64,000 bases of DNA from Aquimarina sp. AU58 (GTDB lineage Bacteria > Bacteroidota > Bacteroidia > Flavobacteriales > Flavobacteriaceae): NCBI RefSeq assembly GCF_900312745.1, contig NZ_OMPD01000014.1, positions 682,001 through 746,000 on the forward strand, given 5' to 3'. The notes under the pieces are model-generated. The model was not told the DNA's origin and made no database searches. It saw nothing but the letters and a program-made list of their open reading frames with translations. The position numbers and the translations under genes were made by a program. Of the stretch, positions 1 through 64,000 are shown in pieces; the first letter of the stretch is position 1; every line of letters starts with the position of its first letter.

Positions 1-35
1 CGATTGCTAATCTGCTAAAAGAAAACAATGCTTAA
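1..35 (+). CDS. C-terminal end of an upstream gene, probably the ABC transporter ATPase of a nos-type cluster (partial)
   Basis: Only the last ten codons are in the window. Frame 3 stays open from the first base to a TAA at 33-35 and would end in IANLLKENNA; the other two forward frames hit stops earlier. The stop overlaps the start of the next gene by eight bases, the tight coupling expected between an ABC ATPase and its permease. NosF-type ATPases usually precede NosY-type permeases, so this is the natural candidate, but ten residues cannot identify a family. Identity is inferred from context alone. Confidence 0.35.
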   Translation, partial: IANLLKENNA

Positions 36-810
36 GATTTTAAAATATAGTTTTTACGACCTTATCCGTAGCCGATGGAGTTATGTATACCTGCTTTTTT
101 ATTTAGCATTGGGATTTGTATTATTATTCCTGAATAATGATTTGTCTAAAGCCGTAATCACTTTGATGAATGTGATTATCATTCTTGTTCCTCTTATCGG
201 AACCATTTTTGGAGTAATGTATTATTATAATTCTAAAGAATTTACAGAATTGCTTTTGGCACAACCCATTAAAAGATCATCTATATTTCTTGGGCAATAC
301 CTGGGGGTAGCACTTTCTCTTTCTATGAGTTTGATAATAGGGCTAGGGTTACCATTTGCTATGTATGGTCTCTTTCAATCGAATACGATTTGGGAATTTT
401 TATTACTTCTCATTACAGGCACATTTTTGACATTAATTTTTACTGCACTGGCATTTAACATTGCGCTGTATAATGAAAATAAGATAAAAGGATTTAGTTA
501 TGCTATTTTACTTTGGTTATTTATGGCAGTAATCTATGACGGTCTTTTTTTAATGTCATTAATCATGTTTGAATCATATCCATTAGATAAATTTTCAATA
601 GGAGTAACCTTATTTAACCCTATTGATTTATCCAGGATTTTGATCTTATTGAAACTTGATATTTCTGCTTTACTAGGATATACTGGTGCTGTTTTTCAGA
701 AATTCTTTGGTACTAATTTAGGAGTAATTTTATCTTGTATTGCACTTTCTATTTGGGTATTTTTACCTACATTCAACATCTATAGAAAATCTAAGAAAAA
801 AGATTTTTAA
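28..810 (+). CDS. ABC-2 type permease, NosY-like
   Basis: This is a 260-residue integral membrane protein with about six hydrophobic segments (near residues 19-36, 42-67, 91-116, 124-148, 156-181 and 231-250) and no soluble domain. Size and layout fit ABC-2 permeases of the NosY group, which with NosF and NosD help mature the copper centres of nitrous oxide reductase. The tract KEFTELLLAQPIKRSSIFLG after the second segment is typical of this group. It overlaps the preceding partial gene and is followed 32 bases later by a heme-copper-oxidase-like gene, a neighbour found in nos clusters of Bacteroidota. nosZ is not in the window, so the nos link is an inference; a generic ABC-2 permease is the alternative. 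Confidence 0.7.
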   Translation: MLKILKYSFYDLIRSRWSYVYLLFYLALGFVLLFLNNDLSKAVITLMNVIIILVPLIGTIFGVMYYYNSKEFTELLLAQPIKRSSIFLGQYLGVALSLSMSLIIGLGLPFAMYGLFQSNTIWEFLLLLITGTFLTLIFTALAFNIALYNENKIKGFSYAILLWLFMAVIYDGLFLMSLIMFESYPLDKFSIGVTLFNPIDLSRILILLKLDISALLGYTGAVFQKFFGTNLGVILSCIALSIWVFLPTFNIYRKSKKKDF

Positions 811-842
811 CGCTAGATTTATTGTACTGAAGAGACTGTTGC

Positions 843-2060
843 ATGATAAATTCAAAACGAGACACCATGATATCACTCGCCTTTTTTCTATTGGCAGCTG
901 CACTTGGTGTTTTTTTAAGATTTTTATATGTTTTTGATATATCTGTAGACTATAGGTATATTGTACATACTCACTCTCATATTGCATTATTAGGATGGGT
1001 GTATATTGGTTTAACAACGTTGCTTTACAAATTGTATTTGAGGAAGAGTAATGTTGGTAAGGGATATAGGAATATTTTCTGGTTTACCCAATTTACTTTA
1101 TTAGGAATGTTGTTTAGCTTTCCTTTTCAAGGATATGCATTATTCTCGATAACTTTTTCTACACTTTTTCTTTTCGCTTCGTATGGGTTTACCTGGTTTT
1201 TTATTAAAAATGTACCCGAGAAGTTTAAGAATACAAAATCCTATAAATGTATAAAGATTTCTTTGTGGTACATGATTATTTCTAGTATTGGCCCCTGGGC
1301 ATTAGGAGCGATAATGAGTACATTAGGAGCAGATTCTATCTGGTATAGACTAGCCATTTATTTTTATTTACATTTTCAATATAACGGATGGATGATACTA
1401 GCCTTATTTGGGTTACTAATTTTTATTCTTGAAGATCAAAAAGTAAGTATCTCTAATAGTGATTTTAATGGCTTCTTCTGGGCAATTAATCTTGGGATTG
1501 TTTTAAGTTTTTTCCTTTCGGTATTATGGACTAAACCGGCAAGTATTTATTATATTTTGGGAGGAATAGGTAGCCTACTTCAGGGTATAGCATTTTTGAT
1601 ATTTATTAAACTACTAATGAAATCAAGAATGGTATTGAGTACTGTGTTTTCTGGTTTTCAAAAAAAATTATTGAGAACAGTAGGTATTCTATTACTAGTT
1701 AAGTTTTTGCTACAGATAGCTTCTGCTTTTCCATATATTGCAAACCTGGCGACTACTATTGTAGATTTTACCATTGCTTATTTACACTGGACTTTTCTGG
1801 GAGTAGTAAGTATTAGTTTATTTGTATTCTTAGACTATTTTAAACTTATTAAGATTCCTAAAAAAGGATATTACATCTATCTTTTTGGGTTTGCTCTCAC
1901 AGAAGTATTAATTTTTTATAAAGGGGCAGTTATTTGGCTTGATTTTATTTTTTTCGAACACTATTTCGTTGCACTTTCAGTAGCGAGTATTGTGGTCTTG
2001 ATTGGTATTGGTTCTCTTTTTATCGCCAATTTAAGATTGGTTACAAAAAATGACAACTAG
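843..2060 (+). CDS. Polytopic membrane protein resembling heme-copper oxidase subunit I, linked to a nos-type cluster
   Basis: This 405-residue protein is almost entirely hydrophobic, with roughly eleven to twelve membrane helices. A histidine cluster H42-T-H44-S-H46 lies at the start of helix 2, followed by ALLGW, and further histidines sit in helices near residues 178 (YLHFQYNGW) and 314 (YLHWTFLG). Such helix-embedded histidines resemble heme and copper ligands of subunit I-like or NnrS-like proteins. It is shorter than a catalytic subunit I, and I could not match the full ligand set. It follows the NosY-like permease by 32 bases, so one transcript is likely. It may carry electrons or bind metal in N2O or NO metabolism; this is inferred. 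Confidence 0.5.
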   Translation: MINSKRDTMISLAFFLLAAALGVFLRFLYVFDISVDYRYIVHTHSHIALLGWVYIGLTTLLYKLYLRKSNVGKGYRNIFWFTQFTLLGMLFSFPFQGYALFSITFSTLFLFASYGFTWFFIKNVPEKFKNTKSYKCIKISLWYMIISSIGPWALGAIMSTLGADSIWYRLAIYFYLHFQYNGWMILALFGLLIFILEDQKVSISNSDFNGFFWAINLGIVLSFFLSVLWTKPASIYYILGGIGSLLQGIAFLIFIKLLMKSRMVLSTVFSGFQKKLLRTVGILLLVKFLLQIASAFPYIANLATTIVDFTIAYLHWTFLGVVSISLFVFLDYFKLIKIPKKGYYIYLFGFALTEVLIFYKGAVIWLDFIFFEHYFVALSVASIVVLIGIGSLFIANLRLVTKNDN

Positions 2061-2102
2061 TTTATAGTGTGTTATAGAAGTCAAAGATTTTGAAATTTGA
2101 TA

Positions 2103-3494
2103 TTATTCTTGAAACCTATTGCTGATTACTTTGTCAATGGTGCTTTTAATCATATCGGCATATTCTTTATCTGCTTCTTCAACTCTATAATTTATATCTG
2201 TAGCGTCTACTCCTGTAAAAAATTTGGCAAAAGATAATCCCACCATATACATTCCTTCAATAGAAAGGTGAGTATTATCACTGTTTCCTGCATATAATCG
2301 ATTATATAAAGCTTTATCTGTAGTAGTGTCATCCAGATATATCTGATATACTACAGATGCTACATCTACAAATTGAATCCCGAGTTCATTGCATAATTTC
2401 TTAGTTTCTTTAAGATTTGTTTCGTAAGTGTCTTGACGATTTTTTAGAGACCAAGGGTGATAAATAACGGGGATACTTTTTTCATCCCGAATTAGATCTA
2501 TAAATATTTTTCCGTAAGCTCTGAAATCTTCAAGATGATCAGAGGGCTCATCTAGCATAGGCTGGAGTACTGTAACAGTATGTTGCTCTTTGATAGCATC
2601 AATTTCATAAGTGTCTCCTGGACTATCGGGATTAGGAGGGTTATCATATCCATAATGCCTTTTTAAGGAAGCACCTCCTCTGATAGATTCTACAAAACCA
2701 TTATTCAAGTTTAGTTCATTGTAAATTTGTTGTAAATGATATTTTACGGCCCCTTTTTTACTTTCACTATCATCACCCCACCTGGGACCAAAAGGATGTG
2801 TCAGGCTATTACCAACAAATAAGATATCTGCCGGAGCTTCAAGAAATACTGGTTCTTTAATAGAAATAGTAATGTTTGCCTTAGTTTCTGTATTATCCTT
2901 TTCTTTTGCAGTAACGTTTAATATGTATTTTCCTATTGTACCATTATTATACACTATGTTATTCTCCGAGGTACGGGTAAAATTTTCCTCGGGAGTAACT
3001 GTATACGTAATAGAATTTCCATCTTTATCTCTATCAGGGCCAAGAGTTATTGTCAAATCTTTATTGATATGAACACTTAAAAACTGATTTGTAATTAGAG
3101 GTTCTGCCTCATTATTATCCACTTCTTTGAAAACCAAGTCATCAATAGTCTTTTTTGAGTCTTCTAATATTATGGATGCATTGGCATAAAACTGAACTTT
3201 ATCATTTTCATAAAACCTGACTTCTAACTTATACTCTCCATATGGGATTTTGGTTAGGGTACCATTAAAAATATGGGTGACATGGTCTATATTAAAATCA
3301 AATGTGTTTTGATAAATGTCGTTGGTAATTACTGCAGTTGCTTTTGATATCAAAAATCCAGCATCAAATATAATTTTGTTGTTATGAACAATATCTAATG
3401 TTGCTTCATTGATTACTTGTTGAGAATTATCATCGTTACTACACGCAAATGATAAGACAAAGCAAATAGTGAAAAAAGACAATTTTATTTTCAT
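2103..3494 (-). CDS. Lipoprotein with Cadherin-like domain and SGNH/GDSL-type hydrolase domain
   Basis: The 463-residue protein starts with a lipoprotein signal (LSFAC, lipid-bearing Cys18), so it is probably outer-membrane or surface anchored. Residues about 30-125 form an uncharacterised beta-rich region. Residues about 134-214 form a Cadherin/Ig-like domain with ITYTVTPEENF and ILNVTAKEKD. The C-terminal half carries the SGNH nucleophile block FVGNSLTHPFG (Ser230) and the late Asp-x-x-His block DNTHLS (Asp406, His409). SGNH hydrolases usually remove acyl groups from sugars or lipids; the substrate here is unknown. The next gene upstream on the same strand (3516-5144) starts with a closely similar beta domain, so the two probably act together. 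Confidence 0.75.
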   Translation of the reverse strand: MKIKLSFFTICFVLSFACSNDDNSQQVINEATLDIVHNNKIIFDAGFLISKATAVITNDIYQNTFDFNIDHVTHIFNGTLTKIPYGEYKLEVRFYENDKVQFYANASIILEDSKKTIDDLVFKEVDNNEAEPLITNQFLSVHINKDLTITLGPDRDKDGNSITYTVTPEENFTRTSENNIVYNNGTIGKYILNVTAKEKDNTETKANITISIKEPVFLEAPADILFVGNSLTHPFGPRWGDDSESKKGAVKYHLQQIYNELNLNNGFVESIRGGASLKRHYGYDNPPNPDSPGDTYEIDAIKEQHTVTVLQPMLDEPSDHLEDFRAYGKIFIDLIRDEKSIPVIYHPWSLKNRQDTYETNLKETKKLCNELGIQFVDVASVVYQIYLDDTTTDKALYNRLYAGNSDNTHLSIEGMYMVGLSFAKFFTGVDATDINYRVEEADKEYADMIKSTIDKVISNRFQE

Positions 3495-3515
3495 TGTATT
3501 TGAACTAGGTTAGTG

Positions 3516-5144
3516 CTATAAACTAGGAATCTGATTTGGTTCTAATTCAATGATGTATGCATTACTGTCTTCATCTCTTCCGGCAAACCATGTGCTTGTA
3601 AATATTATTTTGGTAAAGTCTCTATTTACAGATCCTTTTGTTTCTGCCCAGTAATTTTTACCAGGGAATTTTGCATGATCTCCGTAAGTGTTCGAGATAT
3701 TTAATATTCTTCCGTCTTGTTTTAATTCTATAGCTATGAGTTTATTTTGTGCCCATCCATTTAGTGGGTTTGCACTTGAATAGGTAGATAATAGTGCCCA
3801 CCCTGGTTTATTGAAAGCTTTTAAAGAATAATGATTGGCAGCATTAATTGGTTTGTCACCACCAGAATTATATTGGTACAAATGGTTAAACTCTGTTTTT
3901 TGATTAGCTTGTATGTCGTACATAAAGATTTGACCTTCATTGTCCTGGTAATCTGCAGCTATGTATACATCATGTCCATTAGGGAGAATTCCTAAATCAG
4001 AATGCTCAGAGGTTCTATGCAATTGCACATAAGAAGAAAAATCTCTTGTATAGGCACGTGTTCCTACGCCATTTTGTGTACTAGAAGGAACTATATAATC
4101 CCCAGAGGGAGACATACTCACATGATCTGGTTTATCTCCATAATCTGCTTTGTCCAAATAGCCTACAATAGCATTCTCTTGTTGATCATAAACGATTAAC
4201 CCCAAAAAATAAAGGTCATTACCAACTACTTTTTCTATCATCAAACCTCGATACCTTCCATCTTTAGAGCTGGTTCCTTCGGCTTTTGTCCAGGCAGCTG
4301 CTGCATCTGGCCATATCTGTTTTACCGAGGTTAAACTAGTATTACCATTAATAGAAGCAACATTTGTAAGATCTATTATTGTTTTAACTTCATCGGTTAC
4401 TATATTATGTTCATAAAATTTAAGACCAATTCCGTTCAAATCTGTGTAAATAACTTTATTAGGATCCGTAAGGTGCCAGTCTATTTCACAATCTGAAGCA
4501 GGACCTTGTAGTTTTTTATAATGACTTCCGTCTATATTGTATACATGATAAAACCCATCTTCAGCATAAATTAAAATTTTTGTATCATCAATATTAAAAG
4601 ACTGCTTTCTAGAATATTCATTAACCATAAAGCTTGCGCCAGCACCATCTTGTGATGGATTGGATAATCGTCTTACCGTTGTTTTATAATGAGGGCTTGT
4701 ATATGATTCGCCGGGTAATAAAACAGTAGGGAAGTTAGGATCAGATTTTGGATCATAGAAATCATAGCCTTCAATTAGATCAAAACTAGTACTTTCTGCT
4801 TCTTTTACAGTAATATTAATTTTGGCAGTTATAGGGGTATTTATACCATCTGTAGCAGTCACATTAAGAGTTTCGACACCTACTTGACCAGACGTATATT
4901 CAATACTATTTTTTTCTGATGTAAAAGTAATTTTAGAATCTGGGGTTACTGTATATGTTAGTGTGTTGCCAGATGAATTTTTAAGATCTCCCAGAATGAT
5001 TTTTTTAGATTCATTTTGAATCGCTGTTATGTTTTGATCTTTAAGCCTGTATGAATCGGTATTTCCGTTAATAGGAGTATCATCATCTTTAGAACTACAG
5101 GATAAAAGTAAAAGGGCTAATAAAGGGTATATTAATATTTTCAT
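3516..5144 (-). CDS. Lipoprotein with Cadherin-like domain and a beta-propeller-like region
   Basis: The 542-residue protein has a lipoprotein signal ending LLLLSC (Cys16) followed by an acidic SSKDDD linker typical of Bacteroidota surface lipoproteins. Residues about 28-112 are a Cadherin-like domain with LTYTVTPDSKI and LNVTATDGIN, matching the domain in the neighbouring SGNH protein. The remaining 430 residues show repeated short strands with Asp/Gly turns (for example KILIYAEDGFYHVYNIDGSH, HVSMSPSGDYIVPSS, IFMYDIQANQKTEF), suggesting a WD40/PD40-like propeller. No catalytic motif is evident; it could bind or cleave a polysaccharide. It lies 21 bases upstream of the SGNH gene, so co-transcription is likely. 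Confidence 0.65.
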   Translation of the reverse strand: MKILIYPLLALLLLSCSSKDDDTPINGNTDSYRLKDQNITAIQNESKKIILGDLKNSSGNTLTYTVTPDSKITFTSEKNSIEYTSGQVGVETLNVTATDGINTPITAKINITVKEAESTSFDLIEGYDFYDPKSDPNFPTVLLPGESYTSPHYKTTVRRLSNPSQDGAGASFMVNEYSRKQSFNIDDTKILIYAEDGFYHVYNIDGSHYKKLQGPASDCEIDWHLTDPNKVIYTDLNGIGLKFYEHNIVTDEVKTIIDLTNVASINGNTSLTSVKQIWPDAAAAWTKAEGTSSKDGRYRGLMIEKVVGNDLYFLGLIVYDQQENAIVGYLDKADYGDKPDHVSMSPSGDYIVPSSTQNGVGTRAYTRDFSSYVQLHRTSEHSDLGILPNGHDVYIAADYQDNEGQIFMYDIQANQKTEFNHLYQYNSGGDKPINAANHYSLKAFNKPGWALLSTYSSANPLNGWAQNKLIAIELKQDGRILNISNTYGDHAKFPGKNYWAETKGSVNRDFTKIIFTSTWFAGRDEDSNAYIIELEPNQIPSL

Positions 5145-5460
5145 AATTATGGGGGTATGTATGAGTAGGCAAATTATTATTCTAATACTGTAATCTATAC
5201 CCTGTTTTCAGTGAAATTGATAAACTTCAATTTAATGTAGTTAGTGAAGTCTGAAAAATGTAAGAGGTTTAATACAAATCCATATTTTAGATCCGCCTAC
5301 AAAATAACTCTTAATGCTTTGCTAAAGTTTAGTTAAGCGAGAAAAAGTACATTAAGAAGAGCAAAAAAGTGCAATACTAATTCTTCTTTAGGGCCATACT
5401 TTTGCCCCAGTAATTAATTACGATTTAATTAAAATTTTAACCCTTAAAACCTTTTCTGAA
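5145..5460. other. Divergent intergenic region between the lipoprotein genes
   Basis: This 316-base gap separates the start of the minus-strand propeller lipoprotein from the start of the plus-strand small lipoprotein, so it should hold promoters for both. On the plus strand a TACTTTTG element is present at 5397-5404. I saw no repeat, RNA gene or convincing short coding region. Confidence 0.5.
5397..5404 (+). promoter_or_regulatory. Candidate Bacteroidota -7 promoter element
   Basis: TACTTTTG matches the TAnnTTTG consensus of the main Bacteroidota sigma factor. It would start transcription about 50 bases upstream of the small lipoprotein at 5461. No clear TTTG -33 element lies at the expected distance, so the call is tentative. 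Confidence 0.45.
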
Positions 5461-5958
5461 ATGAAAAAATTAATGTATTGCTCAATCTTTATTTTATCTC
5501 TATTTTCTTTTATTGCTTGTGACAAAGACGAAACTGAATCCGTTGAACCTACAAATGTAATAGAGACTGAAACAAGTATTCTAAACCAATTAGAAACAAA
5601 CAACCTTAAATCAGAGTCGTCAATTACCCGAGCTTCTTCTATAGATGGTCAATATACTATTAAAGGATGTGATGGTGGTCCTGGTTATGGTTTTTTTACC
5701 GTTAGTACAGTAAACGGGAGAGTGCAAGCTAGAGGTCAATTTGATTTCATTTATTTTACTATATACGGAAGATTAAATTCTGAAGGTAATTATGTATTTA
5801 ACTGGCAGGAATCTGCGCTTGATAATGATCCAAGAACAGGAGTTAAATCAACTCAGGTAGGTATGTATATTAGTGCAGACAGATCAATAACTCGCGGATG
5901 GGTGAGAAACATTAGGTTTAATGGAGAAATAGAGATCACAAATCGTTATTGTAAGTAA
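5461..5958 (+). CDS. Small secreted lipoprotein of unknown function
   Basis: The 165-residue protein has a lipoprotein signal peptide ending FSFIAC (Cys20) followed by an acidic linker (DKDETESVEP). Residues about 60-165 are rich in short beta strands, aromatic residues and glycine (GYGFFTVSTVNGRVQARGQF), and two cysteines (in KGCDGG and at NRYCK near the C-terminus) could form a disulfide. I do not recognise the family. The gene stands alone between its own promoter candidate and a strong hairpin at 5992-6017, so it is probably monocistronic. Confidence 0.6.
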   Translation: MKKLMYCSIFILSLFSFIACDKDETESVEPTNVIETETSILNQLETNNLKSESSITRASSIDGQYTIKGCDGGPGYGFFTVSTVNGRVQARGQFDFIYFTIYGRLNSEGNYVFNWQESALDNDPRTGVKSTQVGMYISADRSITRGWVRNIRFNGEIEITNRYCK

Positions 5959-5991
5959 TTCCTAAAAGATTTCTATTATATATAATATGTA

Positions 5992-6017
5992 AAAGGCACC
6001 TTTTTTAAGGTGCCTTT
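5992..6017 (+). terminator. Hairpin after the small lipoprotein gene
   Basis: A perfect 11-base-pair stem (5992-6002 with 6007-6017, sequence AAAGGCACCTT and its complement) closes a TTTT loop 33 bases after the stop codon. Only three T residues end the 3' arm and no long U tract follows, so it may stop transcription weakly or stabilise the mRNA end. Confidence 0.65.
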
Positions 6018-6108
6018 GTGCGTGTATACGTTTCCCTGCTTAAAGAAAACTATAACAATTAGACTTGAAAAACTAGAGTAGTATCATTATCAAAAAACAC
6101 TTTTGTGT

Positions 6109-6129
6109 CAGTTCCGAAAAATGAAACTG
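6109..6129 (-). repeat. Dispersed stem-loop element, copy 1 (core only)
   Basis: Read on the minus strand this contains AGTTTCATTTTTCGGAACTG, the exact 20-base core also found at 30110-30129 and 61090-61109. The ends pair as a seven-base stem with one G-T wobble around a seven-base loop. The upstream GTACAATGATAA block of the other two copies is not present here. Confidence 0.7.
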
Positions 6130-6200
6130 AGACCTAATAGATATATAAAAACTAAATATTGAAAATGCTCTTCGAAAGAAAAAAATTGATAAATAAAAGA

Positions 6201-6231
6201 AAAACTCAGGAGAATGTTCCTGGGTTTTTTT
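6201..6231 (+). terminator. Rho-independent terminator
   Basis: An 11-base-pair stem with one G-T wobble (6201-6211 with 6218-6228) closes a six-base loop and runs into a T tract reaching 6231. It ends transcription towards the HupE/UreJ_2 gene; the transcript it serves is either lipoprotein read-through or an unannotated short RNA. Confidence 0.75.
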
Positions 6232-6348
6232 GATTTTGGTAGTTGCTTGTGTTTCAGAATTTCTTAAACTTTTGATAAGAATTTTTCATGTATTTCTTCG
6301 TTCTTGTATTTAGTTGTACATTAGTCCCACACCTCAAAACCTAAAATT

Positions 6349-6933
6349 ATGTCAGAGTTTTGGCTTTATATAAAGCTGGGTTTTGGTCACGTGCTAGATT
6401 GGCATGCTTATGACCATATTTTATTTCTAATTGCGCTAACAGTAGGGTATACTTTTGATAACTGGAAACGTATTTTATTACTGGTTACCATATTTACAAT
6501 AGGACATACATTGTCTTTATTCCTGGCAGCATATGATGTAGTATCAGTAAATTCGAGATTGGTAGAATTCTTGATTCCTGTAACCATTTTGATTACAGGA
6601 TTGTTTAATGTATTTACTGTAAAGAATACTTCAAAAAACAGTAAAATAGGAATCTTATACGGAGTAACTCTTTTTTTTGGATTAATTCATGGATTAGGGT
6701 TTTCTAGTTATTTTAGAGCAATTAGTAGTAATGTGAATTCTAAAATTTTACCCTTAATTGAGTTTGCATTAGGGGTTGAAGTTGCACAGATTGTTATTGT
6801 TTTATTAGTTCTTATAGTTAGCTTTATATTTCAGACCTTTTTTCGATTTTCAAAACGAGATTGGATACTTGTTGTTTCTTCTATTGTAATAGGGATGGTA
6901 ATCCCCATGCTTATTGCAAATAAAATTTGGTGA
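6349..6933 (+). CDS. HupE/UreJ family membrane protein
   Basis: The 194-residue protein has about six membrane helices. The HupE/UreJ_2 signature is clear: LGFGHVLDWHAYDHILFLIAL at the start and FGLIHGLGFSSYFR in the middle, with histidines in helices that may bind nickel or another metal. Related proteins carry nickel or cobalt for hydrogenase or urease, but neither enzyme is encoded here and the short form in Bacteroidota has no settled role. It starts the plus-strand run followed by dCMP deaminase (86-base gap) and the S41 protease. Confidence 0.85.
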   Translation: MSEFWLYIKLGFGHVLDWHAYDHILFLIALTVGYTFDNWKRILLLVTIFTIGHTLSLFLAAYDVVSVNSRLVEFLIPVTILITGLFNVFTVKNTSKNSKIGILYGVTLFFGLIHGLGFSSYFRAISSNVNSKILPLIEFALGVEVAQIVIVLLVLIVSFIFQTFFRFSKRDWILVVSSIVIGMVIPMLIANKIW

Positions 6934-7019
6934 ATAAGTAGTGATTAAGGTTGTATTTGCCACATCGTAATAATATATTCGTACTTTGATTGTTATCAAT
7001 ACACTAGTCATTCTATTTT

Positions 7020-7451
7020 ATGTCAAAAAAAAAACAACTGAAGTACGATAAAGCCTATCTAAGGATTGCAAGAGAATGGGGAAAGTTATCTCATTGTGAA
7101 AGAAAAAAAGTTGGTGCGGTTATTGTAAAGGATAGAATGATTATTTCAGATGGATTTAATGGAACCCCAACAGGTTTTGAGAATCCATGTGAAGACGAAG
7201 AAGGATATACAAAGTGGTATGTATTGCATGCAGAAGCAAATGCGATTTCTAAAGTAGCTTCTTCTACTCAATCATGTAGAGGAGCAACATTATATATTAC
7301 ATTATCACCATGTAAGGAGTGTAGTAAATTGATTCACCAGGCAGGAATAAAACGCATAGTGTATCAAATAGGTTATAAAGATGACTCTGGTTTGCAGTTT
7401 CTTGCTAAAGCTGGAGTAGAAATAGAACAGATTACGGATTTAGAAGAATAA
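7020..7451 (+). CDS. Deoxycytidylate (dCMP) deaminase family protein
   Basis: The 143-residue protein is a zinc-dependent deaminase. It has the catalytic HAEANAI block (zinc-binding His and proton-shuttling Glu) and the PCKECS block with two zinc-binding cysteines. The N-terminal part GAVIVKDRMIISDGFNGTP with ENPCED is typical of ComEB-type dCMP deaminases, which convert dCMP to dUMP for dTTP synthesis. The stop codon overlaps the ATG of the S41 protease by one base (TAATG), so they are translationally coupled. A TTTG (6956) with TACTTTG (6982) gives a loose promoter upstream. A tRNA or free-base deaminase is less likely given the ENPCED insert. Confidence 0.88.
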   Translation: MSKKKQLKYDKAYLRIAREWGKLSHCERKKVGAVIVKDRMIISDGFNGTPTGFENPCEDEEGYTKWYVLHAEANAISKVASSTQSCRGATLYITLSPCKECSKLIHQAGIKRIVYQIGYKDDSGLQFLAKAGVEIEQITDLEE

Positions 7452-9034
7452 TGGGATATTCAAAAAAATACTTGCCTTTGTTTTTGGGTTTGGCTGTAGG
7501 AGCCGGAGTATTTTTGGGGAGTAAACTTGATTTTAGCAACCCTTCGGCAAAGCTATTTTCTTATAACCCCAAAAAAGAAAAACTAAATAGGCTTATTGAT
7601 TATATAGATTATGAGTATGTAGATGAAATCAATACCGATAGTATTGTAGAAGTTACGGTAAACAGAATATTAGAAAATCTGGATCCTCATTCGATATATA
7701 TCCCATCAGAAGAACTTGAGGGGATTACAGAAAATATGCAAGGAGATTTTATTGGTATAGGGGTGAGTTATTATCCCTATAGAGATACAATATCTGTAAT
7801 TAATACCATAAAAGGAGGACCGAGTGAAAAATCGGGAATTAAGGCAGGAGATAGAATATTAATGGCAGATAGTGATACTTTGTATGGAGAACGTTTAATA
7901 AGAGATGGATTAGCAAATAGATTAAAAGGAGAGCTAAATAGCCAGGTACAACTTAGAGTATATAGAAAAGGCAAAGGAATATTTGATGTAGTTGTAAAAA
8001 GAGGGCGTGTGCCTATACAAAGTGTAGACGCGGTCTATATGTTGGATGATAAATTGGGGTATGTAAAAGTAAATCGTTTTGCAGAAACAACGTACAAAGA
8101 ATTTAAAACAGCATTAGATAAACTAATAGATGAAGGAGCCGAAAATATGGTGATTGATCTTCGTGATAATGGAGGAGGGTTTATCGCACCGGCGCTAAAA
8201 ATGGCAGACGAATTTTTGAAGGATGATGTGCTGATTATGTTTACCAAAAATAAAAAAGGAGCTATCGAAAATAACTTTGCTACCAATAAAGGAAGTTTCG
8301 AACAAGGAAAAGTTTATGTGTTAATCAACGAAAACTCTGCCTCTGCCAGTGAAATTTTTGCAGGAGCAATTCAAGATAATGATAGAGGAGCTATCGTTGG
8401 TAGACGTTCTTACGGAAAAGGTCTCGTGCAAAGAGAAATGGCATTAGGAGATGGTAGTGCAATACGATTAACAATTTCAAGATATTATACACCTACCGGG
8501 CGGTCGATACAAAAACCATATACCAACGGAAATAAAGAATATTTTAATGAGTATATGGAGCGATATAAAAATGGAGAATTGCAGAATGCCGATAGTATTC
8601 AGGTAGCAGATTCTTTAAAATTTAAAACTCCTGGAGGTAAAATTGTTTATGGAGGTGGAGGTATTATACCAGATATATTTGTTAGTAAAGATACAACACG
8701 TGTTGGTGAAACATTAGATTATATGTTACGTTCTGGCCGTATGGGAGGATATGTATTTGAAGAACTAGATAAAAACAGGTCGTATTATAATGATTTATCT
8801 GAAAATGAGTTCGATGAAAAAATTAATATAGACGATACTTTTGCTGAAGATTTTTTAAAGTATTCTAGGCAAAGAGGGATAGAAATTGAGTTGAAGAATT
8901 ATGAAGATCAATTAAAAAAATATTTGAAAGCGATAATGGCGCAACAATTATTTGGAACTGGGGCTTTTGAAAGAATTATAAATAAAGATGATGCAATGAT
9001 TAATAAAGTATTATCACTTTCTAAAGAAGAATAA
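7451..9034 (+). CDS. S41 family C-terminal processing peptidase (CtpA/Prc-like)
   Basis: The 527-residue protein has one N-terminal membrane anchor (about residues 7-24), so it acts in the periplasm. A PDZ domain spans about 85-175 (GGPSEKSGIKAGDRI). The peptidase core follows, with the nucleophile block NENSASASEIFAG (central Ser298) and the general base in SYGKG (Lys323). The Ser-Lys spacing of 25 equals that of E. coli Prc. Such proteases trim or degrade envelope proteins from their C-terminus. The C-terminal 100 residues are charged and helical. The gene overlaps the dCMP deaminase by one base and is followed after 18 bases by a small membrane protein. Confidence 0.93.
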   Translation: MGYSKKYLPLFLGLAVGAGVFLGSKLDFSNPSAKLFSYNPKKEKLNRLIDYIDYEYVDEINTDSIVEVTVNRILENLDPHSIYIPSEELEGITENMQGDFIGIGVSYYPYRDTISVINTIKGGPSEKSGIKAGDRILMADSDTLYGERLIRDGLANRLKGELNSQVQLRVYRKGKGIFDVVVKRGRVPIQSVDAVYMLDDKLGYVKVNRFAETTYKEFKTALDKLIDEGAENMVIDLRDNGGGFIAPALKMADEFLKDDVLIMFTKNKKGAIENNFATNKGSFEQGKVYVLINENSASASEIFAGAIQDNDRGAIVGRRSYGKGLVQREMALGDGSAIRLTISRYYTPTGRSIQKPYTNGNKEYFNEYMERYKNGELQNADSIQVADSLKFKTPGGKIVYGGGGIIPDIFVSKDTTRVGETLDYMLRSGRMGGYVFEELDKNRSYYNDLSENEFDEKINIDDTFAEDFLKYSRQRGIEIELKNYEDQLKKYLKAIMAQQLFGTGAFERIINKDDAMINKVLSLSKEE

Positions 9035-9052
9035 CTTATATCTAATATATAT

Positions 9053-9358
9053 ATGTCAGAATTTGAAGAATATCTAGTAGCTATTGCAATATGCTCTCCA
9101 CTTTTTTTCTTTATTATAGCAGTTGCTTTTAGGTTGTTAGATAATAGTGCTTCTATTTTTTTAAAGCACGATATATTAGTTGATACCTCTTATGTTTCTG
9201 GTGATATAATAAGAGAACATATCCATAGTTCTGAGGATTTAAAACTTAAAAAATCTTTAAAGAAAGCATTGTTGTTTAGAAAACTACATAACTTTTTTAT
9301 GATCCTAATGGTAATTTCAATTCCACCAGTGATTATCGCCTGCTTCTTTGTATTTTAA
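9053..9358 (+). CDS. Small two-helix membrane protein of unknown function
   Basis: The 101-residue protein has two hydrophobic segments (about residues 8-29 and 79-101) and a charged middle part rich in Lys, Glu and His (IIREHIHSSEDLKLKKSLKKA). No family is recognised. It starts 18 bases after the S41 protease and is probably co-transcribed. It converges with the minus-strand pair that ends at 9395, with no obvious terminator in between. Confidence 0.6.
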   Translation: MSEFEEYLVAIAICSPLFFFIIAVAFRLLDNSASIFLKHDILVDTSYVSGDIIREHIHSSEDLKLKKSLKKALLFRKLHNFFMILMVISIPPVIIACFFVF

Positions 9359-9394
9359 ATGTAAGTAGTGTTTTATTGCTATTAGAAACTAAGC

Positions 9395-9595
9395 TTAGCT
9401 CCCTCTTTTTTTCTTTTGAATATTTCTAGAAACCAATAAGATTGCCATTAGTAAAACTACACAAGCAGAAGAAAAAACACCAATAAGGGCTGTTTTACTA
9501 TCACCAATCAATAAATCATCAAAATCTAGATAGGTTATATTATAAATGATTAAACCTGTAGCAATAGTGATTAATAGGTATATAAAATATTTCAT
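9395..9595 (-). CDS. Small two-helix membrane protein of unknown function
   Basis: The 66-residue protein has two hydrophobic segments (about residues 2-19 and 36-57) and a short basic end (RNIQKKKRGS). An acidic patch, YLDFDDLLIGD, lies between them. It follows the MarC gene by 11 bases on the same strand, so the two probably share an mRNA. No family is recognised; similar short stress or envelope peptides are common in flavobacteria. Confidence 0.55.
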   Translation of the reverse strand: MKYFIYLLITIATGLIIYNITYLDFDDLLIGDSKTALIGVFSSACVVLLMAILLVSRNIQKKKRGS

Positions 9596-9606
9596 TTGTT
9601 TTAAAA

Positions 9607-10188
9607 CTAAATAGTGGTTAATAGCTCTTTAATATTTGCCGTAAATAATTTAACTGCAATAGCCAGCAAAATTACTCCAAATATTTTCCGTATCACATTA
9701 ATTCCTTGCTTACCAAGTACTTTTTCTATTTTTCCAGAGGATTTTAGAACAATATATACAAAGATAATATTAATTAGTATCGCTATTATTATATTAACTG
9801 TATGATACTCTGCTCGTAAAGATAAAATCGATGTCATAGTACCTGCTCCTGCAATAAGAGGGAAAGCAAGTGGAACTACAGCTGCAGTTTCGGGAGCGTC
9901 ATCTCTATATAATTGAATACCTAATATCATTTCTATAGCTAAAAAGAAAATAATGAAAGAACCTGCAACAGCAAAAGAGTTAACATCTATACCAATTAGG
10001 CTCAGAATTTCCTTTCCTACAAATAAGAAAAGAATCATTAAAATTGCTGCTACGATAGAAGCCTTTTCGCTTTGTACATGGCCTACTTTTTTACGAAGAT
10101 CTAAAATAATCGGAATACTTCCTATGATATCTATTACAGCAAATAGAACCATACTCGCAGTCAATATTTCTTTAAGGTCAAAGTTCAT
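9607..10188 (-). CDS. MarC family integral membrane protein
   Basis: The 193-residue protein has about six membrane helices. The start FAVIDIIGSIPIILDLRKK and the middle PLAFPLIAGAGTMTSIL match the MarC (UPF0056) family. Despite the name, taken from the multiple antibiotic resistance locus, MarC proteins have no proven transport function. The small membrane protein at 9395-9595 follows closely. The gene is divergent from the DUF3109 gene with 114 bases between start codons. Confidence 0.9.
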   Translation of the reverse strand: MNFDLKEILTASMVLFAVIDIIGSIPIILDLRKKVGHVQSEKASIVAAILMILFLFVGKEILSLIGIDVNSFAVAGSFIIFFLAIEMILGIQLYRDDAPETAAVVPLAFPLIAGAGTMTSILSLRAEYHTVNIIIAILINIIFVYIVLKSSGKIEKVLGKQGINVIRKIFGVILLAIAVKLFTANIKELLTTI

Positions 10189-10302
10189 AGTAAAATAGTT
10201 TCAAAAATTTGAGCAAATATAAATAGACTTTATTAAATAAAGGTATTATAAAAAGGTGAATAAATTGTAAAAAATCTCTTGTATAAGAATTATCTTAGCG
10301 CC

Positions 10303-10872
10303 ATGTTTCAATTAGGAAAAACCATAGTTTCTGAGGATATTATTGAAAAAGACTTTGTATGTAATCTCTCTGCATGCAAAGGAATCTGCTGCATTGATGG
10401 TGAGGCAGGAGCACCTTTAGAAGAGCCAGAAACGCATAAACTTAAAGAGATATACCCTATTATTAAACCTTATTTGAGAAAAGAAGGTATCGAGGTTATC
10501 GAGCATTACGGAACCCATATTAAAACGGCTAACGGAGAATTAGAAACGCCTCTAATTGATGGAGCAGATTGCGCATATGTGATTTTTGATGGAAAAGGGA
10601 CAGCTATGTGTGCTATCGAAGAAGCATATAATCAAGGCGAAGTTGATTGGAAAAAACCGGTATCTTGTCATTTATACCCAGTTAGAGTGCAAGAGTATAC
10701 CGAGTTCTCTGCTGTAAATTATCATAAATGGGAAATTTGTGATGATGCCTGTACATTAGGTAAAGAATTTCAAGTACCAATCTATAAATTTGTTAAAGAA
10801 GCCTTAATCCGAAAATTTGGAGAAGACTGGTATATAGAACTTGAAAACGTGGCAGCAAAATTGAAAAAATAA
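10303..10872 (+). CDS. DUF3109 family cysteine-rich protein
   Basis: From the ATG at 10303 the protein has 189 residues, matching the family; an upstream TTG at 10279 would add eight residues that do not fit. Cysteines cluster in CNLSACKGICCIDGEAGAPL near the N-terminus, then at ADCAY, AMCAIE, VSCHLYP, EICDDAC. This pattern is the YkgJ/DUF3109 type, thought to bind zinc or an iron-sulfur cluster; the biochemical function is unknown. A TATCTTAG sequence just before the ATG resembles a -7 element and would give a very short or absent leader. A terminator follows at 10902-10947. Confidence 0.88.
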   Translation: MFQLGKTIVSEDIIEKDFVCNLSACKGICCIDGEAGAPLEEPETHKLKEIYPIIKPYLRKEGIEVIEHYGTHIKTANGELETPLIDGADCAYVIFDGKGTAMCAIEEAYNQGEVDWKKPVSCHLYPVRVQEYTEFSAVNYHKWEICDDACTLGKEFQVPIYKFVKEALIRKFGEDWYIELENVAAKLKK

Positions 10873-11270
10873 ACCCCTTCGTTATATTTAAAAATATAAA
10901 TAACTCTCTTTTTTTGTTCTTTTTTTTGTTAAAAAAAGAGTTTTTTTAGCTTACGGGTTTACCGTAAACAGGTGCATTTTCTCTTCTTTGTTTTTCTGTT
11001 GAAAAACCTCGGCTAGCAAGTGAAAAATAAGAGATTTTTGAAGATGATGTTCACATTATCTGTATTTTCTAAAAAACACTTAATATTTTGATTAACAAAG
11101 CGTTATGTGTGTTTTTGTGAAAGATCATTTTTGTTACAAAATCACTTCGTGTTGAAAACTTTGTTGAAAACGTTTGTTAACTTTCCGTAGAACTTTTAAC
11201 CTATTTTTTGATCTTTGTAATACCCTTAGGAAATAAGAAATTCTCAAAAAAAACAGCTAAAAAAAAAAGA
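10873..11270. other. nrdB upstream region with repeated TGTTGAAAA boxes
   Basis: This 398-base gap holds the DUF3109 terminator, two small perfect hairpins (TTACGG/CCGTAA at 10951-10967; GTTTTTC/GAAAAAC at 10990-11007) and three copies of TGTTGAAAA at 10997-11005, 11150-11158 and 11162-11170, the last two exactly 12 bases apart. These sit where regulation of nrdB would be expected. I could not find a convincing NrdR box. No coding region is supported. Confidence 0.5.
10902..10947 (+). terminator. Probable terminator after the DUF3109 gene
   Basis: AACTCT at 10902-10907 pairs with AGAGTT at 10937-10942, the stem continues as T/A pairs after one mismatch, and seven T residues occupy 10941-10947. 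The loop is T-rich. Position 30 bases after the stop supports the call. Confidence 0.6.
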
Positions 11271-12248
11271 ATGAGCGCCGTAGAACCTATTTTGCAAGAA
11301 AACAAAGATCGATTCGTAATTTTTCCTATCCAACACCACGATATTTGGGAATGGTATAAGAAATCCGAAGCTAGTTTTTGGACAGCAGAAGAGATCGATT
11401 TGCATCAGGATATTACGGATTGGGCAACCAAACTTACTGAGGATGAACAATATTTCATCAAACATATTTTAGCATTTTTTGCTGCATCTGACGGTATTGT
11501 TAATGAAAATCTTGCAGAAAATTTTATAAACGAAGTACAGTATAGTGAGGCGAAATTTTTCTATGGTTTCCAGATCATGATGGAAAACATTCATTCAGAA
11601 ACATACTCTTTATTGATCGATACTTATGTAAAGGATGAAAAAGAAAAGGATATACTATTTAATGCATTAGAGAATTTTCCGGCAATTAAGAAAAAAGCAG
11701 ACTGGGCATTACAATGGATAGAATCTGATTCTTTTGCAGAACGTTTAATTGCATTTGCGGCGGTAGAAGGAATCTTCTTTTCAGGAGCGTTCTGCTCTAT
11801 ATTCTGGTTGAAAAAACGTGGATTAATGCCAGGACTTACATTTTCTAATGAATTAATTTCTAGAGATGAAGGAGTACATTGCGATTTTGCAGTTCATCTT
11901 CATAACAAACATTTGATAAATAAAGTGCCAAAAGATAGAATTAGAAAAATACTGATAGACGCATTAGATATCGAAAGAGAGTTTATAACAGAATCTCTTC
12001 CGGTAAGTTTGATAGGTATGAATTCTAAGTTAATGACTCAATATTTAGAATTTGTTACCGATAGATTATTGGTAGAATTAGGATGCGAAAAAGAATATGA
12101 AACATCAAATCCATTTGATTTTATGGACATGATCTCTTTGCAAGGTAAAACCAATTTCTTTGAGAAAAGGGTTTCAGAATATCAAAAAGCAGGGGTGCTT
12201 AATAAAGATACCGAAGACAACAAGATAAGTTTTGATGCAGATTTTTAA
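11271..12248 (+). CDS. nrdB: Class Ia ribonucleoside-diphosphate reductase, small (beta) subunit
   Basis: This subunit houses the diiron-tyrosyl radical needed by NrdA to reduce ribonucleotides. From the ATG at 11271 the protein has 325 residues, normal for the family; the longer frame from a TTG at 11208 adds a lysine-rich stretch with no family counterpart. The metal/radical block ENIHSETYS contains the Glu, His and radical Tyr in the E. coli spacing (E115, H118, Y122). A second ligand set is seen in DEGVHCDF. nrdA follows after 371 bases, the reverse of the E. coli order. Confidence 0.95.
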
Positions 12249-12619
12249 TCGAAAAGAACATTAATAGTGTAACGTTAATTTCTTAAGATTATCATTCCAA
12301 CGAAAGTTGGATCCAAAATACTTAAAAATAAAGATATATTCATTCTGAGCTAGTCAAAAACATTTCTTCTGTTTAATTCAGATTAGCTCAGTTTGATAAA
12401 GCTTTATAAAAAGCTACACAAAAAAACAAAAAGGGACGAAAGTCATATTATTATTTTTTATTTATAGAATTACTCTGATTTTTGGATGTAGAGATTTCTT
12501 TTTAGTATCCAATTTCAAGGAGATGAAATATAATTTTTGACCTTCAAATTATAAAATTAGTAACACGAATTATCATCAACTTCTTCGTTAAGAAGAAAAT
12601 TTAAAAACCAAAAAAAAAT
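12249..12619. other. Long nrdB-nrdA intergenic region with inverted repeats
   Basis: This 371-base gap is unusually long for an nrd pair. It contains a GAAA-capped hairpin (TCCAAC/GTTGGA, 12296-12311) and an eight-base inverted repeat (CTGAGCTA at 12345-12352, TAGCTCAG at 12384-12391). Neither is followed by a T tract, so they are not simple terminators. No open frame of note; an attenuator, processing site or second promoter is possible. Confidence 0.45.
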
Positions 12620-15082
12620 ATGTATGTAGTAAAAAGAGATGGGCGTAAAGAACCAATTATGTTCGACAAGATTACCGCAAGGGTAAGAAAATTATGTTAT
12701 GGACTTAATCCACTAGTTGATCCTGTAAAGGTAGCAATGAGAGTGATAGAAGGGTTGTATGATGGAGTAACGACTAGTGAGTTGGATAATTTGGCTGCAG
12801 AAATAGCAGCAACAATGACTATAACACACCCTGATTATGCGAAGCTTGCAGCTCGTATCTCTGTTTCTAATCTACATAAAAATACAAAGAAAACTTTTTC
12901 TGAAGTCATTACAGACCTATATGAGTATGTAAACCCAAGAAACGGTAAAAAAGGACCGCTGATAGCCGATGATGTATATGAGGTAATTATGGCTAATAAG
13001 GAAAAGCTGGATTCTACTATTATATACAATAGAGATTTTGGCTATGACTATTTTGGTTTTAAAACATTAGAACGATCTTATCTATTAAAAATCAATGGCA
13101 CAATTGCTGAACGTCCGCAACATATGCTTATGAGAGTTTCTATCGGTATCCATCTTAATGATCTTGATGCTGCTATAGAGACTTATGAATTGATGTCTAA
13201 AAAATACTTTACACACGCTACACCAACATTATTTAATTCGGGAACACCAAAACCGCAAATGTCATCTTGTTTCCTTCTGGCGATGAAAGATGATAGTATT
13301 GATGGTATTTATGATACACTTAAACAAACAGCAAAAATTTCTCAATCTGCTGGAGGAATAGGATTATCTATACATAATGTACGTGCTACAGGTTCTTATA
13401 TTGCTGGTACTAATGGAACATCTAACGGTATTGTACCCATGCTACAAGTATATAATGATACAGCTCGTTATGTAGATCAGGGTGGAGGAAAGCGTAAAGG
13501 GTCTTTTGCAATATATGTAGAACCATGGCATGCTGATATTTTTGATTTTCTGGATCTGAAAAAGAATCATGGTAAAGAAGAGATGCGTGCACGTGATTTA
13601 TTTTATGCAATGTGGGTACCGGATTTATTTATGAAACGTGTACAAGAAGATGCAGAATGGACCTTAATGTGTCCTAATGAGTGCCCTGGTTTGTTTGATA
13701 TACATAGTGATGAGTTTGAAGAAGCTTACCTTCGTTTTGAATCAGAAGGAAAAGGACGAAGAACAATCAAAGCACGTGAACTTTGGGAAAAAATCTTAGA
13801 ATCTCAGATCGAAACAGGTACACCATATATGTTGTATAAAGATGCTGCAAATCGCAAATCTAATCAACAAAATCTGGGAACTATACGATCATCTAATTTA
13901 TGTACAGAGATATTAGAATATACCAGCCCAGATGAAGTAGCAGTATGTAACCTGGCATCTATTGCATTGCCAATGTTTGTGAAAAACGGACAGTTTGATC
14001 ATAAAGAGCTTTTTAAGATTACAAAACGGGTAACTAAGAATCTGAACAGAGTAATTGATCGTAATTACTACCCAGTAAAAGAAGCAGAAAATTCTAATAT
14101 GCGTCATCGCCCTATTGGATTAGGCGTACAAGGATTGGCTGATGCATTTATCCAATTGCGTTTGCCATTTACCAGTGATGAGGCTAAGAAATTAAACCAA
14201 GAGATTTTTGAAACTCTATATTTTGCTGCAGTAACAGCATCTATGGAAGAGGCAAAAGCTGATGGGCCATATCAAACTTATGAAGGTTCTCCAATATCTA
14301 AAGGAGATTTTCAATACAACCTATGGGGAATAAAAGATGAGGAATTAAGCGGTCGTTGGGATTGGGCAAAACTTCGTAAGCAAGTACTTAAAAACGGAGT
14401 ACGTAACTCATTATTAGTTGCACCAATGCCTACAGCATCTACTTCTCAGATTTTAGGAAACAATGAAGCATTCGAACCGTACACAAGTAACATTTATACA
14501 AGACGTGTACTCTCTGGAGAGTTTATCGTAGTAAATAAACACTTATTAGAAGATTTAGTGAAATTAGGATTATGGAATGATAACCTTAAGGATGCTATTA
14601 TGCGTGCAAATGGTTCAGTACAAAATATAGATATCATTCCGCAGGATCTAAAAGAACTGTACAAAACTGTTTGGGAAATGAGTATGAAAGATATTATCGA
14701 TATGTCTCGTCATAGAGGATATTTTATTGATCAGTCTCAATCTTTAAACTTGTTCTTAGAAGGTGCTACTATGGCTAAGTTAACTTCGATGCATTTTTAT
14801 GCATGGAAGAGCGGATTAAAAACGGGTATGTATTACCTGAGAACGAAATCTGCAGTAGATGCAATTAAGTTTACGCTTAAAAAGGAAACTAAAGAAGAGC
14901 CTAAACCAGAGCAAGTAGCTGTAGCTGCTGCACAAGTAATGGAAGCGCAAGCGACCAAAGAAGAACCAAAACAAGAAGCTGTTGCACCAGAAGGAACAGC
15001 TCTTACTCCAGAAGAACTTCGTGCAATCATTGCACAATCTAAAGAAGGCGAAGGAGACGATTGTTTAATGTGTGGGTCTTAG
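12620..15082 (+). CDS. nrdA: Class I ribonucleoside-diphosphate reductase, large (alpha) subunit
   Basis: The 820-residue protein makes deoxyribonucleotides from ribonucleoside diphosphates. It begins with an ATP-cone ([20 protein letters not shown]), the allosteric activity site. The catalytic barrel shows [30 protein letters not shown] and [18 protein letters not shown]. The C-terminal tail ends DDCLMCGS, whose cysteines (815 and 818) shuttle electrons from thioredoxin. Before it lies a charged Ala/Glu/Lys/Pro linker (about 757-812) with two related blocks ([22 protein letters not shown]), longer than needed. It lies between nrdB and the dGTPase gene; a terminator follows at 15102-15136. 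Confidence 0.96.
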
Positions 15083-15101
15083 ACCTAGATTTATATAGGG
15101 C

Positions 15102-15136
15102 AAAAGGGAAGTTTTCTTAGGATGCTTCCCTTTTTT
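15102..15136 (+). terminator. Rho-independent terminator after nrdA
   Basis: AAAAGGGAAG (15102-15111) pairs perfectly with CTTCCCTTTT (15125-15134) around a 13-base loop and continues into T residues to 15136. An in-frame ATG at 15122 lies in the loop and 3' arm, which argues against it as the dGTPase start. Confidence 0.85.
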
Positions 15137-15163
15137 GTATATTCGAATTTTCTTAGAAATATG

Positions 15164-16507
15164 ATGAATTGGGAGCAACTCCTGTCCTTAAAACGACAAG
15201 GAGATAGAAATAAAAGATTACGTAAAGAGCAAGACGAAACCCGGTTAGGTTTTGAAGTCGATTATGATCGCATTATCTTCTCTTCGGCTTTTAGGAGTTT
15301 ACAGGATAAAACACAGGTTATTCCGTTATCCAAAACCAGCTTTGTGCATACACGATTAACCCATAGCCTCGAAGTATCTGTAGTAGGACGTTCTTTGGGT
15401 AGAGTAGTAGGTAAGAAAATCTTAGAGAAACATCCGCATCTTGCTGCTGTTCATGGATATCAGTTTAATGATTTTGGTGCTATCGTTGCTGCCGCTGCAT
15501 TAGCACATGATATTGGTAATCCACCCTTTGGGCATTCTGGAGAGAAGGCTATAGGAGAATACTTCAAAACAGGAAGCGGTTGTCGATATAAAGATCTGCT
15601 TACTTCCAAACAGTATCAGGATCTAATTGATTTTGAAGGTAATGCCAATGGGTTTAAAATTCTTACAGAATCTCGTGAAGGGATAGAAGGAGGTCTTAGG
15701 TTGTCCTATGCGACACTAGGAGCGTTTATGAAATACCCTAAAGAGTCTCTACCTAAAAAGCCAACGACACATATTGCTCATAAAAAATTTGGGTACTTTC
15801 AGAACGATACTTCTTTTTTTAAAGAGGTAGCAGAAGAAGTAGGGTTATTGCAATATAAGATAGGTGATGAGGTTACATATAGTCGCCATCCATTAACTTT
15901 TTTGGTAGAAGCAGCAGACGATATTTGTTATACCATTATCGATTTTGAAGATGGTATTAATCTGGGATTGATAGAAGAAGAATATGCTTTAGAATACTTG
16001 ATTAAATTGGTGAAGGATACTATCAATACTTCAAAATATAATAAACTCACCACCACAGCAGATCGATTAAGTTATCTTAGAGCACTAGCTATTAATACTT
16101 TGATAGGAGAAGCAGCAAGTGTTTTTATCGAACATGAAGAAGCTATATTATCAGGAACTTTTGATATGGCATTAATAGACAAAAGTAAATACGAAGCTCA
16201 AATCGATGACATTATAAAAATAAGCATTGCCAAGATTTATCAAAGTCAGGAAGTAACAGAAAAGGAGATTGCAGGATATGAGATTCTTGCTACGCTTTTA
16301 GATCGTTATTGCGTAGCTACGGATAACTTTAATAAAGGAGAGAGTTCTAATTATGATAAGTTAATCTTGAGAGCCGAAGGGATGCATTTTGATTATATAA
16401 ATGCCGATCTCTATACTCGACTTATTGGAATAAGCAACTATGTGGCGAGCCTTACCGATGGTAACGCTTTACTGAAGTTTCAGAAGATTAAAGGATTGCT
16501 GATATAA
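15164..16507 (+). CDS. dgt: Deoxyguanosinetriphosphate triphosphohydrolase (dGTPase)
   Basis: From the second of two adjacent ATG codons (15161 and 15164) the protein has 447 residues. It is an HD-domain enzyme that splits dGTP to deoxyguanosine and triphosphate, balancing dNTP pools. Metal-binding motifs are TRLTHSLEVS (first His), AHDIGNPPFGHSGE (His-Asp pair) and a later Asp in EAADDICY. The N-terminal RSLQDKTQV block is typical of the family. The upstream ATG at 15122 lies inside the nrdA terminator and is rejected. Placement directly after nrdA and nrdB joins dNTP synthesis and degradation at one locus. A strong bidirectional terminator follows. Confidence 0.93.
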   Translation: MNWEQLLSLKRQGDRNKRLRKEQDETRLGFEVDYDRIIFSSAFRSLQDKTQVIPLSKTSFVHTRLTHSLEVSVVGRSLGRVVGKKILEKHPHLAAVHGYQFNDFGAIVAAAALAHDIGNPPFGHSGEKAIGEYFKTGSGCRYKDLLTSKQYQDLIDFEGNANGFKILTESREGIEGGLRLSYATLGAFMKYPKESLPKKPTTHIAHKKFGYFQNDTSFFKEVAEEVGLLQYKIGDEVTYSRHPLTFLVEAADDICYTIIDFEDGINLGLIEEEYALEYLIKLVKDTINTSKYNKLTTTADRLSYLRALAINTLIGEAASVFIEHEEAILSGTFDMALIDKSKYEAQIDDIIKISIAKIYQSQEVTEKEIAGYEILATLLDRYCVATDNFNKGESSNYDKLILRAEGMHFDYINADLYTRLIGISNYVASLTDGNALLKFQKIKGLLI

Positions 16508-16544
16508 AAAAAAGCACTTAAATAATTATTTAAGTGCTTTTTTT
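16507..16544. terminator. Bidirectional terminator between dGTPase and lipoprotein gene
   Basis: A perfect 17-base-pair stem (16507-16523 with 16528-16544) with a four-base loop has A residues at one end and T residues at the other, so it can end transcription from both converging genes. It overlaps the dGTPase stop codon by one base. Confidence 0.9.
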
Positions 16545-16560
16545 AAATAGCTAGAATTGG

Positions 16561-17007
16561 TTATTTAATTTTAGTGAAAGTCCATGCCTCTTTAAATGTT
16601 TGTCCCTCTTCAGTATATTCAAATTCATATTTTAAAGTAGTTTCTGTAAGCTCTAAAATGGTATTATCAGTAGTAAGACTAATTGCATTACCTAGTTCGT
16701 CTAATGTTAATGTTAGAGTGTTTTCTGATAGTTTCCAGGTTCCTTTATCCAAATCGTCGGGAGTGCAATTAACTCCCCCTGCAAAACCCCCATATGTTTG
16801 TTCCTCATAAGTGCCATCTGCTTTTATTTCTAGAGTACTTAATAGTTCACAATCATCATTTGGGATGTCAGTAATAGCTACTACATCCCATTTTCCTACG
16901 ATTAGGTCTTTATTTGTAGGTGTTTCTTGTTTTGAAGCGTCATCATCTTTGGAGCAAGAAATAAAAATTAATGTAATTAGTAAGGTAAATAGGCTTAGTT
17001 TTTTCAT
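16561..17007 (-). CDS. Lipocalin-like lipoprotein, tandem copy 1
   Basis: The 148-residue protein has a lipoprotein signal ending LIFISC (Cys18) and an SKDDD linker. The mature part begins LIVGKWDVVAI, an N-terminal strand with the G-x-W pattern of lipocalin-like domains in Bacteroidota, followed by an alternating beta pattern (TLEIKADGTYEEQTYGG, GTWKLSENTLTLTL, WTFTKIK). Two cysteines (DDCELL and GVNCTP) could form a disulfide. It is a paralogue of the gene at 17081-17500, 73 bases upstream on the same strand. Ligand and role are unknown. Confidence 0.75.
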   Translation of the reverse strand: MKKLSLFTLLITLIFISCSKDDDASKQETPTNKDLIVGKWDVVAITDIPNDDCELLSTLEIKADGTYEEQTYGGFAGGVNCTPDDLDKGTWKLSENTLTLTLDELGNAISLTTDNTILELTETTLKYEFEYTEEGQTFKEAWTFTKIK

Positions 17008-17080
17008 AGTTGTAAAAAAATGATCATTATTTATTGTTCTTAAATAAGTGTTATAGAAAGAATAATTGTTACCATATCGA

Positions 17081-17500
17081 TCATCTTTTTTTATAAATAT
17101 AGGTGATCAAAATTCCTTCGTCATTATAAATTAATGTAAGTTCGTTATTAGCGATACCAAATTTTGAAATATCTGTTATGCTTTCTCCTTCATCAGTATA
17201 TTGTAATGTCAATTGATCACCAGATTCTGACCAGGACCCATTATATTCACCATCACTAACACAATTACCGTTTGCTATAGCAAAAGTTTTTTCAATATAT
17301 GTTTTGTCAGACTTAAACTCTATTGTTGATGTTTTTTCGCAGTCACTTAGTGTGTTTTCAGGTAAATTACTTTGCTGTTCATGAATTAATTCCCAAGTAC
17401 CAATTAAATCAGATGTTTTCTCATTAGAAGTGTCATCATCTTTTGAGCAGGAAATAAAAATAGTAGCAAAGACAAGGATAAGTAGATTTAGTTTTTTCAT
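17081..17500 (-). CDS. Lipocalin-like lipoprotein, tandem copy 2
   Basis: With the start at 17500 the protein has 139 residues and a lipoprotein signal ending TIFISC; a start at 17527 would add nine residues before the signal. It shares with its downstream neighbour the SKDDD linker, a G-x-W strand (LIGTWELIHEQ), a central DCEKTSTIEFKSDKTYIEK and a cysteine pair (DCEK and NCVSDG). The two genes look like an old tandem duplication that has diverged. The specific function is unknown; anchoring at the outer membrane is likely. Confidence 0.75.
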   Translation of the reverse strand: MKKLNLLILVFATIFISCSKDDDTSNEKTSDLIGTWELIHEQQSNLPENTLSDCEKTSTIEFKSDKTYIEKTFAIANGNCVSDGEYNGSWSESGDQLTLQYTDEGESITDISKFGIANNELTLIYNDEGILITYIYKKR

Positions 17501-17653
17501 TTCTATAATTTGTAATTTTGGGCGCAAAAAAACTTAGAATTATAGAAATGATAAAATGAAAATGGGCTTTTGTGATGAATACCCTAAAAATAGTGATGAG
17601 TTATGAAGTGATTAATTCGATTTTCCTATTTCTAAATGGCTTTATAAATCTTT

Positions 17654-17692
17654 TATAGACCTCACAGGTCTTGGAGACCTGTGAGGTCTATA
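17654..17692. repeat. Perfect palindromic REP-like element
   Basis: TATAGACCTCACAGGTCT and its exact complement form an 18-base-pair stem with a TGG loop. GACCTCACAGGT-type palindromes resemble short interspersed repeats I associate with Bacteroidota genomes; copy number here is one. It lies about 60 bases after the dxs stop on the minus strand and upstream of lipoprotein copy 2. A terminator role is possible but there is no clear U tract on either side. Confidence 0.65.
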
Positions 17693-17756
17693 TGGTTCAT
17701 TTTAAGAGGCCATTGGTGTAGTAACTATAATCAAATTAAGAATACTCTGATACCGA

Positions 17757-19523
17757 TTAGATATATTCTTTAATCACTTTAAGAATTCCCTGAGTAGAAA
17801 TCCCACAAATTTCTTGTAATTCCTCAACAGTACCGTGATGAATAAATTGATCAGGAATACCTAGAGTGATGATGGTATTTTTAAAATTATGCTGATTGGC
17901 AAAATCGAGTATCGAACTTCCAAAACCACCTTTGATAACTCCATCTTCGACAGTAATAATGGTATTATAGTTCTGCATTATTTGTTTCAGTAGATCAATA
18001 TCTAAAGGTTTTATAAAACCAAAATGATAGTGACTAATGGTTTCTTCTATAGCCTCAACGGCTTCGGTAATATTATGCGCAATAGTACCTGTAGAAACTA
18101 AAGCGATTTTAGAACCTTTTTTTAGGCTGATCGCTTTACCAATTTCTAGTTTTTGCATAGGAACTTCCCAGTCGATAATATGCCCTCTGCCTCTGGGATA
18201 GCGTATCGCTATAGGATGATCTAGCCCCAAAGAAGCAGTATACAATAAATGTCGTAACTCGATCTCATTGGCTGGTGCTGCAACAATCATATTAGGGATG
18301 CAAGTAAGATAAGCAATATCAAAAATCCCATGGTGTGTTGCACCATCTGCGCCAACAATACCGGCACGATCAATACAAAAAATAACAGGTAAATTTTGTA
18401 AAGCTACATCATGGATTACCTGATCATAAGCACGCTGTAAAAAAGTAGAATATATTGTGCAAAAAGGTACTAATCCTTGTGTTGCCATTCCGGCAGCAAG
18501 AGTGACTGCATGTTGCTCTGCAATACCGACATCAAAAGCCCGATCTGGCATTTCTTCCATCATGTATTTTAAAGAACTTCCGGTTGGCATTGCAGGTGTT
18601 ATACCTATAATCTTCTTATTTTTTCTAGCTAGTTCAAGAATAGTAAACCCAAAAACATCCTGATACTTAGGTGGTAATCCTGTATTATCCTTTGAAATTA
18701 AATCTCCGGTCGAAGCATCAAATTTACCCGGAGCATGGTATTTTACCTGGTCTTCTTCAGCTTGTTTTAAGCCCTTTCCTTTGGTAGTAATAATATGTAA
18801 AAGCTTTGGGCCTTTTGTAGTTTTTAGTTTCTCCAAAGTTTTGAGAAGCATAGGTAGATCATGTCCGTCAATAGGACCAAAGTAATTAAAATTCAATGCT
18901 TCGATAATATTATTTTTTCTAGGCCTAACTCCGATCTTGGCTTTAGTAAGGTATTCTTTCAGAGCACCTACACTAGGATCGATACCGATAGCATTATCAT
19001 TAAGGATAACCAGCATATTGGTGTCGGTTACTCCGGCATGATTAAGCCCTTCAAAAGCCATTCCACTAGCAATAGAAGCATCACCAATTATTGCGACATG
19101 CTGTTTTGTGATATCTCCTTTTAATTTGGATGCAATTGCCATACCTAATACAGCCGAAATAGAAGTAGAAGAATGCCCAACCCCAAAAGTATCATAATCA
19201 CTTTCGCTACGTTTAGGAAACCCGCTTATACCACCCAATTGACGGTTGGTATGAAATATATCTTTTCTTCCTGTAAGGATTTTATGAGGATAAGCCTGAT
19301 GCCCAACATCCCAAACAAGAAGATCGTTAGGGGTGTCAAAAATATAATGCAGAGCAATAGTGAGCTCGATCACTCCTAAACTTGCTCCGAGATGCCCCTC
19401 TTTGGTAGCAACAATATTAATCACAAAATCTCTAAGTTCTTTGGCCAGTTTGGGTAACTGATTAGGAGATAGTTTTCTTAGATCAGATGGATATTTGATA
19501 TTAGATAGAAATGATTGTTGCAT
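17757..19523 (-). CDS. dxs: 1-deoxy-D-xylulose-5-phosphate synthase
   Basis: This thiamine-diphosphate enzyme joins pyruvate and glyceraldehyde 3-phosphate to DXP, the precursor for the MEP isoprenoid route, thiamine and pyridoxal. The 588-residue protein (slightly shorter than the 620 of E. coli) shows the thiamine-diphosphate block GDASIASGMAFEGLNHAG with LNDN, the Glu of GIAEQHAVTLAAGMA, and the family block CIDRAGIVGADGATHHGIFD. The start is supported by a -7 element placed so that the mRNA begins almost at the ATG. Because mevalonate-pathway genes occur at 48784-51025, this enzyme may mainly supply vitamin synthesis; that is inference. Confidence 0.95.
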   Translation of the reverse strand: MQQSFLSNIKYPSDLRKLSPNQLPKLAKELRDFVINIVATKEGHLGASLGVIELTIALHYIFDTPNDLLVWDVGHQAYPHKILTGRKDIFHTNRQLGGISGFPKRSESDYDTFGVGHSSTSISAVLGMAIASKLKGDITKQHVAIIGDASIASGMAFEGLNHAGVTDTNMLVILNDNAIGIDPSVGALKEYLTKAKIGVRPRKNNIIEALNFNYFGPIDGHDLPMLLKTLEKLKTTKGPKLLHIITTKGKGLKQAEEDQVKYHAPGKFDASTGDLISKDNTGLPPKYQDVFGFTILELARKNKKIIGITPAMPTGSSLKYMMEEMPDRAFDVGIAEQHAVTLAAGMATQGLVPFCTIYSTFLQRAYDQVIHDVALQNLPVIFCIDRAGIVGADGATHHGIFDIAYLTCIPNMIVAAPANEIELRHLLYTASLGLDHPIAIRYPRGRGHIIDWEVPMQKLEIGKAISLKKGSKIALVSTGTIAHNITEAVEAIEETISHYHFGFIKPLDIDLLKQIMQNYNTIITVEDGVIKGGFGSSILDFANQHNFKNTIITLGIPDQFIHHGTVEELQEICGISTQGILKVIKEYI

Positions 19524-19527
19524 AGCA

Positions 19528-19535
19528 CAAAAGTA
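19528..19535 (-). promoter_or_regulatory. Candidate -7 element of dxs; suggests leaderless mRNA
   Basis: On the minus strand this reads TACTTTTG, an exact TAnnTTTG match, only four bases before the dxs ATG (19523-19521). Transcription starting five to seven bases downstream would begin at or next to the start codon. No TTTG -33 element is obvious. Confidence 0.45.
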
Positions 19536-19621
19536 CTATTTTGTAATGGTTCTTTATATACTTTTTATTTCATTCAGAATACAAATATTTTTATTTAGCT
19601 TTACCTAAAATTTAATAATAT

Positions 19622-20071
19622 ATGTTAGACCCATTAGATGATTCTTATTTTATGAAGAAAGCACTTCAGGAAGCAGAATTGGCGTATGAGAAGAATGAAG
19701 TTCCGGTAGGAGCGGTTATTGTAGTTGCAGATCGAATTATAGCCAGAGCTCATAACCTTACAGAATTATTAAATGATGTTACGGCTCATGCCGAAATGCA
19801 AGCAATAACAGCAGCAGCAAATTTTTTAGGAGGCAAATATCTTAAAGAATGTACATTATATGTAACTCTAGAACCCTGCCAGATGTGTGCTGGAGCTTTA
19901 TATTGGAGCCAGATTAAAAAAATAGTGTATGGTGCAGTTGATGAACGAAGGGGATGTGCTGCAATGGGAACAAAACTTCACCCAAAGACTGAAATTATAG
20001 GAGGTGTTTTAGAAGAAGAATGTGGAGAATTGATCACTCGATTTTTTATTGAAAAACGAAACCTTAACTAA
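19622..20071 (+). CDS. tadA: tRNA-specific adenosine deaminase
   Basis: The 149-residue enzyme should convert adenosine 34 of tRNA-Arg to inosine. It has the catalytic block HAEMQAI and the zinc-binding PCQMCAGAL, with the TadA-specific core VPVGAVIV and the helix after it (YWSQIKKIVYGAVDERRGCAAMG). Length is normal. It is divergent from dxs, with 98 bases between start codons, and converges with the cold-shock gene. Confidence 0.94.
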   Translation: MLDPLDDSYFMKKALQEAELAYEKNEVPVGAVIVVADRIIARAHNLTELLNDVTAHAEMQAITAAANFLGGKYLKECTLYVTLEPCQMCAGALYWSQIKKIVYGAVDERRGCAAMGTKLHPKTEIIGGVLEEECGELITRFFIEKRNLN

Positions 20072-20106
20072 ATTAAATTTTTATATCAAGGATCAATTAA
20101 GAAATA

Positions 20107-20134
20107 AAAAAAACACTACGATCAGTAGTGCTTT
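20107..20134 (-). terminator. Terminator for the cold-shock gene
   Basis: CACTAC (20114-20119) and GTAGTG (20125-20130) form a short stem with a GATCA loop. On the minus strand it is preceded by A residues and followed by an eight-base T run, as expected for a terminator after the cold-shock gene that ends at 20156. Confidence 0.65.
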
Positions 20135-20155
20135 TGAAACTTAGGAGTGTGCGTT

Positions 20156-20353
20156 CTATCCGTGAATGATACGTACATTAGCTGCAGTAAGCCCTTTTCT
20201 TCCTTCTTCTTCATTATACTCTACTTTGTCACCTTCATTTAATGCTTCGCCATCAATTCCTGAAGCATGAACAAAAATGTCTTTTCCTGTTTCGTCGTTG
20301 GTAATAAATCCGTAACCTTTTGATTCGTTAAAAAATTTTACTGTTCCTTCCAT
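20156..20353 (-). CDS. Cold-shock protein, CspA family
   Basis: The 65-residue protein is a single cold-shock domain that binds single-stranded RNA or DNA. RNP1 is KGYGFI (residues about 12-17) and RNP2 is DIFVHA (about 25-30). The acidic middle (NEGDKVEYNEEEGRKG) and C-terminus NVRIIHG are normal for Bacteroidota members. It may act as an RNA chaperone; whether it is cold induced cannot be told from sequence. Confidence 0.95.
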   Translation of the reverse strand: MEGTVKFFNESKGYGFITNDETGKDIFVHASGIDGEALNEGDKVEYNEEEGRKGLTAANVRIIHG

Positions 20354-20438
20354 TGTAATAAGATAATAAGTATTTAAATAATAAAGGTAGTTTTAAATTT
20401 TTTATGAATTGTTATCAAAGTATGAATATTTTGAAAAT

Positions 20439-20696
20439 TTATCGGTTGTTATTTTCTGTATTTGCCTCATACTCCCTCATTTTCTTTAGGTTTTCCTCGG
20501 TAAGCATGTAGTCTTTAACTTTTTTATTTTTCCATCTGTGATAGATAAAAATAGGCATTAAAATGAAAGAAGAAGCTAATATACCAATCCCAACTAATTT
20601 ATCACCGGTACTATGATCTCCCGAGTTTTTGAAGTAATATCCAACACATATCAGGATAATAATAGCTATTAAAAGTATTCTAATAATATATTTCAT
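20439..20696 (-). CDS. Small membrane protein of unknown function
   Basis: The 85-residue protein has two hydrophobic segments (about residues 4-22 and 34-52) separated by a polar loop (KNSGDHSTGDKL), and a charged C-terminal helix (YMLTEENLKKMREYEANTENNNR). No family is recognised. It lies between the cold-shock gene and the CLC gene, each with an 85-base gap, and may have its own promoter. Confidence 0.55.
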   Translation of the reverse strand: MKYIIRILLIAIIILICVGYYFKNSGDHSTGDKLVGIGILASSFILMPIFIYHRWKNKKVKDYMLTEENLKKMREYEANTENNNR

Positions 20697-20781
20697 GGGT
20701 ATAAATGTTTTTTAAGATCCTCTTGTAATAGAAACGTTAGTTTTTAATAGTATTATGATGTATAGACGATAGATTGAGGGT

Positions 20782-22569
20782 TTATCGTGTAAAATTAATC
20801 AACTTTCTGCGATATGCAGTAAGAAGTTTTGATTTTGAAATAAAGCCAAAATATTTACCATTTTTAATCACAGGTAAATTCCAGGCTCCGGTATCCTGAA
20901 ATTTTTTCATTACTGTTTTTGCATTGTCATGCTCATAAATTATTGCAACCGAGGTTTGAGCCATCAAGGTGTCAACTGTTATTTTGTGATATAAAGTAAT
21001 ATCAAACATAATATCTCTAATATCATCTAATGAAACCATTCCTATAAGATGATCAGATTCGTTAGTAACAGGAAATAGATTTCTGTTTGATTTTGCTACA
21101 GCCTCACTTAGAAGTTGTTTTAGGGTGTAATTTGGTTTTACCGGGATAAAATTAGTTTCTATACAGTCTTCGAGATTCATTAGAGTCAAAACGGTTTGAT
21201 CCTTGTCATGGGTCAATAAATGACCTTGTTTTGCGAGTTCTCGGGTGTAAATATTATGCTCTATTTTATTTTTTGAAATTATAAATGATATTGAAGTCGT
21301 AATCATTAAAGGAACAAATAACTCATAACTAGAGGTGATTTCTGCAATAAGAAATATTGAAGTTAGTGGGGCATGTAATACCCCGGCAATAAGCCCAGCC
21401 ATTCCTAGTAATGTAAAATTGGCTTCAGAAACATGAAACCCCATTCCTAGATTATTAATTACTTTAGATACTACATTGCCCAATGCACTACCCATAACCA
21501 TTGTTGGGATGAATATCCCTCCAGAACCTCCTGCAGCAAATGTAGCAGTCATGGCAACCGCCTTAAAAATAGTAATACCTGTTAATAAAGCTATGACAAT
21601 CCATATGTTACTGGTCATAGCGTCAAATGGAGTTTTGCCAATAGCAGTTAGATGATCACCGTGTAATAAACCATTTATAAAGCCAAGACCTTCACCATAG
21701 AGTGGGGGGATAAAATATAACATGATTCCGATAGCAAGCCCACCAATTAATAACCGATGAATCTTTTTAGAAAACCGATCAAAAAAATGTAATATTCCAA
21801 AATACATCTTAGTAAAGTATATAGAAGCAAATGCGGTTCCGATTCCTAAAATAATGTAAAAGGGAGTGTCGTAGATATCAAATTTTTCTAAAACATTAAA
21901 TCTAAATAAGACTTCGTCGCCTAAAAAAAAATAGGAGGTAATTATTGAAGATACCGAAGCAAAAAGTAAAGGTAACAAGGAAGTTAATGTAAGGTCTAAA
22001 CTAAATACTTCTACAGCAAAAACTAGCCCTGCCAAAGGAGATTTGAATACGGCAGAAATAGCACCTGCAGAAGCACAACCGATAAGTAATACTCTTGTTT
22101 TTCGATTAACATGAAATAAGGTGCTAAAACTAGAACTTAATGCTGATCCAGAACTAATTGCTGGCCCCAAAAGCCCTACCGAACCACCAAAACCTACTGT
22201 TATTGGTGCTAGAATGAGAGGTAAATATCCATGAATAGGTCGTATAACCCCATTTTTTTTTGAAAGCGAATGTAAAATAAGAGGGATCGCTGATTTTACG
22301 TCTCTTTTAAATATATATTTTGTGAATATATATACAATTAGTAGACCAATTATTGGGATAATAAAATAAAAAGAAGCTTGCCAGGAGATGATATCACTTT
22401 CTAAAACGACCTGGATTAAATGAGTAATATTTTTTAATAATAAGGAAACAAGCCCTGCTGTAAACCCAACAAGAATGCTTAGGATAAGAATAAAGGTTTT
22501 GTCAGAAATATGGCGATATCTCCATTTGAGTATCTTATAAAGTAACGTCTTTTTCTTTTGGGGAGACAT
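20782..22569 (-). CDS. CLC family chloride channel/transporter with CBS domains, lacking both key glutamates
   Basis: The 595-residue protein has the CLC membrane core (about 25-440) and two C-terminal CBS domains (about 460-590) that may sense nucleotides. Anion-binding residues look conserved: Ser93 in KSAIP, GGIFIP near 350, and Tyr441 in NIYTREL. The filter motif usually written GREGP reads GLLGP here, placing Leu134 at the external gating glutamate. The internal proton glutamate is Val188 in FAVEVF. Loss of both suggests passive anion flow rather than proton-coupled exchange; this needs an alignment. The aspS terminator lies just upstream, so the gene is probably transcribed on its own. 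Confidence 0.9.
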   Translation of the reverse strand: MSPQKKKTLLYKILKWRYRHISDKTFILILSILVGFTAGLVSLLLKNITHLIQVVLESDIISWQASFYFIIPIIGLLIVYIFTKYIFKRDVKSAIPLILHSLSKKNGVIRPIHGYLPLILAPITVGFGGSVGLLGPAISSGSALSSSFSTLFHVNRKTRVLLIGCASAGAISAVFKSPLAGLVFAVEVFSLDLTLTSLLPLLFASVSSIITSYFFLGDEVLFRFNVLEKFDIYDTPFYIILGIGTAFASIYFTKMYFGILHFFDRFSKKIHRLLIGGLAIGIMLYFIPPLYGEGLGFINGLLHGDHLTAIGKTPFDAMTSNIWIVIALLTGITIFKAVAMTATFAAGGSGGIFIPTMVMGSALGNVVSKVINNLGMGFHVSEANFTLLGMAGLIAGVLHAPLTSIFLIAEITSSYELFVPLMITTSISFIISKNKIEHNIYTRELAKQGHLLTHDKDQTVLTLMNLEDCIETNFIPVKPNYTLKQLLSEAVAKSNRNLFPVTNESDHLIGMVSLDDIRDIMFDITLYHKITVDTLMAQTSVAIIYEHDNAKTVMKKFQDTGAWNLPVIKNGKYFGFISKSKLLTAYRRKLINFTR

Positions 22570-22601
22570 ATGTACTTGACTTAACTAGTTTAAAGGTAAT
22601 A

Positions 22602-22626
22602 AAAATCCCGCTCGTGGCGGGATTTT
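22602..22626 (-). terminator. Terminator after aspS
   Basis: AAAATCCCGC and its exact complement (22602-22611 and 22617-22626) form a 10-base-pair stem with a five-base loop, followed on the minus strand by ATTTTTA. It lies four bases after the aspS stop and upstream of the CLC gene. Confidence 0.85.
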
Positions 22627-22629
22627 ATA

Positions 22630-24378
22630 TTATAAATCAAGTTTTATATTTAATTCCTTGAGCTGTTCGCTATCAATATTAGATGGTGCATCAATCATAA
22701 TATCTCGCCCACTATTATTTTTCGGAAAAGCAATAAAATCTCGAATTGTTTCCTGACCGCCAAGAATAGCGACTAATCTATCAAACCCAAAAGCAATGCC
22801 GCCATGAGGAGGAGCTCCATATTGGAAAGCATCCATTAAAAATCCGAACTGAGCCTTTGCTTCTTCTGGAGTGAATCCTAAATGATCAAACATTAATGCT
22901 TGCGTTGCTGCATCATGAATACGGATAGAACCACCTCCAATTTCATTTCCATTTAAAACAAGATCATATGCATTAGCACGAACATCTCCTGGTCTGGTAT
23001 CCAATAACGCAATATCTTCTGGTTTTGGAGAGGTAAAAGGATGATGCATAGCATGATAACGTTCTGTTTCCTCATCCCATTCTAATAATGGAAAATCAAC
23101 TACCCATAAAGGAGCAAATTCTTCTGGATTTCTTAATCCTAGTCGTTCGGCAAGTTCCATTCTAAGAGCGCTTAGTTGTGCTCTTACTTTGTTTGTAGGA
23201 CCAGAAAGTACACAGATTAAATCTCCTGCTTTAGCTCCGGTTGCCTCTGCCCATTTAGCCAGATCATCTTGATCGTAAAACTTATCTACAGAGGATTTAT
23301 ATGTTCCGTCTTCATTGCATTTTACATATACCATTCCTAGTGCACCAACTTGAGGGCGTTTTACCCAATCGATAAGCTTATCAATCTCTTTTCTGGTATA
23401 TGAAGCTCCACCAGGAACGGCAATACCAACAACCAATTCTGCGGTATTAAATACATTAAACTCTTTGTGTTGAGCAATATCATTAAGCTCACCAAACTTC
23501 ATCTCAAACCTTATATCTGGTTTATCATTACCATAAGTTCGCATGGCCTCTTCATAGGTCATTCTTGGGAAATCACCAATATTTACTCCTTTTATTTCTG
23601 ATAGCAAATATCGGGTAAGTCCTTCGAATATGTTTAAAATATCTTCTTGCTCAACAAATGCCATTTCACAATCTATTTGTGTGAATTCAGGTTGTCTGTC
23701 TGCTCTTAAGTCTTCATCTCTAAAACATTTTACAATCTGAAAATATTTATCCATTCCACCAACCATAAGTAGTTGCTTAAAAGTTTGTGGTGATTGTGGT
23801 AATGCGTAGAATTGTCCTTCATTCATTCTGGATGGAACAACAAAGTCACGAGCTCCTTCGGGGGTGGATTTAATTAAATACGGAGTTTCAACTTCGATAA
23901 ACCCTTCATTCGAAAGATAATTCCTTACTTGCATCCCTACTTGATGTCTAAACATCAAGCTATTTTTCACAGGATTACGACGTATATCAAGATACCTATA
24001 TTTCATTCTAATATCTTCTCCTCCATCCGTTTGATCTTCTATAGTAAAGGGAGGGACGATAGATTCATTAAGAATGGTTAATTCATTTACCAGGATTTCA
24101 ATTTCTCCTGTAGGGATTTTTTGATTTTTTGATTCACGCTCAATTACTGTTCCTTTTACTTGGATAACGAACTCTCGTCCTAAGGTCTTAGCTTTTTTGA
24201 CCACCGGTGCTGGGGTACGTTCTTCATCAAATATTAATTGAGTGATTCCGTAACGATCTCTAAGATCAACCCATATCATAAATCCTTTATCACGAGTCTT
24301 TTGCACCCATCCAGATAAGGTGACTTCTTTTTTGATATCTGAGGCGCGTAGTTCACCACACGAATGACTTCTATACAT
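22630..24378 (-). CDS. aspS: Aspartyl-tRNA synthetase
   Basis: The 582-residue class II synthetase charges tRNA-Asp with aspartate. It has an N-terminal OB-fold anticodon-binding domain ([20 protein letters not shown]), motif 2 in [18 protein letters not shown], a bacterial GAD insert (about 280-410) and motif 3 in [15 protein letters not shown]. Length fits the bacterial type. Whether it discriminates between tRNA-Asp and tRNA-Asn was not determined. The first ATG gives the expected N-terminus ([11 protein letters not shown]). It is divergent from the SusC gene. Confidence 0.96.
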
Positions 24379-24651
24379 ATGTTATATATTAAGGCTGCAA
24401 AAATAAGAAGTTTAACTGTGAACGGGTAATAGATTTTGATTGTTTTGAGAATCTTTAGGTATATTATGAAAATTGTTAATTATAAAACAATTTTGTTAAG
24501 AGTTTGAAATATTTAAAATTGCCATGTATTTTATAATATTTTAATTGGTATAGGTGCTATTTTGGTCATTTTTATGCGAACAATTGTTAGTTTTAACATT
24601 GTTTTATCAATATCTTTTAATAGATTTAACCAAACATTTAAACAGATCATT

Positions 24652-27588
24652 ATGAAAAAACACAATCATTTTTGCAAAATGAAGATTTTGCTATTACTAA
24701 TTTTTGTTCCGACTTTGTTGTTGGCTCAGGAGACCATTACGGGAAAAGTGGTCGTTGAGGGCACTGGCGAAGGAGCTCCTTTTATGAATATTATTGAAGA
24801 AGGAACAGATAATGGTACCTCTAGTGACATTGATGGTAACTTTAGTATTACCGTAAGTAGTTTGCCAGTAAATTTAAAAGTATTTGCATTAGGATTTGCA
24901 GAAAAAACGGTGCCTGTAGCAACTGCAGGAAATATTACGATTCAAGTAGCCGAGTCTACAGAATCATTAGAAGAAGTGGTAGTAACTGGACTAGGTTCAT
25001 CTATAAAAAGAGCGAACTTAGCTAATGCCGTTTCAACGGTTTCTTCAGAAGAATTAGTTGGAAATACAGGGCAAACTACTGTAGATGGAGCTTTATATGG
25101 TAAAGTTACAGGTGTAAATATTACTTCATCTTCAGGTGCACCTGGAGGAGGATTCGCATTGAGATTAAGAGGAGTTTCTTCTATAAACGGTAACAATCAG
25201 CCTTTGGTTATTGTAGATGGAGTATATATAAATAATGTAGAAATTCCATCTGGATTACGATTTGCCTCAGGAGGAAACAGAGGGAATGAAGAAAATTCAG
25301 GAAATAGACTAGCGGATTTGGATCCTAATGATATTGAAAACATTGAGGTTTTAAAAGGATCTTCTGCAGCTGCTATCTATGGACAACGTGGTAATGCCGG
25401 TGTTGTTATTATTACTACCAAAAGAGGAAAAGGTGGTAAAACAAAAATAAGCTTTAGCCAGGATACAGGAGTTAATGTTATTCAAAATAAATTGGGACTA
25501 AGACCCTGGACTGCAGCATCTGTAGAATCTACTTTTAATGCAGCAGAAAGAGATAAATATAATGCTACTATAGCTTCTAATGGAGGGCTTTATGATTATG
25601 AAGATGAAATTTATGGTAATACAGGTTTTATAACCGATACCAGAATAAATGCTACAGGAGGTAATGAGAAGACCAAGTTTTATGTAGGAGGATCCTATAG
25701 AGATGAAGAAGGGATTATCAAAAACACAGGATTTGATAGATTATCGTTAAGAACTAACATAGATCATCGTATTTCTGATGTATTTGATTTTACTTCTACT
25801 ACAAACTATGTAAGAAGTAATTCTAGTAGAAGTTTTACAGGAAATGAAAACGAAGGAGGATTAAGTTATGGATATACATTAGCATTTACTCGTCCATGGA
25901 ATAGTTTATATCCTGATGCTGATGGTAACTATCCAAATAACCCTAATTATCCTGGGAATCCAATTTTTGTAAGAGATCAGGCAAAAAATGAAGATTCAAA
26001 TAACAGAATCATACAAGGATTCAAATTGAATACTAAACTGTTTACCAGAGAGAATAATAGAATTCGACTTATTCTTAATGGAGGGGTTGATTATTTGGCA
26101 AATGAAACCTATGTGTATGTGCCAGAAACACACCAAGCTCAAGTTGGAAATCAAGAAGGGTTTGTTGCACAAGGAAAAAACAATTTCACACAGTTCAATG
26201 CTCAAGCGATAGCCGTTTGGAACAATACCTCACTTAATGGTGATTTGGATTTGACTACACAATTTGGTATTACTTATTTAAATCAGAAATCTAATTTGGT
26301 GAATAGTCGTGGTTCTGATTTAACAGGAGGACAAACCAATGTAGATCAATCGGTAAACCAGGTAATAGACCAATTTTTCTCAAGGGAAAAAGATTTTGGA
26401 TATTTTGCTCAGGTAGAAGGAAATTATAAAGATCAATTTATAGCGACTTTAGGATATAGATTAGATAAATCTTCAAGAAATGGAGATCCTAATAAGTTAT
26501 ATGGATTTCCAAAAGCTTCTTTGGCAGTAAACATTGCAAATTTAGATTTTTGGAGTGTAGAGGCGGTTAATCAATTTAAAATTAGAGCTGCATATGGAGA
26601 AACTGGAAACCCAGCTTCTTTTGGAGCTACATTTACAAGTTTAGGATCTTCAAATACCGGAGGTAATGGAGGAACATCTGTTGCTGGTTTAAAAGGGGAT
26701 CCAAATGTAGAGCCAGAAACAGCTTCAGAATTTGAGGTTGGTTTTGATCTTGGATTGTTGAATAGCAGAGTTTCTTTAGAGGCTACATATTATCATAAAA
26801 ACGTGAAAGATCTAATTCTTTCTAGATCACTACCTGCTTCCTCTGGTTTTACTACAGAAACTACAAATTTGGCAGATCTTAAAAATGAAGGTGTAGAATT
26901 AGCTTTGAGAGGAGATGTATTTGATGGAGATAATTTCCGTTGGAATACAGGAGTGCAATTTTATTTAAATAGATCGGAAGTTACAAGACTAGATGTTCCT
27001 GCATTTGCACAACCCGGAGCTGGTTTTGGTACAGGCTTAGGTACTTTTTATATTGAAGAAGGAAAACCTGTAACACAATTGGTAGGAAATATTAATGGGA
27101 CATTAACCCAAGTAGGAAACGTAGAGCCTGATTTTCAGATGGCTTTTAATAATCAATTAACGATACTTAAGCAATGGGATGTTTCATTTCTTTTGCAATG
27201 GAAAAAGGGTGGTGATAACTTAAACTTATCGAGATTTTTAACAGATTTGGGAGGAACGTCTCCAGATTTAGAAACTGCAGAAGGACAGGCACGTTTGGCT
27301 TCAACTGCTGATGCTTTACGATTTGTTGAACCAGCTGGTTATCTAAGATTAAGAGAAGCTGCAATATACTATAGACTTCCTTCAAAAACAGTTAGTAATT
27401 GGTTAGGAGAGTCTGTTGAAGGTATAAAACTAGGAGTATCTGCTAGAAATCTGTTTACCATTACAGATTATAGTAGTTATGATCCAGAAGTTTCAGTAAA
27501 TGGAGGAGCAGGATTATCAAGTGGAATTGAGGTAACTCCATTCCCTAGTTCACAGCAATTTTACTTTCATTTAAATGTTAATTTTTAA
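24652..27588 (+). CDS. SusC/RagA family TonB-linked outer membrane protein
   Basis: This is the outer membrane channel of a SusCD nutrient-uptake pair, energised by TonB. From the ATG at 24652 it has 978 residues and a clear signal peptide ending LLLAQ; the longer frame from 24562 puts 30 extra residues before it. A carboxypeptidase-regulatory-like domain (about residues 25-105) is followed by the plug (EEVVVTGLG, LRGVSSINGNNQPLVIVDG, IEVLKGSSAAAIYGQRG) and a beta-barrel ending in the aromatic FYFHLNVNF. susD follows after 12 bases. No glycoside hydrolase, sulfatase or regulator gene is nearby, so the substrate cannot be predicted. Confidence 0.93.
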   Translation: MKKHNHFCKMKILLLLIFVPTLLLAQETITGKVVVEGTGEGAPFMNIIEEGTDNGTSSDIDGNFSITVSSLPVNLKVFALGFAEKTVPVATAGNITIQVAESTESLEEVVVTGLGSSIKRANLANAVSTVSSEELVGNTGQTTVDGALYGKVTGVNITSSSGAPGGGFALRLRGVSSINGNNQPLVIVDGVYINNVEIPSGLRFASGGNRGNEENSGNRLADLDPNDIENIEVLKGSSAAAIYGQRGNAGVVIITTKRGKGGKTKISFSQDTGVNVIQNKLGLRPWTAASVESTFNAAERDKYNATIASNGGLYDYEDEIYGNTGFITDTRINATGGNEKTKFYVGGSYRDEEGIIKNTGFDRLSLRTNIDHRISDVFDFTSTTNYVRSNSSRSFTGNENEGGLSYGYTLAFTRPWNSLYPDADGNYPNNPNYPGNPIFVRDQAKNEDSNNRIIQGFKLNTKLFTRENNRIRLILNGGVDYLANETYVYVPETHQAQVGNQEGFVAQGKNNFTQFNAQAIAVWNNTSLNGDLDLTTQFGITYLNQKSNLVNSRGSDLTGGQTNVDQSVNQVIDQFFSREKDFGYFAQVEGNYKDQFIATLGYRLDKSSRNGDPNKLYGFPKASLAVNIANLDFWSVEAVNQFKIRAAYGETGNPASFGATFTSLGSSNTGGNGGTSVAGLKGDPNVEPETASEFEVGFDLGLLNSRVSLEATYYHKNVKDLILSRSLPASSGFTTETTNLADLKNEGVELALRGDVFDGDNFRWNTGVQFYLNRSEVTRLDVPAFAQPGAGFGTGLGTFYIEEGKPVTQLVGNINGTLTQVGNVEPDFQMAFNNQLTILKQWDVSFLLQWKKGGDNLNLSRFLTDLGGTSPDLETAEGQARLASTADALRFVEPAGYLRLREAAIYYRLPSKTVSNWLGESVEGIKLGVSARNLFTITDYSSYDPEVSVNGGAGLSSGIEVTPFPSSQQFYFHLNVNF

Positions 27589-27600
27589 TACAAGTGCATA

Positions 27601-28947
27601 ATGAAAAATATATTTAAAATTAAAATTAAGATGAAGTATACTATTATCGGAGCACTTTTTGCTTTATTAATAACTTCATGTACTATAGACGAAGTTGTAG
27701 ACCCAAATGGCCCAAGTGTTGTAGGAGTTACTAATGGTGCATCAAAAAAACAATTAAATGAACTTGCAACAGGAGTAGAATCTACTTCAAGAAATGGATT
27801 AGGTGTAGAAGTTACAGCGAGTGGTACTATGGCACGCGAACTTTATTTATTTGATGCTGATCCTAGAAATACAGGAAATTTATTAGGAAAAGATGGAGTA
27901 TCCCTGGATAATAATTCATTTTATAGTACAGCACAATGGAATGGAAGCTACAGATGTGTCAAAAATGCTAGCCTTTTGATAGAGGCTGTAGCCAATACTA
28001 ATGCAGTTTCAGAAGAAGAAAAATCTGGATATTTAGGATATGCAAAAACAGTGAAGGCGTATGAATTAATTCAGATCTTAAAATCTTATGGAACCGCTAG
28101 AGTAGATATTTCTGATCCGGATAATTTAGGTCCGGTTTTAGGATTTGATGCAACATTAGCTGCAGTGAGAAGTTTATTAGATGAAGCGAATACAGATTTA
28201 GGTAACGCAGGAAGCACTTTTGCATTTACTTTAAGTAGTGGATTTGCTGGTTTTGATACACCAAGTACATTTGCTTCATTTAATAGAGCGGTAGCAGCAA
28301 TAGCAGCTGTTTATGCCGGAGATGGAGGCAGTTCTTTAACATTATTATCGAGTTCATTTTTTAGCCTTACTGCTGGTTTGACTACTGGACCAAAGTACGT
28401 CTTTGGATTAGGAGGAGGAAATGACCGTGCCAACCCTGTATTTAGAGTAGCGTCGGTATCTGCAACAGAACCAAACAATGGAGATCAAATTATAGTGCAT
28501 GATAGCTGGATTAATGATGCAGAAGCAGGAGACACAAGAGTTACTACAAAAACTGCTGTTAGACCAGATCCTAGTGTTCAAGATGGTCTTACAGGGACTC
28601 ATGAGACTAGATTATATGCTACTAATGTTACGCCAATAGATATTATTAGAAATGAAGAGTTAATCTTAGTATATGCAGAAGCAAGCATATTAGCTAATAA
28701 TCTTACAGATGCGGTAACTGCATTAGATGTTATTAGGAATGCTGCAGGTTTACCAAATTACTCGGGAGCAGTAACTGCAGATGCTTTAACTACTGAGATG
28801 TTGAATCAGAGAAGATATTCTTTATGGGCAGAAAACCATAGAATGTTTGATTTAAGAAGATATAGTTTATCCAATACATTACCTATTGATAGAGCTGGAG
28901 ATCAGGTATTTAATATACTTCCTATTCCATTATCAGAAAATGAATAA
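27601..28947 (+). CDS. SusD/RagB family nutrient-binding lipoprotein
   Basis: The 448-residue protein is the surface lid of the SusCD pair. It has a lipoprotein signal ending LLITSC (Cys27 from the first ATG; a start at 27631 is also possible). TPR-like helices lie near 110-160 (YLGYAKTVKAYELIQILKSYG), and the C-terminal block LNQRRYSLWAENHRMFDLRRY is diagnostic of SusD. It is somewhat shorter than many SusD proteins, resembling pairs that handle small substrates or peptides. It is co-transcribed with the SusC gene and ends at a strong terminator. Confidence 0.92.
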   Translation: MKNIFKIKIKMKYTIIGALFALLITSCTIDEVVDPNGPSVVGVTNGASKKQLNELATGVESTSRNGLGVEVTASGTMARELYLFDADPRNTGNLLGKDGVSLDNNSFYSTAQWNGSYRCVKNASLLIEAVANTNAVSEEEKSGYLGYAKTVKAYELIQILKSYGTARVDISDPDNLGPVLGFDATLAAVRSLLDEANTDLGNAGSTFAFTLSSGFAGFDTPSTFASFNRAVAAIAAVYAGDGGSSLTLLSSSFFSLTAGLTTGPKYVFGLGGGNDRANPVFRVASVSATEPNNGDQIIVHDSWINDAEAGDTRVTTKTAVRPDPSVQDGLTGTHETRLYATNVTPIDIIRNEELILVYAEASILANNLTDAVTALDVIRNAAGLPNYSGAVTADALTTEMLNQRRYSLWAENHRMFDLRRYSLSNTLPIDRAGDQVFNILPIPLSENE

Positions 28948-28965
28948 CTAATCTTTTAAGATAGT

Positions 28966-28997
28966 AAAACGCCGCAATTTTTGCGGCGTTTTTTTTT
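28966..28997. terminator. Bidirectional terminator after SusD
   Basis: AAAACGCCGCAA pairs with TTGCGGCGTTTT (28966-28977 and 28981-28992) around a TTT loop, with T residues continuing to 28997. The A run at the 5' end allows it to serve the converging DUF6261-like gene as well. Confidence 0.9.
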
Positions 28998-29004
28998 GAT
29001 AAGA

Positions 29005-29781
29005 CTACACTTCTCCCTGGTTAGGATCAAAATCATCATCCAATTCTTGTTCAGTTTCCGATTTGCCATGTAAACGACGTTCAATAGATAGGTTATATTG
29101 CTCGGTAAGCGCATTGAGATTACCAATATAAGTTTCAAATTGGCTAATACCTTTAGTTTTGGCTCTGATAAAAATCCAGTCAAGTACTTCTCGAAGTGCT
29201 GCAGTAGTACGTTTTCGTAACTCAGTAATATTAAGATTACTTTGCTCACGTTGCTGTTCTTTAAGCCTAGCTTTAAAGATACTATCAAAAGATTGATGCG
29301 CATCTTTCATCTCATTAAAATATTTACGTTGGTGTAATGCGTCTATAGCTGTACCTAATTTAGAATCTTCTTCGACTTCCTCTATAATCTCATCCATTAC
29401 CCCGCCTTGTTGATTATACGCCATATCATAAATGGCTGTACCGTGTTTGGTAATCGCTTTGTAGACAAGATTAGCTTGATTACGGTCATTTTCATCCCGG
29501 GCAAAATCGGCAATGAGTTTTACTCCTCGTTGTACCAGTTTAAGCCCGTTATCACGATACCGGTCCAACATAGCCAGTTCTGGAGTAAGAATACTTCCTC
29601 TGTTTTTCTTATATACAGTTTTAAAGCTGTCGTATTCTGATGTAAGTTTATCGATATAGGATGTTAACTCCATTGCGCCCAGATCTTGCTCATTGCTTAA
29701 TTCTAATAGTGTACGAGTGTATTTAGAGAATTCCCCGTTTTTAAAATTTTCTAGTTTTGGTGCTACTAATAAGTCTTTCAT
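29005..29781 (-). CDS. DUF6261-like helical protein
   Basis: The 258-residue protein is predicted to be almost all alpha-helical, with no signal peptide or membrane segment and an acidic tail (EQELDDDFDPNQGEV). The pattern (KDLLVAPKLENFKNGEF start, DGLKLVQRG-like helices, LDWIFIRAKTKG near the C-terminus) resembles DUF6261 proteins, a Bacteroidota-specific family without known function; I am not certain of the family name. It stands alone: the SusD terminator lies after it, and a long repeat-rich region lies before it. Confidence 0.65.
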   Translation of the reverse strand: MKDLLVAPKLENFKNGEFSKYTRTLLELSNEQDLGAMELTSYIDKLTSEYDSFKTVYKKNRGSILTPELAMLDRYRDNGLKLVQRGVKLIADFARDENDRNQANLVYKAITKHGTAIYDMAYNQQGGVMDEIIEEVEEDSKLGTAIDALHQRKYFNEMKDAHQSFDSIFKARLKEQQREQSNLNITELRKRTTAALREVLDWIFIRAKTKGISQFETYIGNLNALTEQYNLSIERRLHGKSETEQELDDDFDPNQGEV

Positions 29782-29869
29782 TGTTTTTTGTTTTAAGATT
29801 ATTGATATATGTATTTTGGTTATTCTCAGCGTTTTTTATATTTCTTATTTAGAATGATTATACAAAACT

Positions 29870-29990
29870 GGAAAACGCCCTGGGAAATCAGAGACGTTTC
29901 CAGTGCAACTGGATATGTTGCCGGAAAACCCGGGGCGATTCCAGTGCTACAAGATATGCTGTCGTAAAATCCGGAAAGATTTCCTATACA
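29870..29990. repeat. Degenerate tandem repeat, period about 41 bases
   Basis: Two full units start with TTCCAGTGC at 29898 and 29939; they agree at about 31 of 41 positions, and most differences are C/T or G/A changes. Partial units flank them (GGAAAACGCCC before; TTCCTATACATC after). The block is clearly more GC-rich than its surroundings. The period is not a multiple of three, so it is not a protein repeat. Confidence 0.6.
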
Positions 29991-30089
29991 TCTAGAGTGC
30001 TCTCTGGTTTTTAGTATGGGTTTTCTTTTTAACTGGTAGGTCCATTCGATATTTTTGATTAGAATATCTTGCATATTTTATCATTCGCG

Positions 30090-30134
30090 GTACAATGATA
30101 ATACATGGTAGTTTCATTTTTCGGAACTGGGATT
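30090..30134 (+). repeat. Dispersed 45-base stem-loop element, copy 2
   Basis: GTACAATGATAA, seven variable bases, then TAGTTTCATTTTTCGGAACT and GGGATT. The same layout with identical spacing occurs at 61070-61114 (38 of 45 identical). The stem-loop AGTTTC...GGAACT is followed here by seven T residues, so this copy could also act as a weak terminator. Confidence 0.75.
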
Positions 30135-30327
30135 TTTTTGAAATAAAACATAACTTAACCACTAGAATTATTGGTTGAATTAAATTATATACTGTATAGA
30201 CTTTATAATGAACTCATAATGATTAATGTTAGAATACAAAGCAAATAATAAGAGTGAAGCCTCATTATTGATTATAATCTGTTTTAAATAAAACAAGATC
30301 AGGACTTTTAAGAACTGGCTAAAATAG

Positions 30328-30371
30328 AATTACTGTTAAAAAGTGACATAATTACTGTCAAAAAGTGAAAC
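30328..30371 (+). repeat. Tandem 22-base direct repeat
   Basis: Two adjacent units, AATTACTGTTAAAAAGTGAC plus AT and AATTACTGTCAAAAAGTGAA plus AC, match at 19 of 22 positions. The two-turn spacing would suit side-by-side protein binding, but no function is known. Confidence 0.65.
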
Positions 30372-30466
30372 CAATTATGGAGAAGGAATTCCTAATTTCG
30401 TCGCATAATACAAACTCACTTATATTAAGGATAGTCAGAAGTGAGAAACAAAATTATATTTTCCCC

Positions 30467-30510
30467 AAACGGCTTTTATACAGAAGTATAGAAGCCGTTT
30501 TTGTTTATTT
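30467..30510 (+). terminator. Strong orphan terminator on the plus strand
   Basis: AAACGGCTTTTATAC pairs with GTATAGAAGCCGTTT (30467-30481 and 30486-30500; one G-T pair) around an AGAA loop and is followed by TTGTTTATTTTTTT. No T tract is present in the minus direction. No plus-strand gene ends nearby, so it may end a small RNA transcribed in 30100-30460. Confidence 0.75.
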
Positions 30511-30610
30511 TTTTAAATTATAGACGCTGTTTCGTGCTAACAGAAGTTTTCCTACCGCCTTTTTTAGATTCATTTATCACCAACTAACTAGAAGATATAA
30601 GAACTAAACA

Positions 30611-30642
30611 AAAAAAGTCACGGTATAAGCCGTGACTTTTTT
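30611..30642. terminator. Terminator of the efflux operon
   Basis: A perfect 13-base-pair stem (AAAAAAGTCACGG with its complement, 30611-30623 and 30630-30642) with a six-base loop. A and T runs on both ends make it usable in either direction; it lies 21 bases after the RND gene stop. Confidence 0.9.
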
Positions 30643-30662
30643 GTGCTTAATTTTATAAAATG

Positions 30663-33600
30663 TTATGCTGTTGCAGTTACTGCTGGTATTACTGCAACTT
30701 TCTTTTTACTAAACCTAATTTTAATACGGTGTACAATAAAGAATAGCACCGGAACAATAATTAAGGTCAGGAATGTGGCTATGATTAGTCCATAAATAAC
30801 GGTCCAGGCTAGTGGTCCCCAGAAAATTACATTATCACCACCCATATATATTTTTGGATTAAACTCAGAAAATAAAGAGAAAAAATCTATGTTTAACCCT
30901 ATTGCCAGAGGGATTAATCCTAATACTGTAGTAATTGCAGTTAATAATACTGGTCGTAAACGAGCTCTACCTCCTTTAATGATTACTTTCATTACTTCTT
31001 CATTGGGTAATAAATCTTTTTCAGGAACATTAAGTTCTACTTTTTTACGATCTATCAAAAGTTGAGTATAGTCTAGTAGCACTACTCCATTATTTACCAC
31101 AATTCCGGCTAGTGAAATAATCCCCATCATTGTCATCATTATTACAAATGAAGCTCCGGTAATTAATATTCCTCCAAAAACGCCTATAAAACTTAGGAAA
31201 ATGGCAATCATGATTATAGTAGGTTTTGAGATTGAGCTAAACTGAAAAATAAGAATTAACATAATAAGTCCAAGCCCAGAAAAGAAAGCACCCATTAAAA
31301 ATTTCATTTGTTTGTCTTGTTCTTCTATCTGACCTGTGTAATCAATTTCAACACCTTTTGGAGGTTTCGAAAAACTAGCCATTTCGGTTTTGATCTGGGA
31401 TACAATTGCTCCGGCATCTGTATAACCAGGTTGAAGACCGGAGTATACTGTAACTACTCTTTTGGCTTTTTTATGCTTAATAGCACTAAAAGAAGAAGTG
31501 TTTTTTTGCGAAGCTACTGTAGAAACAGGTATCTCTTTTAGTTTTCCTGTAGCTTGATCTCTAAATGTAATATTTTGGTTAAACAGCGCGCTTGTATTAT
31601 ATCGATTAACTTCATTAAATCGAACATAGATATCATAATCTTCTCCTTCTTTTTTATAAACTCCGGCTTTTTCTCCAAAGATTGAACGACGTAATTGATT
31701 ACCAACCTGGCCGGCAGCCACACCTAATTCACCTGCTTTTTCACGATCTACAACCACTTGCATAGCAGGTTTCCCTTTATTAACATCAATTTTTAATTCC
31801 TCAATACCAGGGATGTTTTTTTCATTAATAAAGTTACGCATTTGTTCTGCAATATTGATCAGTTCATCATAATCGGGCCCCTCGATTTCAATATTAATAG
31901 GATATCCTGCAGGAGGACCTACTGCATCTTTTTCTACAGAAATAGCAACCCCAGGATAAATTCCTTTTAAGGCATCTTGTACTTTTTGGCGAAGTACTTC
32001 AGAATCTTTTCCTTTTCTGAATTTGTATTCTCTCATCACTGCTATGATTTTAGCACGATGTGGCATTTCTGCACTGCTTCCTCCATCGGTTTGCGGATTA
32101 AATGCACCTTCTCCTACTTGAGAAACCGCAGTTTCTACCAAGAAATTATGATCTTTTCCTTCTATATATTCCTTACTGTTTAAAACAGCATAAACCCTCT
32201 TTTCGATATCAATAGTAATTTCATTGGTTTTTTTGATATCAGTACCCTGTGGATATTCAATATAAACGATAATTTGGTTGGGTTTGTTATCAGGAAAGAA
32301 TTCAATTTTAGTACGTTGATTCCCAACAGAAGCTCCAAACATTGCAAATACAATAAATAGGAGTAAAAATGTTCCAAAGGTAAATCCATAGACACGCCAT
32401 CCTTTTAAAGCAAAGGCTAGAAATTTTTGATATTTATTTTCTAACCAGGCCAGAATTCTTTTTTGAAAGAAGTTTGCCGCTTTTTTAAGCACATATTTGT
32501 ATACCCAGAACATGATTGCAGTAAAGATCATAAGGCTTCCTAAGCCTCTTACAGCTCCTCCAAAGATGAGTATGAAAATACCAATACCTCCTAAAATAGC
32601 ACTTAAGCGTATCAATTGTTTTACAGAGAGTTCTTTTTCTCCAATTTCCATAAATTGGGAAACCAACATAGAGTTAATAAATATGGCTACAAATAGAGAG
32701 GATCCAAGTACTACCGATAATGTAATTGGGAAATAGATCATAAATTGTCCCATTACACCAGGCCACATTCCTAAAGGAACAAATGCTGCTACAGTGGTTA
32801 AAGTAGAGATGATTATTGGAAATGCAATTTCACCAATACCCTTTTTGGCAGCTTGTATTCTCGACATGCCTTCTTCTTCCATCAAACGATATACATTTTC
32901 TACTACTACAATACCATTATCAACCAACATCCCTAATCCCATAATTAAGGCGAATAGGATCATGGTATTCATGGTATATCCCAAAGCAGATAGGATCATA
33001 AACGACATAAACATAGACATAGGAATAGCAAACCCAACAAATAATGCATTTCTAAATCCTAAAAAGAACATTAATACTCCAACCACTAATATGATCCCAA
33101 AAATAATATTGTTGACCAGATCATTTACCTGGTTAATAGTTTTCGAAGATTCGTCGTTAGCAATATTGATATTTAAATCTTTTGGAAATACGTCTTTTAT
33201 AGCATTTGCTATAATCTTATTTATTTTTTCGGCAGCCTCAACCATATTTTTACCAGAGCGTTTTTTAACTTCAAGCATGACTACATTGTTCCCAAAATCT
33301 CTGGCATAAGTAGTTTTGTCTTCATCTCTAAAAGTTACTTTGGCAATATCACGCAAATACACTGCACCATCCTGAGATTTAACAACAAAATCATCTAATT
33401 GCAAAGGATTATTGATTTCACCTAATATTCTAATAGTACGTCTTTGTCCGTTAGTAATCATATTTCCGGCAGACATAGTAATATTTCCATTACGGATTGC
33501 ATTAATGATATCATCAAAACTTACTTTGGCAGCCATCATTTTATAGATATCCACAGCAACTTCTACTTCTTTTTCCTGAGCACCTCTGATGTCTACTTTT

Positions 33601-34163
33601 TTGATTTCGGATAGATCTTCAATTTTATCTTCAAGGTATTCTCCGAATTTTTTTAATTGATCAACTGGGTAATCTCCAGTGATGTTGATGGCCATAATCG
33701 GAGTTTCTTCAGAAATACTTAAATCAAAAACATTAGGTTCTACCTTAGCACCATTAAAAGTAGGCCAGTCTTCATTTGCTTTTTCAGAATCGACTTCATC
33801 TTTTACCTTTTGCTTAGCTGCCGGTACAGAAAGTTCTTCATCAAACTCTACGGTTATAATGGCATAATCTTCTTGAGAAGTTGAAACAACCTCTACTACA
33901 TTACTTACATTTTTTAATTTATCCTCTAGTGGATCTACGATTAGGCGTTCTATATCTTCTGCAGTATTCCCGGGATAAGGAACACTAATGTATATTTTGG
34001 TTTCATTGATCTCAGGAAAATTTTCTCGTGGCATAGAAAAATATGCCGAAAGCCCCAAAACCAGAAATATCCCAATCATTACATAGATAGTAGTAGGGTT
34101 ATCTATAGCCCAAGATGATAATTTAAATTCCTTATCTACCTTTTTCTTATTAACTTCTTCCAT
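30663..34163 (-). CDS. RND efflux transporter, inner membrane pump subunit
   Basis: The 1166-residue protein exports substrates from the periplasm or inner membrane using the proton gradient. It has the RND layout: one N-terminal helix (YVMIGIFLVLGLSAYFSMP), a porter domain, six helices (about 345-560), a second porter domain and six C-terminal helices. Typical motifs are GNTAEDIERLIVDPLE, the helix 4 block GLGMLVDNGIVVVENV and GIISLAGIVVNNGVVLLDYT near the C-terminus. An insert with extra hydrophobic segments (about 500-560) makes it longer than AcrB. It is last in the operon tetR-tolC-MFP-RND, eight bases after the adaptor gene. Substrates are unknown. Confidence 0.93.
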   Translation of the reverse strand: MEEVNKKKVDKEFKLSSWAIDNPTTIYVMIGIFLVLGLSAYFSMPRENFPEINETKIYISVPYPGNTAEDIERLIVDPLEDKLKNVSNVVEVVSTSQEDYAIITVEFDEELSVPAAKQKVKDEVDSEKANEDWPTFNGAKVEPNVFDLSISEETPIMAINITGDYPVDQLKKFGEYLEDKIEDLSEIKKVDIRGAQEKEVEVAVDIYKMMAAKVSFDDIINAIRNGNITMSAGNMITNGQRRTIRILGEINNPLQLDDFVVKSQDGAVYLRDIAKVTFRDEDKTTYARDFGNNVVMLEVKKRSGKNMVEAAEKINKIIANAIKDVFPKDLNINIANDESSKTINQVNDLVNNIIFGIILVVGVLMFFLGFRNALFVGFAIPMSMFMSFMILSALGYTMNTMILFALIMGLGMLVDNGIVVVENVYRLMEEEGMSRIQAAKKGIGEIAFPIIISTLTTVAAFVPLGMWPGVMGQFMIYFPITLSVVLGSSLFVAIFINSMLVSQFMEIGEKELSVKQLIRLSAILGGIGIFILIFGGAVRGLGSLMIFTAIMFWVYKYVLKKAANFFQKRILAWLENKYQKFLAFALKGWRVYGFTFGTFLLLFIVFAMFGASVGNQRTKIEFFPDNKPNQIIVYIEYPQGTDIKKTNEITIDIEKRVYAVLNSKEYIEGKDHNFLVETAVSQVGEGAFNPQTDGGSSAEMPHRAKIIAVMREYKFRKGKDSEVLRQKVQDALKGIYPGVAISVEKDAVGPPAGYPINIEIEGPDYDELINIAEQMRNFINEKNIPGIEELKIDVNKGKPAMQVVVDREKAGELGVAAGQVGNQLRRSIFGEKAGVYKKEGEDYDIYVRFNEVNRYNTSALFNQNITFRDQATGKLKEIPVSTVASQKNTSSFSAIKHKKAKRVVTVYSGLQPGYTDAGAIVSQIKTEMASFSKPPKGVEIDYTGQIEEQDKQMKFLMGAFFSGLGLIMLILIFQFSSISKPTIIMIAIFLSFIGVFGGILITGASFVIMMTMMGIISLAGIVVNNGVVLLDYTQLLIDRKKVELNVPEKDLLPNEEVMKVIIKGGRARLRPVLLTAITTVLGLIPLAIGLNIDFFSLFSEFNPKIYMGGDNVIFWGPLAWTVIYGLIIATFLTLIIVPVLFFIVHRIKIRFSKKKVAVIPAVTATA

Positions 34164-34170
34164 AGGAGTG

Positions 34171-35337
34171 TTAGTTTAAAATTTTAACTTTCTGACCATC
34201 TTTTACACTTCTTGCACCTTCACTAATTATAGCATCACCACTATTAAGACCTTTGGTAATCTCTATGAGGTCTCCTTGTGTTTTCCCTGTTTGAATGATT
34301 ACTCTTTTGGCTTCAGCAATATTTTCAGAATTCTTATCCAGAGTAACATAAGTATATTGATCTCCTTCTGCATTTTCAGAAATGATACTTTGTGGGATTA
34401 GTATCGCTTTTTCATTAGTGTAATCATTAATTTTTACTTTGGCAGTAAGATTTGGTTTTATGGTTCCTCCATTCGAAGGAATACCAACTTCTACCATAAA
34501 AGAACGATTGTTTGGATTGATATAATTTCCTACTTGGCGAATCTTTGTGTTAATTGTCTTTCCAAGAATTGGGAAATACACTTCTACATCTTTTCCTTTA
34601 GTGATATTTGGGATATAACGCTCAGGGACTTCTGTTTCGATATACATATCATTTAAATTGACAATGCGTATTAATGCAGACTGTCCGGGAGAGACAACAC
34701 TTCCCTGTTCTGTAATGACATCATCAATAACACCAGAAAATGGTGCGTTTACAGTTGTTTTTGCTAATTGGCGTTTGATCTGGTTTACCACATTTTGTTG
34801 AGCTTCAAAATTTGTTTTAGCTTCCAGATATTGAATTTCCGAACCAATTTTTTGATCCCATAGTCTTTTTTGACGATCAAATGTTGTTTTTGCTAATTGT
34901 GCCTGTACTTCTACCTGAGATAATTGTTGGCTTAATCCACCATCATCAATTCTGGCTAATAATTGTCCTTTAGATACTTTTTGTCCTTCTTTAACATAAA
35001 CTCGGGTTAAGATACCGCCCATTTCGGGATACAGAACTATATTCTTTTTGGTCTCAACATTTCCTTGTAACTCCAGAAAATGATTAAACAAAGTATCTTT
35101 GGCCATAATCGTAGTTACCAAAGGAAGTTTTTTTACAGAATCTAAAGAAGCGATTGCCTCGTCTAATTGTTTTAATTGATCAGCAACAGCTTGTTGCTCG
35201 GCTACTATCTCGGTTCTTTTTGCACGTAATGCTTGCAGATTACCGTCTTCTATAATTTTATCAATAGACTTTGTATTATTTTGTCCACATGAAATGATAA
35301 GAAGTGATATAGATAATATGGTAAGTATCTTTTTCAT
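34171..35337 (-). CDS. RND efflux periplasmic adaptor (membrane fusion protein) lipoprotein
   Basis: The 388-residue adaptor bridges the RND pump and the TolC-like channel. It has a lipoprotein signal ending LLIISC (Cys17), a coiled-coil start (EIVAEQQAVADQLKQLDEAI), a lipoyl-like half motif GGILTRVYVKEGQKVSKGQL, a hairpin (about 140-190) and the second lipoyl half VNAPFSGVIDDVITEQGSVV. The C-terminal part matches the beta-barrel and membrane-proximal domains. It lies seven bases from both neighbours, so it is certainly in the same operon. Confidence 0.93.
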   Translation of the reverse strand: MKKILTILSISLLIISCGQNNTKSIDKIIEDGNLQALRAKRTEIVAEQQAVADQLKQLDEAIASLDSVKKLPLVTTIMAKDTLFNHFLELQGNVETKKNIVLYPEMGGILTRVYVKEGQKVSKGQLLARIDDGGLSQQLSQVEVQAQLAKTTFDRQKRLWDQKIGSEIQYLEAKTNFEAQQNVVNQIKRQLAKTTVNAPFSGVIDDVITEQGSVVSPGQSALIRIVNLNDMYIETEVPERYIPNITKGKDVEVYFPILGKTINTKIRQVGNYINPNNRSFMVEVGIPSNGGTIKPNLTAKVKINDYTNEKAILIPQSIISENAEGDQYTYVTLDKNSENIAEAKRVIIQTGKTQGDLIEITKGLNSGDAIISEGARSVKDGQKVKILN

Positions 35338-35344
35338 AATATGG

Positions 35345-36706
35345 TTAATTATTATTTGGTGTATTTAAAATCGTTTCTAGTTCAGCCTTTTTGTTGATAA
35401 TGTTAAGCATAGCATTCAATACTTCATTCTGAGAAGAGTATAGCTGTAATTGTGCTTGTCTTAATTCAAAACTAGAGGCAAGGCCTTCTGTGTATTTAAT
35501 CTGATTTTTTTTCTCTATTCGCTCTGCTAGTGTGAGATTTTGCTTCGAGGTATCATAACTTTCTATCGAAAACTTATAATCACTTATAGCAGTGTCATAC
35601 TTAAGTTGTATCTCTCGTTGAATTCTCAGAAAATCGGTTCTCGATTGTTCGTCAGCTATTCTGGCCTGTTGTGTTCTGGCACTTCTTTTTAAAGAACTGA
35701 AAATCGGAATCTTCAGGCTCGCTCCCAAAATAGAAGATTGAAACCAGCGTTGATCACTATCCAAAAAAGTAAAAGAATTACTATTGGCTTGTGTACCATA
35801 ATTAACAAAAGCAGACAAAGAGGGGAGTGCCCTACTTTTTTCTAGTTTTAACTCTAACCGCGTTTGTTCGGTAAGAAGGTATGCTAATCTGTAATCTATA
35901 TTATTTTCTATGTTAAATGGTTTGGCAGTAACAGATTTATCCATGTTTTTTAAAGCAAGACCATCTAAATTATCAGAAAGCACAATATTCGAATCAACAG
36001 GAACTCCAAGAGTTAAATTAAACATTTGCATAGCGATTTTTTCTAACCGTTCTGCGTTATTAAACTGATTCTTAATCTGTAATAAAGTGATTTGTAGTTG
36101 TTCTACATCTTCTTCTTCGGCCAGACCATTCTCAAAAATCTTCTTTGTTTCCAGATAATTTTTCTCTAGAGTAGCGACATTATTTTTAAGAATCTTTACG
36201 CTTTCCTGAGCCACAAGTACACTTCCATATGCGTTAATAACACCTTTACGGACTTCGAGTTGGGTTTTTTCTTCAACATCATTGTTATATTGTAAAAAAC
36301 TCTTTGCGGCTTGTAAACCAACTAAATAAGAACCATCAAAAATAAGCTGACTTAGAGTTGCTGTTGCCGATGCTTGTTGTTTTGTTCCAAAAACAACAGG
36401 AACAAAAGTCCCAGGCTCTCCGCCGGTAACTTCTCCTGGTAATAGCGAAACAGGTTGCTTTAATTGATTTTGATAATCGACCAATGCACTAATTTGAGGA
36501 AGACCATCTGCAGTGGTTTCCCATTTTCTTTTAAGTGCTTTTGCTACATCACGTCTTGCATTAATAGATTGATAACTGTTTTCTAAGGCGAATTCTATCG
36601 CTTCATCTAGTGTAAAGGAATATGAAGAATTTGCTGGCGGCTGTTGGGCTAATATTGTGGTTGTAAATAACCAACCCAGACAGATTAACCAAAGGTTGTT
36701 TCTCAT
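35345..36706 (-). CDS. TolC family outer membrane efflux channel
   Basis: The 453-residue protein has a cleaved signal peptide (ending TTILAQ) and two repeats of the TolC OEP fold, with the start FTLDEAIEFALENSYQSINARRDV and long amphipathic helices (LEKNYLETKKIFENGLAEEEDVEQLQ; SSFELRQAQLQLYSSQNEVLNAM). It forms the outer membrane duct of the tripartite pump encoded with it. It starts five bases after the TetR gene stop. Confidence 0.92.
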   Translation of the reverse strand: MRNNLWLICLGWLFTTTILAQQPPANSSYSFTLDEAIEFALENSYQSINARRDVAKALKRKWETTADGLPQISALVDYQNQLKQPVSLLPGEVTGGEPGTFVPVVFGTKQQASATATLSQLIFDGSYLVGLQAAKSFLQYNNDVEEKTQLEVRKGVINAYGSVLVAQESVKILKNNVATLEKNYLETKKIFENGLAEEEDVEQLQITLLQIKNQFNNAERLEKIAMQMFNLTLGVPVDSNIVLSDNLDGLALKNMDKSVTAKPFNIENNIDYRLAYLLTEQTRLELKLEKSRALPSLSAFVNYGTQANSNSFTFLDSDQRWFQSSILGASLKIPIFSSLKRSARTQQARIADEQSRTDFLRIQREIQLKYDTAISDYKFSIESYDTSKQNLTLAERIEKKNQIKYTEGLASSFELRQAQLQLYSSQNEVLNAMLNIINKKAELETILNTPNNN

Positions 36707-36711
36707 AGATA

Positions 36712-37311
36712 TTACTCTTTTATTAGTAGATTGTTTAAAATTTTTAATCCTTTTTCTGTTGCAATGCCCCTAACATGATATTCCAGATAATCTGCCATAA
36801 GCTGAGTTATAGGAAATTTTTGCATCGGAAACATTTCCTGATCCTTTATTCCGATCATTCCATTAAAATATATTCTTGAAATAAATTGGATGTCTATATT
36901 TTTTCTAAAAACCTCCTTTTTTATTCCTCTATCCAGGTTTTCAATAACACACTCTTGCATAACCTCAAATTGTTTTGCTTTAAGAGTTTTGTATATCTTC
37001 GGATAGTATTTTTGAAGTTGATATTGTGGCGCGGTCTTTTCATTTTTCAGATGATGCATCACAAAGGCTTTAATTGCATATAATTCTTCGATAGGCCCAT
37101 TTTTTTGATCTACAATAGTGTCTATTCCATTAGAAATAGTACAAAAAAGATGATCTGTAGTTGCCTTTACCAGTGCTGTTTTATTTTGAAAATGCGTGTA
37201 AATTGTCTTTTTAGAAATTCCCATCTCGGTAGCAAGATCATCCATAGTAACACTCTTAAAACCCAGGTTCAAAAACATATCATTAGCTTTTTCTATTATT
37301 TTGTCTTTCAT
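36712..37311 (-). CDS. TetR/AcrR family transcriptional regulator
   Basis: From the ATG at 37311 the protein has 199 residues; a start at 37344 would add 11 residues ahead of the normal N-terminus. The helix-turn-helix (about residues 5-50) reads KANDMFLNLGFKSVTMDDLA followed by EMGISKKTIYTHFQNKTALV. The C-terminal part is a ligand-binding helical domain. As first gene of the efflux operon it most likely represses its own operon and is released by a pump substrate; this is inferred from position. The operator should lie in 37312-37495. Confidence 0.9.
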   Translation of the reverse strand: MKDKIIEKANDMFLNLGFKSVTMDDLATEMGISKKTIYTHFQNKTALVKATTDHLFCTISNGIDTIVDQKNGPIEELYAIKAFVMHHLKNEKTAPQYQLQKYYPKIYKTLKAKQFEVMQECVIENLDRGIKKEVFRKNIDIQFISRIYFNGMIGIKDQEMFPMQKFPITQLMADYLEYHVRGIATEKGLKILNNLLIKE

Positions 37312-37495
37312 TAAAAGGGTTCTTTTTTTTTGCCAAATGTACATCCGGAAACTTTAAAAACAATAAAAGTTTCCTGAGTTTCACAAATTTTTAACATTAC
37401 GCCCAGATTTTGATCAATACAATGTTTTAAATACGAGATTATGATTAGCATTAGTTTTTTAAAAAGTTTCAATTACTTTAGCATAAAAAAATACT

Positions 37496-38470
37496 GTGCA
37501 CACAATTTCTGATTATCAGAGGTATTTTTTAGAATATCTATCTAAAAAAACGATAACTAAAGAACCCAAGAATCTTTATGAACCAATATCCTATATTCTT
37601 AATCTTGGTGGTAAACGATTGCGGCCGATTTTGGTATTAATGGCTTCCGAAATTTTTGGAGGAGATTACAAAAAAGCTTTAGATGCAGCATTGGCTATAG
37701 AGGTTTTTCATAATTTTTCATTAATACATGATGATATAATGGATGATGCACCTCTTAGGAGAGGAAAAGAAACTGTTCATGAAAAATGGGATATAAATAC
37801 AGGAATTCTTTCTGGAGATGCAATGTTGATTAATGCTTATCAATTGTTTGAAAATTATGAAGGAAATACTTTTAGAGAGCTGGCTAAACTATTTACCAAG
37901 ACTGCAATAGAAGTATGTGAGGGACAACAATACGATATTGATTTTGAAACCAGAGATGATGTTACTATTCCCGAATATATCCAAATGATAGAATATAAGA
38001 CGGCGGTTTTAGTTGGCGCAGCGATGAGAATGGGAGCTACCGTTGCTAATGCTCCAGAAGATTGTAGATCCTCAATTTATGATTTTGGAAGATTATTAGG
38101 ATTAGCATTTCAACTTCAGGATGATTATTTAGATGCTTTTGGGGATCCTAAGACTTTTGGTAAACAAGTAGGAGGGGATATTATTGAGAATAAAAAAACT
38201 ATTTTGTATCTAAAAGCTTTAGAATTTGCAAGTGAAGAGGAACGCAAGCAATTAAAAGAATTATTTTCTCTTACTCCTAATGACCCATCTCAAAAAATAG
38301 ATATTATAAAACATCTTTTTGAGACCACCGGAGCAAAAGATAAAACACGATTAGAAATTGAAAAATATACCAATAAAGCATTTTCGGTTTTAGAAACCCT
38401 CTCTATTACAGAAGATAAAAAAGCGATATTGAAATCATTTGGAGAAAAATTAATGAATCGAAGTGTCTAA
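37496..38470 (+). CDS. Polyprenyl diphosphate synthase (IspA/IspB family)
   Basis: The 324-residue enzyme condenses isopentenyl diphosphate units into an allylic chain. The first aspartate motif is DDIMDDAPLRRG (Asp79, 80, 83) and the second is QLQDDYLDAFGD. Phe74, five residues before the first motif, and the absence of the two-residue insert seen in E. coli IspA suggest a short or medium chain product, but this is weak evidence. The start is GTG (37496); no ATG lies at a suitable place and length fits. A TACTTTAG near 37474 resembles a -7 element. The stop overlaps the next gene by eight bases. Confidence 0.9.
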   Translation: MHTISDYQRYFLEYLSKKTITKEPKNLYEPISYILNLGGKRLRPILVLMASEIFGGDYKKALDAALAIEVFHNFSLIHDDIMDDAPLRRGKETVHEKWDINTGILSGDAMLINAYQLFENYEGNTFRELAKLFTKTAIEVCEGQQYDIDFETRDDVTIPEYIQMIEYKTAVLVGAAMRMGATVANAPEDCRSSIYDFGRLLGLAFQLQDDYLDAFGDPKTFGKQVGGDIIENKKTILYLKALEFASEEERKQLKELFSLTPNDPSQKIDIIKHLFETTGAKDKTRLEIEKYTNKAFSVLETLSITEDKKAILKSFGEKLMNRSV

Positions 38471-38816
38471 CAGATATAGTCTTATTACCGCAAAGCAATT
38501 AATAGATGAGGTGTCTAATTTTGATTTGTATCCTCAATTTCTGGCGCAATTACAAAAAGATCTGAATCGTGCAGGGATTGATTATGATATCAAAAGTAAA
38601 ACACCTCAGGATCTGTTTTCTGAAGTGGCGTACTTGCTTGTTGAAAAATTACAGAATGCTTTTAATGAGTATCTTAATTTGTTGTATGCTGTAGATGTCT
38701 CTGAAACTAAGATAAGAAGCCTGGATTCTGAAAATAGTGTTGATATAGCAGAATATGCTGCGTATTTGATTCTAAAGCGAGAGTGGCAAAAGGTTTGGTA
38801 TAGAAACAAAGGGTGA
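38463..38816 (+). CDS. Small conserved-looking protein overlapping the polyprenyl synthase gene
   Basis: The 117-residue protein begins with GTG (38463) and overlaps the polyprenyl synthase gene by eight bases. It has no signal peptide or membrane segment. Predicted helices carry ITAKQLIDEVSNFDLYPQFL and an aromatic basic C-terminus (AAYLILKREWQKVWYRNKG). I do not recognise the family. The tight overlap suggests coupled translation and a conserved pairing; a role related to the synthase or to an RNA cannot be told from sequence. Confidence 0.6.
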   Translation: MSNRYSLITAKQLIDEVSNFDLYPQFLAQLQKDLNRAGIDYDIKSKTPQDLFSEVAYLLVEKLQNAFNEYLNLLYAVDVSETKIRSLDSENSVDIAEYAAYLILKREWQKVWYRNKG

Positions 38817-38884
38817 GATTCTATTGATCAAAAATTTATCTTAGATGTAAAATAGAATGTAGAATAACTAGAAATTTTAAACGT

Positions 38885-39511
38885 ATGAAGTTCTATAGTA
38901 GCATTTTCTTATTTTTCGTATTAACCATTAATTATGGTCAGGATATTTCTCAAGATAAAATAAACATTTCTTATGAAGAGTTTTTGAGAGAAGTTGGTAA
39001 AAAAGAAAGAGACACTTTGATTAAACAATTATCCAAAAGATATCATTGTTCAGAATATTTCTCAGGGAACATTTACTATTATTATAAAAATGATCAATTA
39101 AAATTGATAAAGCATATCTATAAGCAAAACTGGGATAATAGTTTAGAATATTACTATATCGAAAATGATACACTACAGTTATTTACAACATTTACCGAGA
39201 TTATTCGATCTAATACTCGTTATACCAAGAGCGAAAGAGAAACGTCTTTTTCAATGGAGAAAGTGTTAGATGTTACTGAGAATCGAACATTTTTACAGCA
39301 AAATCTTATTGTAATGTGCCATGAAAGGAAGGATATGAAAAAACAATCAGAGTGGGATCAGGATTTTTTTAATACACTTAGTTTTAAAAAAATAGATTGT
39401 ACTACAGATGTTGAAGATCTACGATATAAATATAGGACACTTCGCAAAGCTGAAAAAAAACTCGTGAAATATGGAGGAAAACCACATAATTGTATTTTTT
39501 ATTTGTGGTAA
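38885..39511 (+). CDS. Secreted protein of unknown function
   Basis: The 208-residue protein has a cleavable signal peptide (FLFFVLTINYGQ) and no lipobox. The mature protein is charged and rich in Tyr and Lys, with probable beta structure (SEYFSGNIYYYYKNDQLKLI) and three cysteines (HCSEYF, MCHERK and DCTTD) plus one near the C-terminus (PHNCIFYLW). It matches no family I recognise. It begins 68 bases after the previous gene and converges with the barrel protein at 39521. Confidence 0.55.
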   Translation: MKFYSSIFLFFVLTINYGQDISQDKINISYEEFLREVGKKERDTLIKQLSKRYHCSEYFSGNIYYYYKNDQLKLIKHIYKQNWDNSLEYYYIENDTLQLFTTFTEIIRSNTRYTKSERETSFSMEKVLDVTENRTFLQQNLIVMCHERKDMKKQSEWDQDFFNTLSFKKIDCTTDVEDLRYKYRTLRKAEKKLVKYGGKPHNCIFYLW

Positions 39512-39520
39512 GACAATTCT

Positions 39521-40045
39521 TTAGAAAAATACACTAACAAAAGGAGTGTAGGGGCTTCCGTAGATACTTTTATCGCTATCATAAAGGAGGTCATAACGAA
39601 TACCAACACTTACATTACCAATACGATAACCACCACCAATGAATAGCGACGGATACCAATAATTTTCTTTCAGGTCCTGTGCGTTTTCAATTTCAAGAGT
39701 TCTCGAAACTCCCATTTCCTGAAACTCAAGTGAGAGTCGAATTTCTCGTATTGGGCTATAAAAAGCAAGGACACTTCCTCCATAATTGGTCGCTGTAAAA
39801 TTGTTAGATTCAATATATCCAAAACTAACTCCCATTCCGACGGCAAATTGTTCATTAAAATTATATAGTCCCGATGGTTCGATTACTCCACTAAAAGTAT
39901 CATTGCCAAAACCAATTCCCAGATTGCCTCCAAAACTAACATTGGACCAAAAATTATCGTTTTGAGAATAACTTTTTTGTAAGGAAAATAAAATTGAAAG
40001 AACTAAGACAAGGATTTTAATATTTTGATGAACATTTACTTTCAT
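39521..40045 (-). CDS. Outer membrane beta-barrel protein
   Basis: The 174-residue protein has a signal peptide ending KSYSQ and a mature part with alternating hydrophobic strands and Gly/Tyr turns (SFGGNLGIGFGNDTFSGVIE; PSLFIGGGYRIGNVSVGIRY), ending in a terminal aromatic residue (VSVFF) as needed for barrel insertion. It resembles OmpW/OmpA-like small barrels, with about eight strands. It lies divergent to sucA; related genes at this position have been mislabelled as decarboxylases in databases, as I recall, but no such motif is present. Confidence 0.7.
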   Translation of the reverse strand: MKVNVHQNIKILVLVLSILFSLQKSYSQNDNFWSNVSFGGNLGIGFGNDTFSGVIEPSGLYNFNEQFAVGMGVSFGYIESNNFTATNYGGSVLAFYSPIREIRLSLEFQEMGVSRTLEIENAQDLKENYWYPSLFIGGGYRIGNVSVGIRYDLLYDSDKSIYGSPYTPFVSVFF

Positions 40046-40112
40046 TGTTAATTTTATGAAAAATTATAATATAAATATAAATAATTCGATACCTAATATA
40101 CCGTAATTATTG

Positions 40113-40120
40113 TATTTTTG
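40113..40120 (+). promoter_or_regulatory. Candidate -7 promoter element of sucA
   Basis: TATTTTTG matches TAnnTTTG exactly and lies 39 bases before the sucA ATG, giving a leader of about 33 bases. No TTTG -33 element is seen in the expected interval. Confidence 0.5.
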
Positions 40121-40159
40121 TGGCGTTTTATTATTTAAAAGACAGTTGAATACTTACAT

Positions 40160-42934
40160 ATGGATAAATATTCATTTTTAAATGCGGCTAATACCGCATT
40201 TTTTGCAGATTTATATGATCAATATATACAGAATCCTGATAGTGTAGAACCTAGTTGGAGAGCATTTTTTCAAGGATTTGATTTTGGAGTAGAAAATGCT
40301 AATGGTTTAGAAGAAACTATGTATGTTGATCAAGCACCAGGAGAAACTGTTGCTATTCCCCAAAATGTTCAAAAAGAATTTCAGGTAGTTCGATTAATAG
40401 ACGGATATAGAACTCGAGGGCATTTGTTTACTAAAACAAATCCTGTAAGAGAGCGAAGAAAATATATCCCAACATTGGCTTTAGAAAATTTTGGATTAAG
40501 TCAGGCCGATCTTAATACAGTTTTTAATGCAGGAGAAATTATTGGGGTAGGTCCCAATACATTAAGCAATATTATTGTCCACCTAGAACAAATATATTGT
40601 GATTCTGTTGGTATCGAATATATGTATATTCGTGACCCAGAAGAACGAGAGTGGATACAGGCTCGGGTTAATTTTAATACCAATAGAACTAAGTTTTCTA
40701 TAGATCAAAAGAAACATATCCTTAGAAAATTAAATCAGGCAGTTTCATTCGAAAGCTTTTTACATACTAAATATGTTGGCCAAAAAAGATTCTCTCTCGA
40801 AGGAGGAGAATCTCTAATTCCTGCTTTAGATGCATTAGTAGAAAAGGCAGCTAATCTAGGGGTAAAAGAATTTGTAATGGGTATGGCTCACCGTGGTCGT
40901 TTAAGTACACTTACAAATATTTTTGGAAAAAGTCCAAAAGATATCTTTAGCGAATTTGATGGAAAAGACTACGAGGAAGCAATATTTGATGGGGATGTAA
41001 AATATCATTTGGGTTGGACCTCTAAACGAGAATCAGATTCTGGAAAAGCAATTAATATGAATATTGCTCCTAATCCATCACATCTAGAAACAGTAGGTGC
41101 TGTAGTAGAAGGAATAACCAGAGCAAAACAAGATACACATTATAAAGAAAATATTTCTCAGGTGTTACCTATAGTGGTTCATGGAGACGCAGCTGTGGCT
41201 GGACAAGGACTCGTCTATGAGATTGTTCAAATGGCTCAGCTAGATGGATATAAAACCGGAGGAACTATACATATAATAGTGAACAATCAAATTGGGTTTA
41301 CGACTAACTATTTGGATGCACGTTCATCAACGTATTGTACCGATGTTGGTAAAGTTACCCTATCACCTGTTTTACATGTAAATGCAGATGATGCAGAAGC
41401 AGTTGTTCATGCAACTAATTTTGCATTAGATTTCAGAATGAATTTTGGTCGTGACGTATTTATAGATTTACTCGGATATCGCAAATATGGTCATAATGAA
41501 GGAGACGAACCACGCTTTACTCAGCCTAAGCTATATAAAGCTATTGCCAAGCACAAAAATCCGAGAGATATTTATGCAGAAAAATTGATTTCTGAAGGTA
41601 TTATAGATACAGATCATGTTGCTAAACTTGAAAAAGAATATAAAGCATCCCTCGAAGAAGAGTTAGAAGATTCTCGTAAGCAGGAAAAGACTGTGATAAC
41701 TCCGTTTATGCAAGATGAATGGGCCGGTTTTGAAAGAATACAAGAAGATAAAATGATGGAAGTAGTTGATACTACGTATCCAAAAGATAAACTTACCGAA
41801 ATAGCAGAAGTTATTACCAAGCTTCCTTCGGATAAAAAGTTTCTTCGTAAAATAGAAAAAATAGTAAATGACCGACATAAAAGATTCTTTGAAACAGACC
41901 AATTAGACTGGGCAATGGGAGAACTATTAGCTTATGGTTCTTTGTTAAAAGAAGGATATGATGTGAGAATGAGTGGGCAAGATGTAGAAAGAGGAACATT
42001 CTCGCATAGACATGCTGTTATCAAAGTAGAAGACAGTGAAGAAGAGGTAGTGCTACTAAATAATCTAAAAGGTGATCAGTCAGATTTTTATATCTATAAT
42101 TCATTATTGTCAGAATACGGAGTTGTAGGATTTGATTATGGGTATGCGATGGCAAGTCCAAAAACGTTAACGATCTGGGAAGCGCAATTTGGAGATTTTA
42201 GTAATGGTGCACAGATTATGCTGGATCAATATATTTCTTCTGCAGAGGATAAGTGGAAATTACAAAACGGTTTGGTGATGTTGTTACCACATGGTTATGA
42301 AGGGCAGGGGGCAGAACACTCTTCGGCTCGTATGGAACGATATCTTCAACTTTGCGCAAAAGACAATATGTTTGTTGCCGATGTAACAACACCTGCTAAT
42401 TTGTTTCATTTGCTACGTAGACAAATGAAAGCAAAATACCGTAAACCTTTAATTGTATTTACGCCAAAGAGTTTATTACGTCATCCTAAAGTACATTCTT
42501 CTGTAGATGAATTTGTCAATGGCAAGTTTCAAACACTATTAGATGATCCGGATGCAAAAGCTACAGCTGTAAAAACGTTGGTTTTTTGTACAGGCAAATT
42601 CTATTATGACTTATTAGAAGAAAAAGAGAAACTAGAAAGAAAAGATATTGCTTTGGTACGAATAGAGCAATTATTTCCTTTGCCAGCAGCAGAGATGGAT
42701 GCTGTAATCAAAAAATATAAAGCAGATGAGGTGGTTTGGGCACAAGAAGAACCACGTAATATGGGTGCGTTAAGTCATATGTTAATGAATTATGATGAGG
42801 CAAAAACATTTAGATTTGCAAGTAGAAGATCATATGGAGCTCCTGCAGCAGGTAGTGCAACCAGATCTAAGAGAAGACATCAACAAGTAATTGATTACGT
42901 GTTTGATAAAACAAAAAATAATCAAAGAAGATAA
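40160..42934 (+). CDS. sucA: 2-oxoglutarate dehydrogenase E1 component
   Basis: The 924-residue thiamine-diphosphate enzyme decarboxylates 2-oxoglutarate in the citric acid cycle. Key blocks are the N-terminal SFLNAANTAFFADLYDQY, the substrate region GMAHRGRLSTLTNIFGK, the thiamine block HGDAAVAGQGLVYE with NNQIGFTT, and the C-terminal transketolase part (GTFSHRHAV, QYISSAEDKW, EEPRNMGAL). Length and start fit the family. sucB follows after 70 bases on the same strand, so both E1 and E2 are made together; E3 is not in the window. Confidence 0.96.
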   Translation: MDKYSFLNAANTAFFADLYDQYIQNPDSVEPSWRAFFQGFDFGVENANGLEETMYVDQAPGETVAIPQNVQKEFQVVRLIDGYRTRGHLFTKTNPVRERRKYIPTLALENFGLSQADLNTVFNAGEIIGVGPNTLSNIIVHLEQIYCDSVGIEYMYIRDPEEREWIQARVNFNTNRTKFSIDQKKHILRKLNQAVSFESFLHTKYVGQKRFSLEGGESLIPALDALVEKAANLGVKEFVMGMAHRGRLSTLTNIFGKSPKDIFSEFDGKDYEEAIFDGDVKYHLGWTSKRESDSGKAINMNIAPNPSHLETVGAVVEGITRAKQDTHYKENISQVLPIVVHGDAAVAGQGLVYEIVQMAQLDGYKTGGTIHIIVNNQIGFTTNYLDARSSTYCTDVGKVTLSPVLHVNADDAEAVVHATNFALDFRMNFGRDVFIDLLGYRKYGHNEGDEPRFTQPKLYKAIAKHKNPRDIYAEKLISEGIIDTDHVAKLEKEYKASLEEELEDSRKQEKTVITPFMQDEWAGFERIQEDKMMEVVDTTYPKDKLTEIAEVITKLPSDKKFLRKIEKIVNDRHKRFFETDQLDWAMGELLAYGSLLKEGYDVRMSGQDVERGTFSHRHAVIKVEDSEEEVVLLNNLKGDQSDFYIYNSLLSEYGVVGFDYGYAMASPKTLTIWEAQFGDFSNGAQIMLDQYISSAEDKWKLQNGLVMLLPHGYEGQGAEHSSARMERYLQLCAKDNMFVADVTTPANLFHLLRRQMKAKYRKPLIVFTPKSLLRHPKVHSSVDEFVNGKFQTLLDDPDAKATAVKTLVFCTGKFYYDLLEEKEKLERKDIALVRIEQLFPLPAAEMDAVIKKYKADEVVWAQEEPRNMGALSHMLMNYDEAKTFRFASRRSYGAPAAGSATRSKRRHQQVIDYVFDKTKNNQRR

Positions 42935-43004
42935 AAATTTAGTAAATAAGTAAGTATAGTTAAAAGTTTCCGAAGGAAATTATACAAAGGATAAATTCAG
43001 AATT

Positions 43005-44225
43005 ATGGCTTTAGAAATGAAAGTCCCATCACCGGGAGAATCTATTACAGAAGTAGAAATAGCTCAATGGCTTGTTGAGACTGGTGATTATGTCGAAAAA
43101 GATCAGGCAATTGCTGAAGTAGACAGTGATAAAGCAACCTTAGAATTACCCGCTGAAGCAAGTGGAGTTATAACACTTAAGGCAGAAGAGGGTGATGCGG
43201 TGGCAGTTGGTCAAGTTGTGTGTCTTATTGATACAGAGGCGGCTAAACCCGAAGGTAATGCAGCAAAATCAACTCCTGCTGAAGAAGCTCCAAAAGTAGA
43301 GGAGGAAAAGGAAAAAACTCCGGTAACTCCTGCTAAAACAGAAACTTATGCAACAGGAACTGCTTCTCCAGCAGCTAAAAAAGTACTTGCCGAAAAAGGT
43401 ATAGATGCTAGCCAAGTAAAGGGGACTGGTAGAGATGGACGCATTACTAAAGCTGATGCATTAGATGCAAAACCAGCTATGGGAACTCCAGGATTAGGAA
43501 GTAGAGGAGAGTCACGTAAGAAATTATCAATGCTTCGTCGTAAAGTGGCAGAACGTTTGGTTTCAGTTAAAAATGAAACGGCAATGCTAACCACGTTTAA
43601 TGAAGTGGATATGCAACCTATTTTTAACCTTCGTAGTCAATACAAAGAAACATTTAAAAGTAAACATGGAGTAAGCTTAGGATTTATGTCTTTCTTTACT
43701 CTTGCTTGTGTACGAGCATTGCAGTTATTCCCTGCGGTAAATTCGATGATAGATGGTAAAGAAATGATTTCGTATGATTTTCAGGATATCAGTATTGCAG
43801 TTTCTGGTCCTAAAGGGTTAATGGTACCTGTGATTCGTAATGCAGAAAATTTAAGTTTCAGAGGAGTAGAATCTGAGGTAAAACGATTAGCAATTCGAGC
43901 ACGTGATGGTCAGATTACTGTTGATGAAATGACAGGAGGAACTTTTACCATAACTAATGGTGGTGTTTTTGGTAGTATGTTGTCTACACCAATTATTAAC
44001 CCGCCACAGAGTGCTATCTTAGGGATGCATAATATTGTAGAGCGTCCAATTGTAAGAGATGGACAAATTGTAGTAGCACCTATTATGTATGTGGCATTAT
44101 CTTATGATCATAGAATTATCGATGGTAAAGAATCTGTAGGATTCCTTGTAGCGGTAAAAGAAGCATTAGAGAATCCAGAAGAATTACTTATGGATAATAA
44201 TGTAACTAAGGCTTTAGAGTTATAA
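43005..44225 (+). CDS. sucB: Dihydrolipoyl succinyltransferase, 2-oxoglutarate dehydrogenase E2
   Basis: The 406-residue protein has an N-terminal lipoyl domain (about 1-77; lipoylated lysine in [13 protein letters not shown]), a Pro/Glu/Ala linker, an E1/E3 binding domain (about 117-155; [20 protein letters not shown]) and a catalytic domain with SYDHRIIDG carrying the active His and Asp. It transfers succinyl groups to coenzyme A. It follows sucA and ends at a 44-base perfect palindrome. Confidence 0.96.
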
Positions 44226-44242
44226 CTAAAGTATTCTAGTAT

Positions 44243-44286
44243 AAAACAAAAGCGCTTCGTTGATATCAACGAAGCGCTTTTGTTTT
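44243..44286. terminator. Perfect 44-base palindromic terminator after sucB
   Basis: The sequence is its own reverse complement over all 44 bases, centred on TGATATCA at 44261-44268, giving about a 20-base-pair stem with a four-base loop. The ends are AAAACAAAAGCGCTTCG and its complement. It lies between converging sucB and the cysteine desulfurase gene and works in both directions. Confidence 0.9.
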
Positions 44287-44361
44287 GAAAAATTTAAAAT
44301 AAGAATCTATGGCTTAATTTGTAGCGTCTGTAATATGATTTTTATAGTGTTGCTTTTATTT

Positions 44362-45507
44362 CTATGTAGTTTGATGCTTTGTAAAAGCTTTAGAAAGAAT
44401 AGGTATTGCACGATCGATTTCTTGTTTGGTAGTGTTTTTACCTACCGAAAACCGAAATGTCCCTTTGGCGTATTCATAATCAGATAAAGTTGATTTGAGT
44501 ATGTTAGATAGATTAGTTGTACCAGAATGACAGGCTGAACCCGCAGATAGAGCTATTTCATTTCTTATGCTGAATATAACAGCATTCGCATCAATATTTC
44601 TAAAACTAATATTAAGAGTATTGGGTAAAGTTTTTTGTAAATCTCCATTTATAATGGTATCCAGATTTAGGCTGTTTAATTGTTCTAGCAAATAATTTCT
44701 CATTATTTGCATTTGTGTTGTGTTTATTTCAAATTCTTGATAAGCAATTTCAGAAGCTTTTCCTAAACCTGCTATATACATCGTATTTTCGGTCCCTGGC
44801 CGTTTGTTAAATTCATGACTTGCGCCATGCATTAATTTTTGCAAAGAGGTTCCGTTTTTGATGTATAATGCACCAATACCTTTTGGAGCATAAAATTTGT
44901 GACCTGCAATGGTTAATAAATCGACATTTAGATCGGCAACGTTAGTTATCACTTTGCCTATAGATTGTGCAGCATCTGTATGAAAAATGACATTGTGTTT
45001 CTTTGCGATTTTACCTATTTCCTGTATCGGTTGTATGCTTCCAATTTCATTATTGGCATGCATAATAGAAATTAAAATAGTTTCTGGTGATATTGCTTTT
45101 TCAATTTTATTAATGTCAACAATTCCGTTTTTATCAACATCTACATAAGTAATTTTGAATCCTTGATTTTCTAAGTGCTTACAGACTTCTAGTACAGCAG
45201 GATGTTCTATTGATGATGTGATAATATGATTTCCTTTTGTTTTATGGGCCAATGCAGCACCAATAATTGCATAGTTATTTGATTCTGTTCCACCACTGGT
45301 GAATATAATTTCTTCGGGAGTGGCTCCTACAAGATTTGCTACTTGTTTACGAGCTTTTTCGATAGCTTCTTTGGCTTTTATTCCTTGGGTATTAATACTA
45401 GAAGGGTTTCCATAATGATTAGTTAAAAAAGGAAACATTACATCTACCACTCTAGGGTCGATTGATGTAGAAGCGTTGTAGTCTAAATATATAAATGGTG
45501 TGTTCAT
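44362..45507 (-). CDS. Cysteine desulfurase, NifS/IscS-like
   Basis: The 381-residue pyridoxal-phosphate enzyme takes sulfur from cysteine as an enzyme-bound persulfide. The cofactor lysine is Lys204 in AGHKFYAPKG, and the active cysteine is Cys326 in SAGSACHSGT. The start is YLDYNASTSIDPRV. The class I active-site loop suggests iron-sulfur or thiolation service. It is last of four minus-strand genes and starts one base after the MFS gene stop, so it is part of the ArsR-rhodanese operon, separate from any isc or suf cluster. In that setting it may supply or consume sulfane sulfur; this is inference. Confidence 0.93.
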   Translation of the reverse strand: MNTPFIYLDYNASTSIDPRVVDVMFPFLTNHYGNPSSINTQGIKAKEAIEKARKQVANLVGATPEEIIFTSGGTESNNYAIIGAALAHKTKGNHIITSSIEHPAVLEVCKHLENQGFKITYVDVDKNGIVDINKIEKAISPETILISIMHANNEIGSIQPIQEIGKIAKKHNVIFHTDAAQSIGKVITNVADLNVDLLTIAGHKFYAPKGIGALYIKNGTSLQKLMHGASHEFNKRPGTENTMYIAGLGKASEIAYQEFEINTTQMQIMRNYLLEQLNSLNLDTIINGDLQKTLPNTLNISFRNIDANAVIFSIRNEIALSAGSACHSGTTNLSNILKSTLSDYEYAKGTFRFSVGKNTTKQEIDRAIPILSKAFTKHQTT

Positions 45508-45508
45508 A

Positions 45509-46711
45509 TTAAGTCATCCTTGTTTTAATAATTATTGATGATATTATGGTTAATACTCCTATTGTAATTATTGTAATATCTACTTCAAAAAATTGAGCCA
45601 TACCTATTGTTAATAATGCACCAAAAGCATACCCTAAATCTCTCCATAGCCTAAAAACTCCAATACTTTGAGCTCTTTGTTTAGGGTGGGTAAAACTTGC
45701 AATAGCAGATAAAAAAGTTGGATATACAATGGCTGTTCCTGCTCCCAGGATTGATGAGAGTGTAAGGAATTGGATTAAAGATGTTGCCCAAAACATTAAA
45801 ATTAATGCTATGCCTTGTAATGCCATTCCTATAAATAGCATCATTTTTTTATTGTAGTGATCAGATAGTTTTCCGGTTACTAGTTGTCCGATTCCCCATA
45901 TAGCAGGATATACAGCAACAATGATTGCGATATTTTTTAAACCAAAACCTCTATTGGCCAGGATAATTGGAAGTACTCCCCAGATCATTCCATCGTTTAG
46001 GTTATTAATAAACCCTGCTTGTGAGATAGACCCTAAATTATTGTCTTTCCATGTAGTGTCCCAAAAAATGTTTTTAAGAGGTTTTATGTCATTTATTTTT
46101 GTTTCTGCTGCAACGTGTTTTGCGGTATCTTTTATAAAAAAAATACTAATCAATAAACCCAATACAACAAAACCAATACCCTGATAAAATGGATACGGGC
46201 GTAAACCATATTCAGAAGCGATCCATCCTGTAGTAAATGCAACAAGAGCAATAGAAAAATATCCGAAAGACTCATTAAGCCCCATAGCTAATCCACGGTG
46301 TTTTTCTCCTACTAAGTCGATTTTCATTACTACGGTACTAGACCAGGTTAATCCTTGATTAATTCCTAACAATACGTTGGCAAAAATAATCCAGTTCCAA
46401 TGTTGGGCATGGATTAAGATAAACGGAATAGGAACGGCTATTAACCATCCGATAATTAATAGATTTTTACGTCCTATACTATTTGCTAATACTCCTGTAA
46501 AATAATTGGTAAAGGCTTTTACGGCTCCAAAAACAATTATAAATGATAATACTGTAGAGGTGGCAATAATTGAGAATTCTTCTTCTGCTAATTTTGGAAG
46601 TATAGTACGTTCTAATCCTACCATTCCTCCAACAAAAGCATTTACAATCAACAAAAGTGTAAATTGCCTCCAGTTTTCTTTCAGTCCTAGTTGTATGTTT
46701 TTTTCTTCCAT
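45509..46711 (-). CDS. Major facilitator superfamily transporter in a sulfur operon
   Basis: From the ATG at 46711 the protein has 400 residues; the frame open to 46783 would overlap the previous gene. Twelve hydrophobic segments are visible, with the MFS loop block NSIGRKNLLIIGW between helices 2 and 3 and LSDHYNKKMMLFIG between 8 and 9. The start FVGGMVGLERTILPKLAEEE is distinctive. Substrate is unknown. Position between a persulfide-type hydrolase and a cysteine desulfurase suggests export or uptake of a sulfur compound such as sulfite or thiosulfate; this is inference only. Confidence 0.85.
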   Translation of the reverse strand: MEEKNIQLGLKENWRQFTLLLIVNAFVGGMVGLERTILPKLAEEEFSIIATSTVLSFIIVFGAVKAFTNYFTGVLANSIGRKNLLIIGWLIAVPIPFILIHAQHWNWIIFANVLLGINQGLTWSSTVVMKIDLVGEKHRGLAMGLNESFGYFSIALVAFTTGWIASEYGLRPYPFYQGIGFVVLGLLISIFFIKDTAKHVAAETKINDIKPLKNIFWDTTWKDNNLGSISQAGFINNLNDGMIWGVLPIILANRGFGLKNIAIIVAVYPAIWGIGQLVTGKLSDHYNKKMMLFIGMALQGIALILMFWATSLIQFLTLSSILGAGTAIVYPTFLSAIASFTHPKQRAQSIGVFRLWRDLGYAFGALLTIGMAQFFEVDITIITIGVLTIISSIIIKTRMT

Positions 46712-46742
46712 TTGGTTATAATTAACTTGTTGAAAAAGAAGA

Positions 46743-47858
46743 TTAAGAAATGGCACAACGATTTGCACCTGCTTCCAGTTCAATTAAATCTGCTCCTTTT
46801 GCACTCCCTTTTATATTTAACTTTACGATTTCTTCATAATTTGGCGGAGTTTCAGGAATTTTTTGCAGTAGGCTATCAATAAAATTTTCTTCATTAAGTT
46901 GTAATACATTCACATTGTTATTTATGTCTTCGAGACTATTACATACCATATTATTATCAAATGAAACAGGGTGACTAATATGACCAGGGTAAACAATAAG
47001 TGAGTTTTGAAGTGTAACTAATTTTTGTAATGATTGATATAGTAAACTGGCCTTTCGCTTTGCGATTTCTTTTGTAGCTTTTAAGTCTGGTCTTCCGACA
47101 CCTGTTGTAAATAATGTGTCTCCAGAGAATAAGGATTCATTATTTACTAAGTAAGAATAACTTTCATGTGTATGTCCGGGTGTATGAATTGCTTCTAGTT
47201 TGGCATTGCCAAAATTAAGAATAGTACCATCTGTAATTGGCTCGAATTTATACGTTACTATATTTTGATCGGGAAGTAGTAAAATAGCATTGGTCTTTTC
47301 GGCTAATTGTTTTCCTCTCGAGAAATGATCTGCATGAATATGAGTATCTATAACATATTTTATTTTCCAATTATTTTGTTCAGCGATATTGGTATAAACC
47401 TTAGCATCTATAGAGGCATCAATGATAATTGCTTCTCCATTATTTTCTAGGATATAGGATAGGCAACCTTTTCCTGTTCTACGAATTTGAATGATTGTTG
47501 TTTCTCTACTGTCCTTTGTTTGTGCTGTATTCCATGCGGTTGTCCATTCGCGCATTCCTCCTTCTAAAGAGTATGCTTTTATACCTCTTTCTTGAAGTTG
47601 TTCTGCAGCTATTAAACTAGTTTTACCTGCACCACAAACGGTTACAACTGGTATGTCTTTTGAAAAATTAATACCTGAAAATAGATTTTTTTCTCCTGCT
47701 TTTAGTTTCGTATAGACATCTACAAAATCACTCTCAGGAATTTTCCATTCTTCGCGTTCTTCTTTAGGTCTTACATCTAAAATTTGAATAGGAACCTTGT
47801 TTTCTAATAAGGTTCTGAGATCTGCTACTTTGATCGTTTTTGTATTTTTCAAATTCAT
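46743..47858 (-). CDS. Rhodanese plus metallo-beta-lactamase fusion, persulfide-dioxygenase-like
   Basis: The 371-residue protein has an N-terminal rhodanese domain (about 1-112; active Cys75 in VCGAGKTS) and a metallo-beta-lactamase domain (about 118-310) with THIHADH (His173, 175, Asp177, His178), His229 in TPGHTHES, Asp247 in FSGDTLFTTGVGRPDL and His293. This resembles ETHE1-type persulfide dioxygenases, which oxidise glutathione or protein persulfide to sulfite. The domain order is reversed relative to the well-known dioxygenase-rhodanese fusions. The tail (about 315-371) ends GANRCAIS, so a further cysteine may take part. It lies between the ArsR-rhodanese and MFS genes. Confidence 0.88.
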   Translation of the reverse strand: MNLKNTKTIKVADLRTLLENKVPIQILDVRPKEEREEWKIPESDFVDVYTKLKAGEKNLFSGINFSKDIPVVTVCGAGKTSLIAAEQLQERGIKAYSLEGGMREWTTAWNTAQTKDSRETTIIQIRRTGKGCLSYILENNGEAIIIDASIDAKVYTNIAEQNNWKIKYVIDTHIHADHFSRGKQLAEKTNAILLLPDQNIVTYKFEPITDGTILNFGNAKLEAIHTPGHTHESYSYLVNNESLFSGDTLFTTGVGRPDLKATKEIAKRKASLLYQSLQKLVTLQNSLIVYPGHISHPVSFDNNMVCNSLEDINNNVNVLQLNEENFIDSLLQKIPETPPNYEEIVKLNIKGSAKGADLIELEAGANRCAIS

Positions 47859-47871
47859 AGTACTCTTTATT

Positions 47872-48531
47872 TTAATTAACTGGTAATCCTCTTTGTTTCC
47901 ATTCTAAAACTTCTTCTTGAAGGCGAATTGCATCATAACCCTTTTCTTGAAGATATTGAACTGCTTCATCTGCAAAAACACATAAAGGGCCTCTACAGTA
48001 CACTATTATTTGTTGGTTTTTTGGGAGTTGAGTTATGTTGTCTTTGAGGGATTCTATAGGTATAGATTTTGCATTTGCAATTGCTTCTTTTTTAAATTCT
48101 TTTTCTGGTCGAACATCTAAGAAGTATAAATCTTCAAGATTATTATTCACCATTATTTCATCGATGTTGATCGAAGATACCGATGCAAATTTCTCTTGTT
48201 TAAAGTTTTGTAAAGTTGCCTGTATTTCTAGACTGTTTTGTAAACTAAAACTTTGTAAAGAGTTCCAAAGTGTATATACATTTTTATTAGATAAGGAATA
48301 AATCACATAATGCCCATTCTTTGTTGTTTTAAGAAGTTTCACTTTTTTAAGTACTTGTAGATGCTGTGAAGCATTGGCGATTGATACTCCTATCTCGCCT
48401 GCAATTTGCTCTACAGAATAATCGTCTTGAGATATAAGATTAAGGATTCGAAGTCTATAAGGATTTGCTAAGGCTTTTGCCACATTAGCAATCTCCTGGT
48501 AAATACTGTTTTTAAATTCTTGTTTGTTCAT
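47872..48531 (-). CDS. ArsR-type regulator fused to a rhodanese domain
   Basis: The 219-residue protein has an N-terminal winged helix of the ArsR family (about 10-95; EQIAGEIGVSIANASQHLQV as recognition region) and a C-terminal rhodanese domain (about 120-219; active loop YCRGPLC, Cys179 and Cys184). These are the only two cysteines in the protein, so unlike BigR/SqrR-type sensors the DNA-binding domain has none. It is the first gene of the sulfur operon and likely controls it, with the rhodanese persulfide as signal. That mechanism is an inference. Confidence 0.88.
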   Translation of the reverse strand: MNKQEFKNSIYQEIANVAKALANPYRLRILNLISQDDYSVEQIAGEIGVSIANASQHLQVLKKVKLLKTTKNGHYVIYSLSNKNVYTLWNSLQSFSLQNSLEIQATLQNFKQEKFASVSSINIDEIMVNNNLEDLYFLDVRPEKEFKKEAIANAKSIPIESLKDNITQLPKNQQIIVYCRGPLCVFADEAVQYLQEKGYDAIRLQEEVLEWKQRGLPVN

Positions 48532-48783
48532 TAGTAATTCAATTATTCAACAAATATATTGAATAATTGAATTAAAACAAATTTTTAATACATTTTTTGA
48601 TACCCATAAGATTGTAACTGATTGAAAAAGAGGGGTTAGTTAGGGTTTTATACTAGCATTTATAAAACTATTGAGAGATAATTGGGTCGATCGCTAGAGG
48701 GCAATTGACTTAATAAAATGATTTCATCGAGAGAACATGTTAATGTATTTTGGGTACTCTATGATTCTCTATTTTAACTGTAA

Positions 48784-49707
48784 TTATAAAATCATTTCAG
48801 CATAAGGAAGTATCGTATGGTATCCTTTTTTCTTAAAGTATTCCATTTCTGAAGAATTTCCGGTAACCAAAACAAAATCTCCTCCCCAGCCGCCAAGGCT
48901 TTTAATACTATCCGGATAATCAGGAAATAAGGTAGACTTTACAGTGGGAGTTTTAATAATTTTAGAAATAATTTCTTCATGTAAATCTAGTAGTGTATTA
49001 AACTCATCTAGAGTAGAACAATCCAATATTTTAGACGTAATTTCGTTTATTGCTACTTCGGCATTATCAAAATCTTTTAATGGTAATGCCTGATAATGTT
49101 TAATAGAAGCTTTACTATCCTGCTTTTGGTTTAAATAAATAAAAAAAATATTTTCCTTAAAAGGAGGGTCGAAACTAGCAGCTTTTACTGTAGGATTGCC
49201 TTCATTGCGTTTGTATAGAATAGGAGAATCATGCTGCGCACATGCAATATCATACCCACTGCCTCCAAAGCTTTTTTCAAGTAAAGTAAATGCATTTACT
49301 TTTGCCCATTGTGCAATGTTATTAATTAAAGTAGAAGAAGATCCAAGTCCCCATTCCTTATGAAACTCTAACCTACTTTCTATACGATATCCTTTCCCAG
49401 AAGAAAGAAAATTAGGATTTAATTCTTTTGCGGCGTTAAGAATATCAATAAGAATAGTAGCAATATTATTTTCTTCACTAGTATCTTGGGTTTGTTTAAA
49501 AGTATTGTCTTCTAGAGTTAGATTAGTCTCGAACCAACAATGTCCTTCTTCATCAAAGCTTTTCCATATAATTTGAGAAGAATCATTTTCTTCAATTAAT
49601 AACCATTGCCCCTTTTTGGTAGGTAACGCTAGAGCGCATGCTCCATCTAATACCAAATATTCTGCTGTAAGCAATAATTTGCCATGACTATAAAAGGATT
49701 TTTTCAT
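48784..49707 (-). CDS. GHMP family kinase of the mevalonate pathway
   Basis: The 307-residue protein has the GHMP phosphate-binding block EWGLGSSSTLINNIAQW (residues near 133), the start SHGKLLLTAEYLVLDGACAL with a galactokinase/mevalonate-kinase-like entry, and the C-terminal block SIKSLGGWGGDFVLVTG. It is related to mevalonate or phosphomevalonate kinases. It lies one base after the HMG-CoA reductase gene, supporting a mevalonate role. Exact substrate cannot be decided from the sequence. Other pathway genes are outside the window. Confidence 0.8.
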   Translation of the reverse strand: MKKSFYSHGKLLLTAEYLVLDGACALALPTKKGQWLLIEENDSSQIIWKSFDEEGHCWFETNLTLEDNTFKQTQDTSEENNIATILIDILNAAKELNPNFLSSGKGYRIESRLEFHKEWGLGSSSTLINNIAQWAKVNAFTLLEKSFGGSGYDIACAQHDSPILYKRNEGNPTVKAASFDPPFKENIFFIYLNQKQDSKASIKHYQALPLKDFDNAEVAINEITSKILDCSTLDEFNTLLDLHEEIISKIIKTPTVKSTLFPDYPDSIKSLGGWGGDFVLVTGNSSEMEYFKKKGYHTILPYAEMIL

Positions 49708-49708
49708 T

Positions 49709-51025
49709 TTAAGCCCTCAATTTTTCAATCTGTGTTACTACTTCACTATGGGTAACCGCATTTGTTTCAAAATATTTTATAAGTAGTTTTTTTTCGTTTT
49801 CTGTAGCTTTAAATTGATTTAATATATTCATCAAATGCATTTTCATATGCCCTTGTTGAATTCCCGTAGTGATCAGTGAGTTTATGGCCGCAAAATTTTG
49901 GGCGAGTCCTGCGACAGCTGTTATTTCCATAAGTTTTTTTGCATTAGGTTTTTCGAGAAGCTGCAATGCGAATTTTACTAAAGGGTGAAGAGAAGTTAAA
50001 CCGCCAACAGTGCCTAGTGCAAGAGGTAATTTAATAGAGAAAGTTAAAATTTCATTTTGTATTTCGGCATGAGTAAGGCTTGTATATTTACCATTTCTTG
50101 ATGCATAAGCATGTGCTCCTGCTTCTATCGCTCTAAAATCATTTCCTGTAGCTAATACTACTGCATCGATGCCATTCATAATCCCTTTGTTATGTGTTAC
50201 TGCGCGGTAAGGTTCAACTTCGGCAATACGTACTGCTCTCACAAATTTGTTGGCATATTGCAGAGAAGAAAGTGATGGGGTGTTGGGTAAATCCTTGATA
50301 TTACAAAATACAGAAGCTTTTACCAAACACTGTGGAACATAATTAGAGAGAATACTCATAACAATCTCAATATCTTTTTCTGTAGCAGAAAAATCATGGT
50401 GTTCTTTTGCCTCTGTAGTCATTGTTTTTGCAAACTGCTCCAGGCATGAGTTAATAAAGTTAGCTCCCATAGCATCTACAGTCTCAAAAGTGCAATGCAA
50501 TTGATAGTAGTCATCAATTTCTGTAGTTTTATCCCGCAGTTCTATGTCAATTACACCACCACCTCGTTTTTCCATATTTTTGGTCATATGGGACACAGAA
50601 GCTAATAACTTAGGTTTAATTATAGAGAAAAATTGTTGTAGTTTTTCAGATCTTCCGTTATATGTAAAATGAACCTGTCCAACTTTTATAGTTGATAGTA
50701 CTTTGGCTTTAAAACCACCTCGTGTTTGCCAAAATTTGGCGGCTTTACTTGCTGCTGCAACTACAGAACTTTCTTCAATAGCCATGGGCAGGGTGTAGCG
50801 CTTATTGTTAATAAGAAAATTTGGTGCTACCGAAAAAGGTAGGTAATAATTAGAAATAGTGTTTTCGGTGAATTCATCATGAAGCTGTTGAAGCCCGTCA
50901 TCAGAATTCCAATAAGTTACTAAAGTATCTACTGCATTTTGATCATCATTAAAATGGTGTTTTGCCAACCATTTGATTTTATCAGCTTTAGAGAGTTTAG
51001 AAAACCCAGAAACTACAGGTGCCAT
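49709..51025 (-). CDS. Hydroxymethylglutaryl-CoA reductase, class II type
   Basis: From the ATG at 51025 the protein has 438 residues; the frame to 51061 would add 12 residues not expected in the family. Class II features are ENTISNYYLPFSVAPNFLIN, the catalytic Glu in AIEESSVVAAASKAAKFW, the lysine-asparagine region THNKGIMNGIDAVVLATGND, and LALGTVGGLTSLHPLVK. The enzyme reduces HMG-CoA to mevalonate (or the reverse; databases often call this class degradative). Coupling with the GHMP kinase points to synthesis. It is divergent from the DPP IV gene. Confidence 0.92.
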   Translation of the reverse strand: MAPVVSGFSKLSKADKIKWLAKHHFNDDQNAVDTLVTYWNSDDGLQQLHDEFTENTISNYYLPFSVAPNFLINNKRYTLPMAIEESSVVAAASKAAKFWQTRGGFKAKVLSTIKVGQVHFTYNGRSEKLQQFFSIIKPKLLASVSHMTKNMEKRGGGVIDIELRDKTTEIDDYYQLHCTFETVDAMGANFINSCLEQFAKTMTTEAKEHHDFSATEKDIEIVMSILSNYVPQCLVKASVFCNIKDLPNTPSLSSLQYANKFVRAVRIAEVEPYRAVTHNKGIMNGIDAVVLATGNDFRAIEAGAHAYASRNGKYTSLTHAEIQNEILTFSIKLPLALGTVGGLTSLHPLVKFALQLLEKPNAKKLMEITAVAGLAQNFAAINSLITTGIQQGHMKMHLMNILNQFKATENEKKLLIKYFETNAVTHSEVVTQIEKLRA

Positions 51026-51407
51026 TATGTTTGTTATTATTAGTGGCTTCAAATATACCATTCTGTTTTGTCATACGCATAGCTAAATGATTTTAGATAT
51101 ATCGAAAACATTATCCTTGATAAACTGGTATAGATATAAATTGAGAAATAGAGGTTTTTTAATAGTACTATTTTATGCAATAAATTGTTATAAATGATTG
51201 TTTTATGAATTTTAAGTTGATTAATAATTGTGCAGAATATGGTTTGAGAATAGTAAAATGAGCACGCAAAATTCTAGGTGTTATTGATAATATGCTAAAA
51301 AAAACACCTATGATTTTATGATTTTATTGTATTTAACAGCAATTGTTGTATTTTTCACGGATTTTTTAGTATTCTTGGCGTCAGCAATTTTTAAAAATTA
51401 TATCATA
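51026..51407. other. Divergent intergenic region between HMG-CoA reductase and DPP IV genes
   Basis: This 382-base AT-rich gap should hold promoters for both directions. An eight-base inverted repeat (TAGGTGTT at 51275-51282, AACACCTA at 51303-51310) with a 20-base loop lies about 100 bases before the DPP IV start and has no following T tract, so it may be a regulator site. No coding region or RNA gene was seen. Confidence 0.45.
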
Positions 51408-53579
51408 ATGAAAATTACAAAATTGTTTTTTGCAATTACGATTTTTATAAGTCTTGTAACATCTGCACAAGACAAAGCTTTTACTCTACAGGAAATCTGG
51501 GGAGGAACTTTTAGGACTCAAGGGTTGCAATCATTACATTCTATGAAAAATGGAACTGAATATTCGGTCATAGAAAAGGATGCAGCTTCTGGAGCAATTA
51601 ATATTGAAGTGTATTCATACGAAACGGGTGAGAAAGTAAGAACTTTAATAAGTACTGCTTCTATAGATGATCTATCTACGTTTCAAGGGTATTCTTTTAG
51701 TAAAGATGAAAATAGAGTTTTACTTTCGAGTGAGCTAGAACAAATATATCGTCGTTCTTCAAAAGGGATTTATCATATTTATGATGTTCCTTCTAAAGGT
51801 ATTTTTAAAGTTAGCGATAAAAAAATACAATCCCCTATGTTATCACCAGATGGAAATAAGATAGCATACGTTCTGGATAATAATATTTATATGCTAAATT
51901 TTGTAACCGGTAAGGAGGTACAATTAACCGATGATGGTAAGAAAAATGAAATTATTAATGGGATTACAGATTGGGTGTATGAAGAAGAATTCTCTTTTGT
52001 TAGAGCCTTTGATTGGAGTGCCGATAGTAACAAGATTGCTTTTTTACGATTTGATGAAAGAGAAGTGCCTGAGTTTTCTATGGATGTTTATGGTAAAGAT
52101 TTATATCAAAAACAAGAAGTTTTTAAGTATCCTAAAGCAGGAGAGAAGAATGCAAAAGTCTCCTTGTTTATAGCAGATATTAGTGCAATGGCATTAGATC
52201 AGATTAAACTAGGTGATTATAAAGATTTTTATATCCCTAGAATAGAATGGACAGCAAATCCAGATATTTTGAGTGTACAGGTAATGAACAGACATCAAAA
52301 TAATCTGGATTTAATTTTTGTAGACGCCAAGACCAAAGAAGCAAAAGTTGTTCTTAATGAAAAAGATGTTGCTTATATAGATGTTACAGACAATCTTACA
52401 TTCTTAGAAGATAATAGTTTTATATGGACCAGCGAAAAAGATGGATATAATCATATATATCATCATGCAGCAACTGGTGAGTTGGTAAATCAGGTAACCA
52501 AAGGTCCCTGGGAAGTAACGAGTTATTATGGTTATAATAAAAAGAATAAAACTATATATTATCAAAGTGTAGAGAACGGGAGTATCAATAGAGATATTTA
52601 TAGTGTTACTTTGAATGGAAAAGACAAAAAGCGATTAAGTCAAAAAGAAGGAACCAATGACGCAGATTTCAGTGCAGATTTCAGTTTGTATATTAATTAT
52701 TTTTCTAACGCAACTACTCCTTACGAATATACCCTAAATAATGGCAAGACAGGAAAAGTTGTTCGTGAAATCAAGAACAATAAAGGATTGCTAGAAAAAC
52801 TAGCGAAATATGATGTGCGACCAAAGGAGTTTTCTACAATAGAAGTTAATGGAGAACAATTAAATACCTGGATGATCAAGCCCAAAGATTTTGATCCAAA
52901 AAAGAAGTATCCATTGTTTATGTATCAATATTCTGGCCCAGGATCTCAATCGGTAAAAAATTCATGGCACAGAGCAAATGATTATTGGTATATGATGTTG
53001 GCGCAACAGGGATATATTGTTGTTTGTGTTGATGGTAAAGGAACTGGTCTAAAAGGCGCCAAGTTTAAAAAAGCTACTCAAAATGATTTAGGAAACCTAG
53101 AGGTTCAGGATCAGATTGCCGCTGCTAAGTATTTTGGAGGATTAGAATATATTGATGCATCCCGAATTGGGATTTGGGGATGGAGTTACGGAGGCTTTAT
53201 GTCTAGTAATTGTTTATTTAAAGCTCCGGATACCTTTAAAATGGCAATTGCGGTAGCACCAGTAACAAGTTGGAGATTTTATGATACCATTTATACGGAA
53301 CGATATTTGATGACTCCTCAGGAGAATGCGAAAGGATATGACGATAATTCGCCAATTAATTTTGTGAATGGATTAAAAGGAAAATTCTTATTAGTACATG
53401 GTAGTGCAGATGATAATGTGCATGTTCAAAATACAATGCAATTGGTTGAAGCATTGATACAGGCAAATAAAGATTTTGATTGGGCAATTTATCCCGATAA
53501 AAACCATGGAATTTACGGTGGTAATACTAGATTACATTTATTCAATAAGATGACTAACTTCATTAAAAACAACTTATAA
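51408..53579 (+). CDS. Dipeptidyl peptidase IV, S9B family
   Basis: From the ATG at 51408 the protein has 723 residues and a signal peptide ending LVTSAQ; the longer frame from 51318 puts 30 residues before it. It cuts X-Pro or X-Ala dipeptides from peptide ends in the periplasm. The beta-propeller carries the substrate-anchoring DWVYEEEFSFV glutamates. The hydrolase domain shows GWSYGG (Ser593), HGSADDNVH (Asp668 or 669) and KNHGIYGG (His700), the DPP IV triad. Two peptide transporters follow at 53597 and 54998, so peptide cleavage and uptake are linked. Confidence 0.94.
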   Translation: MKITKLFFAITIFISLVTSAQDKAFTLQEIWGGTFRTQGLQSLHSMKNGTEYSVIEKDAASGAINIEVYSYETGEKVRTLISTASIDDLSTFQGYSFSKDENRVLLSSELEQIYRRSSKGIYHIYDVPSKGIFKVSDKKIQSPMLSPDGNKIAYVLDNNIYMLNFVTGKEVQLTDDGKKNEIINGITDWVYEEEFSFVRAFDWSADSNKIAFLRFDEREVPEFSMDVYGKDLYQKQEVFKYPKAGEKNAKVSLFIADISAMALDQIKLGDYKDFYIPRIEWTANPDILSVQVMNRHQNNLDLIFVDAKTKEAKVVLNEKDVAYIDVTDNLTFLEDNSFIWTSEKDGYNHIYHHAATGELVNQVTKGPWEVTSYYGYNKKNKTIYYQSVENGSINRDIYSVTLNGKDKKRLSQKEGTNDADFSADFSLYINYFSNATTPYEYTLNNGKTGKVVREIKNNKGLLEKLAKYDVRPKEFSTIEVNGEQLNTWMIKPKDFDPKKKYPLFMYQYSGPGSQSVKNSWHRANDYWYMMLAQQGYIVVCVDGKGTGLKGAKFKKATQNDLGNLEVQDQIAAAKYFGGLEYIDASRIGIWGWSYGGFMSSNCLFKAPDTFKMAIAVAPVTSWRFYDTIYTERYLMTPQENAKGYDDNSPINFVNGLKGKFLLVHGSADDNVHVQNTMQLVEALIQANKDFDWAIYPDKNHGIYGGNTRLHLFNKMTNFIKNNL

Positions 53580-53596
53580 TTAATTAAACAAACGTA

Positions 53597-54988
53597 ATGG
53601 CAAATACAGTTAAAGCAGCTCATCAGAAAGAGCTTTTTGGGCATCCGGTGGGATTATACATTTTATTTTTTACAGAAATGTGGGAACGCTTTTCATACTA
53701 TGGTATGAGAGCAATTTTTGTGTTATATCTAACAGCTAAAACCGTGGATGAAAATGCAGGTTTAGGCTGGTCATCTGGAGAAGCTTTGGCACTGTATGGA
53801 TGGTATACGATGTTGGTTTATGTAGCATCAATTCCTGGTGGATGGATTGCAGATAAATTTTTGGGGCAAAAAAAATCAGTCTTAGTAGGAGGGATTTTAT
53901 TGGTTGCCGGACACAGTATTTTGGCTGTTGAAGAAATGTGGGCATGGTATTCTGGTCTTGGATTAATCATAGCAGGAGTAGGAATGCTAAAACCTAATAT
54001 TTCGACTATGGTAGGAGGTTTGTATAAACAAGGAGATATACGAAGAGATAAAGGATTTACTATTTTTTATATAGGAATTAATGTTGGCGCATTTTTGTCA
54101 AGTTTAATCGTAGGATATGTAGGAGAAGTACATGGATGGCATTACGGTTTTGGTCTTGCAGGAATAGGAATGGCATTGGGATTATTACAATACCTATTAG
54201 GTCAAAAGTACCTTGCAGGAGTAGGTAACTTTTTAGGAGCTTCTGAAAAAGAAGAGGATAAAGAGGCTATGAAAAAACCATTAACTAAGATCGAAAAAGA
54301 TAGAATTGTTGTCTTGTTTATTTCATTTCTTTTAGTGATCGTTTTTTGGGGAGCTTTTGAGCAGGCAGGAGGATTAATGAATATCTATGCCAAAGAAAAA
54401 ACAAATAGAATGTTAATGGGATGGGAAGTTCCTGCTTCATGGTTTCAATCTCTAAATGCCATGTTTATAATTTTCTTAGGAACCACAATCGCTTGGTACT
54501 GGGCGAATAGAAAACTAAAAGGAAAAGTTTCGAGTTCTTTATTTAAAATGATTCTGGGACTTATTATTATGGGAACTGGATTCTTTTTCATGACAGCTGC
54601 GTCTATGGAGTTTAACTCTAATGGATCTTCTGCAATGTATTGGTTAGTATTAGCATATTTGTTTCATACTATTGGTGAGTTATGCATATCGCCTGTGGCA
54701 TTGTCGTTTATTACGAAATTAGCTCCGGTTAAATATGGAGCATTAATGATGGGGGTATATTTTGCGATGACAGGTTTCGGAAATAAACTGGCCGGTTTAT
54801 TAGGAGAATCTGCAGAAAACCTTGGTGAATTTACCATCTTTACAGGGATCGCCGTTTTTTGCGTGATCTTTGGATTACTCGTTATGATTTTTAGAAAAAA
54901 ATTAGAAGTTTTAACACATGGTGTTGAAGATAAAGAAGGAACTTTACATGAAGAAGCCGAAGGTTTTGAATTAGCAGATAACTCCTAA
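53597..54988 (+). CDS. Proton-coupled oligopeptide transporter (POT family), first of two
   Basis: The 463-residue transporter has about 14 hydrophobic segments. The POT signature TEMWERFSYYGMRAIFVLYL carries the proton-coupling E-x-x-E-R-F block; later blocks are GGWIADKFLGQKKSVLVGG, GVGMLKPNISTMVGGLY and the C-terminal LFHTIGELCISPVALSFI. It imports di- and tripeptides with protons. It starts 17 bases after the DPP IV gene and nine bases before a second POT gene, so the three are surely one transcript. Confidence 0.93.
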   Translation: MANTVKAAHQKELFGHPVGLYILFFTEMWERFSYYGMRAIFVLYLTAKTVDENAGLGWSSGEALALYGWYTMLVYVASIPGGWIADKFLGQKKSVLVGGILLVAGHSILAVEEMWAWYSGLGLIIAGVGMLKPNISTMVGGLYKQGDIRRDKGFTIFYIGINVGAFLSSLIVGYVGEVHGWHYGFGLAGIGMALGLLQYLLGQKYLAGVGNFLGASEKEEDKEAMKKPLTKIEKDRIVVLFISFLLVIVFWGAFEQAGGLMNIYAKEKTNRMLMGWEVPASWFQSLNAMFIIFLGTTIAWYWANRKLKGKVSSSLFKMILGLIIMGTGFFFMTAASMEFNSNGSSAMYWLVLAYLFHTIGELCISPVALSFITKLAPVKYGALMMGVYFAMTGFGNKLAGLLGESAENLGEFTIFTGIAVFCVIFGLLVMIFRKKLEVLTHGVEDKEGTLHEEAEGFELADNS

Positions 54989-54997
54989 AATAATATC

Positions 54998-56548
54998 ATG
55001 ACGGTTCAAGACGATTCAAATGACTTTAGTTTATTAGGTCATAAACCCGCGTTATATGTGTTATTCTTCACAGAAATGTGGGAACGATTTTCGTACTACG
55101 GAATGCGTGCAATTTTTGTGCTATTTTTAACTTCTACTTTTGCAGATGGAGGCTGGGAATGGTCTAACGAAAGGGCATTAGCACTTTTAGGAACATATAC
55201 TTCTTTAGTCTACGTAACTCCTGTTATAGGAGGGTGGATTGCTGATAAATTTACAGGATATCAAAAAGCAGTTGCACTTGGTGCCTTGGTGATGACACTG
55301 GGGCATGGTGCAATGGCATTAGAAACAGAGACTACACTGTATATAGGTGTAGGACTTTTAATCATAGGTAATGGTTTATTTAAACCAAATATTACATCGA
55401 TTGTTAGTGGTCTGTATGATAAGTTTCCCGAAAGGAAAGATGGGGCTTTTACCATTTTCTACATGGGTGTAAACTCTGGTGGATTTATTGGTGTTTTACT
55501 TTGTGGTTTCTTAGGTGAGAATTTGAGCTGGGCCTGGGGATTTGGTTTAGCTGGTATTTTTATGATGCTCGGGATGTTACAATTTTGGTTTGGTAGAAGT
55601 ATTTTTGAGAATGTAGGAGTAGAACCATCCAAAAAAATAGATTTATCAGATGCTATTGAAAACATGCCAGATGAAGTTGAAGAAAAAGTGCCTGCTCATG
55701 TACAAAGGGATCGTTACATTGTTGTAGGGGTCTTAGCATTTTTTGTAGTATTCTTCTGGGCATCTTTTGAACAAGCCAGTGGATCTATGACTATTTTTGC
55801 AAATAACTTTACGCAACGTGTATTAAGTGGAAGTTCTGCTTCAATATTTAAAATAGTAGACACATTAATAACGATTGTGCCTTTAGGAGTTATCACCTGG
55901 GTTTTATTTAAACTGTTTGCACAAACGTTTAAAAAAATATCATTATCCAATATTGTTTTGGGAGTAAGTTTCTTAAGTGTATGGGCAATTGCATTATGGA
56001 AACTTTCTGTAATTCTTCCACAGGAAACAACTGAAATTCCGGCATCCTGGTTTTTGATTTTGAACTCATTATTTATTATTACTCTAGCACCCTTATTTTC
56101 TAAAGTATGGGAAAGTAAGTATAATCCTTCTGCCACTGTGAAATTTGGACTAGGAATGATATTATTAGGTATAGGGTTCGGAATGCTAGCATGGGGTTCT
56201 GCATCGATTCCTCAAGGAGCAAAAACTGCATCAGTTAGTTTAGTATGGTTGGTTGTGGCTTATTTGTTGCATACTATGGGAGAATTATGTTTATCTCCGG
56301 TAGGATTATCTTATGTTTCAAAATTAGTACCAGCAAAAAAAATAGGAATAATGTTTGGTCTATGGTATCTGGCTATTGCTATCGGTAACAAATTAGCGGG
56401 TTTTGTAGGGAGTTATATTGATGTGATTGTTAATGAATATTCAATGTCTGCTTTCTTTTTAATCTTTACTATAGTTCCGGTAACTGTTGGAGTAATATTA
56501 ATTTTAATTACTTCAAAAATGAAGAAAATGATGCATGGAGTGCATTAA
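54998..56548 (+). CDS. Proton-coupled oligopeptide transporter (POT family), second of two
   Basis: The 516-residue protein is a paralogue of its upstream neighbour, with TEMWERFSYYGMRAIFVLFL, GGWIADKFTGYQKAVALGA, GNGLFKPNITSIVSGLY and LLHTMGELCLSPVGLSYV. It has a longer middle loop (SKKIDLSDAIENMPDEVEEK). Two transporters next to one DPP IV suggest different peptide ranges. The start is ATG nine bases after the first transporter. Confidence 0.93.
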   Translation: MTVQDDSNDFSLLGHKPALYVLFFTEMWERFSYYGMRAIFVLFLTSTFADGGWEWSNERALALLGTYTSLVYVTPVIGGWIADKFTGYQKAVALGALVMTLGHGAMALETETTLYIGVGLLIIGNGLFKPNITSIVSGLYDKFPERKDGAFTIFYMGVNSGGFIGVLLCGFLGENLSWAWGFGLAGIFMMLGMLQFWFGRSIFENVGVEPSKKIDLSDAIENMPDEVEEKVPAHVQRDRYIVVGVLAFFVVFFWASFEQASGSMTIFANNFTQRVLSGSSASIFKIVDTLITIVPLGVITWVLFKLFAQTFKKISLSNIVLGVSFLSVWAIALWKLSVILPQETTEIPASWFLILNSLFIITLAPLFSKVWESKYNPSATVKFGLGMILLGIGFGMLAWGSASIPQGAKTASVSLVWLVVAYLLHTMGELCLSPVGLSYVSKLVPAKKIGIMFGLWYLAIAIGNKLAGFVGSYIDVIVNEYSMSAFFLIFTIVPVTVGVILILITSKMKKMMHGVH

Positions 56549-56649
56549 TATGTAATAAAATATATAACTTTACTTGCTTCCCAAAGGCAAATTAATTTTT
56601 TAATAAGGAATAATTTTTGTTTCCGACTAGTTATAAAAATTTAAGATTT

Positions 56650-57189
56650 ATGAAAAACCTACTTTTTATTTTTGGATTTCTGCTAAGCTTTTATACTCAA
56701 GCACAAGAAATCAAATGGATGTCTATGAATGATGCTTTAGAGGCTCAGAAAAAAGAACCTAAAAAGATCTTTATGGATGTGTATACAGATTGGTGTGGTC
56801 CCTGTAAGCTACTGGATAAAAAAACTTTTCATAATAAGGATGTAGTCTCTTATGTAAATAAGAACTACTATGCAGTAAAGTTTAATGCAGAAGGAACAGA
56901 AGAAATAAAATACAATGATTTTACCTATACCAATCCAAATTATAATCCGGATAGGAAAGGAAGAAACAGTCAACATTTTTTTGCAAATGCGCTCAAAATA
57001 ACTGGATATCCTAGCATGGTATTTTTTGATGAAAAAGGAAACCTTATTGCTCCTGTGGTGGGGTATAAAACACCACAACAGTTAGAGATATATCTTAAGA
57101 TGATCCATAATAACGATTATAAAAAGTTAACCAGTACAGATGCCTGGCAGAAATATGAACGGTCTTTTGTAAGTACTTTCGAAAATTAA
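56650..57189 (+). CDS. Periplasmic thioredoxin-like protein
   Basis: From the ATG at 56650 the protein has 179 residues and a signal peptide ending FYTQAQ; the frame from 56617 would add 11 residues before it. A thioredoxin fold is shown by IFMDVYTDWCGPCKLLDKKTF, with the redox pair WCGPC, and the cis-Pro block ITGYPSMVFFDEKGN. It probably reduces or transfers disulfides in the periplasm. It follows the second POT gene by about 100 bases and may be read through from that operon. A strong terminator follows. Confidence 0.88.
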   Translation: MKNLLFIFGFLLSFYTQAQEIKWMSMNDALEAQKKEPKKIFMDVYTDWCGPCKLLDKKTFHNKDVVSYVNKNYYAVKFNAEGTEEIKYNDFTYTNPNYNPDRKGRNSQHFFANALKITGYPSMVFFDEKGNLIAPVVGYKTPQQLEIYLKMIHNNDYKKLTSTDAWQKYERSFVSTFEN

Positions 57190-57208
57190 TACAGATTACT
57201 ATATTTTT

Positions 57209-57252
57209 AAAAGGCTCCATTTTGATCATATGATCAAAATGGAGCCTTTTTT
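57209..57252. terminator. Perfect palindromic terminator after the thioredoxin-like gene
   Basis: Bases 57209-57250 form a 42-base perfect palindrome centred near 57229/57230 (arms AAAAGGCTCCATTTTGATCA and complement), then T residues to 57252. It is an efficient terminator on the plus strand. Confidence 0.9.
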
Positions 57253-57679
57253 ATGAATAGAATTAATTATAAAAAATATCTTTATCTGTGGATTTGTGTA
57301 TTTTGTCTTGTTTTTCTGTCTTTTTATCGTAAATTGGCCATGATAACATTCAAATAGGATGTTTTTTTGTTTTTACGAAAGATTTTTCTTTCAAATTCAA
57401 AAATTAAGAATGATTTTGATATTAAGCTTGTATGTAACTAGCTTTTGTATTCATAGAATTATGTCAATTCAAAGAGCATTAGTTTTGATACTAAATAAGG
57501 ATAGTACAATTAATTGAAGATCCATTCGTTAGTTAATAATAAACCTAAAATAATACCCAAATCTGATTCGAGAAATGAAAATAAAACTAATCTAGCTTAA
57601 TTCAATTTTAATACCTACTCTATAAATTGTAATCGCTTTTTTGATTTTATTCATACTTTTTTGAATTGTAAACCTACTT
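57253..57679. other. Gene-free stretch before the serine hydrolase
   Basis: About 425 bases between a terminator and the serine hydrolase gene. One small frame starts at 57253 (34 codons, hydrophobic middle) but it sits against the terminator and has no other support. The rest is AT-rich without clear repeats. The promoter of the hydrolase gene should lie near its 3' end. Confidence 0.4.
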
Positions 57680-58951
57680 ATGAAAAGAATACTAGTCATA
57701 GCTGTCCCGTCTATGTTGTTTATTGCGCTACTTTTTTCTTTTGTTTCAGCAGAACAACCAGAATTACCTCAAGAATCTCAAGCTATTCAAATATCCCAAC
57801 CAGCAGAAATTTATTTTCCGAATTCGGATAAAGAACGATTGGCAGATTCTATCCAGGCGTATTTTAACAAGGCAATAGATCAACATCAAATTGTAGGAGC
57901 GGCTGTTGCCATTGTAAAATGTGATTCTATTATTTATGTAGATGGTTATGGTAAAAGGAATATCGCTTTAAAAGACAAGATTAATGAAGAAACCATTTTT
58001 AGAATCGGTTCGGTTTCTAAAGGTTTTGCTGGTATTCTTACAGGAATTCACGTAGAAGAAGGCTTAATAAATTGGGAAGATAAAATTGTAGATTATGTTC
58101 CAGAGTTTCAATTGGCTAGTAAAGAACAAACAAAGAAAGTAACTTTATCTCATGTGTTGTCTCATACTGCAGGTTTACCATACCATAGCTTTACCAATCT
58201 TGTAGAAGATGGATTATCTATAACAAGAATTGCAAGCAAATTTAAAGAGGTACGTACTATTGAACAACCGGGTAATATATATAGCTATCAAAATGCTGTT
58301 TTTGCATTAAGTGGTAAGGTGATAGAACAAGTTACAGGTCAGTCTTTAAGAGAGGTTATTCAAAATAGAATTTTTGAACCTCTGCAAATGACTACTGCTT
58401 CGGCAAGTTATGAAGCTCTTAAAGAATCTGATAATGTGGCACAACCACATCAGCGTATTCGACATGGGTGGCGTCTTAAACGCATTAATAAAAAGTACTA
58501 TAACAATGCTATAGCTGCAGGAGGAATTAATGCAAGTATAACAGATATGGGCAAGTGGATGAAATTTTTGCTTGGGAATAATCCAGAAGTAATGATGCCT
58601 AATACAATGCGTACTGTGTTTAGCCCAAAAATACAAGTAGGAGGAAGAAGACAGTATTATCAAAAGTGGCCAGGGTATTCAAAATCTTCCTATGGTTTAG
58701 GGTGGCGTGTACATTCTTTTGTAGATGCTGATTCTAAAGAACCAAGTACTATCGTACATCATGGAGGAAGTGTTAATAACTATAGAAGTGAAATTGCAAT
58801 TTACCCTAACGAAGATTTAGGAATCTGTGTGCTCTTTAATAGTCAAAATAAATTGGCCAAAGATTGTATACCGACAATCTATAAAATGATACAGGAAATA
58901 ATGACAACTCAGAAGGATCAATTACTAAAAGAATCTTTAGTATTGCTATAA
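57680..58951 (+). CDS. Class C beta-lactamase-like serine hydrolase
   Basis: The 423-residue protein has an N-terminal hydrophobic signal (residues about 4-24). The active-site set of the class C beta-lactamase/esterase fold is clear: SVSK (Ser111, Lys114), Y-S-Y-Q-N with Tyr203 and Asn205, and HHGGS near residue 358. Members may be esterases, D-aminopeptidases or penicillin-binding enzymes; true antibiotic hydrolysis cannot be claimed. The gene is isolated and ends in a terminator that overlaps the comEC 3' end. Confidence 0.88.
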   Translation: MKRILVIAVPSMLFIALLFSFVSAEQPELPQESQAIQISQPAEIYFPNSDKERLADSIQAYFNKAIDQHQIVGAAVAIVKCDSIIYVDGYGKRNIALKDKINEETIFRIGSVSKGFAGILTGIHVEEGLINWEDKIVDYVPEFQLASKEQTKKVTLSHVLSHTAGLPYHSFTNLVEDGLSITRIASKFKEVRTIEQPGNIYSYQNAVFALSGKVIEQVTGQSLREVIQNRIFEPLQMTTASASYEALKESDNVAQPHQRIRHGWRLKRINKKYYNNAIAAGGINASITDMGKWMKFLLGNNPEVMMPNTMRTVFSPKIQVGGRRQYYQKWPGYSKSSYGLGWRVHSFVDADSKEPSTIVHHGGSVNNYRSEIAIYPNEDLGICVLFNSQNKLAKDCIPTIYKMIQEIMTTQKDQLLKESLVLL

Positions 58952-58964
58952 AGTTTTTAAGAGT

Positions 58965-61010
58965 TTATTTTAATATAAAAGCTCCCTTTTTGTCTATACG
59001 ATGAAAAGGGATTTTTTGTTTTTCACAACTGATTTCCCACTGATCGATATAACTTTTGTAATTGCTCGCATCTACAACGATTTGTTTTGGATGCAAACTA
59101 TCTATTACTCTATCCAGATGAATTTTTGGGGAATTCGACAAAATAATAATATCAGGATAAAAGCTTTTGATATGATAGATTGAAGTACTATCAATAACCA
59201 TAATCGTTTGTTTTTTATATTGATAGATGTTTTTTAATTGCATAACTGTATCTAAAGTAGCCTGATTCTTAGTAAGATAATTGCCAAATAAAAAATGCTG
59301 AGTTTTTACTGCAATAGAATCTTTACTGTATATTCTAAATTGTTGGTTTTCTAAGATCCCTAAAGTAGTATTACGTTGGTTATGAAATACAATTAATTCT
59401 TCTAGATTCGAAATAGTATACTTTTCATATGTCAAAACAGAGAACAGTGTAATTATTGATACTCCTAACGCGTACAATTTTTTCCTTTCAAATTTTTTGA
59501 ACATCATGACCAAAAGAATAATAGTCAGGTATGAGATGATGCACATACTGGTCGAGAAAGGAATATTTTTAATAACAAAACTTTCTTGGTCAGCTATCCA
59601 TCCAATAATAATATTCATGATGTCAATACAATTACCAAATAAGGCAGCTATAGGTTCAGGGAGAATATTTAGATAAGCGAGTAGAATGACCAAAATACCA
59701 AAGCCAAGAATACCTCCCAAAAAAGGAAGAATAATAAGATTAGAAATAAAAAACAAAAGAGGGAACTGATGAAAATATAATAATGTGAGAGGTAATAATC
59801 CAAGTTGAGCAGCCATAGTAACTGTAAATATTTCCCAAAGTTTTTTAGAAAGATAAAATCCAGGCTTATATATTTTAAATAATAATGGTTGTATCCAGGC
59901 TATCGCAAAGACTGCTAAATAACTTAATTGAAACCCTACCGAAAACAATAGCAAAGGATTAAAACAAATGAGTATAAACAGAGAAATAAACAATGAATTG
60001 TAAATACTTGTTTTGGATCTAATTTTTATTCCTATAGCAAGAAAAGAAAACATAGTTACTGCCCTAAGTACTGATGGGGATAACCCCGCGATAATTGCAA
60101 AACACCAAAGTGATAAAATAGTGAGAATTAATTTGATTACTTTTCCGTTTTTATGATACCTGTTAAGAGGTTTTAAGATCAAATTTAATAGGAGTAAAAT
60201 GATTCCGACATGAAGTCCTGACACTGCCAAAATATGAATAGCTCCGGCATCTCTGTAATTATCAAAAACATCTTGACTTATATCTTGTCTTTGCCCCAAA
60301 AGCAAAGCATTAATAATAGATAACTGTGTAGAGTTAAAATTGTATTTAGATAGTTTTAAATTACTGGTTTTTCTGATTTGATTTGCTACATAACCCAGAG
60401 AATATTCGATTTTATGGTTATCAATGAGTTGATGAGGTAATACAACGATCTTATGAGATATGTATTGAGAGTCTAAATATTTTGAATAATCAAATTGGTA
60501 TGGATTTAAAGCATGAGGAATAGGTTTTAATGCGGTAAATGTGGTATACGTATTGCCTATATCCAAAACATTTTGTGTGCTATCTTTTGCTACCTGAAGT
60601 ACTATTTTACCATGTACAGCTTTGCTATCTACAAATTTGGTAGATACAATGTATTTATTATAGTAGGATGAAGGTTTTAATCGTTCTTTAATGTAAAATT
60701 GAATCCCTATATCATAGGGTTGCTCTTTTAGATTTATATGATTGCTGTAATGGTTTGAATAGTTCTTTGGGTTGTGGATTTTGACTAAAGCGATTCCGAA
60801 AATGATAAAAACAATCGCCGTTATAATAACAAAAGAATGCCCTTTGCTAAACATCCTTTTTGATCGTTTCCATGAAACGCCAAGTATACATATAGAGATT
60901 GAGAAACTTAATACTACAATTTCGGGAACAATAGTCAAATGATACCCGATGAGTATGCCAAGTAAGGTCGAAATTGTAATGACTATAAAAGGAATATTAA
61001 TGAGTTTCAC
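58965..61010 (-). CDS. ComEC/Rec2 family DNA-uptake channel
   Basis: The 681-residue protein has an N-terminal helical/DUF4131 region (about 1-190), a competence domain of about eight to ten membrane helices (about 225-500; HILAVSGLHVGIILLLLNLIL, AGLSPSVLRAVTMFSFLAIG) and a C-terminal soluble part (about 525-681). ComEC imports single-stranded DNA in transformation. The C-terminal part has the outline of a metallo-beta-lactamase fold but lacks the HxHxDH metal motif, as in other flavobacterial forms I recall. It is divergent from nothing; the NlpC/P60 gene is upstream on the same strand. Confidence 0.88.
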   Translation of the reverse strand: MKLINIPFIVITISTLLGILIGYHLTIVPEIVVLSFSISICILGVSWKRSKRMFSKGHSFVIITAIVFIIFGIALVKIHNPKNYSNHYSNHINLKEQPYDIGIQFYIKERLKPSSYYNKYIVSTKFVDSKAVHGKIVLQVAKDSTQNVLDIGNTYTTFTALKPIPHALNPYQFDYSKYLDSQYISHKIVVLPHQLIDNHKIEYSLGYVANQIRKTSNLKLSKYNFNSTQLSIINALLLGQRQDISQDVFDNYRDAGAIHILAVSGLHVGIILLLLNLILKPLNRYHKNGKVIKLILTILSLWCFAIIAGLSPSVLRAVTMFSFLAIGIKIRSKTSIYNSLFISLFILICFNPLLLFSVGFQLSYLAVFAIAWIQPLLFKIYKPGFYLSKKLWEIFTVTMAAQLGLLPLTLLYFHQFPLLFFISNLIILPFLGGILGFGILVILLAYLNILPEPIAALFGNCIDIMNIIIGWIADQESFVIKNIPFSTSMCIISYLTIILLVMMFKKFERKKLYALGVSIITLFSVLTYEKYTISNLEELIVFHNQRNTTLGILENQQFRIYSKDSIAVKTQHFLFGNYLTKNQATLDTVMQLKNIYQYKKQTIMVIDSTSIYHIKSFYPDIIILSNSPKIHLDRVIDSLHPKQIVVDASNYKSYIDQWEISCEKQKIPFHRIDKKGAFILK
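58983..59017 (+). terminator. Terminator overlapping the comEC 3' end
   Basis: TCCCTTTT (58983-58990) pairs with AAAAGGGA (59004-59011) and is followed by TTTTTT. It lies 32 bases after the hydrolase stop and inside the last codons of the opposite-strand comEC gene. Confidence 0.6.
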
Positions 61011-61069
61011 ATTAGAGACTTAATAAATGATTATGTTGAGTAATTATTAATTACTCAAAAATGTTCATA

Positions 61070-61114
61070 GTACAATGATAAGAGACCCTAGTTTCATTTT
61101 TCGGAACTGGGATT
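61070..61114 (+). repeat. Dispersed 45-base stem-loop element, copy 3
   Basis: GTACAATGATAA, seven variable bases, TAGTTTCATTTTTCGGAACT and GGGATT, with the same spacing as at 30090-30134 and in the same orientation. It lies between comEC and the NlpC/P60 gene, upstream of comEC. No T tract follows, so it is not a terminator here. Confidence 0.75.
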
Positions 61115-61199
61115 AATAAGAGAAGTAGAAACAATGCTGTTCAGAAAGGAGAGAGAATTTATTAAGAGAATGATTTATTTACTAAGCAAATACCGTTGG

Positions 61200-61715
61200 C
61201 TATAGAACTCTTCTGGCGCCGGCAAAGCATTTATTCCAGTATTTCTCATCAAGACTAGATATAATAACCCCTCTTGATGTAGATGCATGAATGAACCTAA
61301 TGACTCCTTTGGTTTCAACGACAAGCCCTACATGAGAAATAACGTTTTTTCTTTTATTGGTTTTAAAAAAAAGTAAATCACCAACGATTACTTTTTTTAA
61401 TGATATGGCTTTACCTTGGGTAGCCATAGTTCTAGAAGTTCTCGGGAGAATAATATTCTCTTTTTTAAATGAAGTATATACCAAGCCAGAACAATCCATT
61501 CCTTTTTTTGTAGTACCACCAAACTTGTACCGGGTACCCCCAAAAGTTTTAGCATAACTCACAATACTTTTAATTTTTTTAGAGTTAGGACTTCTGGTTG
61601 TTTTGACCTTAACAGTAGTTCTATTTTTTGAAGATATAACCGCTTTGTTTTTAGAAGAACTTCCACAAGAAGTTAAAGCTGTAATAATTAAAAGATAAAA
61701 GATTACTCTTTTCAT
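61200..61715 (-). CDS. NlpC/P60 family lipoprotein
   Basis: The 171-residue protein has a lipoprotein signal ending ALTSC (Cys17), a basic linker, and an NlpC/P60 domain with Cys75 in GMDCSGLVYTSF, His128 in ISHVGLVVE and His143 in RFIHAS. Such enzymes cut peptide links in peptidoglycan, often between D-Glu and meso-diaminopimelate. It would act at the inner face of the outer membrane. It is divergent from the histidine kinase gene. Confidence 0.9.
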   Translation of the reverse strand: MKRVIFYLLIITALTSCGSSSKNKAVISSKNRTTVKVKTTRSPNSKKIKSIVSYAKTFGGTRYKFGGTTKKGMDCSGLVYTSFKKENIILPRTSRTMATQGKAISLKKVIVGDLLFFKTNKRKNVISHVGLVVETKGVIRFIHASTSRGVIISSLDEKYWNKCFAGARRVL

Positions 61716-61947
61716 TAGACTTGGGTTTATAACAAAAATACATGTTTTTAGTCAAAATCTTCAAGAGTTTAAAATTGTTTAAGAGGCTTTCAATTTTTAT
61801 TATTGTCATAAATAAGTGTTTTATCCTAGTATAAATTATTGTTTCTATCCTAGAATTACGGCTTTTACGGTATTTGTTTAAGGTTATAGAGTAAAAGACA
61901 ATATAATTTAATATCTTATTAGTAAAATACTTATTAATATTCTTCAG

Positions 61948-64000
61948 ATGAAATTGAAGGTACTTCTATATAGTGCATGTTTTTTAATGCATTTTGCTAT
62001 TACCTCTTTAACTGCACAAGTTGCTGATAAAGAGGTGAGTTCGGATAGTATAAGAGAAGTTCTAGAAGAATCCTCAAGATCATTTTCAACGCAAACAAAT
62101 GAAGGAAAAGAAAAGGGAATCTATTTTTTAGAGCTTGCAGAAAAACTGATAAAAAAAGTTAATGACCCCTTGCTTGAGATTCATATTAATAGAAGGAAAA
62201 TGGATTTTTTTCTGGATAAAAGAGATACTATTAGAGTTGAAGAATATCTAGCCAAAAATCTAAAAATCATTAAACTAATTGACAATAAAAGACAGCTTGG
62301 GTTGTATTATGAAGGACTTGGAGTACATAAATCTATGCAAGGAAAAAAAGAAGAGGGGTATCAAGCTTATCTTATTGCAGAACAACTATTAAGGAAGTAT
62401 GGGAAAACTAAAGATGTGATTGATATCAATTACAATCTTTGTTCACGATATATGATGGTAAAAAGATGGAACGAGGCCATCGAGTATGCATTAAAATCGC
62501 TAAATGCAATAAAAAAGACAGGAGTTAAAAAGGATAGAAGGAAGAATTTAAATCTTTTCTTAGCAGAAAGTTATATCAATTTAAAAGAATTTGAAAAAGC
62601 AGAACGTTATTTTGATACTATAGAAAAGGAAAAATCTGATTATTCTGGAGATTTGAACTTTGAAGGAAGATTATATTCTAATAAGGGATTGTATTATGAA
62701 AAAATTGGAGATTATAAAAATGCAGCGCTGTTTTATAGTCAATCCTTCAATAATCTTTTAGAATACCACAGTCAAAGAACAAGAGAAGTAAGCACCGCAC
62801 TTGCACTATCTAATCAATTAAACCTGAAAGAAGAAGAAAATAAAAGGATAAAACTAGAAAATGATTTAAAAGCAGAACAATTAAGAAATAGAGGCCATAT
62901 TATTTTGTTAAGTGTAATAATTATTCTGGGATTAATTCTAATGAGTATAATTCAATACAGAGTCTCTTTATATAAAACGAAAATAAATAAATTACTTCAA
63001 AAGAATTATGAAGAATTAATAGAAGCTAATCAAAAAGTAGACGAAGCACTAGAAGCAAAGTCAGAGTTTTTAGATTCGGTTACTCATGAACTTCTTACTC
63101 CTTTAAATACAATAAAAGGCACGACATTTTTACTGCAAAAAGAAGAATTGACATCGCATCAGGTAAATCAAATGAAGTTAATCAATTTGTCTAGTGATTA
63201 TTTATTAAACCTAATTGCCGATGTAATCCACTTAAATGATCTTGAAAAAGGAAAGCTAGAACTAAAAAATGAGAAATTTGACCTAAGAGTGTTATTGAAT
63301 AACTTAGTAGATTCTTCTGTATTAATGAAGGATAATAATAATAAAATTCATAAAGAAATTGATAGCAATATTCCTGATGATCTAAAAGGAGATGTTCTTA
63401 GGGTTTCTCAAATCTTCTTAAATATATTGGATAATGCTTTAAAATTTACGAGAGACGGAGATATTTATGTTGAAGCCTTATTGGTTTCGAAAATAGATAA
63501 TATAGCAGAAATAGAGTTCTCTATTCGAGATACTGGCATAGGTATGTCTGAAAAGCAGATTAGTAAGGCTTTTGAAGCTTTTCATCAAGGATCAGTTAAA
63601 ATCAATAGAAAATACGGAGGTACGGGACTAGGGTTGTCGATCGTAAAAAAAACACTGAAATTACAAGGAAGTGATGTTATTTTAAAATCTAAACCAGGAA
63701 AAGGGACTTTGGTTTTATTTACCATGAAATTTGATGTTCCTGAACAAGTAATAGAAAAAAATATGTTCTCGGGAAACGGTTATGACGAATCACCAGAAGG
63801 AATTAATGTTCTATTGGTTGAAGATAATAAGGTAAATCAATTAATTACAGAAAAGATAATTTCGAATTATGGCTTTTACTGTGATTCTGCTAATGATGGA
63901 AAGGAAGCAGTAGATATGGTCAAGAAAAATAAATATTCTATGATCTTGATGGATATTATGATGCCAAAAATGGATGGTTTTGAAGCTACAAAATATATAA
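61948..64000 (+). CDS. Hybrid sensor histidine kinase/response regulator with TPR sensor region (cut by window end)
   Basis: The open frame from the ATG at 61948 runs off the window with at least 684 residues. It has a signal peptide (FAITSLTAQ), TPR-like helical repeats (about 60-300; GLYYEGLGVHKSMQGKKEEG, YSNKGLYYEKIGDYKNAALF), one membrane helix (IILLSVIIILGLILMSII, about 317-334), a coiled coil, the kinase H box SVTHELLTPLNTIKG (His380), N box NILDNALKFT, G boxes RDTGIGMS and GGTGLGLSIVKK, and a receiver domain with LLVEDNKVNQ and the acceptor Asp669 in ILMDIMMPKMDG. The C-terminal end, perhaps with an output domain, is missing. The signal is unknown. Confidence 0.93.
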   Translation, partial: MKLKVLLYSACFLMHFAITSLTAQVADKEVSSDSIREVLEESSRSFSTQTNEGKEKGIYFLELAEKLIKKVNDPLLEIHINRRKMDFFLDKRDTIRVEEYLAKNLKIIKLIDNKRQLGLYYEGLGVHKSMQGKKEEGYQAYLIAEQLLRKYGKTKDVIDINYNLCSRYMMVKRWNEAIEYALKSLNAIKKTGVKKDRRKNLNLFLAESYINLKEFEKAERYFDTIEKEKSDYSGDLNFEGRLYSNKGLYYEKIGDYKNAALFYSQSFNNLLEYHSQRTREVSTALALSNQLNLKEEENKRIKLENDLKAEQLRNRGHIILLSVIIILGLILMSIIQYRVSLYKTKINKLLQKNYEELIEANQKVDEALEAKSEFLDSVTHELLTPLNTIKGTTFLLQKEELTSHQVNQMKLINLSSDYLLNLIADVIHLNDLEKGKLELKNEKFDLRVLLNNLVDSSVLMKDNNNKIHKEIDSNIPDDLKGDVLRVSQIFLNILDNALKFTRDGDIYVEALLVSKIDNIAEIEFSIRDTGIGMSEKQISKAFEAFHQGSVKINRKYGGTGLGLSIVKKTLKLQGSDVILKSKPGKGTLVLFTMKFDVPEQVIEKNMFSGNGYDESPEGINVLLVEDNKVNQLITEKIISNYGFYCDSANDGKEAVDMVKKNKYSMILMDIMMPKMDGFEATKYI

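What the first reader, a model, noticed from the sequence alone, without database searches (positions are those of the whole stretch)
30090..30134. Undescribed-looking 45-base dispersed element with conserved stem-loop
GTACAATGATAA, seven free bases and TAGTTTCATTTTTCGGAACT-GGGATT occur at 30090-30134 and 61070-61114 with identical spacing (38/45 identical), and the 20-base core AGTTTCATTTTTCGGAACTG recurs at 6110-6129 on the other strand. All three lie in gaps between genes. An exact 20-mer shared three times in one window is unlikely by chance. It could be a REP-like element, a mobile mini-element or a protein-binding site. The seven variable bases between two fixed blocks suggest two recognised parts.
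Basis: partly seen in the sequence, partly recalled or inferred. Interest (0 to 1): 0.65.

Follow-up and report, generated by a model that had tools for sequence, protein, structure and literature searches.

The report
Dispersed promoter of an Aquimarina regulon
The repeated 45-base stretch looks not like a mobile repeat or an RNA hairpin but like a promoter with a built-in regulator-binding site that marks some 20-30 places (DNA uptake, toxin-type and secreted proteins) in part of the marine genus Aquimarina, and at some of the same genes sister species carry a quite different promoter instead.

Summary
In detail: the 20-mer occurs three times in the window (expected 0.02), its 19-base core 36 times with up to 3 mismatches in the 6.2 Mb genome, reversed control 0. 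The interpretation changes. On the opposite strand it reads AGTYYCRAAAAATGAAACT-N9-TAnnATTGYA: an operator-like site at one fixed distance from a box like the Bacteroidota -7 box. The next called gene reads away from it in 66 of 73 sites: comEC (window), Rhs/YD proteins, VgrG, a deacylase, an integrase. Stem covariation is within shuffles. Outside the genus: 0 of 394 sampled genomes of the order; within: 20 of 52. Copy number follows a 90-residue winged-helix family, often encoded just upstream: the best candidate regulator (inferred). In sister species comEC, the deacylase, the integrase, an OmpH-like gene and some Rhs genes have an ECF-sigma-type promoter, GGTAACA-N14-RACAY, which also precedes the winged-helix gene behind a sigma-factor operon (14 of 16). 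A prediction that the swap is regulon-wide failed for one further gene (0 of 10). Window copy 3 is a decayed promoter whose gene is missing. No wet-lab evidence.

The parts
61090..61108 (-). Operator-like site of the comEC promoter (gene strand: AGTTCCGAAAAATGAAACT)
   Evidence: same site upstream of comEC in 16 of 16 element-bearing genomes examined
61073..61080 (-). -7-like box TATCATTG, 9 bases after the operator
   Evidence: offset 9 is the only offset of TAnnATTG in 132 palindromes
58965..61010 (-). comEC (DNA-uptake channel protein), proposed target gene
   Evidence: Pfam Competence PF03772 E 8e-59; NCBIfam ComEC_N-term over cut-off, ComEC_Rec2 equivalog under it
30110..30128 (-). Operator-like site, copy 1
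30093..30100 (-). -7-like box TATCATTG of copy 1
29005..29781 (-). DUF6261 gene, proposed target of copy 1 (start about 330 bp downstream)
   Evidence: PF19775 E 2.6e-19; homologous genes 323 and 231 bp downstream of an element in G018 (L066) and G016 (L155)
6110..6128 (+). Operator-like site, copy 3: orphan; the box position (6138-6145, TAGATATA) is decayed
   Evidence: in relative G026 (L150) the same place has an intact box and an open gene that the window lacks
6349..6933 (+). HupE/UreJ-like gene (named by eye) now next to the orphan site; the element's presumed former target lay between them
17048..17073 (-). One ECF-sigma-type site GGTAACA-N14-RACAY in the window, 40 bp upstream of lipoprotein gene 16561-17007 (minus)
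   Evidence: G000:C2:699048-699073 (-), converted to window coordinates; (L328)

Best explanation
The element is a regulated promoter shared by some 20-30 places per element-rich genome. On the gene strand it is an imperfect palindrome AGTYYCRAAAAATGAAACT, exactly 9 bases, then TAnnATTGYA. Inferred mechanism: a dimer of a 90-residue winged-helix protein (2-12 matches per genome with 6 or more elements, a few of them broken; often encoded just upstream of an element) binds the palindrome where the -33 contact would lie and recruits or positions RNA polymerase carrying the main sigma factor at a non-ideal -7 box. One copy of the winged-helix gene sits directly behind an ECF sigma factor operon, usually preceded by that sigma factor's probable own promoter type, so a cascade ECF sigma -> winged-helix protein -> regulon is likely. 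Shown by sequence: the two-block site, its spacing, its placement, its conservation at orthologous genes, and the co-occurrence and linkage with the winged-helix family. Inferred: that this protein binds it, that it activates rather than represses, and the cascade.
For: (1) Box after the 19-mer: in 30 loci picked by the core alone, TAnnNTTG stands at offset 9 in 20 and at one other offset (22) once. In all 132 distinct palindromes fetched by any route, TAnnATTG is at offset 9 in 86 and at none of the 30 other offsets; TAnnNTTG at offset 9 in 121 (many of these loci were found with model R1, which includes the box). (2) Next called gene (at least 80 codons) reads away from the site in 66 of 73, orthologous sites included; in the own genome 19 of 23 strong copies, against 11 of 23 for the upstream gene. 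(3) Upstream of comEC in 16 of 16 and of the deacylase gene in 13 of 16 element-bearing genomes examined. (4) Winged-helix family: at least 2 matches in all 15 genomes with 6 or more elements, 0-1 in the other 18; 29 of the best 80 family loci have an element (up to 4 mismatches; 22 with the box by pattern), same strand, from -100 to +400 bp of the gene's stop, where about 0.2 is expected (my estimate). (5) AlphaFold model: three helices plus beta-hairpin, block means of pLDDT 90-94 for residues 11-60; best folds NiaR, then IclR and BirA among others. (6) The gene follows the ECF operon in 16 of 16 element-bearing and 0 of 12 other loci, with the ECF-type site before it in 14 of 16.
Against: No transcription start, binding or expression data. 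Model R1 and the winged-helix query both come from the window's genome, so detection of both falls with distance, which inflates their correlation; most positive genomes are one clade. 50 of 80 winged-helix loci have no element nearby (one more has the reversed-centre form). Foldseek has no match at E<=0.001 and the HTH_11 score is below its cut-off (19.9 of 25). An operator centred near -31 is also where repressors bind. No common motif was found upstream of the winged-helix genes as a whole. In the own genome two strong copies (L034, L048) face a gene on the other strand, and 10 of 30 core-only loci lack the box at offset 9. The TA and TG of the box in the logo were required by the search pattern and are no evidence.
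Confidence: 0.6

Rival explanations
1. The element is the promoter of another alternative (ECF-type) sigma factor: -35 = GAAAC, -10 = TTGYA; the palindrome is incidental or aids binding, and the winged-helix gene is only a linked passenger.
For: GAAAC-like AAC is conserved and lies at the same distance from TTGYA as AAC from RACAY in GGTAACA-N14-RACAY (counted by hand); a fixed spacing suits a sigma factor.
Against: The far half AGT-YC is conserved too (A 51, G 49, T 53, C 49 of 53, with at most 4 mismatches allowed); TA and TTG have the gap of the main-sigma box; no element-specific sigma gene was found: the one ECF locus traced is present with and without the element. Other sigma genes were not traced.
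Confidence: 0.2
2. Operator of an unidentified regulator other than the 90-residue winged-helix family, with the main sigma factor; the winged-helix genes co-occur by common descent of linked modules.
For: Only co-occurrence and linkage tie the family to the site; many such genes have no element nearby; no other gene family was tested for co-occurrence except the ECF partner.
Against: Correlation holds inside the positive genomes (rho 0.91, n = 15) and in G011, which branches apart in the tree; 30 of 30 element-linked members keep SKT[KT][LV]YR in the recognition helix, while 38 of 50 others match S[KR]T[KT]LYR, a weak contrast.
Confidence: 0.15
3. A REP-like or mobile mini-element, or a transcribed RNA hairpin.
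For: Dispersed copies; two Y1-transposase genes in the genome, one with a palindrome of this kind directly in front (L061); 98.6% of stem cells pair if G-U is counted.
Against: Stem covariation within shuffles; no Rfam match in the window at threshold, and in 20 element loci 10 sub-threshold hits, none at the element; kept at orthologous promoters across species; the stem lies upstream of the -7-like box, so it would not be transcribed from this promoter; gene-directed orientation.
Confidence: 0.03

Closest known systems
Bacteroidota main-sigma promoter, -7 box TAnnTTTG (PMC9723704, passages seen)
   Same: TA and TTG with the same three-base gap; upstream of genes
   Different: A instead of the first T of TTTG in 49 of 53; where a TTTG-type -33 block would be (recalled) stands a conserved palindrome
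Flavobacterium psychrophilum motif SM5, TAnnTTGY (PMC9723704, passages seen)
   Same: TA, TTG and a following pyrimidine
   Different: SM5 has the TA-TTG gap one base shorter; no palindrome is mentioned in the passages seen
ECF-type promoter GGTAACA-N14-RACAY of the same genus (found here)
   Same: Marks some of the same orthologous genes; AAC at the same distance from the downstream block
   Different: Different blocks, no palindrome; found in front of the ECF operon itself
NiaR/BirA/IclR-type winged-helix DNA-binding domains
   Same: Predicted three-helix plus wing fold
   Different: A free-standing 90-residue domain; no ligand or enzyme domain; sequence below the HTH_11 cut-off
Vibrio competence/type VI secretion co-regulation (recalled, not looked up)
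   Same: comEC and VgrG/Rhs-type genes under one control signal
   Different: Different regulators and phylum; co-expression not shown here; VgrG with the element was seen in one relative (G019), not in the window's genome

Membership tests
REP/BIME elements of RAYT transposases | Conserved stem with compensatory changes | tested here: not met
   1 of 6 pairs with changes on both sides, 323 of 500 shuffles reach that
REP/BIME elements of RAYT transposases | RAYT (Y1_Tnp) gene in the genome, flanked by copies | tested here: inconclusive
   2 Y1_Tnp genes; one is preceded by a palindrome of this kind (L061)
REP/BIME elements of RAYT transposases | GTAG tetranucleotide at the stem (recalled) | tested here: not met
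   at 2 of 30 core-selected copies
Rfam Flavo-1 RNA | covariance-model match at the element | tested here: not met
   none at gathering score in the window; in 20 element loci one sub-threshold hit (23.9 of 42 bits), about 1.3 kb from the element
Main-sigma (TAnnTTTG) promoter | -7 box TA-N3-TTG at constant position | tested here: met
   offset 9 in 20 of 30 core-selected loci and 121 of 132 palindromes overall
Main-sigma (TAnnTTTG) promoter | -33 TTTG block (recalled) | tested here: not met
   that place holds CGAAAAATG or CAAAAAATG
Main-sigma (TAnnTTTG) promoter | transcription start a few bases after the box | not testable with these tools
   no transcript data
ECF sigma promoter | AAC-bearing -35 and about 16-base distance to -10 (recalled) | tested here: inconclusive
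   AAC present at a compatible distance, but palindromic and with a main-sigma-like box
HTH_11 winged-helix proteins (candidate regulator) | Pfam profile match over cut-off | tested here: not met
   19.9 bits of 25
HTH_11 winged-helix proteins (candidate regulator) | winged-helix fold | tested here: met
   predicted model H3-19, H26-33, H37-49, E54-57, E62-65; top fold NiaR, probability 1.00 but E 0.015
HTH_11 winged-helix proteins (candidate regulator) | binds the palindrome | not testable with these tools
   needs a binding assay

The most novel reading that the evidence does not exclude
A partial regulon hand-over inside one genus: in one branch of Aquimarina an ECF sigma factor directly serves comEC, the deacylase, an integrase, an OmpH-like gene and some Rhs genes; in the other branch a winged-helix regulator was placed behind that sigma factor and the same genes were moved, promoter by promoter, onto the winged-helix operator, with G011 and G015 caught in transition at the deacylase gene. 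The regulon would couple toxin-type/contact-dependent proteins (Rhs, VgrG) with DNA uptake (ComEC).
Probability: 0.4. Interest if true: 0.75.

Novelty: new variant of a known kind. Interest (0 to 1): 0.6.

Why it matters
It turns an anonymous repeat into a readable regulon with a named candidate regulator, usable at once to predict co-regulated genes in a genus for which my ten library searches listed no such regulon. The mutually exclusive promoter types at orthologous genes offer a natural series (old, mixed, new) for asking how a regulon changes its controller. The gene list (ComEC, Rhs-type proteins, one with a nuclease tip nearby, VgrG in a relative) suggests, without proving, a link between killing neighbours and taking up DNA in marine Bacteroidota.

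Tried and rejected
RNA hairpin: covariation within shuffles, no Rfam family. REP/RAYT: orientation and orthologous placement do not fit. Integron attC in the repeat array near C2:100-114 kb (L033): considered, dropped when two of the exact GGTAACA-N14-RACAY places and the look of the repeats pointed to promoters in front of genes. Sigma-54 promoter (recalled consensus): the spacing does not fit (by eye). ECF sigma factor as the factor that tells element-bearing from element-free genomes: its partner gene is in both. A shared motif upstream of the winged-helix genes: none found for the whole family. Regulon-wide swap: a prediction written before I saw the result (note, sent in the same batch) said that orthologues of the serine-hydrolase gene in ECF-type genomes would carry the ECF site; 0 of 10 do, so the swap is partial. 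Direction of the swap: not settled by the tree, where G011 (element) and G024 (ECF) branch apart from their types and some nodes have low support; the one-mismatch ECF site 12 bases before the deacylase start in G015, the usual place, favours ECF first.

Choices that affect counts: 'element-bearing' means the 15 genus genomes with 6 or more R1 matches plus G056 (16 exact sites); G008 and G032, with one R1 match each, are counted as non-bearing; six more genomes with exact sites (G060, G064, G068, G069, G072, G074) were not examined further. Model R1 used 23 of the 30 fetched copies (L003, L018, L019, L022, L027, L028, L030 left out by eye for weak flanks or a different class). The logo used sites with at most 4 mismatches to one core and the box pattern at 9, so conservation there is partly by construction. 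Of 54 further ECF-motif places in G005 and G024, 40 stretches were fetched; with the 30 loci they gave 57 downstream proteins, of which 7 had BLAST homologues in the element gene list; the deacylase, integrase and lipoprotein pairs were noticed by eye and checked afterwards. Gene calls are longest-ORF heuristics, not a gene finder.

Full report
OBSERVATION. The three 20-mers are there, at 6109-6128 (-), 30110-30129 (+) and 61090-61109 (+), against 0.02 expected. Copies 1 and 2 share 40 of 45 bases. In the whole genome (6.19 Mb, 16 contigs) the 19-base core occurs 36 times with up to 3 mismatches and the reversed control 0 times. Twenty-three of 30 fetched copies, aligned without gaps, gave a sequence-only model that finds 30 places at E<=2e-4.

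WHAT IT IS. Read on the other strand, a typical copy is AGTYYCRAAAAATGAAACT, nine bases, TAnnATTGYA. In the 30 loci chosen by the core alone, TAnnNTTG stands at offset 9 in 20 and once at another offset, 22. In 132 distinct 19-mers from all fetched loci, TAnnATTG occurs at offset 9 in 86 and at none of the other 30 offsets, and TAnnNTTG at offset 9 in 121; many of these loci were fetched with the model, which includes the box. The next called gene reads away from the site in 66 of 73, orthologous sites included. In the own genome this is 19 of 23 strong copies, against 11 of 23 for the upstream gene. Two of the four exceptions (L055, L056) have the centre of the palindrome reversed and face a gene on the other side; the other two (L034, L048) belong to a locally repeated 97-base stretch. 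The box resembles the -7 box TAnnTTTG of flavobacterial main-sigma promoters (positions -12 to -5 in PMC9723704, passages seen), so the palindrome would lie at about -40 to -22, where a -33 contact would be.

NOT A HAIRPIN. Paired as a stem, 98.6% of cells in 23 copies form standard pairs counting G-U, but covariation is within shuffles (35 of 500 reach the score; 323 of 500 the number of two-sided pairs). In 53 unrelated sites the promoter-near arm GAAACT hardly varies, while the far arm is AGTYYC, so changes are one-sided. No Rfam family matches at threshold, and none of 10 sub-threshold hits lies at the element.

PLACEMENT ACROSS SPECIES. The genus is taken to be Aquimarina from the titles of the best 80 of 166 related records: all Aquimarina except one bin titled Bacteroidia bacterium. 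The exact two-block pattern is in 20 of 52 genomes of the genus, reversed control 0, and in 1 of 395 genomes sampled over the order, that one being the window's own. The model finds it in 17 of 56 relatives, all in the genus: 15 with 6-30 matches, 2 with one. Upstream of comEC it is present in 16 of 16 element-bearing genomes; upstream of the D-aminoacyl-tRNA deacylase gene (named by its sequence, recalled) in 13 of 16 (absent in G014, G023, G029). Other downstream genes: 18 Rhs/YD-type proteins (named by eye), five of a 233-residue family, four serine hydrolases, two DUF6261, two OmpH-like and others; a VgrG in G019; and a tyrosine integrase close to a nuclease-tipped Rhs-type fragment. Window copy 3 has lost its box; in G026 the same place has an intact element followed by an open gene that the window lacks, so copy 3 is probably a leftover of a deleted gene.

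CANDIDATE REGULATOR. A 90-residue protein is often encoded just upstream of the element. Its family has 2-12 matches in each of the 15 genomes with 6 or more elements and 0-1 in the other 18 (15/0/0/18, rho 0.95 overall, 0.91 within positives). Of the best 80 family loci, 29 have an element on the same strand close behind the gene, 22 of them with the box by pattern. AlphaFold gives a winged helix, nearest to NiaR, IclR and BirA structures (E 0.015 at best). Caution: query and model both come from the window's genome, and most positives are one clade, so the correlation is partly shared descent and detection range. Binding is inferred.

TWO PROMOTER TYPES AT THE SAME GENES. Among 14 non-bearing genomes examined for each gene, comEC has GGTAACA-N14-RACAY within 260 bp in 9 (8 exact, 1 with one mismatch; a further one-mismatch hit in G024 looked unconvincing), and the deacylase gene has it exactly in 10. 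No genome has both types intact at either gene. G015 has an element plus an ECF site with one mismatch at the deacylase gene, and G011 an element plus a one-mismatch remnant. The same contrast holds for an integrase (77.6% identical between G000 and G024), an OmpH-like gene (72% identical, G019 and G005), a lipoprotein (FKBP-like by eye; 55%, in G000 with a reversed-centre palindrome and a variant box TATTATCG) and Rhs-type proteins (about 30%). An ECF-type site (GGTAACA, 13-15 bases, RAC) stands right before the gene of an ECF sigma factor (Pfam Sigma70_r2) in 11 of 28 loci, so it is probably that factor's own promoter type; exact copies per genome against reversed control: 18/2 (G000), 43/2 (G005), 31/3 (G024). 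Behind this sigma operon the winged-helix gene is present in 16 of 16 element-bearing and 0 of 12 other loci, with the ECF-type site in front of it in 14 of 16 (not G016, G021). Hence the proposed cascade.

A FAILED PREDICTION. If the swap were regulon-wide, the serine-hydrolase gene, which has the element in 11 of the 15 element-bearing genomes held for it, should have the ECF site in the others. It has it in 0 of 30 loci, including 0 of 10 ECF-type genomes; most of these share another promoter-like stretch. The swap is partial. The tree of ComEC plus deacylase (29 genomes, FastTree) groups most element genomes and most ECF genomes, but G011 and G024 branch apart, so the number and direction of changes are open.

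LITERATURE. Ten searches of the open-access library listed nothing whose title or abstract start describes this element, this winged-helix family or an Aquimarina regulon of this kind; three of the lists were cut at 8 of 22, 12 and 11 papers. Only listings were seen, except passages of PMC9723704. Subscription papers are not covered.

VERDICT. A real, genus-restricted (as far as sampled), promoter-type regulatory site with a strong candidate regulator; the regulator and its sign of action remain to be tested.

Noticed in passing
window 17048-17073 (-): One ECF-type site GGTAACA-N14-RACAY lies 40 bp before a small lipoprotein gene (16561-17007, minus).
   Followed up: partly
L033 (C2:100000-119999): 5729-5797, 7037-7105, 9872-9940: Repeats in a gene array that look at first like integron sites contain GGTAAC-type promoter sequence at the starts of genes; other genes in the same stretch lie next to the element instead.
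   Followed up: partly
L162-L167, L184 (behind pfkA-like gene): At one site behind a pfkA-like gene the order winged-helix gene - element - secreted Rhs-type gene recurs across species, while the start of the Rhs-type gene differs from species to species: a possible exchange hot spot.
   Followed up: no
L196, L203, L204: A 110-residue member of the winged-helix family sits beside C39-type exporters (by eye) and, in L204, a small double-glycine peptide gene, also in genomes without the element; it may be the ancestral setting.
   Followed up: no
L061 / L198 (C3:136 kb): A Y1-transposase (RAYT-like) gene lies behind a winged-helix gene and a perfect AGTTTCA-TTTTT-TGAAACT palindrome; similar palindromes with the same flanks occur at L060 and L062.
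   Followed up: partly
L436-L445 (serine hydrolase upstream): Element-free genomes mostly share TTTTCATACMTTAG-like sequence before this gene; L428, L429 and L431 (element-bearing genomes without an element here) have it too.
   Followed up: no
L138 (G019): A VgrG gene (PF04717, PF05954) has the element 219 bp upstream.
   Followed up: partly
L200 (C2:2206000-2218000): An integrase gene and a nuclease-tipped (LHH) Rhs-type fragment lie near two elements about 2 kb apart on opposite strands.
   Followed up: partly
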